A DNA stretch of 42,757 nt from Candidatus Methanophagales archaeon (GTDB lineage Archaea; Halobacteriota; Syntropharchaeia; Alkanophagales; Methanospirareceae): NCBI GenBank assembly GCA_014859735.1, contig JACUTR010000003.1, forward strand, positions 1 to 42,757. Reading direction: 5' to 3'. Position numbers and translations under genes: made by a program. A model generated the notes under the pieces. The model worked only from the letters and a program-made list of their open reading frames with translations. It ran no database searches and was not told the origin of the DNA. This document shows, piece by piece, positions 1 through 42,757 of the stretch (position 1 is its first letter; every line of letters begins with the position of its first letter).

Positions 1-2303
1 TCACCGCTTCCTGAATAAGAGTGTACCATGAAGTAGAGTGTTCCGGAACCTGATGCAGGACCTGCTATCTCCTGCGCCCAACTGGAGTATCCGCGTGCAT
101 CGTAACTGCTTGTTGTAGGTGGTGAATTCCATTTAGTGTATAGGTCAAAGTCGCTTCCGTCTGGACCTGAGTTGAATGCATATCCTTTACCAGAGCCGCT
201 AAGAGAATAGGTTGCGGTAGCACCTGTTCCGGAAAGAGTTCCGCTTTTTCTTCCACTGTTAGCACCTGGACTACCTGAAAGTGCCCAGCATTTCCAGTTA
301 CCGCTACCACTATATGAATGGACCATTATATAGAGCGTTCCAGAGCCGCTTGTTGTAAAGTACTCTAATGAAGTGCCTGAATATCCAATTGCATCGTAGC
401 TGCTCGTTGTAGGTGGAGAACCCCATTTCGCATACAAATCGAAGTCTGCATTTTCATTACCTGCCATCACCACTGTGACGGTAGAGTAGCCCGATACTGA
501 GAAGGTATAAGAGTCCCCAGTGCCTGAAAGTGTTCCGCTCTTGCTTGTTATTAAGTCTCCTCCTCCACCGCCTGATGTGAACTCCACTTTGTCCACCCAT
601 CCGCAGTCTGAGCCACTATGAACACTGCCGTCTTTCATATATCTCCACTTTACCGCGTGCGAGCCAGAACTTATGCTATAGCTCTTCTGCTGCCAGTCAA
701 CAGTTCCACTTATCTTATCCATCCTTGTATTATCAATCCAGAACTCCAGGAAGTCAAAGCTTCCTTCTGATGAGGCTTTCCAATAGAATTTCAAGGTTCC
801 GGGACCTTGAACTCCTATTTGCATCCATGACTCCTCATTGTGTGATATTGTACCACTCTGAGCAGCGTCACTGCCATAGTAATAGGTCGAAGTCTGCCCA
901 AACCAATTTACTTTCCCTCCGGTGTTCCAATAGAAGTCAGTGTTATCCACGGCTTCTCCTAAACTCGGTATTATATAGTATGTTTGTGTGCACCATCCAT
1001 TATTATATGCACCGTTGGGTTTTGAATACTCATTGCCTAAATTGTAGTTATCATCATAAACTTTCCATTCTAGAAAGTCGTTATCCTCAATTTGTTGGAA
1101 GAATCCTGCAACTAATTCTTCTGCCGGCTCGAATTCATCAGCTTCATGCGGAGGCCACGTGTCATGGTGAGCTTGTCCAACGACATCACCAGTAGACAGA
1201 CTCCATAATCTCATATGGTATCCACCATATAGCCGAGTCGGACAGTCAGCTACACCATCGCCTACTATCCAACCATATACTGGATCATAGACATAGCGCT
1301 CATACTCAGCTATGTTATCGAACCATCCGTTGTTAAGTATCTCTGACTTCACTGTATATATATTCGTATTTTCCCATATTATATTTATTGGATCCTCTTG
1401 CATATATGTGTCACCATCCTTTTTATATTGCCACTGAGGGTAATGATACCCGCTCCAGTAAGATGCTGATGAGTAGTAAACTGGCGGGTCGTTTTCGGTT
1501 GTAAACACGTGTTCTTCTTCGGTTATAGAAATTGTTATCTCTTCGCCTTCCCTCAGTTCTCTTATTCCATAACTCTCCGCGATCTTTCTGGCATCATCAG
1601 CACTAGCCGGAATTCTAAGCTCTTCTGTAAAATTATCTCTTCCAAATCTCTTTTTGAACTCTTCGCTCGTGTATATCTCTTTTGAGATCAGATATCCCTG
1701 CTCATACTTTAAAGTCCTGATAACATTGACCTTCACAGTATGCTCTTTCTCCCATTGCTCCATGGATTTCTCTGGAACAATTTTCTTTGTTTCCCCCGGG
1801 GTTATACTTTCTTTTGATTTCTCAGGAGTTATGCCTTCCGCAGATTTCTCTGTCGTTACGTTTTCTTCTGATTTCTGATACGGCTCCGGGCATGAGGATA
1901 TTATAGTATAGTTACCGCTGAGGAAGCCACGCACGATATCTAAAGGAAGCTCAAGCGTTTCTGCAATCTCTTCCTCGCTCAAACCTTCACCATACAAATC
2001 CTTAATTTTACTGTACGTAGGGCAATCAGACGGGGATATGCTCTGGTTTGACTCTGGACATGGTGGCGGAGTATAATTACCTTTGAGATAGCTGTTCACA
2101 ATGTCTAATGGAAATGCGAGCTCTTCTGCAATCTCCTCCTCGCTCAATCCTTCCTCATGTAACTCCGTAATCTTATTGTATGACTCTTCAGGGCATACAG
2201 GCTGATATTCAGGTATGAATGTGCTCTGCATCGCGGGTACACTGGATGCTAATAGTAACACTGCTAATGCTACGGTTGCTATTATTAGGTATTCTTTTTT
2301 CAT
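1..2303 (-). CDS. Large secreted/surface protein, partial (runs off left edge): signal peptide, two ~45-aa HTH-like repeats, Ser/Gly-rich C-terminal part with tandem PPC-like beta domains
   Basis: Manual translation from ATG 2303 (preceded by GGAGGTGA RBS) is open for ~767 codons to base 1. N-term MKKEYLIIATVALAVLLLASSVPA; repeats CPEESYNKITELHEEGLSEEEIAEELAFPLDIVNSYLKGNYT / CPTYSKIKDLYGEGLSEEEIAETLELPLDIVRGFLSGNYT; tandem SGTLSGTG...DFDLYxKWxSPPTTSSYDAxGYS...SGTLYxMVHSYSGSG. Absent from supplied ORF track, which lists only antisense or short ORFs here. Confidence 0.88.
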   Translation of the reverse strand, partial: MKKEYLIIATVALAVLLLASSVPAMQSTFIPEYQPVCPEESYNKITELHEEGLSEEEIAEELAFPLDIVNSYLKGNYTPPPCPESNQSISPSDCPTYSKIKDLYGEGLSEEEIAETLELPLDIVRGFLSGNYTIISSCPEPYQKSEENVTTEKSAEGITPEKSKESITPGETKKIVPEKSMEQWEKEHTVKVNVIRTLKYEQGYLISKEIYTSEEFKKRFGRDNFTEELRIPASADDARKIAESYGIRELREGEEITISITEEEHVFTTENDPPVYYSSASYWSGYHYPQWQYKKDGDTYMQEDPINIIWENTNIYTVKSEILNNGWFDNIAEYERYVYDPVYGWIVGDGVADCPTRLYGGYHMRLWSLSTGDVVGQAHHDTWPPHEADEFEPAEELVAGFFQQIEDNDFLEWKVYDDNYNLGNEYSKPNGAYNNGWCTQTYYIIPSLGEAVDNTDFYWNTGGKVNWFGQTSTYYYGSDAAQSGTISHNEESWMQIGVQGPGTLKFYWKASSEGSFDFLEFWIDNTRMDKISGTVDWQQKSYSISSGSHAVKWRYMKDGSVHSGSDCGWVDKVEFTSGGGGGDLITSKSGTLSGTGDSYTFSVSGYSTVTVVMAGNENADFDLYAKWGSPPTTSSYDAIGYSGTSLEYFTTSGSGTLYIMVHSYSGSGNWKCWALSGSPGANSGRKSGTLSGTGATATYSLSGSGKGYAFNSGPDGSDFDLYTKWNSPPTTSSYDARGYSSWAQEIAGPASGSGTLYFMVHSYSGSG

Positions 2304-2584
2304 TTTTCACCTCCTAACCTTTTAAACCTTCTTCTTTTCCCTTCTTTTTTTCGCACCTTTCGCCTTTATCTTATGTTAAAGGTAATGCTAAAATATTTAT
2401 TAGTGTTATTTATAGTTAATGAATTGCAATAGTGCCAAAAATAAGCAATACTTCTATACACAATAAGTAGACGGCTTAGTCCACCAGATACTTTTCTGGT
2501 CCAACGCGACCGTTAGAGTGATTGAGCCGCCCTTTACGACGGTCATAGTGTGGGATAACGCCCGAATAGCTGAATGATAAGGCG

Positions 2585-2595
2585 AAAATATATAT
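2585..2595 (+). promoter_or_regulatory. Putative archaeal TATA box upstream of the 3-hydroxyacyl-CoA dehydrogenase gene
   Basis: aaaatatatat ~55-65 nt upstream of the start. Confidence 0.4.
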
Positions 2596-2652
2596 GGGAA
2601 GGTTGGCATTATTGTAAGAAAGGGTTTTTTCATAGGTGAAGTGAGAGAAGCC

Positions 2653-3513
2653 ATGACCAAAAAGAAAGCGTGCGTTGTGGGTATAGGCGTGATGGGGAAT
2701 GGATTAGCGCAAGTATGTGCTCAGGCGGGCTACGATACCTCTGTGGTCAGCCGGAGTGAAGAATCGTTAGAGCGCGGCATTGCAAAGATAAAAGGCAATC
2801 TGTCGTTCCTCGTGAAGAAAGGGCATATGCAGCAAGAGGAGGCGGATAAAATCGTCGATGCGCTCCGTGCACGGGCGACAACGAGCCTTGAAGAGGGTGC
2901 GAAAGGGGCTGATTTTGTAATAGAAGCGGTATATGAGGATTTAGTCCTGAAAAAGGAGCTATTCAGAGAGTTGGACAGGATTTGTCCCGAGCATACGATT
3001 CTCGCAAGTAACACCTCTACCTTTCCTATCGTTGCTTTAGCTACCGTAACAAAAAGACCGGATAAGGTAATTGGAACCCATTTCATGAACCCCCCACCGT
3101 TCATACAGGGTGTAGAGATAATAAAATCATTATTTACCTCTGAAGACACGGTAAATCGAACGAAGGAGTTCGTAAAGTCGTTGGGCAAGGAGCCGATTAT
3201 GGTCAAGGATTCACCGGGGTTCGTCGTGAGTCGCATGATCTGCCTTGTTATGAACGAAGCGGTGAGGATGCATGAAGAGAGTGTCGCATCGGTTGAGGAC
3301 ATCGATAAGATCGCGCGATTATGTTTTAACTGGCCCATCGGTCCTTTTCAGCTTCTGGACTTGATCGGGATCGACATTGTGGCAGCGGTGCTCAATGCGA
3401 TGTACGATGAGACCGGGTGGGAGCGATTCAAGCCATCGCTTCTTATGGTGCAGATGGTACGAGCGGGCTGGACCGGCCGAAAAGCAGGGAAAGGGTTCTA
3501 TGACTATCCGTAA
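2653..3513 (+). CDS. 3-hydroxyacyl-CoA (3-hydroxybutyryl-CoA) dehydrogenase
   Basis: N-term Rossmann KACVVGIGVMGNGLAQVCAQAGYDTSVVSRS, ILASNTSTFPI, GTHFMNPPPFIQGVEII, DSPGFVVSRM, C-term GRKAGKGFYDY. GTG 2641 is an alternative start. Confidence 0.93.
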   Translation: MTKKKACVVGIGVMGNGLAQVCAQAGYDTSVVSRSEESLERGIAKIKGNLSFLVKKGHMQQEEADKIVDALRARATTSLEEGAKGADFVIEAVYEDLVLKKELFRELDRICPEHTILASNTSTFPIVALATVTKRPDKVIGTHFMNPPPFIQGVEIIKSLFTSEDTVNRTKEFVKSLGKEPIMVKDSPGFVVSRMICLVMNEAVRMHEESVASVEDIDKIARLCFNWPIGPFQLLDLIGIDIVAAVLNAMYDETGWERFKPSLLMVQMVRAGWTGRKAGKGFYDYP

Positions 3514-3561
3514 GCAAGACGTGCGTGTTGAGCTTTTAGCTGGTGCTCAAGCTAACAATCA

Positions 3562-4344
3562 ATGACCGAAGAAAAGGAATATATATCGTATAAGAAGCAG
3601 GAACGTGTAGCAACGATAACGCTTAACAGGCCGAAATCGTTGAATGCGTTGAACACCGCTTTGTTGACTGAGTTAAAAGATACATTAGAGGATGCAGAAG
3701 CAGATGCTGAAGTGCGTGTAATTGTCATAACCGGCGCGGGAGAGAAAGCGTTCTGCGCCGGTGCTGATGTAGCAGAGATACGTGATAAGAATCCTGAAGA
3801 AGCGCGTGCGTGGTCACAGTGGGTTCAGGGGGTACTCACCTTCATCGAACGAATGAAGAAGCCAGTAATAGCAAAGATACACGGGTTCTGTTTAGGTGGT
3901 GGGTTAGAACTTGCATTGGCATGTGATTTCAGGATTGCGTCAGAGAAGGCGATATTCGGCATGCCGGAAGTAAATTTGGCGATTATTCCGGGTGGCGGTG
4001 GTACTCAACGATTACCGAGATTGATCGGGAAGACGAAAGCGCTGGAACTGCTGATGACCAGTGAGCAGATAGATGCTGCAGAAGCGGTTCGGTTAACGCT
4101 TGTGAATACTGTTGTTCCTGCGGCTGAACTTGACAATGAGATTGATGAGCGTATCAAAAAGCTGCTCTCAAAAAGTCCTGTTACGCTTGCTATACTCAAG
4201 GATGCAGTGAATAAAGGTATTGAAATGGACCTGGAGCGTGCCTTACAATATGAAGCGGAATGCTTCGAATCCGTGCTGAAGACTGAGGATGCACGAGAAG
4301 GGCTTAAAGCGTTTCTGGAGAAACGGAAGCCGGATTTTATTTAG
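3562..4344 (+). CDS. Enoyl-CoA hydratase/isomerase (crotonase family)
   Basis: ATITLNRPKSLNALN, GAGEKAFCAGADVAEI, GFCLGGGLELALACDFRIASEKAIFGMPEVNLAIIPGGGGTQRLPRLIG. Confidence 0.94.
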   Translation: MTEEKEYISYKKQERVATITLNRPKSLNALNTALLTELKDTLEDAEADAEVRVIVITGAGEKAFCAGADVAEIRDKNPEEARAWSQWVQGVLTFIERMKKPVIAKIHGFCLGGGLELALACDFRIASEKAIFGMPEVNLAIIPGGGGTQRLPRLIGKTKALELLMTSEQIDAAEAVRLTLVNTVVPAAELDNEIDERIKKLLSKSPVTLAILKDAVNKGIEMDLERALQYEAECFESVLKTEDAREGLKAFLEKRKPDFI

Positions 4345-4424
4345 AGGGAAGTGAGACACTAAAGTGGGTTTTTAAAAAGGCGTTCATTCAGGAACTGATT
4401 GCGTATGTATATCTATTCCCATGT

Positions 4425-5132
4425 TTACCACAGCCCGGGTACAAGCCGATACCGTACTTTTTGAGTGTAGTCAGCATAGCCCGGTAATTCTTTCTGTAAG
4501 GTGGTATCTTCCAAATAGGTGCGGATGATGAGCAGCATGACGACACTGCCCGCAGGTATCAGCCCCCATAAGGAACCAAGAACTAACGAGGTGCTTACTG
4601 CCATTAGAATACCGCCTACATAGCCCGGATGCCGGACAAGCCGGTACGGGCCATCCTGCACCACCTGCTGGTCTCGATCCGTCTGAATGCGGACAGTGCT
4701 CGAAAACCACCGGTTCACCCACATCGCCCAGGAATACAGATAAATCGAGCAGATGAAGGCTACGTAACTTATTACGTATACGAGCAAGGGCAATCGGGGG
4801 GACCAGAGAAACCGCCCGGTATCTAAACACGCAACGATGACGATCGCAAAGAAGAGTGGTGCATACAATGCCCAGAATACTTTGTCCCACCACTTCGTGC
4901 CCGGCCCGGGTTTGAACCGTTCTTTGACAAGGTCGGTTTTATCAGCAAACACGATGAGTTGAATCACAACGAGAAGCACCGTGACGATGCTGAAGACCCA
5001 GCCCTGCCAGTACGTGAGCCGGCCGGCCAAGAGGAAAATGAAGGCGATAATGAGCACGAGGGCGAAAAAGCCCTTAAGCACTATTTTGAGATATTCGAGG
5101 CTTTCTTTATTCGTGCTTTCGTTAGTTGGCAT
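4425..5132 (-). CDS. Membrane isoprenylcysteine-carboxyl methyltransferase-like protein
   Basis: Several TM helices and C-terminal DGPYRLVRHPGYVGGILMAVSTSLVLGSLWGL...RTYLEDTTLQKELPGYADYTQKVRYRLVPGLW typical of the ICMT/phospholipid methyltransferase-like family. Confidence 0.8.
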   Translation of the reverse strand: MPTNESTNKESLEYLKIVLKGFFALVLIIAFIFLLAGRLTYWQGWVFSIVTVLLVVIQLIVFADKTDLVKERFKPGPGTKWWDKVFWALYAPLFFAIVIVACLDTGRFLWSPRLPLLVYVISYVAFICSIYLYSWAMWVNRWFSSTVRIQTDRDQQVVQDGPYRLVRHPGYVGGILMAVSTSLVLGSLWGLIPAGSVVMLLIIRTYLEDTTLQKELPGYADYTQKVRYRLVPGLW

Positions 5133-5184
5133 CTTGCCACTTTTACTGATACATACTACTCAACGATTAAATTCACTTAAATTC

Positions 5185-5258
5185 ACCTAACGATTTGCGT
5201 ATTTGCGAAGTGCCGAAGGCATTTGGGTGAGCGAAGCATCGAAAACGCTCTGTTAGGC
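5185..5258. other. attC-like imperfect palindrome (candidate)
   Basis: ACCTAAC (RYYYAAC) at 5185-5191 and GTTAGGC (GTTRRRY) at 5252-5258, 74 bp overall, with partly complementary arms. Confidence 0.3.
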
Positions 5259-5464
5259 GAGGTTTTCATATCATAATAACTCTTTTAACTCTTCTTTTCG
5301 TTTCCGAATGAATGGTAGTAAATGTGATGACTGCCCTTAACCCTATCCAATACGAACCCTTTCCGTTCGAGTCGAGTACCTTGTTTTTTTGTGAAGTAAA
5401 TTAACATGATTGATTGGAACGAAAAAAGAGGAACACGTTTGGAGAACCTTTATATATTTATTTG

Positions 5465-5485
5465 ACGCTACTTGCTATATAGCGT
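5465..5485. promoter_or_regulatory. Inverted repeat ACGCTA-N9-TAGCGT, possible operator upstream of corA
   Basis: Perfect 6-bp arms between a TATA-like tttatatatttat (~5448-5460) and the start at 5506. Confidence 0.35.
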
Positions 5486-5505
5486 GGCATGATAGGTGAT
5501 TTTTA

Positions 5506-6570
5506 ATGCCTTTGCTCATTAAAAGAAGATCGAAAAAGAGTGGTCTTCCTCCAGGGACACTCATCCATATAGGAGAGAAGAAGGCTGAAAAGGTACGGAT
5601 TAGCATCATTGACTATGATGAAACGCACTTTCAAGAGAAGGAGGCAAAAACAGTTGAAGAATGTTTTCCTTTTAAGGACAAACCCACGGTCACATGGATA
5701 AACATCGATGGGCTTCATGATGTCGAAATCATAGAGAAAATCGGGAAACATTTTGGCCTGCACCCGCTGCTCTTGGAAGATATTCTGAATACCGAACAGC
5801 GTCCAAAGATGGAAGATTTCGAAAGCTACATCTTCATCGTCTTAAAAATGCTTTATTATGAGGAAGAAGCGCATGAAATAGAAGCAGAACAGGTCAGTTT
5901 AATTCTCGGCTCAAATTTCGTTCTCTCCTTTCAGGAGCGGGAAGGAGATGTCTTTAAATTTATACGAGAACGAATCAGAAATGGAAAAGGGCGGATACGA
6001 AAGGCGGGGGCTGATTATCTCGCGTATGCGTTAGTAGATGCAATCGTTGATCATTATTTTATAATCCTCGAGAAACTTGGCGAGAAGATAGAAAGTATAG
6101 AAGAGGAATTGGTCACCAATCCACTGCCCGAGACGTTACAAACCATTCACCACTTAAAAAAGGAGCTGATATTCCTAAGAAAGTCAGTGTGGCCAGTGCG
6201 AGAAGTTATAAATGTTCTGGAACGGGGCGGATCGGCACTTATTCACGAATCTACCGGCATATATCTCAGAGATGTGTATGACCACACCATTCAGGTCATT
6301 GACTCAATCGAGACATTCCGGGATATGGTTGCGGGGATGCTCGATATCTATCTCTCGAGTGTCAGCAACAAGATGAATGAGGTGATGAAGGTATTAACCA
6401 TAATCGCCACGATATTCATCCCCTTAACGTTTATCGCCGGTATCTACGGCATGAATTTCGAATATATGCCGGAACTTGGATGGCGGTGGGGGTACCCGGT
6501 CGTCTGGCTTTTTATAGGTGCTGTAGTTATCACAATGGTCTTTTACTTCAGGAGGAAGAAGTGGATATGA
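5506..6570 (+). CDS. corA: CorA-type Mg2+/Co2+ transporter
   Basis: TWINIDGLHDVEIIEKIGKHFGLHPLLLEDILNTEQRPKMEDF; C-term YGMNFEYMPELGWRWGYPVVW (GMN motif) and final TM helix. Confidence 0.96.
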   Translation: MPLLIKRRSKKSGLPPGTLIHIGEKKAEKVRISIIDYDETHFQEKEAKTVEECFPFKDKPTVTWINIDGLHDVEIIEKIGKHFGLHPLLLEDILNTEQRPKMEDFESYIFIVLKMLYYEEEAHEIEAEQVSLILGSNFVLSFQEREGDVFKFIRERIRNGKGRIRKAGADYLAYALVDAIVDHYFIILEKLGEKIESIEEELVTNPLPETLQTIHHLKKELIFLRKSVWPVREVINVLERGGSALIHESTGIYLRDVYDHTIQVIDSIETFRDMVAGMLDIYLSSVSNKMNEVMKVLTIIATIFIPLTFIAGIYGMNFEYMPELGWRWGYPVVWLFIGAVVITMVFYFRRKKWI

Positions 6571-6646
6571 ATGCGTCGGTTCTAGACTTCTTCGAATCAT
6601 TTCTACTCGTGGCTCTTCATTTTTTTCAGGGTCACCAAAAATCACC

Positions 6647-7885
6647 TCAAAAGATCACTCTCAAAAGACTAAAGAGTATTCGCGGATTCCTCTTTATGAA
6701 CTCTTTTAAAAGCGCGCGTTCACTACACTCCTTCAGTCGTATTTCTCCTGCTAAGGGACGGAAAAACGTTATGAGTTTCTCGTCGCTCAAGCTTAACACG
6801 GTGTTCTTAGCCTTCAAGCCCACTTCTAACACTTTACCAAACTCGTGCTTCCAGCGCTTCTCGTATTCCATCAATCGCCGCTTCGAAACGTTCTTCTCGC
6901 GCACCGCTTTGGCAATAACCTCCCCGGCGATTGCTCCACCCTCCATCGCCTGTAAAATGCCGCCACCCGTGATCGGTTGGACGTGTCGTGCCGCATCACC
7001 TACTAAAACCAGCCCATTTGCTACCGTCTCGTACACAGGACCACTCAATGGTACCGCACCATACATCGCTGCCAGTATCTTTCCATCCGGGAATTTCTCG
7101 TTTACGAACGCACGCAGATAATCGAGTGCACGATGGTTAGCACCAGAAACATCGCCACCTATCCCCAGTCCTACATTTGCGCACTGATCTCCCTTTGGGA
7201 ATACCCATGCATACCCCTTTGGGGCGATATCCCGGCCAAAAAACATTTCGAAAAAGTTTTTGTCCACCTCAAGGTTACTCATAAGGAACTGTGCACATAT
7301 ATCAACGTCAGCTAAGCGCAGTCGGGTGTCAATACCGGCCCATCTGCCAACTCGGGACTCCACACCATCCGCACCAACAACGACATCCGCAGAAATGCGT
7401 ATAGCTTCACCCGCAGCGTTTGCATACACGCCCTTTGCATACCCCCCCTCTTTGAGGAGGTCATACGCCTGCGTTTTAACCCGCACTTCAGCACCTGCGT
7501 GTGCCGCTTGCTGTGCCAGAAACTTATCAAATAGCCTTCGTTCGAGCACATAGCCCACTACTTCCGATCCTTCAACCGATAATGCCACCCGCGTGCCGTC
7601 AGGACCGTTGGTGATAATTCCCTTCGGCTCGGTGCATATCCACCTTGAATCTATATCAACGAACCGCTCTATTTCTTTGCTCACACCCTCACCGCACTTC
7701 ACGGGCAGACCGATCTCAGGATTCCGTTCGATTAAAAGAACCTCTAATCCATCTTCCGCAGCGGTTTTTGCGGTTACACTACCCGCAGGTCCCGCGCCTA
7801 CCACAACAACGTCATATCGCTCATCTTTCATCGGGGGCTGGCTACTCCTCTCACTCAAAGCCACAATTTTTGCATTTCTAATCAC
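6647..7885 (-). CDS. Geranylgeranyl reductase family FAD protein (archaeal lipid saturation)
   Basis: YDVVVVGAGPAGSVTAKTAAEDGLEVLLIERNPEIGLPVKCGEGVS; VVGADGVESRVGRWAG; GLVLVGDAARHVQPITGGGI. Confidence 0.93.
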   Translation of the reverse strand: MIRNAKIVALSERSSQPPMKDERYDVVVVGAGPAGSVTAKTAAEDGLEVLLIERNPEIGLPVKCGEGVSKEIERFVDIDSRWICTEPKGIITNGPDGTRVALSVEGSEVVGYVLERRLFDKFLAQQAAHAGAEVRVKTQAYDLLKEGGYAKGVYANAAGEAIRISADVVVGADGVESRVGRWAGIDTRLRLADVDICAQFLMSNLEVDKNFFEMFFGRDIAPKGYAWVFPKGDQCANVGLGIGGDVSGANHRALDYLRAFVNEKFPDGKILAAMYGAVPLSGPVYETVANGLVLVGDAARHVQPITGGGILQAMEGGAIAGEVIAKAVREKNVSKRRLMEYEKRWKHEFGKVLEVGLKAKNTVLSLSDEKLITFFRPLAGEIRLKECSERALLKEFIKRNPRILFSLLRVIF

Positions 7886-7951
7886 TTAGCGTTTGATGGA
7901 AAAAATCTTTTTTAATACATTCAAGAGACTGCTATAATTAGTTAGTATAGT

Positions 7952-8029
7952 ATGGATGTGCTTGAACACATTAAGACGAGGAGGAGTATTAAGGAGATAC
8001 AAAAGGAAGATGAGGTGGAGAGCGATTAA
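7952..8029 (+). pseudogene. Probable remnant of a nitroreductase-family gene (N-terminus only)
   Basis: ATG 7952 gives MDVLEHIKTRRSIKEIQKEDEVESD*, like nitroreductase N-termini (MDVLEAIKTRRSIR-x-K..), then stops. Confidence 0.45.
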
Positions 8030-8318
8030 ACTAAAAGGTGAGATGATTATACTGCCCGCCACTGAACCATGTGCCCTGAGAGCGGTGACGAAATTCAAGA
8101 TGATTTTGACAATGATACGATCGTGGCTTGGCGAGAAGAAGTGAGGTATCAGCCGCGAATCTCGCCTAATAGCTATTTGCAGTCGCTTTGTTCATCTAAT
8201 ACCTTTGATACTCCGCAAAAACTTGGAGAGGAGGTGAAGCCTAACGAAAGAATCAATCGCTATCTTAATAAAATTCTTTTTTAAAAAGAAAAATAGAGGG
8301 TTGCCGCTGACAGTTTTT

Positions 8319-8606
8319 TTACCCGGTAACTTCTAACAACTCGGTCCTTACGAATTTTTCGTATGCTTCTGGAGTCATTCCCTCGCCACACTTAGGGCAC
8401 CAATAGACCTCCGAACTCTCCATATCATACCCACTGCTCTCTACCGTCTTGTACAAAAAACCGAAACTCCTCTTCCCACATTTATCACAAAGCTCTTCCC
8501 TTTTTGTAGCACGCATCTCATATCTACTAATTTTCTTTCGATACTCAATAGTTGTGCCCGCTATTATCTCCCAATCAGACGGGAAACGCCCATATCCTGC
8601 CTTCAT
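8319..8606 (-). CDS. Small zinc-ribbon-like protein, unknown function
   Basis: CDKC-x(n)-CPKC pairs (ELCDKCGKRSFGF...EVYWCPKCGEGMTPEAYEKFV); ATG 8606 preceded by GGTGAAAGGAG. Confidence 0.6.
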   Translation of the reverse strand: MKAGYGRFPSDWEIIAGTTIEYRKKISRYEMRATKREELCDKCGKRSFGFLYKTVESSGYDMESSEVYWCPKCGEGMTPEAYEKFVRTELLEVTG

Positions 8607-8689
8607 CTCTCCTTTCACCCCAATTAAGTAGTGGTTCAACGATATATAAAAAGATAGAGCAGTTATGTATTAAGAAAGAGGTGAAAAAT

Positions 8690-9232
8690 ATGCCACCACA
8701 TTGCGATACCATGGATGGCCCTGTCGTCATGGCTGCGAAAAGGGCCCTGGAAACAGGGAACGTTAATCTTATACTCCCCGGGATGCCGAAAAAAGCTGAG
8801 GATGAATTGAAGAAAGCTTTTGAAAGAACTCTTCGCGTAAGAGAATCAGGTGCGGAGGCGATGGAACTCGCGGACTATTGGTTCTTTGAAACCGCTGTTC
8901 GGTTACACCGGGAAGGAGAAGGAGCGCCTTATACCGGACTGAAACCTGCGGGACTTGATTGGGGTCCTGTAGTGCCAAGAGCAGAAAAAGCCATCGAACA
9001 GGGGAGCGCCAAAGAGGTAATTGAGTTCTTGCAACATATCGTTGAAGAAGAGCTGCGAGAGAGGTTCAGACATGCAGTGGCTAAGAAGAAGTACGATGTA
9101 AATGATGTGGATGCCGCAAGGGAGTTCGTGCAGGCGATGCTTGGATTTATACTCTATTCGCATCACCTGTATGAATACGTAAAAGGCGGCGGAGAACACG
9201 GCGAGGAAACAATGGGCGGACACGAACAGTAA
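8690..9232 (+). CDS. DUF6448-like protein
   Basis: MPPHCDTMDGPVVMAAKRALETGNVNLILPGMPKKAEDELKKAF; TATA-like gatatataaa at 8641. Confidence 0.75.
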   Translation: MPPHCDTMDGPVVMAAKRALETGNVNLILPGMPKKAEDELKKAFERTLRVRESGAEAMELADYWFFETAVRLHREGEGAPYTGLKPAGLDWGPVVPRAEKAIEQGSAKEVIEFLQHIVEEELRERFRHAVAKKKYDVNDVDAAREFVQAMLGFILYSHHLYEYVKGGGEHGEETMGGHEQ

Positions 9233-9396
9233 TTTATCGTCAGGCTCTAGGACGGCTTAGATGACAGAACAAGCCGCAGAAGAGGTTAAGGAGAGAGTCA
9301 GTCGGGAAACCGGCTGTCAGCACGGTGTAATTCACGTAGATCCGGGTAATACTTTATAGACTTGTGCCCTAACTAATCACTCTATGAAGGTGTAAG

Positions 9397-10197
9397 ATGA
9401 AGAGAGTAAAAAGAAAAATTATCAAGATTGATGAGGATTTATGTGATGGCTGTGGAATTTGCATCCCAACGTGCCCCGAACAAGCAATCCAGATTGTTGA
9501 TACGCCTGAAGGGAAAAAAGCAAGGTTGGTGAAAGAGTTTTACTGTGATGGTCTTGGTGCGTGTCTCGGTTCCTGTCCAACCGGAGCATTAACGATTGAA
9601 GAACGAGAAGCGGAACCTTACGATGAAGAGGCAACAATCGCTCGAATTAAAGGGACAGCACCTGAGATGTTGGAAGAACATCTAAAACATCTTAAGGAGC
9701 ATGCACAGGAATTACCTGAACATCACGGACATAAACTGCCGAAAGGTGTAACAACCTGTCCTTCCGCCCAGATGCTTCGGTGGGCAGAGAAGGAGGAGAA
9801 AGTAGCTAAAGAACCCGTGAAACTCCGCTCAGAATTACGGCATTGGCCTATACAACTGCATTTAGTTCACCCATCTGCTCCTTATTACCAGAATGCAGAC
9901 TTAGTTATAGTTGCTGATTGCGTTCCTTTTGCCTACGCCAATTTTCACGAGGATTTTCTGAAGGGTAGGGTGATCGCTATTGGCTGTCCAAAACTTGACG
10001 ACATCGAGGCTTATGGGGAAAAAGTTAGGCAGCTAATTGAAATAGCAAAGCCCCGCAGTATAACAATCGTACACATGGAAGTCCCCTGCTGTTTTGGTTT
10101 TGGAAACATTGTCCGGCAAGCACTGAGAGAAGCTCGGACGAGGAAGAAAATTCCGCTTGAGGATATAATAATAAGTATAACGGGTGAAAAATTGTGA
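9397..10197 (+). CDS. 4Fe-4S dicluster ferredoxin-domain protein of the type often adjacent to hcp
   Basis: CDGCGICIPTCPEQAI and YCDGLGACLGSCPTGALTIEEREAEPYDEEA; C-term VIVADCVPFAYANFHEDFLKGRVIAIGCPKLDD, MEVPCCFGFGNIVRQAL. Confidence 0.9.
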   Translation: MKRVKRKIIKIDEDLCDGCGICIPTCPEQAIQIVDTPEGKKARLVKEFYCDGLGACLGSCPTGALTIEEREAEPYDEEATIARIKGTAPEMLEEHLKHLKEHAQELPEHHGHKLPKGVTTCPSAQMLRWAEKEEKVAKEPVKLRSELRHWPIQLHLVHPSAPYYQNADLVIVADCVPFAYANFHEDFLKGRVIAIGCPKLDDIEAYGEKVRQLIEIAKPRSITIVHMEVPCCFGFGNIVRQALREARTRKKIPLEDIIISITGEKL

Positions 10198-10249
10198 GCA
10201 AAATTTAAAGTAGTTCACCTAACGTTTGAAGATATTATGGGGGTTAAAA

Positions 10250-12154
10250 ATGGAAGAGAATAGGATTTCTTACCACGAATCTGTTCGGAGGGTGTACGAG
10301 CGAATCAAAAAGGATAACATGGACAATATTTGGGATCGCTATGTGGCACAGGGTTTTGGGGGCGATCCTGATAGGAGATGTCCCTTCTGTCAGGCAGGAG
10401 TTCGGTGTGACTTATGTTCAAACGGGCCTTGCCGTGCAGATGCATCACTAAACAAGAAGGGTGTTTGCGGCATTACGGCGGATGGCATGGCTATGCGGAT
10501 GATGCTGCTGAGAAACGTGATGGGGGCATCCACGTACCACTATCACACCGATCAGACCATCAAGACTCTTCGGGCAACCGCACAGGGTCAAACACCATTC
10601 AAAATTAGCGAGTCTGAAAAATTGAAGGATTTTGCAGGGCGGCTTGGGGTAAATACCGCAGGATCAGAGAATGAACTTGCTATTCGGCTCTGTGATTTTG
10701 TGGAAGCCGATTTTAACCGGAAGTACTATGAACCGAGTCATATTGTAGAGATCTTAGCGCCACAGGAGCGTAAAGAAGCGTGGAAAAAACTGGATATTTT
10801 CCCCGGCGGGATTTACGGCGAGATGATGCTGGCCACAAGTTCGTGCCTGACTAACGTCGATGGTTACTACGTGAGCTTGGCGCTCAAGGCCATGCGTCTC
10901 GCGGTGGCAATGGCGTATCAAAGCCAGATTGTTAATGAGTATTGTCAGGATATCCTCTATGGGATACCAAATCCACATAAGATGCGGGTAGACCTCGGCG
11001 TGCTGGAGCCCGACTATGTGAATGTGCTGCCCAATGGCCATGAACCGTTCCTTGGGTTTGCTATGGTTCAACTTGCTCGAAAACCGGAATGGCAGGAAAA
11101 GGCACAAGCCGTTGGTGCCAGAGGATTGCGTGTCATTGCGAACATTGAGACGGGTCAAGAGATGATTCAGCGCTGGGAGATGGATGACGCATTTTACGGG
11201 TTCACCGGGAACTGGCTTATGCAAGAGGCGGTTTTTGCCAGTGGCTGCGTGGATCTTTTCGCCGCTGATATGAATTGTTCGATGCCTATTGACCCTTTAT
11301 ACGCTCGAAAATATAAGTTCAGACTCGTGCCGTTAAGTGAGTTAGTTGCCTTTGAAGGCATTACCGATCGGATCAACTATGAGCCTGAAAAGGCTGAAGA
11401 CCAGGCAGCTCGACTCTTGCGGATGGCGATCGATAACTTTAAAGAACGTAGAGCATATGTCGAGGCGGTTACCCAACTACCCATGAGAGAAGCTTTGGTT
11501 GGCTTTTCTACCGAAAGTATTCTAAAAGCTCTTGGCGGCACTCTCGACCCGCTCTTAGAAGCGCTCAAAGAGGGATCGTTGCGAGGGTGCGCAGGCCTTG
11601 TCTCATGCACGGCGCTGAGGGATTCAGGTCAGGATGTACACAGTGTCCGGATAGCAAAGGAGCTTATTAAACGTGATATCCTGGTGCTCTCAATGGGCTG
11701 TGGCAACGGAGCCATGCAAGTCGCGGGTCTCTGTACTCTCCAGGCGAAAGAATTTGCCGGCGCAGGTCTTAAAGGACTTTGTGAGAACCTGAATATCCCC
11801 CCAGTTCTCAGCTACGGAACCTGCACGGACACAGGACGTTTGGCTGACCTTTTGGCTGCAATCTCAAATGCGTTGGGAGGCGTGCCTCTACCAGATCTCC
11901 CGGTTGTTGCGGCAGCACCTGAATATATGGAACAGAAGGCGACCATTGACGCCGTCTTCGCGGTGGCTCTGGGACTCTATACGTATGTCAATCCTGTACC
12001 GACGGTTACGGGGGCACCACAGTTGGTCAAACTCTTCACTCAGGACTGCAAACAGCTAACCGGTGGTCTGCTGAATGTTGAAAGAGATCCAATCAAAGCA
12101 GCAGATGCCATGTTAGCACACATAGAAGCGAATCGAAAGAAAATAGGGATTTAA
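10250..12154 (+). CDS. CooS-family (anaerobic CODH-like) catalytic subunit homolog with divergent C-cluster motif
   Basis: RCPFCQAGVRCDLCSNGPCRAD...KKGVCG; NGHEP; DMNCSMP; LVSCTALRDSGQDVHSVRIAKELIKRDILVLSMGCGNG; YGTCTDTGRLADLLAAISN; APEYMEQKATIDAVFAVALGLYTYV. The usual GICCTGNE is replaced by NIETGQE. Confidence 0.92.
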   Translation: MEENRISYHESVRRVYERIKKDNMDNIWDRYVAQGFGGDPDRRCPFCQAGVRCDLCSNGPCRADASLNKKGVCGITADGMAMRMMLLRNVMGASTYHYHTDQTIKTLRATAQGQTPFKISESEKLKDFAGRLGVNTAGSENELAIRLCDFVEADFNRKYYEPSHIVEILAPQERKEAWKKLDIFPGGIYGEMMLATSSCLTNVDGYYVSLALKAMRLAVAMAYQSQIVNEYCQDILYGIPNPHKMRVDLGVLEPDYVNVLPNGHEPFLGFAMVQLARKPEWQEKAQAVGARGLRVIANIETGQEMIQRWEMDDAFYGFTGNWLMQEAVFASGCVDLFAADMNCSMPIDPLYARKYKFRLVPLSELVAFEGITDRINYEPEKAEDQAARLLRMAIDNFKERRAYVEAVTQLPMREALVGFSTESILKALGGTLDPLLEALKEGSLRGCAGLVSCTALRDSGQDVHSVRIAKELIKRDILVLSMGCGNGAMQVAGLCTLQAKEFAGAGLKGLCENLNIPPVLSYGTCTDTGRLADLLAAISNALGGVPLPDLPVVAAAPEYMEQKATIDAVFAVALGLYTYVNPVPTVTGAPQLVKLFTQDCKQLTGGLLNVERDPIKAADAMLAHIEANRKKIGI

Positions 12155-12266
12155 GCCGGGATGAATCGTGGAAGGAGGAGTGGAACGACCGGTCCACACG
12201 TACGATGATAAATCTTAATCCAGTTGTTTATTTACCTTATATATCTAATTAATCGGTGTGGATCCA

Positions 12267-12545
12267 ATGGCTCTGGTGCACATTAAAGGAACGAAGAAAG
12301 GGAAGGTTATTCTCTATGCGTTAAGCACCTGCGTCTGGTGCAAGAAAACGAAGAAGCTGCTCACGGAATTAGGCGTGGATTTCTACTACGTATATGTCGA
12401 CTTACTGGAAGGAGAGGAGAAAGCAAAAGTTTTGGATGAGATAGCGCGTCATAGTTCTGTTCGCTCCTTTCCCACACTCGTGATTGAGGATAAAACGTGC
12501 GTCGTCGGCCATCAGGAGAGGAAGATCCGGGAGGTTTTAGGATGA
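12267..12545 (+). CDS. Glutaredoxin-like protein
   Basis: [35 protein letters not shown]...[32 protein letters not shown] active site. Alternative GTG at 12258. Confidence 0.88.
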
Positions 12546-13048
12546 TGAATGATGCTAACGTAACGAATGATGAGGTTCAGAAGCTTTATACACGCTTGGA
12601 TAATGAGGCTGAGGCGTCAGGATACCATCTGAATCCCGATGGTGAACACACCAGGGATTTGGTCAGAGGACTGCTTATAAACGAGAAGCGATACGGATAC
12701 TGGGCATGCCCCTGCAGGTTGGCTTCGGGCGATAAAGAGGTGGATCTTGATATCATCTGTCCCTGTGATTATAGAGATCAGGATGTAGAGGAATACGGCG
12801 CCTGCTATTGTGGACTTTATGTCTCAGAGGATGTTCTCGAGGGCAAACAGAGTGTAGAACCTATACCTGAACGGCGGCCACCACCTGAGGAGAGGAAGAG
12901 GGCAGAGCAAGTACCCCCCGCAGTATCCTCACTATCGCTCCCAGTCTGGAGATGCCGCGTATGCGGCTACCTCTGTGCACGAGAGGGGCCTCCTGGAGTG
13001 TGCCCCATCTGCAAGGCGAAAAAGGACCGGTTTGAACGGTTCATATAG
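12542..13048 (+). CDS. Ferredoxin:thioredoxin/disulfide reductase catalytic subunit fused to a C-terminal rubredoxin-like domain
   Basis: [44 protein letters not shown] (CPC..CPC..CYC motifs) then [36 protein letters not shown] overlap with glutaredoxin stop. Confidence 0.92.
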
Positions 13049-13116
13049 CTTCATTGCGATCTTAGCCGGCAGCACTCTCATGACGGGGTTATAGTAGCAG
13101 CAGTATAAAGTGAAAA

Positions 13117-15549
13117 ATGGCAGAAGGACGTAAAAAGGCTGAACTCAAGATTTCAGGAATGACGTGTGCGACCTGCGCTACGACTATTGAAAAATCCCTC
13201 CTGAGCAAAGGCGGTGTTGCTGATGCGCAGGTGAATCTTGGAACTGAGAGTGCCACCGTGGAGTATGATCCGACACAAGTACGACTTACTGACTTAGAGA
13301 AAGCGGTAACCGATGCAGGGTATGGCGTGATACATGAAAGAGTAACGCTGAGGGTCGGGGGAATGACCTGCGCCATCTGTGTGAAAACAATTGAAGACAC
13401 GCTCACAAGACTGGATGGAATCACGGGCGTTACGGTTAATCTCGGTTCTGAGAAGGCGTACGTTACCTACAATCCACGAATAACAACGATAGCCGAGATG
13501 AAGCAAGCAATTGAAGACGTGGGCTATCAGTATCTCGGGGTGGTGGGAGAAGAAGCAGAAGATGCAGAGAGAGTCGCGCGCGAGAGGGATTTACGAGAAA
13601 AGCGCAATCGGTTCATCGTTGGATTTGCCATCGGTATCCCGCTCATGATTCTCATCTATCTTCCGGTCCGCTTTCCATTTCCAATGGCGTATTTTATGCT
13701 GGTTGTTTCGGCTCCGGCTTTTATCTATGTAAGCCACCCGATATTCGGCGCAGCCTATCGTTCTCTTAAACATAAGAATCTCAACATGGACGTCATGTAC
13801 TCGATGGGGATCGGTGTTGCGTTTGTCTCAAGCCTTTTGGGTACGTTTGGGGTTATACTTACCGGGGAATTCCTGTTTTATGAGACCGCACTTCTCCTTG
13901 CCTCGTTTCTTACGATAGGACGGTATTTGGAAGCACGAGCAAAAGGGAAAACTTCTGAAGCGATTAAACGATTGATAGGGTTACAACCAAAAACCGCCAC
14001 GGTTATTCGTGATACCCGCGAACTGGAAATACCCCTGGAGGATGTTCAAATCAATGACCGAATAGTCGTTAAACCGGGAGAGAAAATCCCGGTCGATGGT
14101 GAGGTTATTGAGGGTGAGAGCTATGTAGATGAATCAATGATTACGGGAGAGCCTATTCCCGGTTTGAAGCAGAAAGGTGATGGTGTTGTTGGTGGAACGC
14201 TCAACAAAAACAGCGTACTCACCTTCATCGCGACAAAAATAGGGCGGGAGACGGTACTCGCTCAAATCATCAAGCTTGTGGAAGATGCACAGGGCTCAAA
14301 ACCCCCGGTTCAACGAATTGCGGATAAAGCCGTGAGCTATTTCATTCCGGCAGTCTTAACCATCGCACTTCTTTCCTTTGCCGTATGGTATTTTGTTATC
14401 GGCAATACGCTCCTTTTCTCCCTTACCGCCTTGATTGCGGTGCTCGTTATCGCATGCCCCTGCGCCCTCGGGCTCGCAACACCGACTGCAGTAACAGTAG
14501 GCGTTGGTCGTGGGGCAGAACTTGGCGTTCTCGTCAAGAGCGGGGAAGCCCTGGAAATATCAGAGAGACTGACAACGATAATCTTTGATAAAACGGGGAC
14601 GCTGACCAAGGGAAAGCCAGAGGTCACCGATATAATCGGTACAGGAATCGACGCTCGAACGTTGCTCACGTTGGCGGCAAGTGTTGAGAAGAATTCACAG
14701 CACCCACTCGCAGAGGCGATTGTGAGACGAGCAGAGGAACGGGGTATTGAGCTGGAGGAGAGCGAAGGGTTTGACACCTTTGGCGGAAAAGGTGTAACAG
14801 CACACGTTGCGGGGAAAGAGCTGCTTATAGGGAATAGAATACTTTTTGAAGAAAGAGCTATCTCATACCCGGAAGAGGTTGAGGAACAGATCGTTCGCCT
14901 TGAAAAGGAAGGAAAGACGGTCATACTCATCGCTCGTGATAACGAAATGAGTGGTATTATAGCCATTGCGGACACCCTGAAGGAAAGCACAAAAGAAGCA
15001 ATCAAAGCGTTCAAGGACATGGGGCTGAATGTCGTCATGATTACGGGTGATAATGCACGGACTGCGCACGCGATTGCGGGGCACATCGGCATAGAACGGG
15101 TATTAGCTGAAGTCTTACCTCAGGATAAAGCTGAAGAAGTGAAGAAACTGCAAGAAACCGGAGAGGTGGTAGCCTTCGTGGGTGATGGTATCAACGATGC
15201 ACCTGCACTTGCACAGGCTGATGTAGGTATCGCAATCGGTAGTGGGACGGACGTGGCAATAGAGAGTGGTGAAATAGTTTTGATAAAGGACGATCTTATG
15301 GACGCTGTTTCCGCAGTGCAGTTGAGTAAGAAAGTGATGTCGAGGATAAAGCAGAACTTATTCTGGGCTTTTGCATATAATACCGCACTCATTCCTATGG
15401 CAGCAGGAATACTCTATCCCTTTTTTGGTATCACGTTTAAGCCTGAGCTTGCGGGGCTTGCCATGGCTTTGAGTTCCGTAACGGTCGTAACGCTTTCCTT
15501 GATGTTGAAGAACTATATACCGCCCGCAAAGAGGGGTGAAAAAAAATAG
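13117..15549 (+). CDS. copA: Cu+-type heavy-metal P1B-ATPase with two HMA domains
   Basis: [95 protein letters not shown]. Confidence 0.95.
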
Positions 15550-15597
15550 ATAAAAGCAAAAGCACTTTTATCTCGAGGAGGATATAGTGATAGAGGG

Positions 15598-18500
15598 ATG
15601 CACCGAGAGAATGAAAAAGGGAGTAAAAAGGAGAACAAACCGGGAACGAGGGTACCACCCTTAAGCATAGAAATAACAACTCTACTGCTCCTTTTTTTAG
15701 GCTCCGCCTCCATTGTTTTGCTTCTGCATGCGCCACAGAAACTGAGCGCCCAGGGGAGTTTAGCCCTAGTTGCTCTTGCTGCTTTTCCCTTCGCATACGG
15801 GATATGGATGCGAAAGAAATGGGCTTTTTACGCTTCTCTAATCTTACTTGAAGCGCTCATCCTTATCTCGCCCCTCATCGCTGCCTTTAGCCCGTACTTT
15901 GGTATCGAATATAATTGGATATCTTTACTCTCATTTGTCGTAGTGGGCTTAACCGTTCTTCCTCTTCTTATATCAAACGAGCACCACTTCGGAATTCTTA
16001 AAGAAGCAAAACTGCAAACGGTCATCAAAAACCTTCCGATCTTCAACACGCTCTTCATTATTTTTGGTGTTGCCCTTATCATAAGAACGGTTTTGCCGTA
16101 TGATACCGTTTTTAAAGACACCGTTAGATTTGCCTCCGATGACGCGGTATTCCACATGCGATTGGTTGAGAACGCATTATTCGGGGACCATTTTCCTCGT
16201 CGACTCTTTTTTGATGCGTATACCTACTTTCCTCATGGAATATACCTCCATTTTGCTCCTTTATTTGACCAGCTCATCATCTTTGCCACCTGGATAATCG
16301 GGCTTGGCTCGCCAACGAGAGCACTAATGGAAGCAGTGGGCGCGTATTATCCCGCAATCCTCGGTGCACTGGTCGTTTTCCCGGTTTATATCATTGGAAG
16401 GGAGCTCTCTAACAAATATGCAGGCATGATAGCCGCGTTGGTGGTTGCAACGCTTCCGGGGCAGTTCCTCTCTCGTTCTATACTCGGATTTACCGACCAT
16501 CATATCGGTGAAGTGCTGTTCAGCACCATAGCAGTGATGTTTCTCATAGTGGCGCTAAAGAGAGCAAAAGAGGAGCTCCCGGAAGGGGCTTTTCTGGACT
16601 GGTTTGCAAAATCCCCTATGGGATGGGTACGAGGCAAGAACTTTCCTTTCCTCTGCTATGCCGCTGTAATATTGGTGCTTTTTCAGGTAGTGCCCTGGGA
16701 ATGGTGGGTCTTCCTTTCTCTCATCCTCTTCCTTCTCGCACTTATTATCTTCCATTTCTGGAAAAAGCCTGATTCTTACGCATTTTATACCATCTTGGCA
16801 GGCATGGCACTCGGATTCTATCTTCTTACATGGGTGGGCGGAGTTCTTTTTATCGCCATCTTTATCCTCTACGGCGTTCTGCAATACACTCTAAACGGAG
16901 TTCGGGGTGGGCCCAATGAGTATATCTGTATTACCCTTACTCCGCTCTTTTTTATTCCTCTGCTAATGCTTCTTCCCTTCTTCGGCCCCTCGTATCCTTA
17001 TTATAACATACAGCAGGTAGGATCACTAAACGTGGGCATCATCATTTTTTCCATTCCTCTTCTCTATCGGTATCTGATCAATAAATTTGGTTATAGGCGT
17101 GGCTTAGTTAGGGAAAGGATAGCAAAAGCCGCGTTGACGAAGCCGGAGAGGATTGGAAGAGGTGAATATACCTGTCCGATCTGTGGTAAAAGATCAAGGG
17201 GCGCTGGCATCGTCGAACACATAAAGACAAAGCACCGAGCTGATATTGAGAGAAAAAGCGAGCTCGTAAAATTAAAACTTTTTTTTGATGAAAATCCTGA
17301 GCTAAGCGGGGGGTTAAAGAAACTCGGAATCAGCCCCATGCATGGTTCCCCGTTAGAAATAACCTCTAAATACGATCTTCTCTTGCCTGTTCTTACCATA
17401 GCGGTTCTAGTCGGGTTGGCTATTCTCTTTTTCCCATCAATAATTGGTGGTTTTGTTGGTACGATAACACCGGGCGGGACGGCATTGACCATAGCGGAGG
17501 TTCATCCAATGGAAACCGGAAGGGCGTGGGAATGGTTCACAATTTCCTTCTACATCGCGCTTTTCGCGATGGGAATACTTGCACTGAATCTCGTGCTGAG
17601 AAATAGGCCTGAAGAGCTTCTCATATTGGTCTGGAGCATCATCATCTTTGTTACCGTAGGCGGGTTGGGGGTTTTCGGAATAGAGGGCATAGGACAGAAC
17701 AGGTTCGCTTATTATTATGCGATAAATGCCGCAATACTCTCGGGCCTGTTTTTTATGAAGGCCTTTGAGTTTTTAACCGGTGGTGAGGAGAACGTGATAA
17801 AAAGAGAATCAACGGCTGACGCTCGTTCTGGGAAGAAAGGGGGGAAAGCGAAGGGAAGTGAGGCAAACCTTGATCTACGTCTTATCATCTTTGCTTTCGC
17901 TATACTGGTTATCTTCGTGATAGGCATAACCCAGGTGGGTATCGAATCCATCATCCCCGTGGCAGTTATCGTGGCGATTTTCTTCGTCTGGATGCATGCC
18001 GCAAACAAAAAGAGAGCGGATAGAGAGAAGCCGCTTAGAAAAACGCTTGCTGTTTTGCTCATTATTATTATCCTATTTTATCCGTTCCCGTTGAATGCAG
18101 TGGCCAGGCCCTTTCCCTCCACCACTAACCTGCCACTAAGCGCAGCATACGCCATAAATACTGCGGAGAGGGGCATCGGGATGATTGGTGAGGCAGACTG
18201 GTATGAATCGCTGAGATGGATGCGAACCAACACCCCGGAGCCCGGTATCGACTACTATGGCGTATATGAAGAACCCCCTTTGAACGAGACAACGGGTGTG
18301 AGAGAAGATTATAAGTATCCCCCGTCGGCTTATGGTGTGATGAGCTGGTGGGACTTTGGGCATATAATTACCTGGATAGCACATCGCATTCCGAATGCAA
18401 ATCCGTTTCAGGCAGGTGTCGGCGGTCCTATAGGTAGTGGTAGTCCCGGAGCTTGTGTATTCTTCATCGTAGACGATGAAAGCGAGGCGAATGAGGTTGC

Positions 18501-19479
18501 CGATGCACTCGGCGTGAGATATGTGGTGAGCAACTTTGAGATGGCTGATATCTGGAACGCCTTATACAACAAATATGCTGCGATGACCGTATGGGCAGGT
18601 AATCCCCAATATTATAACACCCTTTCGTATTATTATCAGACGATGGTAGCACGGTTACATATGTTTGATGGTGCGAGTGTGGAGGTAGCTGGTGAGACTA
18701 TACCTGCTTTGTCCCACTACCGCCTGGTGCACGAATCCCCTACTTTTATCCTTCCCTTGCTTATTATGGATGAAAATACCGGGTATATCTACTGGCGAAG
18801 TTTTTCTGGCGATTATGAAACGACAGCCGCTCAGGCACAGCTTCTTCATGGGTGGCTCTTCAGTATGTCTGCGGGAGTAGGGATGGAAGCGGATTTGGAC
18901 GAAGGATTTATGCCCGAAATGCTGAAGAGTGCCTTTAATAGCACTATCCCGCTCTCTGAGGAGAGCACTGTCGTGAAAGTGAACGGGGGCAGATGGATAA
19001 TAACAGACGAAGAGAATAGAAATGTGTTCATAATTGAGAAGAAGGAGGGAACGTTAAACGCTTACCTCTATGGATGGCCAACAGGGCAGCCGAACATAAA
19101 AGCTTGGACACCCGAATACCTCCAGCCCGTGAGTTTTGTTAAAGTCTTCGAATATGTAAAGGGGGCGAGAATAGAAGGGGCAGCTCCTAATGGGTCCTTA
19201 ATCGAGGTATCAACAACCATAACCACCAACCAGGGGAGAACATTTACCTACTCTGCGCGAACCACAGCTAATGACTCATACAAATACGAGTTTATCGTAC
19301 CGTATTCAACTGAAGGCCCGGTAGAAGGTGGCACGAATTTTGATGTCTCGGTATCGCCGTACACTCTAAGAGCGGGGCATTTCGAGAACGAAAGAGTGGT
19401 GTGGGATGTGGAGGAAGAAGTGCGAATCCATGAAGGGGATGTTATGGAGGGGAGAACGATAAAAGTAGATCTCCTTTAA
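15598..19479 (+). CDS. aglB: Oligosaccharyltransferase AglB/STT3, with an embedded C2H2-like zinc finger
   Basis: Many TM helices; SDDAVFHMRLVENALFGD; YGVMSWWDFGHIITWIAHRIPNANPFQ (WWDYG-like signature). Confidence 0.94.
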   Translation: MHRENEKGSKKENKPGTRVPPLSIEITTLLLLFLGSASIVLLLHAPQKLSAQGSLALVALAAFPFAYGIWMRKKWAFYASLILLEALILISPLIAAFSPYFGIEYNWISLLSFVVVGLTVLPLLISNEHHFGILKEAKLQTVIKNLPIFNTLFIIFGVALIIRTVLPYDTVFKDTVRFASDDAVFHMRLVENALFGDHFPRRLFFDAYTYFPHGIYLHFAPLFDQLIIFATWIIGLGSPTRALMEAVGAYYPAILGALVVFPVYIIGRELSNKYAGMIAALVVATLPGQFLSRSILGFTDHHIGEVLFSTIAVMFLIVALKRAKEELPEGAFLDWFAKSPMGWVRGKNFPFLCYAAVILVLFQVVPWEWWVFLSLILFLLALIIFHFWKKPDSYAFYTILAGMALGFYLLTWVGGVLFIAIFILYGVLQYTLNGVRGGPNEYICITLTPLFFIPLLMLLPFFGPSYPYYNIQQVGSLNVGIIIFSIPLLYRYLINKFGYRRGLVRERIAKAALTKPERIGRGEYTCPICGKRSRGAGIVEHIKTKHRADIERKSELVKLKLFFDENPELSGGLKKLGISPMHGSPLEITSKYDLLLPVLTIAVLVGLAILFFPSIIGGFVGTITPGGTALTIAEVHPMETGRAWEWFTISFYIALFAMGILALNLVLRNRPEELLILVWSIIIFVTVGGLGVFGIEGIGQNRFAYYYAINAAILSGLFFMKAFEFLTGGEENVIKRESTADARSGKKGGKAKGSEANLDLRLIIFAFAILVIFVIGITQVGIESIIPVAVIVAIFFVWMHAANKKRADREKPLRKTLAVLLIIIILFYPFPLNAVARPFPSTTNLPLSAAYAINTAERGIGMIGEADWYESLRWMRTNTPEPGIDYYGVYEEPPLNETTGVREDYKYPPSAYGVMSWWDFGHIITWIAHRIPNANPFQAGVGGPIGSGSPGACVFFIVDDESEANEVADALGVRYVVSNFEMADIWNALYNKYAAMTVWAGNPQYYNTLSYYYQTMVARLHMFDGASVEVAGETIPALSHYRLVHESPTFILPLLIMDENTGYIYWRSFSGDYETTAAQAQLLHGWLFSMSAGVGMEADLDEGFMPEMLKSAFNSTIPLSEESTVVKVNGGRWIITDEENRNVFIIEKKEGTLNAYLYGWPTGQPNIKAWTPEYLQPVSFVKVFEYVKGARIEGAAPNGSLIEVSTTITTNQGRTFTYSARTTANDSYKYEFIVPYSTEGPVEGGTNFDVSVSPYTLRAGHFENERVVWDVEEEVRIHEGDVMEGRTIKVDLL
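17173..17235 (+). other. C2H2-like zinc finger segment within aglB (C-x2-C-x11-H-x4-H)
   Basis: GEYTCPICGKRSRGAGIVEHIKTKHRADIERK, codons 526-546 of AglB. Confidence 0.7.
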
Positions 19480-19691
19480 AATATTCTCTTTTGCGCTCGT
19501 TTTGCTCACACCATTCAATTTCCGATACCTATTTATAGTATGAATAACATAATCAATGATAAAATGTTAAAAAGGATGAGCATCCTTAGGATGGTTAAAG
19601 AAGAGGGGGAAGAAAAAGGAATTATTGTATCCTTATTATCATGACTTTTGCGACTGATAGTGGAGATCTTTCTTTTTAGAGGTGATGATAA

Positions 19692-20582
19692 ATGGAGGAG
19701 CGAATTCGTAAATGTCCAGAATGTAATTCTAAAAATATAGTAACCGATTCCAAGCGTGCAGAACTGTACTGTGCTGATTGTGGGGTGGTAATAGCGGAGA
19801 ATATCGTTGATCTCGGCCCTGAATGGCGTTCCTATGATGGGGAACAAGCTGCTAAAAGGATAAGAACAGGGCCTCCTATGAGTTATAGAATACATGACAA
19901 AGGGCTGGGCACACCGACGCCCGGGTTGCCCGCTCGAACAAAACGATTACGAGGGATTAGTATAGACTCCGGTGATAAAACGCTTGCCCTCGCACTCGTT
20001 GAGATAGACCGAATGGCATGTGCACTGAAGCTTCCCAATAACATCAAGGAGGAGACCTCAGTATTATACCGGAAGGCAATGAGGCACAATTTAATTAAAG
20101 GACGAAGTATCGAGGAATTGGTTTCAGCGATGTTGTATATTACGTGCAGGCAGTATGAAGTTCCACGAACACTGAAAGAGATTGCTGAGGTCTCAAGGAG
20201 CCCGTTAAAAAAGATACGAAGGGCGTATATCTTTCTCTTAAGAAAATTGGGGATAAAGCTTGCACCGGCTAACCCTGCACGCTACATCCCGCGCTTCTGC
20301 TCTAAACTTGGGTTAAGTGAGGAGATAAGGGAAAAAGCAACAGAGATACTCAAGGATGATGAGGGAACCGGAGTGGCAAAGGGATGGGGACCGATTGGAA
20401 CAGCAGCGGCTGCGATTTATATCGCCGCGGTTTTAAGTGGCGAAAAAATAACAGAGAAGGAGATAGCCAAAGTTGTCGGGACAACCGAGATCACCATTCG
20501 GGATCGATACAAGGAATTGGTGAAGCGATTAAATATAACGGGGCTTCGCCCCGTTGACCCCGAAAAACCTGTAAGGGTTTAA
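19692..20582 (+). CDS. tfb: Transcription initiation factor IIB (TFB)
   Basis: Zn ribbon CPECNSKNIVTDSKRAELYCADCGVVIAENIVDLGPEWRSYD; two cyclin folds; GVAKGWGPIGTAAAAIYIAAVLSGEKITEKEIAKVVGTTEITIRDRYKELV. Confidence 0.96.
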   Translation: MEERIRKCPECNSKNIVTDSKRAELYCADCGVVIAENIVDLGPEWRSYDGEQAAKRIRTGPPMSYRIHDKGLGTPTPGLPARTKRLRGISIDSGDKTLALALVEIDRMACALKLPNNIKEETSVLYRKAMRHNLIKGRSIEELVSAMLYITCRQYEVPRTLKEIAEVSRSPLKKIRRAYIFLLRKLGIKLAPANPARYIPRFCSKLGLSEEIREKATEILKDDEGTGVAKGWGPIGTAAAAIYIAAVLSGEKITEKEIAKVVGTTEITIRDRYKELVKRLNITGLRPVDPEKPVRV

Positions 20583-20583
20583 T
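20537..20583 (+). repeat. GC-hairpin repeat R1, copy A (overlaps 3' end of tfb)
   Basis: aacggggcttcgccccgttgaccccgaaaaacctgtaagggtttaat; 8-bp stem AACGGGGC/GCCCCGTT. Confidence 0.85.
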
Positions 20584-20636
20584 CTTCTTCCATCACACGC
20601 CTCTCGAGAAAGTAAATCATTGGGAATGGGAACTAA

Positions 20637-20728
20637 CTAACGGGGCTCCGCCCCATCACGGGCTCCGCCCGTGCCCCTGCATCGTGGGCTCCGCCCACGT
20701 CCCCGAAGACCCTGTAAGGGTTTAATTC
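20637..20728 (+). repeat. GC-hairpin repeat R1, copy B with three consecutive hairpins
   Basis: ctaacggggctccgccccatcacgggctccgcccgtgcccctgcatcgtgggctccgcccacgtccccgaagaccctgtaagggtttaattc. Confidence 0.85.
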
Positions 20729-20818
20729 AAAGATTGATATGCTATTGGGGCAGCGGGAATAGATGTGTGAACGTAAACTACCAACTCCTTTTATTAGACC
20801 TGTTTTTAGCACGTCCAC

Positions 20819-21715
20819 TTACTTCTTCTTAATCATGTCTCGTAATACTTCTATCATATCTTTTTGCAACGTTACGAGTATATCCCCTAATAGACCAAAC
20901 ATAAGAAATTGTACCCCTGAGATTATCATCAAAGAGGTAAACACCGTGAGGAGATCATGTGATATCCCTTTATACCATTCTATTACCACGTAAACGCCAG
21001 AAATGATACCCACAGCTATAAATAGAGAGCCAATGATACCGAAATAGAACATTGGATTATATATCCGTGCAAGTGTGTATAGTGTATACAATATCCTCAC
21101 CCCATCTCTGACAAAATTGAGTTTTGAAACCCCTTTCCTTTTTTCATATCTTATAGGAACTTCTTTTATCCGTATACCCCGTTTTACCGACTCTACCACC
21201 ATCTCGGTTTCTATTTCAAACCCCTCTTTCTTGAGACTCATCTCCCTCACGCAATCCTTTGTAAGAGCCCGGTATCCCGACAATATATCCTTCAATTTCA
21301 CGCCATAGCCGAGTCCAAATACTTTGTTCAATACCCAGTTGCCAACTCGATGAGAGAGCGTAAATGCACCTCCAAAACCAAACCGGTTACCAATAACGTG
21401 GTCAGCTTCATTATTACGTATTGGCGCAAGTAATGTTCTTACCTCTGAAGGTGAGTATGTCCCGTCTCCATCAATAATGACAATTATATCCTCCTCTATA
21501 CGCTCAAGAGCGTGCCTAACCGCTGTGCCTTTACCTTTTCCGTGCTGAACTTCAACCCTCGCTCCTTCCCTCTTTGCGATTTCTCTCGTCGAATCGGTAC
21601 TGTTTCCGTCAATTACAAAGATATCCTCAAATCCGTTCTCCTTAAATTCTCTTATAATTCCGCCTATCGATTCTTCTTCGTTTAAGGTTGGTATTAAGAT
21701 ACAAACTTCTTTCAT
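20819..21715 (-). CDS. Family 2 glycosyltransferase (AglJ / dolichol-phosphate-sugar synthase-like) with C-terminal TM helices
   Basis: CILIPTLNEEESIGGIIREFKENGFEDIFVIDGNSTDSTREIAKREGARV; IIDGDGTYSPSEV; LSGYRALTKDCVREM. Confidence 0.88.
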   Translation of the reverse strand: MKEVCILIPTLNEEESIGGIIREFKENGFEDIFVIDGNSTDSTREIAKREGARVEVQHGKGKGTAVRHALERIEEDIIVIIDGDGTYSPSEVRTLLAPIRNNEADHVIGNRFGFGGAFTLSHRVGNWVLNKVFGLGYGVKLKDILSGYRALTKDCVREMSLKKEGFEIETEMVVESVKRGIRIKEVPIRYEKRKGVSKLNFVRDGVRILYTLYTLARIYNPMFYFGIIGSLFIAVGIISGVYVVIEWYKGISHDLLTVFTSLMIISGVQFLMFGLLGDILVTLQKDMIEVLRDMIKKK

Positions 21716-21721
21716 TTCTTC

Positions 21722-22729
21722 TCATTTCTTCTCCCTGAAATACCTAATCGTCCTTTCTAATCCTTCTCGTAGACTAACTTTTGGCGCCCAACCTAACCTC
21801 TCTTGTGCCTTTGTTATATCCGGCCTCCTCCTCAGAGGATCATCTTTGGGTAAGGGATGGAACTCCGTCTCAGATTCGGATTGTGTCAGTTCCTTTATCA
21901 CGTTCGCAAGTTCTAAAATTGGTATCTCTTCATCATTTCCTATATTGACCACCAGTCCACTTTCTTCATCGAGGAAAGCAAGCTTGAGCAACCCTTCTAT
22001 CTGATCGGTGACATAACAAAAGCTCCTGGTTTGTGTTCCATCGCCAAAGATCGTCAGGGGTTTATTGCTCAATGCCTGTTCAACGAAGCGTGGAATAACC
22101 CTCCCGTAAACTCCTTCAGCCCTCATTCTCGGTCCGTAGGTATTGAAAATTCGTGCAATCCGTACATCCAAACCATGCTCCATCTTGTATGCAATTACAT
22201 ACGATTCGCCGCATCGTTTTGCCTCATCATAACAACTTCTCTGACCTATTGGGTTCACATTGCCCCTATATTCTTCTGAAGTAGGTATCTCGGTGGCATC
22301 ACCATACACCTCGGAAGTGGAAGTATAAAGAAATCGTGCATTATGCTTCTTCGCTATTCCCAGAGCGATCCAGATTCCCAAGGTGTTTGCTTTGAGGATT
22401 TGGATGGGATATTTCTCAAACTCAAAAGGAGATGCTCTGCTCGCAAGATGCAGGATGATGTCCAGCGGGTCATCGAAGAAGATTGGTTGTGTGATGTCAT
22501 GCGGGATGAACGTGAAGTTAGCGTTATCCATCAGAGGATCGATATTGGTTTTTAATCCGCTAACAAGATTATCCAAACAAATCACCTTCGCTCCCTGCTC
22601 CACCAGCACCTCGCAGATCCACGAGCCTAAGAACCCTGCTCCTCCGGTAACTAAAACCTTCTTACCTTCAATGCGATGGCGTATAGCTCCAAGATTTCTT
22701 ATTATTCCCTCAACCTCTTTCCTGTTCAT
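21722..22729 (-). CDS. Extended SDR NAD-dependent sugar-nucleotide enzyme, UDP-glucuronate decarboxylase (UXS)-like
   Basis: KKVLVTGGAGFLGSWICEVLVEQG; ILHLASRASPFEFEKYP; TSTSEVYGDATEIPTSEEYRGNVNPIGQRSCYDEAKRCGE; ARIFNTYGPRM; IFGDGTQTRSFCYVTD. Confidence 0.85.
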   Translation of the reverse strand: MNRKEVEGIIRNLGAIRHRIEGKKVLVTGGAGFLGSWICEVLVEQGAKVICLDNLVSGLKTNIDPLMDNANFTFIPHDITQPIFFDDPLDIILHLASRASPFEFEKYPIQILKANTLGIWIALGIAKKHNARFLYTSTSEVYGDATEIPTSEEYRGNVNPIGQRSCYDEAKRCGESYVIAYKMEHGLDVRIARIFNTYGPRMRAEGVYGRVIPRFVEQALSNKPLTIFGDGTQTRSFCYVTDQIEGLLKLAFLDEESGLVVNIGNDEEIPILELANVIKELTQSESETEFHPLPKDDPLRRRPDITKAQERLGWAPKVSLREGLERTIRYFREKK

Positions 22730-22739
22730 CGTTAGCTCT

Positions 22740-23558
22740 TCAGCGAATGCCGGACATAAAATTCTTTACTGCATCTTTAAACCTCTCATCTGCTAATGAA
22801 AGTTCAATATTCGATTTCAGCCAGTCAAGCGTGTTCCCGATGTCATATCTTCTTCCCCGGTAAACGTATGCATATATCTTCTCTCTTACGAGACGTAACG
22901 CATCGGTAAGTTGGATCTCATTTCCTTTCCCGGGAGGCGTCATCTTAATTGCATCGAATATCGCCGGGGTCAAGATGTACCTGCCTAAGATGCCTAAATT
23001 TGATGGTGCTTCTTCCGGCGAGGGTTTCTCCACCAAATCCTCAACGAGGTGAATATCTCCCTCAACCTCCTTTCCTTTTATTATCCCATAGCGGTTCAGT
23101 TTCTCTTTCGGCACCTCTTCAACAGCAATAATAGCCGTCTTAAATTCTTCGTATTTCTTGATTAATTCCCCGGTACATCCCGGGATCGTTATGGTATCCC
23201 CTAAAAGGAGTGCAAACGCCTCCTCCCCCACAAAGCTTCTCGCATGATAAACCGCGTCACCCAGCCCTCGTGGCTCTCTCTGTCGCGTATAAAAGAGATT
23301 TACACCGCTCATCATTTCATCGAGCTCATCTAAAAACTCGTTTTCCATCTCACTTTTTCCAAAATGGTCTTCTATCGCCCTTTTCCCCTTCCCCGTTATA
23401 ATAAGAATCTCGTGTATTCCCGCGGCGGTCGCTTCCTCCACAACGTATTGTATAACCGGCTTATCCACTACCGGGAGCATCTCCTTCGGCTGCGCTTTCG
23501 TTGCGGGTAAAAATCTTGTTCCCAGTCCTGCTGCCGGGATAACCGCTTTTCTTATCAT
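22740..23558 (-). CDS. galU: UTP-glucose-1-phosphate uridylyltransferase
   Basis: MIRKAVIPAAGLGTRFLPATKAQPKEMLPVVDKPVIQYVVEEATAAGIHEILIITGKGKRAIEDHF; start 23558 overlaps upstream gene stop (ATGA). Confidence 0.93.
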   Translation of the reverse strand: MIRKAVIPAAGLGTRFLPATKAQPKEMLPVVDKPVIQYVVEEATAAGIHEILIITGKGKRAIEDHFGKSEMENEFLDELDEMMSGVNLFYTRQREPRGLGDAVYHARSFVGEEAFALLLGDTITIPGCTGELIKKYEEFKTAIIAVEEVPKEKLNRYGIIKGKEVEGDIHLVEDLVEKPSPEEAPSNLGILGRYILTPAIFDAIKMTPPGKGNEIQLTDALRLVREKIYAYVYRGRRYDIGNTLDWLKSNIELSLADERFKDAVKNFMSGIR

Positions 23559-24427
23559 TCCCTCACGCCATACCTCTCTTTCATCCGCTCGTTTATCTCG
23601 TCTACTGCTATCAGCAACTTGGGTTCTTGAGTATAGCGTAGAGCAAAAGATATGAACGCCTTCAAATCTTTCGGCAGACATTTTCCCCCGAACGCCTTGC
23701 CATGAATGGTCCCATACTTCCCAATGCGAGGATCGCGACCAACGATATCAGCAACAATTTGGGCATCAATGCCAAGGGCTTCGCAGATGAGAAAGATCTC
23801 GTTCCAATATGAGATCTTTGTGGCGAGCATGCAATTAGAAACGTATTTTATCATCTCCGCGGTTTTCAAATCGGTTCTGAAGATAGGCTTATTGAGTGGT
23901 TTGTAAAGCGCTTCCACAACATCACCGGATTTCTTGTCATATTCGCCAATCACGATTCTATCCTCGGTAAAGAAACCCTTTTTCATCTCCTCTCCTGTGC
24001 TCCAGGTCCCGGAAATTTCGGTTAAGAACTCAGGATTCATGCAAAATCCGATTTCTTCATCCCCCACGCCCGTCCCTGAATACTCCTCCACTATCGGAAT
24101 TACCACGTTCTCCGTCGTCCCTGGAACGACCGTACTTTTTACCGCTATCACGTGATAGCCATCTTTGTCCGCTAATGCCGCTCCTATCTTTTGTGCTGCG
24201 TCTTGTATGTAGCGCAGGTCTATCGCTCCCTCTTCATCTGTTGGTGTTGGAACACAGATGAACGAGACGTCTGTGTTTTCAATTGCATACTGTATATCCA
24301 GTGAGAAATTTGGTAGTTCTTTTTTGTCTACCACATCATAGAAAATAACCGTGTTACCCAATTTGGCAAGGCCCTTCCCAATCGCCGTGCCAACCCAGCC
24401 CGAGCCGATTATGCTTATCCTTGACAT
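23555..24427 (-). CDS. UDP-glucose/GDP-mannose dehydrogenase family protein, short form
   Basis: ISIIGSGWVGTAIGKGLAKLGNTVIFYDVVD; VKSTVVPGTTENVV; GFCMNPEFLTE; GKAFGGKCLPKDLKAF; only 290 aa. Confidence 0.87.
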   Translation of the reverse strand: MSRISIIGSGWVGTAIGKGLAKLGNTVIFYDVVDKKELPNFSLDIQYAIENTDVSFICVPTPTDEEGAIDLRYIQDAAQKIGAALADKDGYHVIAVKSTVVPGTTENVVIPIVEEYSGTGVGDEEIGFCMNPEFLTEISGTWSTGEEMKKGFFTEDRIVIGEYDKKSGDVVEALYKPLNKPIFRTDLKTAEMIKYVSNCMLATKISYWNEIFLICEALGIDAQIVADIVGRDPRIGKYGTIHGKAFGGKCLPKDLKAFISFALRYTQEPKLLIAVDEINERMKERYGVRE

Positions 24428-24437
24428 TTTCTGCTAC

Positions 24438-24488
24438 CTAACGGGGCTTCGCCCCGTTGACCCCGAAAACCCTGTAAGGGTTTAATTC
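24438..24488 (+). repeat. GC-hairpin repeat R1, copy C
   Basis: ctaacggggcttcgccccgttgaccccgaaaaccctgtaagggtttaattc; near-identical to copy A. Confidence 0.9.
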
Positions 24489-24591
24489 ATTTCCCACTTA
24501 AAAACCTTTCGTTGCGCATCTTTTCGAAACGGTGTGGTAAAACGTGCTTTCTGAGAAAGTAATTCACCGCGAAGATACGAGCCGTTTTTTT

Positions 24592-26529
24592 TTAATCCTC
24601 TCTTGCCAGGCTCTCTGGCGAGATATAGTCGTCACCAAAGCGCTCACGCGCTTTGAGCAAGCGCTCCCGCTGCTGGGTAAGTATCTCAAAGAGTACCGGT
24701 GGCGCATCAGCGACTTTATCCTGGTGGAATCTCTCCACCCGGTCGAGTTTGGCTAAGTTCTCAGGAACGCGAATGGTGAATTGCTTGACATAATCCTCCC
24801 TGGCGTACTCCTTATTCAACACCTGGCGGAAGAGCATACGCAGATCTTCATAGTTAGGAAGCCAGCCGGTGGGACCTCTTATCGCGCCGGCTTCATTATG
24901 CACACGGAGTTCCATCCACTTCACCCACACGTGCTTGTCCCGCACACCATTCAGGAACTTGCCTTCCTTATCCCGGAGGAAGTAGTTGACGCCGAAGACA
25001 AGAGGTGGTTTCTTGAGATTCTGTCCGAACTCCAGGTTATTCTGGATATACTTGCCCAAAGGAATGGAGACAAAGTCCTGGATGCTCATCAGATTTATCT
25101 CGGGGACACCCTCTTCACCAAGGATGGCATAGGTTGTTTCCGTCTCTAATGACGCACCATAGGCGATGATACCATGCACCCAATCAAAACTCTGCTGGAC
25201 TGGCACGTAACCCTTGGCGTCGCGGCCGCCATACATTATGCCAGCCAGCGCTACTCCTCGAGGATTATCAAGCTCGGGATCAACATTCCCCAGTGCCCGT
25301 AGCGCCACCGTGTAGCGGGCATTCTTGTGGGCTGGCGGGATTTTATTACCCTGCGCATCGGTCTTACCTTCGTACCACAACCCGGAGGAATTCACCCCCT
25401 CTTTGGGAAGTTCACAACCCATACCAAGCCAGTAGGGTTTGCCGTCCTTCACCAGCACGTTGGAAAAGATAACCTCACCCGGTGAGGTAAGTACTTTGTA
25501 GATAACCGGATCGCCAGTGGAGTTAACATCCTGGATAATGCCAAAGATGCCGGCTTCGGCATTCACTGCCCGGGCTTGACCATCAATATTGCGGAAGTAG
25601 GCGATGTCATCACCCAGGATGGTTTCGCCCGGGAGCATAGCGGTAGAGGTCTTGCCACAGGCGCTGGGAAAGGCACCTGCGAAGTAGGTCTTCCGGCAAG
25701 CTGGTCCGTGTACTCCCACTAACATCATATGCTCCGCGAGCCACCCCTCCCGGTCAGCCTTGCGGATGGTAAGGCGAAGTGCATGCTTCTTCAAGCCGAC
25801 GGTGTTACCCGCATACTGGGTGTTGACGCTATAGATGGTATCCTGGGTGTAGTCAATATAGATGCGTTTCTTCCCCGGCTCCATGCTCACCATATTCTCA
25901 GCCATCTTCCCCGCCGAATGCAAGATACAGAAGAGCTCGTCCTGCACTCCTTCTTGCCGGAACTGTTCATAAGCCAGACGATAGAGGAGGTCTTCGCTGT
26001 GGGCAACATACCAGGAGTCCGTGCACTGCAGGCAGGGGATGCTGAATATGGAGTTAGCAGGCCCTAATGAAAGGAAGCGGACAATCATCGTGCGGTTGCG
26101 CATAGCATCTTTGAGCAGCCCCTTCACCTCTGCCAAGCCTTCCTCCCGCTCAATCTGGTTGAGGGCTTTGCTGAGGGAATCGGTCTCGGGCACAAGATAC
26201 CTGGTAACCTCCCGGTCCCGGCCCTGGTCCTGTATACCATCAAAGTGGTAGGTGTGGCCTGGGAGTGCCAATGGCTTTTCTTCGCCGGTGGAGACCGCCT
26301 GCTGGCGTACATAGGCGATGTCCTCAGGGGAGTCACTACAGATGAAGATCGCCTCAGGCCTACAGAGCTCCACAGCATCAGCGAGAAATTGGTGAACTTT
26401 GGGTGTGGCTATCGCACGTAGCTTCTGGTAGTTAAGTTCGTCCAGGTTGGGTCGTAACGCTTCAAGGTACCTCGTTGACAGATCACTCCCTTTCCCCCCC
26501 AACTTTCCCAGCGTTCTTTTATCTTCCAT
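24592..26529 (-). CDS. pckG: Phosphoenolpyruvate carboxykinase (GTP)
   Basis: FAGAFPSACGKTSTAMLPGETILGDDIAYFRNIDG; start 26529 (MEDKRTLGKLGGKG) preceded by GAGGGGGA. Confidence 0.94.
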   Translation of the reverse strand: MEDKRTLGKLGGKGSDLSTRYLEALRPNLDELNYQKLRAIATPKVHQFLADAVELCRPEAIFICSDSPEDIAYVRQQAVSTGEEKPLALPGHTYHFDGIQDQGRDREVTRYLVPETDSLSKALNQIEREEGLAEVKGLLKDAMRNRTMIVRFLSLGPANSIFSIPCLQCTDSWYVAHSEDLLYRLAYEQFRQEGVQDELFCILHSAGKMAENMVSMEPGKKRIYIDYTQDTIYSVNTQYAGNTVGLKKHALRLTIRKADREGWLAEHMMLVGVHGPACRKTYFAGAFPSACGKTSTAMLPGETILGDDIAYFRNIDGQARAVNAEAGIFGIIQDVNSTGDPVIYKVLTSPGEVIFSNVLVKDGKPYWLGMGCELPKEGVNSSGLWYEGKTDAQGNKIPPAHKNARYTVALRALGNVDPELDNPRGVALAGIMYGGRDAKGYVPVQQSFDWVHGIIAYGASLETETTYAILGEEGVPEINLMSIQDFVSIPLGKYIQNNLEFGQNLKKPPLVFGVNYFLRDKEGKFLNGVRDKHVWVKWMELRVHNEAGAIRGPTGWLPNYEDLRMLFRQVLNKEYAREDYVKQFTIRVPENLAKLDRVERFHQDKVADAPPVLFEILTQQRERLLKARERFGDDYISPESLARED

Positions 26530-26633
26530 CTTTTGCTTTCCCCCTCGCTTCCTCTTTGCCACTTTCTCTCCACAAACCAAAAGGATTAAAAAAGGATAAC
26601 TATTTATAAAATTTTCGATACTTAATTTTACAA

Positions 26634-27161
26634 ATGACGGAACTAAAGCTGAAGAAGAAGGACAAATGCATTATCCGGGCACTGCTTGAGGACGGGAGGC
26701 TCTCGTATTCAGAGCTCGGGAGACGGTGTGGGATAAGCCGGCAGGTAGCGTTTGAACGGGTAAAGAAGCTCTCAGAGGAGGGTGTAGTAAAGAGTTTTTC
26801 GGTCTGTTTAGATGCGGAGAAGCTTGGATTCTCGTTCCAGGCGTATGTGTTGATTATTGCGAGCCCGGATGAAAGATTGCGAAGAGAACTCACCGGGTTC
26901 TTGAGGAATAGTAAAAATGTACGAAGGATTCAACTCCTCTTCGGTCGGTTTGACTTCTTCCTGGAGGTTCTTTTCCAGGATAAGGATGAGATGACTGAAT
27001 TCTTAAGGGCGATGCATTCGTTCGGCGCGGTCGAGCGGACCGAGACGTTCATAGTGTATCAAACGATGAAGGATAAACCAGAAGACTCGTTTTTAGGGTA
27101 TTTAAGCGAAGAAGATGAGGATCATATTAGCAACCGGAAGGAAAGCAGAAGGAATGGTTAG
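26634..27161 (+). CDS. Lrp/AsnC-family transcriptional regulator
   Basis: LKKKDKCIIRALLEDGRLSYSELGRRCGISRQVAFERVKKLSEEGVVKSFSVCLDAEKLGF plus RAM-like domain. Confidence 0.9.
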   Translation: MTELKLKKKDKCIIRALLEDGRLSYSELGRRCGISRQVAFERVKKLSEEGVVKSFSVCLDAEKLGFSFQAYVLIIASPDERLRRELTGFLRNSKNVRRIQLLFGRFDFFLEVLFQDKDEMTEFLRAMHSFGAVERTETFIVYQTMKDKPEDSFLGYLSEEDEDHISNRKESRRNG

Positions 27162-28644
27162 GGATGCGGTAAGAACTGCAACTGTCTCGTTAGACTGCGA
27201 GGTGCTTACGCAGGACTTGGATATAGCAGCGTTCTCCACGCCAAAGACGTTGAGAAAAGCACTTGAACAATATAGGGGTTCTGAGAAACTGGACTGCACC
27301 CTCATTTTAGTTTCAGGATTTTGCAAAGCGGATTTCAGTGCTTTGGAAAGAGAGATAGCCATACCAATCAGGTTGGGACCACGACATGCATACGACATCG
27401 GTGAGGCATTACAATTTGCAGAAGAGACGGAATTCTCTCCAAATACACCGGCCGATCTGTTTTTGGCGGCGAAGCGAAAAGAGATGGTGAAACACCAGTT
27501 GTACGAGTTAGAAAGCGGAGTAAAGGAGTCTTTCTCCTTAAAAGGGGTGAAAATAGGTGGTGGAGCACGGATGAAGGTATGCGCAGAGCTCGTGGATGCA
27601 ACGCTGATGAAAGAGGAGGAGATACAACGAACAATAGCGCACTTCCTCAAGAGTGGCGCGGATATCCTGGATATCGGTGTTCATATTGGTGCGAAGCCCG
27701 ATGCGGTTAAAAAAGCGGTAAAAACCGCGTTAACTATCGCACCGGAGGTTCCTCTTTCCATCGATACGGTAGATGCTGAACTCATACGTGCAGGTATCGA
27801 AGCCGGTGTTGATATGGTGCTCAGCGTGAATAAAGAGAATATTTCAGAAGTGGGTGACGAGCTAAGGGGGAATGATGTGGCAGCAGTCGTCATTCCTGAC
27901 CGTGATGGCACCCAGAAAACCAACGAGAGTTTGTTTGCAACCATAAAAATGGCGGAGGAGTACGGCATCAAGCGCATAATCGCAGACCCGATCTTGAATG
28001 CCATTGGGTATGGAATTGCGGAATCCCTCTATAACTATTATAGTTTCAGAGTGCGTGACAAGAGCACACCTCTTTTCTTTGGCGTTGGGAATGTCATAGA
28101 GCTCATGGATGCGGATTCGGTCGGTATAACTGCGACCTTAGCAGGTATCGCCTCTGAACTAAACGCAGACATTCTCTTTACACCGGAATGCAGCGATAAA
28201 GCGAGGGGAAGCGTGAGAGAGCTGCGGGTAGCAGCGGAGATGATGATGCTCTCGAAGGCACGTAAAAGTGCACCGAAGGATCTCGGAATCGATCTGTTGA
28301 TGCTCAAAGAGAAGAGAAGGGAGCCGGTCATGAGAATTAGTGATACTAAGCGTATTGACGCGAGAAAGAATGAAACGTGGGAGCTCGACCCGGAGGGATG
28401 TTTTAGAATCGCGATCTGTGAGGTAGAAGGAGATGGCGGGAGCGATAAAAAGATATGTGCACACCATTTGCCAACCGGGAAACTAATAATAGGGAAGAGT
28501 GCACCGGAGATAATGGATACAATCCTGCGATTGAATCTGGTTTCACTGCTTGAACACGTCTCTTATCTGAGCAGAGAACTAACCAAAGCTGAGCTCGCAC
28601 TGCGGTTGGATCGGAGTTACGAGCAGGATGAGGCGCTCTTTTAA
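27115..28644 (+). CDS. Dihydropteroate synthase-related protein (archaeal DHPS-like family)
   Basis: ADILDIGVHIGAKPDAVKKAVKTALTIAPEVPLSIDTVDAELIRAGIEAGVDMVLSVN; ~47 bp overlap with upstream Lrp gene. Confidence 0.85.
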   Translation: MRIILATGRKAEGMVRDAVRTATVSLDCEVLTQDLDIAAFSTPKTLRKALEQYRGSEKLDCTLILVSGFCKADFSALEREIAIPIRLGPRHAYDIGEALQFAEETEFSPNTPADLFLAAKRKEMVKHQLYELESGVKESFSLKGVKIGGGARMKVCAELVDATLMKEEEIQRTIAHFLKSGADILDIGVHIGAKPDAVKKAVKTALTIAPEVPLSIDTVDAELIRAGIEAGVDMVLSVNKENISEVGDELRGNDVAAVVIPDRDGTQKTNESLFATIKMAEEYGIKRIIADPILNAIGYGIAESLYNYYSFRVRDKSTPLFFGVGNVIELMDADSVGITATLAGIASELNADILFTPECSDKARGSVRELRVAAEMMMLSKARKSAPKDLGIDLLMLKEKRREPVMRISDTKRIDARKNETWELDPEGCFRIAICEVEGDGGSDKKICAHHLPTGKLIIGKSAPEIMDTILRLNLVSLLEHVSYLSRELTKAELALRLDRSYEQDEALF

Positions 28645-28754
28645 TTCCCCCTGTAGTATGAAGCTGAGAACTTTTTAAGACATAAGGATGTATATAGGAA
28701 TAACAATAAAAAGCCCAACGCGATTCGATCTAGCTATATGGGGGTGAAAAAGGG

Positions 28755-30107
28755 ATGGTAAAAGATGATGAAATGTCTAAATTACCTATTTTTATTATAA
28801 CCGAAACCGAACCTACGCCGCTTCTACGTGATTTTGCCACATTTACACAATACTTAAGAACACATCACATTGTCTTAACCCGGGTCAATGAGTTCATATC
28901 CGGAAGAGACGTATATGAAGTAAACCAAGAGATAACTCGTCCTTTCCCCGATACTACTCCACGAACCGACCAGACTTTGTATCCACTTTTGCATCTCTTT
29001 TACCACCTCGTTTTAGCGGGGAAATTGTTCCAAAAAGTTACTGGAAAAGGCAGTAGATTAGTTTTGAAACCCACTGGGCGTCTTCGGACATACGAGGAAC
29101 TGAAGCTTACAGAAAGATATTTCTTCCTGCTGGAGACTTTCTGGGTAGACGCGGACTGGGAAAAACTCCAGGTAGAATACCTTTTGCATTCATTTTTGTA
29201 TACCGTTCCTAAGGTTTTGGAATATCTGGGTGAGCAGCAGCCAGGGGAAAGAATTCAACTAAAAGGTGCTTCTGATATGGCTCGGATGTTTTTGGATTGG
29301 AACTACTTTTTGCTCTATTTTTCCTACTTCGGCTTCTGGGAGGTAACCCGAGATACCGATTTAGCCGCCCGGGATTGGCCCAAACGTTTTTTCAGAGCAG
29401 AATCAATAACACCTTCTACTTTTGGGGTGACTTTGGCCAGGGTCTTACGTGAAACAAGGGATTTATTTTACTGGAATTTACCAAATCGTCGTAAACACGG
29501 CGAGTGGGAAGCTATACCGGGATCTCCGTTCCCAGGCGAAGACTCACCCACCCTTTTTGAGCTCGAACCGAAGCGCAAAAGGTCAAAAGCCGCCATCAAA
29601 GAAGATAAAGGAAAACCCGGCGACCCTTTCATCCTGCCCTTTGTTCCATTTTTTGCCGAGGGAGAATTGCAAAAAACGCTTCCCCGTGAAGGAGTAAAAT
29701 TTGTGGACGGAACCTATATCTTTAAAGTGGCTTTGGCTAAAGACCGTTGGCGGCGAATTGAGATATCCGCAGACCATACCTTGTTTGACCTTCATCGTGC
29801 TATCCAGAAAGCCTATAATTTCGATGATGACCATCTTTATTCCTTTTTTATGGACGGCAAACCATGGTCGCATGAACGATTTACATCACCGTATGAAGAT
29901 GAAGGTCCATGGGTAGATGATGTTCGTATCGGCGAGTTAGGGCTATTTGTAGGGCAGAACATCCTTTATCTCTTTGATTACGGTGATGAATGGCATTTTC
30001 GAGTCGATTTGGAAGAGATACGGACAGAAGGGCGTAAACCCAGTAAGCCTACAATCATTGAAAAGAAGGGAAAGGCTCCAGAACAATATGGATATTATGA
30101 GGAATGA
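28755..30107 (+). CDS. Protein with C-terminal plasmid pRiA4b ORF-3-like domain
   Basis: YIFKVALAKDRWRRIEISADHTLFDLHRAIQKAYNFDDDHLYSFFMDGKPW...GELGLFVGQNILYLFDYGDEWHFRVDLEEI. Confidence 0.82.
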   Translation: MVKDDEMSKLPIFIITETEPTPLLRDFATFTQYLRTHHIVLTRVNEFISGRDVYEVNQEITRPFPDTTPRTDQTLYPLLHLFYHLVLAGKLFQKVTGKGSRLVLKPTGRLRTYEELKLTERYFFLLETFWVDADWEKLQVEYLLHSFLYTVPKVLEYLGEQQPGERIQLKGASDMARMFLDWNYFLLYFSYFGFWEVTRDTDLAARDWPKRFFRAESITPSTFGVTLARVLRETRDLFYWNLPNRRKHGEWEAIPGSPFPGEDSPTLFELEPKRKRSKAAIKEDKGKPGDPFILPFVPFFAEGELQKTLPREGVKFVDGTYIFKVALAKDRWRRIEISADHTLFDLHRAIQKAYNFDDDHLYSFFMDGKPWSHERFTSPYEDEGPWVDDVRIGELGLFVGQNILYLFDYGDEWHFRVDLEEIRTEGRKPSKPTIIEKKGKAPEQYGYYEE

Positions 30108-30159
30108 TATTTTGATTTCCCGTGCATAAGACTATTTTAAAAGAGGACGCGGCAGGAAA

Positions 30160-31176
30160 ATGAAAGATATTGTATCCGGTTGGATTGAGCTTTCGGGATT
30201 GCCAAAGTTCACGACCTCGCTATTCCCCTTCATTTTGGGATCAGTTGTAGCATGGGTTGAGGGATATGCCTTTAACGGCCCTGTGCTCGCAATCTCATTG
30301 CTTGCGGTGTTTCTGCTCTCAGAGTTCTGCTTCGTGCTCAATGCGAGCAGTATATACGCCGATTTGAATAAAAAAGGGATTGATGTTGGTAGGGTAGAAG
30401 GAACGAGCACGCTCCATTCCACAGCAATCAGCGGGAGGTTTAATGCATTCGTTAAAGGGCATATAACGGTGAAGCAGGCGGATATCGGTGCTTATCTCTG
30501 TGTTGTGGCTGCAATACCCCTCGGCGTGCTCTTACAGGTCCATTTCAAGACCGGTTATCTCACCTTGCCACTCGGTCTCCTTGGCATCTTCATCGCGTAC
30601 TCATATTCGCGTGGACCGCGGCTCTCGTACCATGGATTGGGTGAAATAGCGCTCACTACCGGAGTGGGGTGGCTGACGGTCTTCAGCGGTTATTATTTAC
30701 AAACGCAGCAGGTGAGCTGGCTTCCGACGATTGTCGCTCTTCCCTGGGTGATCGATGTCTTCAAGCTGAAATTAACGCGGAATATCCCGGATTTCGAATG
30801 CGACCAGATGATAAACCGCAGGAATCTGGCAGTTCGACTGGGTAAGCGCGTGACTGCCAGTCTTTATGCACCGTTGACCATCTGCGCATGGCTCGCATTC
30901 ATCCCCCTTCTGGTCCTCGACCTCGGCGTCCCGTACATTTTTTTCGTGCTGTTAGCCTTCCCGATCTTCTTCACGGCAAAGAGTTTGATGTTAATACAAA
31001 CTTTTAAGAAAAGTTTGATCAAAACTGGAAGCGAAGAGGATACTAAGGCTTTTAAGAAAAGTTTGACTAAGGAACAAATCGGTAGGATAACCAAATATGC
31101 CTTCTCGGGCATGATACTGATTCCGGTAGCACTCATTCTGATTTTTGTTCTCACACTTGTGTTACCGCCCCTGTGA
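30160..31176 (+). CDS. UbiA-family prenyltransferase (MenA/DGGGP synthase-like)
   Basis: Multiple TM helices; LPWVIDVFKLKLTRNIPDFECDQMINRRNLAVRLGKR second Asp-rich motif. Confidence 0.82.
   Translation: MKDIVSGWIELSGLPKFTTSLFPFILGSVVAWVEGYAFNGPVLAISLLAVFLLSEFCFVLNASSIYADLNKKGIDVGRVEGTSTLHSTAISGRFNAFVKGHITVKQADIGAYLCVVAAIPLGVLLQVHFKTGYLTLPLGLLGIFIAYSYSRGPRLSYHGLGEIALTTGVGWLTVFSGYYLQTQQVSWLPTIVALPWVIDVFKLKLTRNIPDFECDQMINRRNLAVRLGKRVTASLYAPLTICAWLAFIPLLVLDLGVPYIFFVLLAFPIFFTAKSLMLIQTFKKSLIKTGSEEDTKAFKKSLTKEQIGRITKYAFSGMILIPVALILIFVLTLVLPPL
30997..31017. repeat. Palindromic repeat R3 copy 1, inside prenyltransferase CDS
   Basis: CAAACTTTT-AAG-AAAAGTTTG, 9-bp perfect stem; translated TFKKSLIK. 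Confidence 0.8.
31049..31064. repeat. Palindromic repeat R3 copy 2 (partial), inside prenyltransferase CDS
   Basis: CTTTTAAGAAAAGTTT; translated AFKKSLTK. Confidence 0.75.
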
Positions 31177-31215
31177 CACCACGGTGAAATAGCGAGGCAA
31201 AAAGAGCTGGAGCTA

Positions 31216-32394
31216 TCAGAATCTCTTCATATAGCGATGCTCGACGAACTTCTTTAACCGGTATGCAAAGACCTTAAACACCATTCCACCGAAATACAGC
31301 ACTGCTTTGTCATCACCGAGCGATATAAGAGCTTTTGGGTTCTGTATCGTATTCTTTGGCCTGTATCTCTTCAATTTCTCCCCTTTCATTGTATATAAAG
31401 AATAATATTTCTTTGGTAAAGCGTTCTTTTTGAAAGAAAGGTTTTTTATCGTTCTTATTATATTCTCCGCCGCTGCTCTACCCTGCCCTTCCGCCTCCTC
31501 GACATTCTGGCCGGCACGAACACCCTCGCGCTCGAAGTAGACGGTATCCCCGACTGCAAATACATCATCCATACCCTCTACACGGAGATAAGAGTCCACT
31601 TTGAGCCATCCCTTCACCTTTGGCAGATCGAGTATCTCAAGAAGACGGTTGGGTTTTATCCCTGCCGTCCAGATAATAATATTGTAGGGCAGTTTCTTTC
31701 CATCTTTGAATGTAATCTCCCCCTCGCTCACTTCTTGCACTGCTGTTTCCGTCAATATCTCAACACCGCTATCAGAAAGGAATTTACGTACATAGATGGC
31801 TACGTTCTCTTTTGGAAGAGCAGGCAATATCCGCGGCATCATCTCGACAAGCGATATTCTTGCGCGAGCTCCCCTATCCTTGAAATAGTCAACCAATTCA
31901 CCGGCAACCTCTATCCCGGTCAATCCGGCACCGATAACCGCAATGCTGCTCTCCTTTGAGTAATCAAGCGTATCAAGCGCATTCTTTGTCTCAATCGCAC
32001 CGTTCATGGTATTAACCGTGTATGACCGCTTTTCTGCGCCGGGTATTCCGAAGAATGTCTGTTCAGCACCGATGGCGATCACGAGAAAATCGTACGGTAT
32101 ATCCCGCGCGTCATCTTCGGCGGTTGCTTTAGTCTTCACCTTTTTAGCCTTAACATCAATATTTACAACCTCCGCCTGTATGAATCCCGCACCGAGTTTC
32201 GTTGCGAATTTCTTTAAATCGTGGGATATCGCTTCGGGTGTAACTTTTCCACTCAAGAGCTCGGGATATGCCGGCGGGTAATCAAATTGTGGTGTGTGAT
32301 CAATCATAGTAATATCGAGCTCTTTTGCCTCTTTTCGGAGCGTGCGTGCAACTTCCACGCCACCGAATCCACAGCCCAGCACAACAACGTTCAT
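31216..32394 (-). CDS. FAD-dependent pyridine nucleotide-disulfide oxidoreductase, NDH-2-like
   Basis: MNVVVLGCGFGGVEVARTLRKEAKELDITMIDH; SIAVIGAGLTGIEVAGELVDY; VFAVGDTVYF; C-term hydrophobic/basic tail. Confidence 0.9.
   Translation of the reverse strand: MNVVVLGCGFGGVEVARTLRKEAKELDITMIDHTPQFDYPPAYPELLSGKVTPEAISHDLKKFATKLGAGFIQAEVVNIDVKAKKVKTKATAEDDARDIPYDFLVIAIGAEQTFFGIPGAEKRSYTVNTMNGAIETKNALDTLDYSKESSIAVIGAGLTGIEVAGELVDYFKDRGARARISLVEMMPRILPALPKENVAIYVRKFLSDSGVEILTETAVQEVSEGEITFKDGKKLPYNIIIWTAGIKPNRLLEILDLPKVKGWLKVDSYLRVEGMDDVFAVGDTVYFEREGVRAGQNVEEAEGQGRAAAENIIRTIKNLSFKKNALPKKYYSLYTMKGEKLKRYRPKNTIQNPKALISLGDDKAVLYFGGMVFKVFAYRLKKFVEHRYMKRF
31408..31444 (-). repeat. Palindromic repeat R2 copy 1, in frame in NDH-2-like CDS
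   Basis: tttctttggtaaagcgttctttttgaaagaaaggttt; minus-strand reading NLSFKKNALPKK. Confidence 0.85.
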
Positions 32395-32476
32395 GGTAAG
32401 TAAAACAATATCAGCGTCTACCTATCTATCTCTATGTAATGTAAAAAAACCTTTTCTAACAGATTTGCATCACTCC

Positions 32477-33580
32477 ATGAGGATGACCATCGAAGAGGAG
32501 ATCAAGAACATAGAGGATGAGCTCAGGGAAACACCATATAACAAGGCAACCCAGCACCACATCGGACGGCTCAAAGCGAAACTCGCCCGGCTCAAGGATG
32601 AGCTGCAAAAACAAGCAACAGCAAAATCCGCGGGCAAACGGGAAGGATATGCGGTAAAAAAATCAGGGGATGCTACCATCATAATGGTGGGATTTCCATC
32701 GGTCGGTAAATCAACGCTGCTCAACTGCCTCACGGGCACCACTGCTGAGGTTGCGGCTTATGATTTCACCACGCTTGAAGTGATTCCCGGTACGCTCCGG
32801 TATAAAGGTGCACGACTGCAATTTCTTGATGTCCCGGGGCTTATTCAGGGTGCAGCGGCAGGACGGGGGCATGGCAAGGAGGTATTATCAGTGATGCGAA
32901 ACGCTGACTTGATCCTTATCCTCGTCGATGTCCTTCAACCGCAGCAGTACGATACACTGGTAAAGGAGTTATATGATGCGGGCATTCGAATTAATACCAA
33001 ACCTCCTGAGGTGGGCATTCATAAAGCAAGTAGAGGAGGAATTACCATAGACCGCACCGTTGATCTCGATCTTGATGACAAAATGATCAAAGCGGTGTTA
33101 GCAGAATACAAAATACACAACGCGGAGGTTCTGATACGAGAACGCATCACACTCGATGAGCTTATTGATGCAGTTATGGGAAACCGGAAATACATCCGTG
33201 CACTCACCGTCATAAACAAGATAGATCTGGTGGATTCTGAAGGGCTTCGGAGATGCATGGAGCGATTTCCTGACGCAGTTCCAATCTCTGCCACTGTCGG
33301 CATAAACATTGGTGCACTGAGAGAAAGGATCTACAATGGGCTCGAATTCATGTGCATCTATATGAAGCCGCGGGGTGCGTCACCGGATATGGATAATCCA
33401 CTGGTTATCAAACGGGATTCTACGGTTGCTGATGTCTGTTCGACCATTCATCGTGACTTCATTGAGAAGTTCCGATACGCACGCATCTGGGGCAAGTCCG
33501 TGAAATATGGTGGCCAGCGTGTCGGTCTTTCGCATGTGCTTGCGGACGGAGATGTGGTGAGCATCGTGGCACGGAAATAA
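32477..33580 (+). CDS. DRG/Obg-family GTP-binding protein with C-terminal TGS domain
   Basis: ATIIMVGFPSVGKSTLLNCLTGTTAEVAAYDFTTLEVIPGTLRYKGARLQFLDVPGLIQGAAAGRGHGKEVLSVMRNAD; C-term TGS. Confidence 0.95.
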   Translation: MRMTIEEEIKNIEDELRETPYNKATQHHIGRLKAKLARLKDELQKQATAKSAGKREGYAVKKSGDATIIMVGFPSVGKSTLLNCLTGTTAEVAAYDFTTLEVIPGTLRYKGARLQFLDVPGLIQGAAAGRGHGKEVLSVMRNADLILILVDVLQPQQYDTLVKELYDAGIRINTKPPEVGIHKASRGGITIDRTVDLDLDDKMIKAVLAEYKIHNAEVLIRERITLDELIDAVMGNRKYIRALTVINKIDLVDSEGLRRCMERFPDAVPISATVGINIGALRERIYNGLEFMCIYMKPRGASPDMDNPLVIKRDSTVADVCSTIHRDFIEKFRYARIWGKSVKYGGQRVGLSHVLADGDVVSIVARK

Positions 33581-33607
33581 ACATTTTCCAAATCCCAATT
33601 AAATAAG

Positions 33608-33643
33608 TTTCTTTGGTAAAGCGTTCTTTTTAAAGAAAGGTTT
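33608..33643 (-). repeat. Palindromic repeat R2 copy 2, intergenic upstream of dapB
   Basis: tttctttggtaaagcgttctttttaaagaaaggttt; nearly identical to 31408-31444. Confidence 0.9.
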
Positions 33644-33675
33644 ACTTATAAATATGCACGAGCAATAGATTAACC

Positions 33676-34494
33676 ATGGCAATAAAAGTGGCGGTAGCAG
33701 GCGCACGGGGGAGAATGGGCAGTCAGGTGGTGAGAGGCGTCTTAGAGAACGATAAGATGAAGTTGGTGGCGGGTTTTGACCCAACTGGTGTGGGTGAAGA
33801 GCTCGCACCGGGAATAAAGATATCAAGCCCTGCAGAGATGGAGAACGTGTTAAAGCTGGCTAAGCCTGATGTATTTGTGGATTTCACCAATGCAGCGGCA
33901 GCAGTTGGAAATGTTAAAGTCGCCGCGCGAAACAACGTAAAGCTCGTGGTTGGCACGACGGGATTTTCAGCAGAGCAGTTCACAGAGCTGGAAAAGGTTA
34001 TAAAAGATAACGTACCTGCTATTATATCCCCGAACTTCTCTATTGGTGTGAACGTCTTTTGGAACTTGATTGCTGAAGCGGCACGACAGCTCCAAACATA
34101 TCAGTATCATGTGGAGATCATAGAGCTGCATCACTCGCATAAAAAGGATGCGCCGAGTGGCACGGCAGTTAAAGCTGCGGGAATTATCTCTAAGTACATC
34201 GGTGCAGGTGCAGAGGGAGGAGGAAGAACAACAATCCTCTATGGCAGGCAGGGCATAACCGGCGAGAGGACGGATGAGGAGATAGGAATCCATGCAGTGC
34301 GCGCTGGGGACATCGTTGGCGACCATACCGTTTTATATGCGGGCAAAGGAGAACGCTTGGAGATAATACATCGTGCGCATAGCCGAGAAGCGTTCGCACA
34401 GGGTGCACTAAAAGCCATTGAATGGATTAGTGAGAAAGAAAGAAGCGGGATATATTCAATGGATGAGATGATGCGGGAGCTGGGACAGGAGTAG
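33676..34494 (+). CDS. dapB: 4-hydroxy-tetrahydrodipicolinate reductase
   Basis: IKVAVAGARGRMGSQVVRGVLEND; VGTTGFSAEQF; ELHHSHKKDAPSGTAVKAA. Confidence 0.96.
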   Translation: MAIKVAVAGARGRMGSQVVRGVLENDKMKLVAGFDPTGVGEELAPGIKISSPAEMENVLKLAKPDVFVDFTNAAAAVGNVKVAARNNVKLVVGTTGFSAEQFTELEKVIKDNVPAIISPNFSIGVNVFWNLIAEAARQLQTYQYHVEIIELHHSHKKDAPSGTAVKAAGIISKYIGAGAEGGGRTTILYGRQGITGERTDEEIGIHAVRAGDIVGDHTVLYAGKGERLEIIHRAHSREAFAQGALKAIEWISEKERSGIYSMDEMMRELGQE

Positions 34495-34543
34495 GATTGC
34501 CCTAAAAGCTTTGGTTGTTTGTGATTGTAACCCGGGAGTAGAA

Positions 34544-35569
34544 ATGAGTGAAGATAGAAAGGTGAAGGATTTACGGGTAGGTAACACCGTTGAGACAACT
34601 TTTCTGGCGATGGAGAAGGAATTAAAGGAATTCATCACGAAGGAAGGTTACTATCTCCAGGTGAAATTGGGTGATAGCACGGGCAGTATATGGGCGAAGT
34701 GCTGGGAGAAAGCTGAGGACGTGGCAGCTCGATTTGAACCCGGAGACGTCGTCCGGATAAAAGGTGTGGTAGACTCCTTTAGAGGTCGCTTACAGCTCAT
34801 CATCGAGCCAGATGGAGTTGAACGAGTCACGGAAACCTACGATATCGCGGAGTATATGCCGAGGACGTCGAAAGATATCGACTTGTTAGTTGGTGAGTTC
34901 GTAAAAATGACGGAGAGTCTGGAGAATGGTTATTTAAAGCGCGTGGTTTTTTCCTTCCTCAATGACCCCACTTTTCTCAATTCCTTTAAAAAGGTACCCG
35001 CTGCTAAAATACACCACCATAATTATATCGGCGGGCTGATCGAGCATACTCACTCGGTTATGGCGCTCTGCGAAACTATCGCACGGCTCTACCCCGAACT
35101 TGACCGTGATTTGCTGCTTGCCGGTGCCATTCTGCACGATGCAGGAAAGATAGCTACGTATGAATATGCATTTCGAATAGACGTCACCGAAGAAGGGGGC
35201 CTTGTAGACCATATCGTGTTGGGGTATCGACTGGTGGAAGATAAGATAAAAGGGATAGAAGGTTTCCCAGCGGAACTGGGACTACGATTGCTCCATCTCA
35301 TCTTGAGCCATCATAATTACGGTGAATGGGGCTCCCCGGTGAAGCCCTTGTTCGCAGAAGCGGAGGCGTTGTGTTATGCGGATCTGCTCGATTCGCAGCT
35401 CAAGGAATTTTTGCAGATCCAGAAGCATGAGGAGGCGAAAGGAAAGGAGGGGGTATGGAGTGATTTTGTCAGGAGATTAGACCGGTTCTTGTATCTGGGT
35501 AGAGAGAAAGGAAAAGGTTATTCTAACGAAAAAGAGAAGAAAGAAGAATATGGATATACGCACCGATAG
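34544..35569 (+). CDS. 3'-5' exoribonuclease YhaM-like protein (OB fold plus HD domain)
   Basis: YYLQVKLGDSTGSIWAKCWEKAEDVAARFEPGDVVRIKGVVDSFRGRLQLII; HHHNYIGGLIEHTHSVMALCETIARLYPELDRDLLLAGAILHDAGKI. Confidence 0.9.
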   Translation: MSEDRKVKDLRVGNTVETTFLAMEKELKEFITKEGYYLQVKLGDSTGSIWAKCWEKAEDVAARFEPGDVVRIKGVVDSFRGRLQLIIEPDGVERVTETYDIAEYMPRTSKDIDLLVGEFVKMTESLENGYLKRVVFSFLNDPTFLNSFKKVPAAKIHHHNYIGGLIEHTHSVMALCETIARLYPELDRDLLLAGAILHDAGKIATYEYAFRIDVTEEGGLVDHIVLGYRLVEDKIKGIEGFPAELGLRLLHLILSHHNYGEWGSPVKPLFAEAEALCYADLLDSQLKEFLQIQKHEEAKGKEGVWSDFVRRLDRFLYLGREKGKGYSNEKEKKEEYGYTHR

Positions 35570-36371
35570 CCCGAGTATTTTACGACTCATAAAACTACCT
35601 GATTTGCTCTCTGTCCTCAATGCGTTACTCGGCTTCTCAGCCATTTTATTGGTGCTTGGCGGCGTCAGTGTCACCGAACGAGCACTTAAAAATGCACTTG
35701 TACTGATCTTACTCGCGGCAGTTGTTGATGGATTGGATGGTATGGTGGCGAGAACTATAGAGTGTTCCCCTTTAGGCGTATATCTCGATTCTCTTGCCGA
35801 TATGCTCTCCTTTGGCGTCGCCCCGGCAATCGTTGTCTATGTACTTATTACGGATTATTCAGCGGTGAGCGCTCCGCATGGTGATGTTGTATTGGCACTC
35901 TGCGGTGCGTATGTAATAAGTGGGATGTTAAGGCTCGCGCGGTTCAACGCAAACCTTTTCTTAGAAAGAAAAGCTTTACCAAAAGAAGAAACCAATTCTT
36001 CTTTTAGCACAGGTTCTCTTGTGGAAAAAGAAAGAGTGACAAATACCGATTTCATCGGATTCCCTATTACGGGAGCTGCGACTTTTTTAGCTTCATTCGT
36101 GCTCCTGGCTATCGAGTTAGAAGTTCCACCCTATTCAAGCGCATCCCTTCTGATTGCTTTAATGGGCATATTATGCTTTTTGATGACCAGCAGAATAAGG
36201 TATAGGAGTATAAGGGATAAACGACTAGTACTACCCGTGGGGATCGTGTTTCTCACGTTCTTCTTCTTCTCTATCCTCGCTTTGCAGTTCATTTACCTCG
36301 CACTCGCGGTGGTAGCAGTAACCACAGTTTATATGTGCAGTCCTTTATTATATCTAGATAAACGTACATAA
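35550..36371 (+). CDS. pssA: CDP-diacylglycerol-serine O-phosphatidyltransferase family (archaetidylserine synthase-like)
   Basis: DGLDGMVARTIECSPLGVYLDSLADMLSFGVAPA (CDP-alcohol phosphotransferase motif). Confidence 0.92.
   Translation: MDIRTDSPSILRLIKLPDLLSVLNALLGFSAILLVLGGVSVTERALKNALVLILLAAVVDGLDGMVARTIECSPLGVYLDSLADMLSFGVAPAIVVYVLITDYSAVSAPHGDVVLALCGAYVISGMLRLARFNANLFLERKALPKEETNSSFSTGSLVEKERVTNTDFIGFPITGAATFLASFVLLAIELEVPPYSSASLLIALMGILCFLMTSRIRYRSIRDKRLVLPVGIVFLTFFFFSILALQFIYLALAVVAVTTVYMCSPLLYLDKRT
35951..35987 (+). repeat. Palindromic repeat R2 copy 3 (diverged), in frame in pssA
   Basis: aaaccttttcttagaaagaaaagctttaccaaaagaa; translated NLFLERKALPKE. Confidence 0.75.
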
Positions 36372-36406
36372 ACCTAAGTTCGATATGTATGGGGGGATAT
36401 GAGAAG

Positions 36407-39139
36407 ATGACACCCTTACCAAAGAAGCCATTTATTGTGGGATTTAAGGAAATCGATAAGGGGGCCAGAGATATTCTCATTGTCGGCGGAAAGGGGGCAA
36501 GCCTTGCCGAACTCGGGAATGTCCCGGGTGTGAGGGTACCGGGGGGCTTTAATGTAACCGTTGAGTCATATGAACGTTTTTTAGAGGTAAATAACCTACG
36601 CAGTCCTATAAAAGAACTTGAAGTCCTTTCTGAGCCCTGGATCAAGCGGGAATTGGAGAAGCTCAAATTGGAAGAGGAGCGCGAGGGGAGAGAAAAGAAG
36701 ATAGAAGAGATACTCGAACGACAAAAGGAGCTGGAAGAAGCTCTCTTCGCACAGGGGGAACGAATCAGAAAGGAGATGGAGCGCGGGCAAATACCTTCCG
36801 AGGTCGAGCGCGCAATAAAAGCTCACTACGTTACTCTTTGCCAGGAAATCGGAACTACAGATGTCCCAGTAGCGGTGAGGAGTTCCGCGACCGCTGAGGA
36901 TATGCCCACCGCCTCGTTTGCCGGTCAGCAGGAGACTTTTTTGAATGTGCGCGGGGAGGCTCAAGTTGCGGAAGCAGTGAAGAAGTGCTGGATCTCGCTC
37001 TACGGAAAGCGGGCGATCTATTACCGGAATGCGTATCGTGCAAAATTCTTGAAAGAAGCGGGTACATCATCTTCTGACGACCCGATATTCCTTCACTCGA
37101 GGGTTCACTTATGTGCTGTAGTCCAACAGATGGTAGATGCAAAAGCGGCAGGGGTTGTTTTCACGGTCCACCGAACCACTGGATGGCCGGGTATTCTTAT
37201 CGAAGCAAATTGGGGTTTAGGCGAATCAGTCGTAGGTGGCAAGGTGATTCCCGATTCCTGGGTCGTTGATCCTCATACCTGGGCAATTGTGGAGAAGACC
37301 ATTGGTACCAAGGATAAAATGGTGGTGTACAATGAAGAGGGAGGAATCGAATGGGTTGAGACACCCGAACCGATGCGGGACATCTTCTCTCTCACCGATG
37401 ACCAGGTAATAGCGTTAGCACGAGAGAATAAATCGGTTGAGACTGATTATCGGAAGCGCAAACCGGATTACAAATATGGTGATGGTGAGTTTGCAATCGA
37501 CGAGCATGATGTCCTCTTTGAGCTCCAGCATCGTCCTGAGACGGTGTATTCACAACAAGATGAAAATATCATAGAACTGAATAAGAAAATAGTGCCGGAG
37601 CTGGTGGCCAAGGAGGCGGAAAGGGCAGGTAACTTGATAATGAGGGGAGGTGTTACTGGATCTCCTGGGGCTGTTACCGGTAGGATGAATATCGTCCCGG
37701 ATGCATCTCAAATTGACCGGGTGCAGGGGGGAGATATTATCGTCACTGTCAGGACTGATCCAGATTGGGTCCCCGCAATGAAGCGAGCAAATGGTATCAT
37801 TACCGATGTTGGTGGAGCGAACTGCCATGCAGCGATTGTAAGCAGCGAACTTGGAATTCCGTGCGTCGTTGGCACTGGTATAGCCACTGAAGTATTGAAT
37901 ACTTTTAACGGGGAGAAAATTACCCTTGATGCAGATAACAGGGCAGTATACAAGGACGAACTTCCACTCGAGGAAGTGGGGGAGGACATAGAGGTGAATA
38001 AACTGCTGGGATCGCCAATTGAGACCCCTCTGGGGTTGATTCTTTCGAACATAAACGTTGCGAGAAAGCTGTGGCCGTTATCAAAGCTGGGCGAACAATT
38101 TCTCATCTCATTATTGAGGATAGAGTTCACGCTTATGGATATCGGTGTGCATGTACGTGCGCTTGAGGATTATGACAACGGTAAGTTGGAGGCAAGGGTA
38201 AAGGGCAAGGAAAACGAAGCGGAGCATATAAAAAGTATCATTCTTCGCATACAGGAAAGAACGAGGGGCTATCCCAGCGGGCAGGAATATTTCATCTCCA
38301 AGCTCAGTCAGGCACTCGAAGCTTTTGCCGCCGTATTTCCCCACTCCCAGATAATCGTAAGGACTACGGATTTCAAGACGAACGAATATTTGGGCCTCAT
38401 TGGAGGAGAGCTCTATGAGCCCACTGAGGCGAATCCAATGTTGGGCTGGAGAGGGCTTATCCGTTCCCTCGATCCCGAGAATAGAGCGGTATTTAAATGG
38501 GAGTTGGAGGCTATAAAGCGGGCAAGGGGGAATGGCTATAAAAATATCTGGGTAATGTTTCCCATGGTGAGGAACCCACTTGAGGTGAATGGTCTCAGGG
38601 AATGGATCGCAGAACTTAAAGAGAAGTACCGGGGTGTCATCGAGAAGGACTTGCCAAGAGATGTAAAGCGGTATTTGGAGATGTGGGATGATGGTTGGAG
38701 GGATGCATTCGAGATAATGAAAGAGGTTGGTCTTGAACCGGGGAAGGAGAATTTCCAGGTTGGGATAATGGTCGAGGTACCAACTGATGCGATAAGGATC
38801 CGGGACTATATCAAAACCGGGATCACCTTTATCTCGTTCGGCACGAATGATCTTACCCAATTCATTTTAGCCGTCGATAGGGACAATGAATTACTGCAGA
38901 GTATTCCGTGGTATTCAGAAGCGGATTCTGCGGTCGTGAGTTCTGTCCAGAAGGTAATTGAAGAGTGCAATTCAAGAGGGATAAAAACAGGAATTTGCGG
39001 AAGAGCTCCAACGACGGTTCCGGGATTTGCGGAGATGCTCGTGAATTCGCACATAGATTCGGTCGGGGTAGAGATATCGGCGTATATGCCGACCTGGGAG
39101 AAGATACAAGAGGCAGAGGAGAGAAGAGGAGTAATTTAA
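36407..39139 (+). CDS. ppsA: Phosphoenolpyruvate synthase (pyruvate, water dikinase)
   Basis: GGKGASLAEL; VPVAVRSSATAEDMPTASFAGQQETFLNV; GGANCHAAIVSSELGIPCVVGTG; ISFGTNDLTQFILAVDRDNE. GGGGGG RBS favours ATG 36407 over 36389. Confidence 0.93.
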   Translation: MTPLPKKPFIVGFKEIDKGARDILIVGGKGASLAELGNVPGVRVPGGFNVTVESYERFLEVNNLRSPIKELEVLSEPWIKRELEKLKLEEEREGREKKIEEILERQKELEEALFAQGERIRKEMERGQIPSEVERAIKAHYVTLCQEIGTTDVPVAVRSSATAEDMPTASFAGQQETFLNVRGEAQVAEAVKKCWISLYGKRAIYYRNAYRAKFLKEAGTSSSDDPIFLHSRVHLCAVVQQMVDAKAAGVVFTVHRTTGWPGILIEANWGLGESVVGGKVIPDSWVVDPHTWAIVEKTIGTKDKMVVYNEEGGIEWVETPEPMRDIFSLTDDQVIALARENKSVETDYRKRKPDYKYGDGEFAIDEHDVLFELQHRPETVYSQQDENIIELNKKIVPELVAKEAERAGNLIMRGGVTGSPGAVTGRMNIVPDASQIDRVQGGDIIVTVRTDPDWVPAMKRANGIITDVGGANCHAAIVSSELGIPCVVGTGIATEVLNTFNGEKITLDADNRAVYKDELPLEEVGEDIEVNKLLGSPIETPLGLILSNINVARKLWPLSKLGEQFLISLLRIEFTLMDIGVHVRALEDYDNGKLEARVKGKENEAEHIKSIILRIQERTRGYPSGQEYFISKLSQALEAFAAVFPHSQIIVRTTDFKTNEYLGLIGGELYEPTEANPMLGWRGLIRSLDPENRAVFKWELEAIKRARGNGYKNIWVMFPMVRNPLEVNGLREWIAELKEKYRGVIEKDLPRDVKRYLEMWDDGWRDAFEIMKEVGLEPGKENFQVGIMVEVPTDAIRIRDYIKTGITFISFGTNDLTQFILAVDRDNELLQSIPWYSEADSAVVSSVQKVIEECNSRGIKTGICGRAPTTVPGFAEMLVNSHIDSVGVEISAYMPTWEKIQEAEERRGVI

Positions 39140-39199
39140 GAGTGAATAACTAGGAATTATAATGGTAGTTAGTAATAGAGTGTAAGTAAAAGAAAAGGA

Positions 39200-39793
39200 A
39201 TGTACCTAAAGATACGAGCGGTAGATGTTGTAAGGGTGCCACCAGAACGATTGGGTGACAATTTGCAGGACGTCGTGAAGGAGATGCTGCGAGAGAAGCT
39301 TGAAGGGCGAATGGATAAGAAGATAGGGATGTTCATTGCGATACTGGATATTGTGGCGATAAAAGAAGGGCGGATCATTATAGGAGACGCGGGCGTTTAT
39401 TATGAAACGGTTTTTAATGCGCTCGTTTTCAGGCCCAAGATGCAGGAGCTCGTCGAGGGCGAGGTGGTGGAGATAGTGGAATTTGGCGCCTTTGTGGAGA
39501 TCGGGCCGTTAGATGGGTTGTTACATATCAGTCAGATTACTGACGAATACATCTCGTATGATGAGAAGGGGTCGAAACTCATCACGAAGGATACGGGCAG
39601 AACATTAGGAGAGGGTGATAAGTTACGGGCACGAATAGTAGCGATCTCGCTCAATGAACATGATCCGGGTGATAGCAAGATAGGATTAACGATGCGACAG
39701 CCGGGCCTGGGGAAATTGGAGTGGCTGGAAGAGGAGCGGGGGAAAGAGAAAGGGACGGAGAAGGAGAAGGAGAAGGAGAAAGGGAAGGCATAA
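39200..39793 (+). CDS. rpoE1: DNA-directed RNA polymerase subunit E' (Rpo7) with Lys/Glu repeat tail
   Basis: MYLKIRAVDVVRVPPERLGDNLQDVVKEMLREKLEGRMDKKIGMFIAILDI; S1 domain VEGEVVEIVEFGAFVEIGPLDGLLHISQI. Confidence 0.95.
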   Translation: MYLKIRAVDVVRVPPERLGDNLQDVVKEMLREKLEGRMDKKIGMFIAILDIVAIKEGRIIIGDAGVYYETVFNALVFRPKMQELVEGEVVEIVEFGAFVEIGPLDGLLHISQITDEYISYDEKGSKLITKDTGRTLGEGDKLRARIVAISLNEHDPGDSKIGLTMRQPGLGKLEWLEEERGKEKGTEKEKEKEKGKA

Positions 39794-39978
39794 TGGAGAA
39801 GGCGTGCAGGGATTGTCATAGGATCGTGGAAACTGGAAGGATGGTCTGCACATGCGGTTCAAACTCGATGAGCAGGGACTGGAGTGGGTACGTGGCGATT
39901 CTCGATGCAGGCGAGTCGAAGATCGCGGAAAAGTTGGGGATAAAGAAAGAGGGAAGGTACGCATTGAAAGTGAGGTGA
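39793..39978 (+). CDS. spt4: Transcription elongation factor Spt4 / RpoE''
   Basis: MEKACRDCHRIVETGRMVCTCGSNSMSRDWSGYVAILDAGESKIAEKLGIKKEGRYALKVR; overlaps rpoE1 stop by 1 nt. Confidence 0.95.
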   Translation: MEKACRDCHRIVETGRMVCTCGSNSMSRDWSGYVAILDAGESKIAEKLGIKKEGRYALKVR

Positions 39979-39989
39979 GAACTGATAAG

Positions 39990-40316
39990 ATGGAAGTAGA
40001 GATAACAAAGGAGAGGGAGAATCAGTTGGTGAGGAGGAAAGAAGTCTTTTTCAGACTGAGCCATGAAGCAGAAGGGGTCTCGCCGAGCAGAGAAGAGGCA
40101 CGAAATGCCTTGATAACGGCGCTCAAGTGCAGTCCGAACCTTCTCGTCATCGATAAGATGGGCACGGAGTTCGGGAAGAGAGAGACGGTTGGGTATGCAA
40201 AGGTATATGAGAGTGAAGAGCGGCTCAAAGAGATCGAGCGAGAACATATAATCAAACGGAACTTTGGTGGTTCAGGTAAAGAGAAGAGTGAAGGGAAGGT
40301 AAGAGAGGAGGCTTGA
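39990..40316 (+). CDS. rps24e: 30S ribosomal protein S24e
   Basis: [75 protein letters not shown]. Confidence 0.94.
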
Positions 40317-40324
40317 TAGATAGA

Positions 40325-40492
40325 ATGGCTGCAATCCATACATTTTACGAAGTGGTTGAGGAGAAGGGGAAGGTAAAAACACACCGGAAACGGAAGGCAT
40401 GCCCGAGATGCGGTGCCGGCGTCTTTTTAGCGGAACATGAGGACAGGTACTCATGTGGTAAATGTGGGTATACTGAATTCAGGAAGAAATAG
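40325..40492 (+). CDS. rps27ae: 30S ribosomal protein S27ae (absent from supplied ORF track)
   Basis: Manual translation [55 protein letters not shown]; zinc ribbon CPRC/CGKC. Confidence 0.94.
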
Positions 40493-40569
40493 TACAGTAC
40501 GAGAAGATCAAAAATACCATTTTTCACCTTTTCTCTTTTTGTGGGATAAGAACAAACAATACATTCTGA

Positions 40570-40598
40570 TTCACCGCTTCTTTCATATCCGCTTCGGG
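40570..40598. repeat. 29-nt direct repeat, copy 1 (flanks Panacea gene)
   Basis: ttcaccgcttctttcatatccgcttcggg; one mismatch to 41298-41326. Confidence 0.8.
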
Positions 40599-40690
40599 GT
40601 TTGGGGCACTGGCTCATCTCCGGGATGTTGATAAAGTTCTATGTTTTGTATTTATGTCCTTTGAGAATTCATCAACTTCCAAAAACTCAG

Positions 40691-41206
40691 TCATTCATCT
40701 TCGTATTCTCTTGCAGAAAAGAGAGAATCTCGATAGAATACCAATTCATAGTCAATAATTTCACCATCTCGCGTTGCTTTATAAGGTAAATCACCATGTG
40801 AGAACTCACTTATCCGTGTGGCATTCATAGTAGAATATCGTGCTATATCCTCATCGATAATCTTTAATTCGTTTCCGGTGAGTAAATCCAATTGAGGTTC
40901 TTTAAGTGAGATATATCGGTGTTGAGTATATTTTCCTATCCCGATATCACAAATCTCGACTTTATCTTCGTCTTCGAGTTCTTTTACTACTCTGTCGAAA
41001 TGGACTGGAGCTGGTCCATGTTCCAATTTACGATAGCTCTCCCCGGTCAACGGCTCTTCAAACAGCTCATAATAATCGAAATCCAAGAAATAGAGTATTT
41101 TGAATAGTACCGTCTTACCCACGTTCTCCAAATGGCCACATTTATAGATTACATAATGTAAAACCTCTTTAAATTTTTCCATATCAAATTTTACATCCGT
41201 CACCAT
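40691..41206 (-). CDS. Panacea-domain (DUF4065, SocA-like) protein, possible antitoxin
   Basis: FKEVLHYVIYKCGHLENVGKTVLFKILYFLDFDYYELFEEPLTGESYRKLEHGPAPVHFDRVVKEL. Confidence 0.82.
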   Translation of the reverse strand: MVTDVKFDMEKFKEVLHYVIYKCGHLENVGKTVLFKILYFLDFDYYELFEEPLTGESYRKLEHGPAPVHFDRVVKELEDEDKVEICDIGIGKYTQHRYISLKEPQLDLLTGNELKIIDEDIARYSTMNATRISEFSHGDLPYKATRDGEIIDYELVFYRDSLFSAREYEDE

Positions 41207-41297
41207 CTTTAATGCCTCATATAATAAAAATTCTTTTTTGATAAAGAAGTTTTTCGGGTTAATATTTAAATTTTTCTATATTATTGCTGATTCCTCT

Positions 41298-41326
41298 TTC
41301 ACCGCTTCTTTCATAGCCGCTTCGGG
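41298..41326. repeat. 29-nt direct repeat, copy 2
   Basis: ttcaccgcttctttcatagccgcttcggg. Confidence 0.8.
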
Positions 41327-41364
41327 TCCTCTTCTGAATTTTTTTGGCTATGCATCTAAATCTC

Positions 41365-42609
41365 TTACGGATATGTAATTTCATCAGGGAACCAATAATC
41401 AGCTTGTATTTGCTGTAAATATCTTATTTTCTCTTCCTTTGTCTTAATAAGTTTAGCCGCCCTTATCACTTCTTTTTCAACTCTCTTCTTCTCAAAAACG
41501 TTAGAAAAAAAGGGAAAACTGTGCCTTACACAAATATTCTGACGGCGAACATTTTTCCTAAATTGTTTAACAAGTGCATCAGTCCAACCTGCCTCTGTAT
41601 GGATATGATAGTCCTCTTTTGTTTGATCTTTTTTCCAAGGATTATACTCGTCAAAAGTTTGGTCTAAAGGTCTATATCTGCAATCCGCAATCTGAACCTT
41701 CCATTCCCAGCATTTTATGCGCTTTCTTTCCATCTCTTCAAAAGGTATTTCCCAGTTGTAAAGCATGAAAACGTAAATGTCCTGAGAATTATAACCCCCT
41801 GTACGCAAAATACCAATTTGCTCTTCGATCTCTTGAAATTGCCCATATCCCCAATCCCACGCTATTCTTGGATCTCTAAAGCCCACTTTTTTTAACAGTT
41901 CCCCTAGATATGGCCTTTCCTTAAGCACTCTACCATCAAATCCGCTCTGTGATTCGCACCACAAAATCTTTTTTCTTTTTTTTAAATCGATAAGTTCTCG
42001 TAGAATATCCTCTATGTGTGTGTTTGCTAAAAAATTGTTGTCATAAAAAACGACTTTTCTTTTTTTAATTTCTTCTTTTACACTGCTTTTAGGTTTGAAA
42101 TTAGGTTCGATTTTTTTTACCCCACAAAACTCACAATTCCTAATACAGCCTCTTGAGGTATGAATTATTTGATAATCAATCGGATGAGGGTTCGCATTCG
42201 TTATAAGATCATAGGCAGGAAAATATTTCTCTGCTTCGTGCAGCACTCCTTCCTTCACTTCATCACAGCCCGTAAATTTTTTGCAGTGATCAGGCATAAA
42301 GGAAGCATAAATGCCACCAACTACTATTTTTGCATTAGGGAATACATGCTTATAATGTCGCACTGCATCCTTTACATACTTTGCCCAATAGGTAAATAAG
42401 GATGTAATCCAAACTTCTTGTGGGTTAAAGCTCAAAATATCTAAATCTGTAATCCCCTTGGTTATGCCTCTCACCAATTTGACTTCAATGCCCTTTGATC
42501 TGAGATAAGATGCTATCTTCAACAATCCTATGGGCAAAAAATTTTTATGATTTTTACTTTTGATAGGGATTGGAAAATCAGGCTCTACAAGTAGTATTCT
42601 TTTTTTCAT
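41365..42609 (-). CDS. Cobalamin-binding-domain radical SAM protein
   Basis: N-term B12-binding-like ILLVEPDFPIPIKSKNHKNFLPIGLLKIASYLRSKGIEVKLVRG...VVGGIYAS; IIHTSRGCIRNCEFCGVKKI (CxxxCxxC). Confidence 0.88.
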   Translation of the reverse strand: MKKRILLVEPDFPIPIKSKNHKNFLPIGLLKIASYLRSKGIEVKLVRGITKGITDLDILSFNPQEVWITSLFTYWAKYVKDAVRHYKHVFPNAKIVVGGIYASFMPDHCKKFTGCDEVKEGVLHEAEKYFPAYDLITNANPHPIDYQIIHTSRGCIRNCEFCGVKKIEPNFKPKSSVKEEIKKRKVVFYDNNFLANTHIEDILRELIDLKKRKKILWCESQSGFDGRVLKERPYLGELLKKVGFRDPRIAWDWGYGQFQEIEEQIGILRTGGYNSQDIYVFMLYNWEIPFEEMERKRIKCWEWKVQIADCRYRPLDQTFDEYNPWKKDQTKEDYHIHTEAGWTDALVKQFRKNVRRQNICVRHSFPFFSNVFEKKRVEKEVIRAAKLIKTKEEKIRYLQQIQADYWFPDEITYP

Positions 42610-42757
42610 ATTTCTTCATTCACAAATTTTTCTATGTTTATAATATGCAATGTATTTTGATTTTAGCAAGTTCTTTTTTACTTATCAGTCCCCTTTTATT
42701 TTAGTGTCATACATTGGATTTGGTTGTCTAAAAACTATGCTTCACTCCCACCAGGCT

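Follow-up and report, generated by a model that had tools for sequence, protein, structure and literature searches.

A predicted CooS-V type hybrid-cluster enzyme in an ANME-1 archaeon and its linkage to a ferredoxin family that also accompanies hcp

Judged by its sequence, the gene at positions 10250-12154 of the window, by which we mean the whole stretch of 42,757 nucleotides analysed here, encodes a new member of a kind of enzyme already described, namely the CooS-V type (structural group D-1), in which a protein of the Ni-CODH fold is predicted to house a hybrid cluster. What looks new is its neighbourhood rather than the kind of enzyme: the gene adjoins that of a ferredoxin whose family is common to CooS-V and hcp, a link of which we found no prior mention in the open-access literature searched. 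Recent papers describe as open both what CooS-V and clade D enzymes do and which donor supplies class I Hcp with electrons (PMC13056359, PMC10210160), in part for want of a recognised, consistent gene neighbourhood. From the shared ferredoxin family come a candidate donor and a candidate role, both of which can be tested.

Family, active site and phylogenetic position

The gene and its diagnostic positions are as follows.

10250..12154 (+): predicted CooS-V type (structural group D-1) hybrid-cluster enzyme of the Ni-CODH fold, 634 aa (translation, profiles, tree, alignment, structure search)
10379..10408 (+): type III D-cluster motif C44-x2-C47-x5-C53, predicted subunit-bridging [2Fe-2S] (translation, alignment)
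11147..11149 (+): codon of Glu300, which replaces C-cluster Cys295 and corresponds to CooS-V Glu295 (translation, phmmer, alignment)
11930..11932 (+): codon of Glu561 (in EQKAT), corresponding to CooS-V Glu556 and D. vulgaris HCP Glu494, second hybrid-cluster carboxylate ligand (alignment)

The frame opens with ATG and is full length. Its closest solved relative by phmmer is CooS-V of Carboxydothermus hydrogenoformans (7b7q, 690 bits; next CODH, 389 bits), and the CooS-V structures 7b9a and 7b7q also come first in a structure search with an AlphaFold model of moderate quality (pLDDT 73, pTM 0.79, shallow alignment), which served for fold ranking only and not for ligand geometry. Since CooS-V is the best match by both sequence and fold, and all tested features of group D-1 are present (the features that define it, among them the Glu295 change and the type III D-cluster, come from PMC6344411), we assign the protein to the CooS-V type. 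Hcp models reach only 19-21 bits, with TIGR01703 at 19.1 bits against a cut-off of 360.8.

An initial annotation, made from the DNA letters, had proposed that the C-cluster cysteine is replaced by glutamate, and translation together with the phmmer alignment confirms this. Residue 300 is Glu, within RVIANIETGQEMIQRW, and the segment NIETGQE aligns to SIESGQE in CooS-V (7b7q) and to CCTGNE in canonical CODHs. A cysteine displaced by a few residues, which would have spoken against the proposal, is not found: none lies within 30 residues on either side of Glu300, the nearest being 232 and 333, so that the C-cluster cysteine is absent rather than shifted. The same annotation had regarded the other landmarks as intact, which holds for the histidine and the four remaining C-cluster cysteines (His264, Cys343, Cys453, Cys484, Cys525) but not for DMNC and EQKAT, where 14 canonical homologues read Q-C and S/T/A-x-K. 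As Asn342 and Glu561 are features of CooS-V, these two motifs support the hybrid-cluster reading. The divergent D-cluster motif that had been pointed out (CPFCQAGVRC) is real and matches the known type III D-cluster; its C53 also opens the B-cluster motif (C53, C56, C61, C73).

Residues were surveyed across about 150 aligned homologues, a few of them duplicate contigs. Position 300 is Glu in 114/114 close and 19/19 more distant homologues covering the site, far beyond chance, and in every site-covering homologue more than 45% identical; it is Cys in all 14 canonical CODHs. Three positions beyond those in the initial annotation switch together with Glu300, namely the second Glu ligand Glu561, Tyr96 (in place of the acid-base His93) and Asn342. 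About 130 homologues show no variation at any of these positions, where the canonical rows carry Ser/Thr/Ala, His and Gln. In CooS-V, Glu556 corresponds to the hybrid-cluster ligand Glu494 of D. vulgaris HCP, and Asn337 hydrogen-bonds to a cluster water (PMC9311411). Aligned to CooS-V, the full hybrid-cluster ligand set of two Glu, one His and four Cys is present, and by analogy the cluster is probably held by His264, Glu300, Cys343, Cys453, Cys484, Cys525 and Glu561.

A few homologues depart from this pattern in other ways. One D-1 member from the same order (L050, G118) breaks with the published Glu295-Cys41 correlation: its C-cluster position holds Glu, yet its D-cluster is type II-like (CKFGEQGLCC). 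A deep-branching homologue (L052, G029; about 41% identical) carries Asp instead of Glu (MDTGQE) and keeps Glu at the 561 position, and could be an intermediate or a separate variant. In-frame stops occur in D-1 cooS genes as one TAG in L028/L090 (G022) and one TGA in G115:C12, and could reflect pyrrolysine read-through, error or decay.

A maximum-likelihood tree, one of the checks the annotation had suggested, places all Glu/Asp rows opposite the canonical CODHs (support 100/100). The query falls in a subclade of 34 rows on a long stem (100/100), which is sister to a small clade containing CooS-V (95/96). Across a full-length alignment at about 50% identity, the ANME-1 protein shares with CooS-V (7b7q, 7b9a) the Cys295-to-Glu change, the second Glu ligand, the Tyr replacing the acid-base His, the Asn before the Cys338 ligand and the type III D-cluster with its bridging [2Fe-2S]. 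It differs in belonging to this separate subclade, in a 5-residue insertion ahead of the D-cluster cysteines and in its linkage to an FrdX-like ferredoxin. With Hcp of classes I to III it shares the ligand set and, for the subclade, the FrdX-like ferredoxin as a gene neighbour; unlike Hcp, it has a CODH fold with D- and B-clusters rather than the Hcp domain layout, and scores below the TIGR01703 cut-off.

Gene neighbourhood and the ferredoxin family

The gene lies in a run of six on one strand, of which the other members are listed here.

8690..9232 (+): DUF6448 protein, first of the run (family match; association not kept in other loci)
9397..10197 (+): FrdX-like ferredoxin, 266 aa, two Fer4 [4Fe-4S] motifs, proposed electron donor (Fer4 matches, conserved Cys, gene linkage)
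12258..12545 (+): glutaredoxin-like protein (family match; adjacency in three ANME-1 relatives, L054, L075 and L076)
12542..13048 (+): ferredoxin:thioredoxin reductase catalytic chain fused to a rubredoxin domain (best PDB match 4tpu)
13117..15549 (+): CopA-like P-type metal ATPase with two metal-binding domains (GMTCATC/GMTCAIC) and a CPC motif (sequence)

The ferredoxin gene directly upstream is the one whose relatives recur most. No other gene neighbours the subclade as often: 20 of 80 loci have such a relative within 3 kb, in each case on the strand of CooS, and the other 75% lack it as a neighbour. The pairing spans several archaeal and bacterial phyla, with the ferredoxin upstream in some and downstream in others. 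Most CooS-V genomes checked hold a single copy, two Methanosarcinaceae genomes with the enzyme have none, and none was seen at the 14 canonical CODH loci examined, whose flanks were shorter. The C-terminal domain of the ferredoxin has conserved Cys175, His184, Cys197, Cys231 and Cys232, possibly a third metal site; this half has no Pfam match, and a weak AlphaFold model (pTM 0.46) gave no PDB match reaching E 0.001. In ANME-1-THS, the FrdX-like gene beside CooS-V (L094, 6104-6870) is split over two frames, through either assembly error or early decay.

The same ferredoxin family is found beside hcp. Among Halobacteriota, 8/29 homologues have hcp no more than 1.3 kb away, where 0.13 would be expected (Poisson P ~2e-12, relatedness ignored), and in Desulfobacterota hcp adjoins 15 of the 30 best ferredoxin homologues, as it does at L218 and L220. 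The ferredoxin beside hcp was named frdX by Rodionov and colleagues (PMC545781, PMC1274295), and the Desulfobacterota homologues occupy its position in published NO-responsive hcp-frdX operons. We call the product of 9397-10197 FrdX-like on the basis of this hcp-adjacent position and of homology. NO induces hcp and frdX about 200-fold in C. difficile, where knockdown of either causes NO sensitivity (PMC12915319).

The CooS loci thus resemble the hcp-frdX operons under HcpR control in Desulfovibrio and Clostridioides difficile in that the ferredoxin adjoins a hybrid-cluster enzyme, and differ in that CooS-V stands where hcp would. A dehalococcoidial locus (L130) has, on one strand, a CRP/FNR-type regulator (its class read from sequence, without a family-model score), a Zn-ribbon gene, the ferredoxin and CooS-V, an order in which CooS-V takes the place of hcp. 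Zn-ribbon and cupin genes, like the ferredoxin family, accompany hcp. Cupins recur near the CooS subclade in 17 loci and Rrf2-family regulators in 7, directly upstream in WOR-3 loci; no HcpR was identified in the ANME-1 archaeon. The Zn-ribbon protein is small, Cys-rich and starts with CPGQ; it occurs with the ferredoxin at many hcp and some CooS-V loci (e.g., L219, 2251-2982) and has no NCBIfam match.

The remaining genes of the run are of narrower distribution. Three relatives, each from the family or genus of the host, keep glutaredoxin, FTR-rubredoxin and CopA beside CooS-V. As universal partners glutaredoxin and FTR-rubredoxin were rejected, being found near CooS otherwise in two Lokiarchaeota only, and so was DUF6448, which is missing from the other loci examined. 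A P-type ATPase follows CooS in several Methanosarcinaceae as well.

Proposed function and competing readings

By homology to CooS-V, the ANME-1 enzyme would be a homodimer with an Fe/S/O hybrid cluster that has lost Ni and CO chemistry. CooS-V of C. hydrogenoformans, which carries the same Cys-to-Glu change, contains an Fe/S/O cluster but no Ni and is inactive towards CO; it reduces NH2OH slowly and opens a channel upon reduction (PMC9311411). The annotated expectation that this CooS homologue carries a hybrid-type cluster and is probably no CO dehydrogenase is supported by sequence, phylogeny and a solved homologue. The further suggestion of a redox or NO stress enzyme is less secure, and gains support from the hcp-associated ferredoxin family adjoining CooS.

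Gene linkage is what leads us to infer an electron donor and a biological role. We see an even chance that the enzyme is an Hcp-like reductase of small nitrogen oxides, driven by the FrdX-like ferredoxin and protective in role. In such a scheme, the ferredoxin with its two [4Fe-4S] clusters would feed low-potential electrons to the bridging [2Fe-2S] D-cluster, which would pass them to the [4Fe-4S] B-cluster and then to the hybrid cluster. This redox-restructuring Fe/S/O cluster would replace the Ni,Fe C-cluster in the homodimeric CODH fold and, once reduced and reached through a channel that opens on reduction, as in CooS-V, could reduce NO or hydroxylamine-like species. Glutaredoxin and the ferredoxin:disulfide reductase/rubredoxin would probably add thiol repair to this redox-stress unit.

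A role outside nitrogen oxides, whether as a low-potential redox sensor or regulator or as a reductase of peroxide, O2 or sulfur species, comes close behind, because NO reduction by CooS-V was not above background and its hydroxylamine turnover is slow (kcat 0.13 per s, measured with an artificial electron donor). With potentials about 300 mV below those of HCP, this low activity may mean that the natural substrate is different. Sensing and regulatory roles have been proposed for clade D, and the downstream glutaredoxin and disulfide reductase, the P-type ATPase and the recurrent cupins would suit thiol or metal stress. On the other hand, the ferredoxin family and the Zn-ribbon and cupin genes also accompany hcp, the electron chain and the complete hybrid-cluster ligands are retained as in a reductase, and no signalling domain that would mark a sensor is found in 10250-12154.

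That the protein is still a Ni-CODH, with Glu300 substituting for Cys295, is very improbable. It does share with CODH-II, CODH-IV and the D. vulgaris and Thermococcus enzymes the fold, the B-cluster, five of six C-cluster ligands and the base Lys563, and it scores above the cut-off of TIGR01702, the NCBI anaerobic CO dehydrogenase model. However, it lacks the Cys295 ligand and the acid-base His93 that define canonical Ni-CODHs, to which it is 29-36% identical, and the changes Cys295 to Glu, His93 to Tyr and Ser to Glu561 occur together and without exception throughout the D-1 homologues. A C295E variant of CODH-II is Ni-deficient and inactive, CooS-V itself has neither Ni nor CO activity, and none of the identified CooS neighbours was recognisable as a CooC, CooT or CooJ nickel gene. 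In genomes of ANME-1, Asgard, Chloroflexota or Methanosarcinaceae, such cooS genes should not be read as a sign of CO metabolism. Decay into a CODH-derived pseudo-enzyme, to which a broken ferredoxin frame on a related ANME-1 contig (L094/L074) and internal stops in a few homologous genes might point, is the most improbable reading given the full-length open frame, the invariant cluster ligands and 75-87% identity across phyla and domains.

Spread of the subclade and the host genome

A genome scan found 414 encoded relatives of CooS, the best 80 of which are 75-87% identical. Among these 80, archaeal hosts comprise Methanophagales (ANME-1-THS), Asgard groups, Bathyarchaeota, Thermoplasmata, Hadarchaeum, Methanofastidiosum and Methanosarcinaceae, and bacterial hosts Chloroflexi/Dehalococcoidia, WOR-3, Desulfobacteria, Actinobacteria and an anammox lineage. 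Identity this high between domains suggests that the subclade was transferred repeatedly, in a sample drawn mostly from MAGs, where some short contigs may be mis-binned and several relatives sit in whole-chromosome assemblies.

More tentatively, and with a greater chance of failing than of holding, the subclade may be a CODH-derived functional counterpart of Hcp: an FrdX-driven nitrosative-stress reductase, spread between archaeal and bacterial phyla, that uses the ferredoxin module of hcp (FrdX, Zn-ribbon, cupin, Rrf2 or CRP/FNR regulator) and stands in for hcp where it is lacking, for example in this ANME-1 archaeon, in whose genome no Hcp was detected. Mutual exclusion of CooS-V and Hcp was considered and rejected as a rule: the two do not overlap within the family of the host, but this zero overlap was estimated not to be significant, and many Methanosarcinaceae carry both.

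The host is a methane-oxidising archaeon whose nearest named relative in the scan is Methanophagales archaeon ANME-1-THS, and its genome encodes MCR. A second Prismane/CODH-family protein (824 aa, contig C132) is taken to be the CdhA subunit of CODH/ACS. Elsewhere in the window, beta-oxidation-type genes of this ANME-1 genome, for 3-hydroxyacyl-CoA dehydrogenase and then enoyl-CoA hydratase, occupy 2641-4344, and a SocA/Panacea-domain protein, a possible antitoxin, is encoded at 40691-41206.
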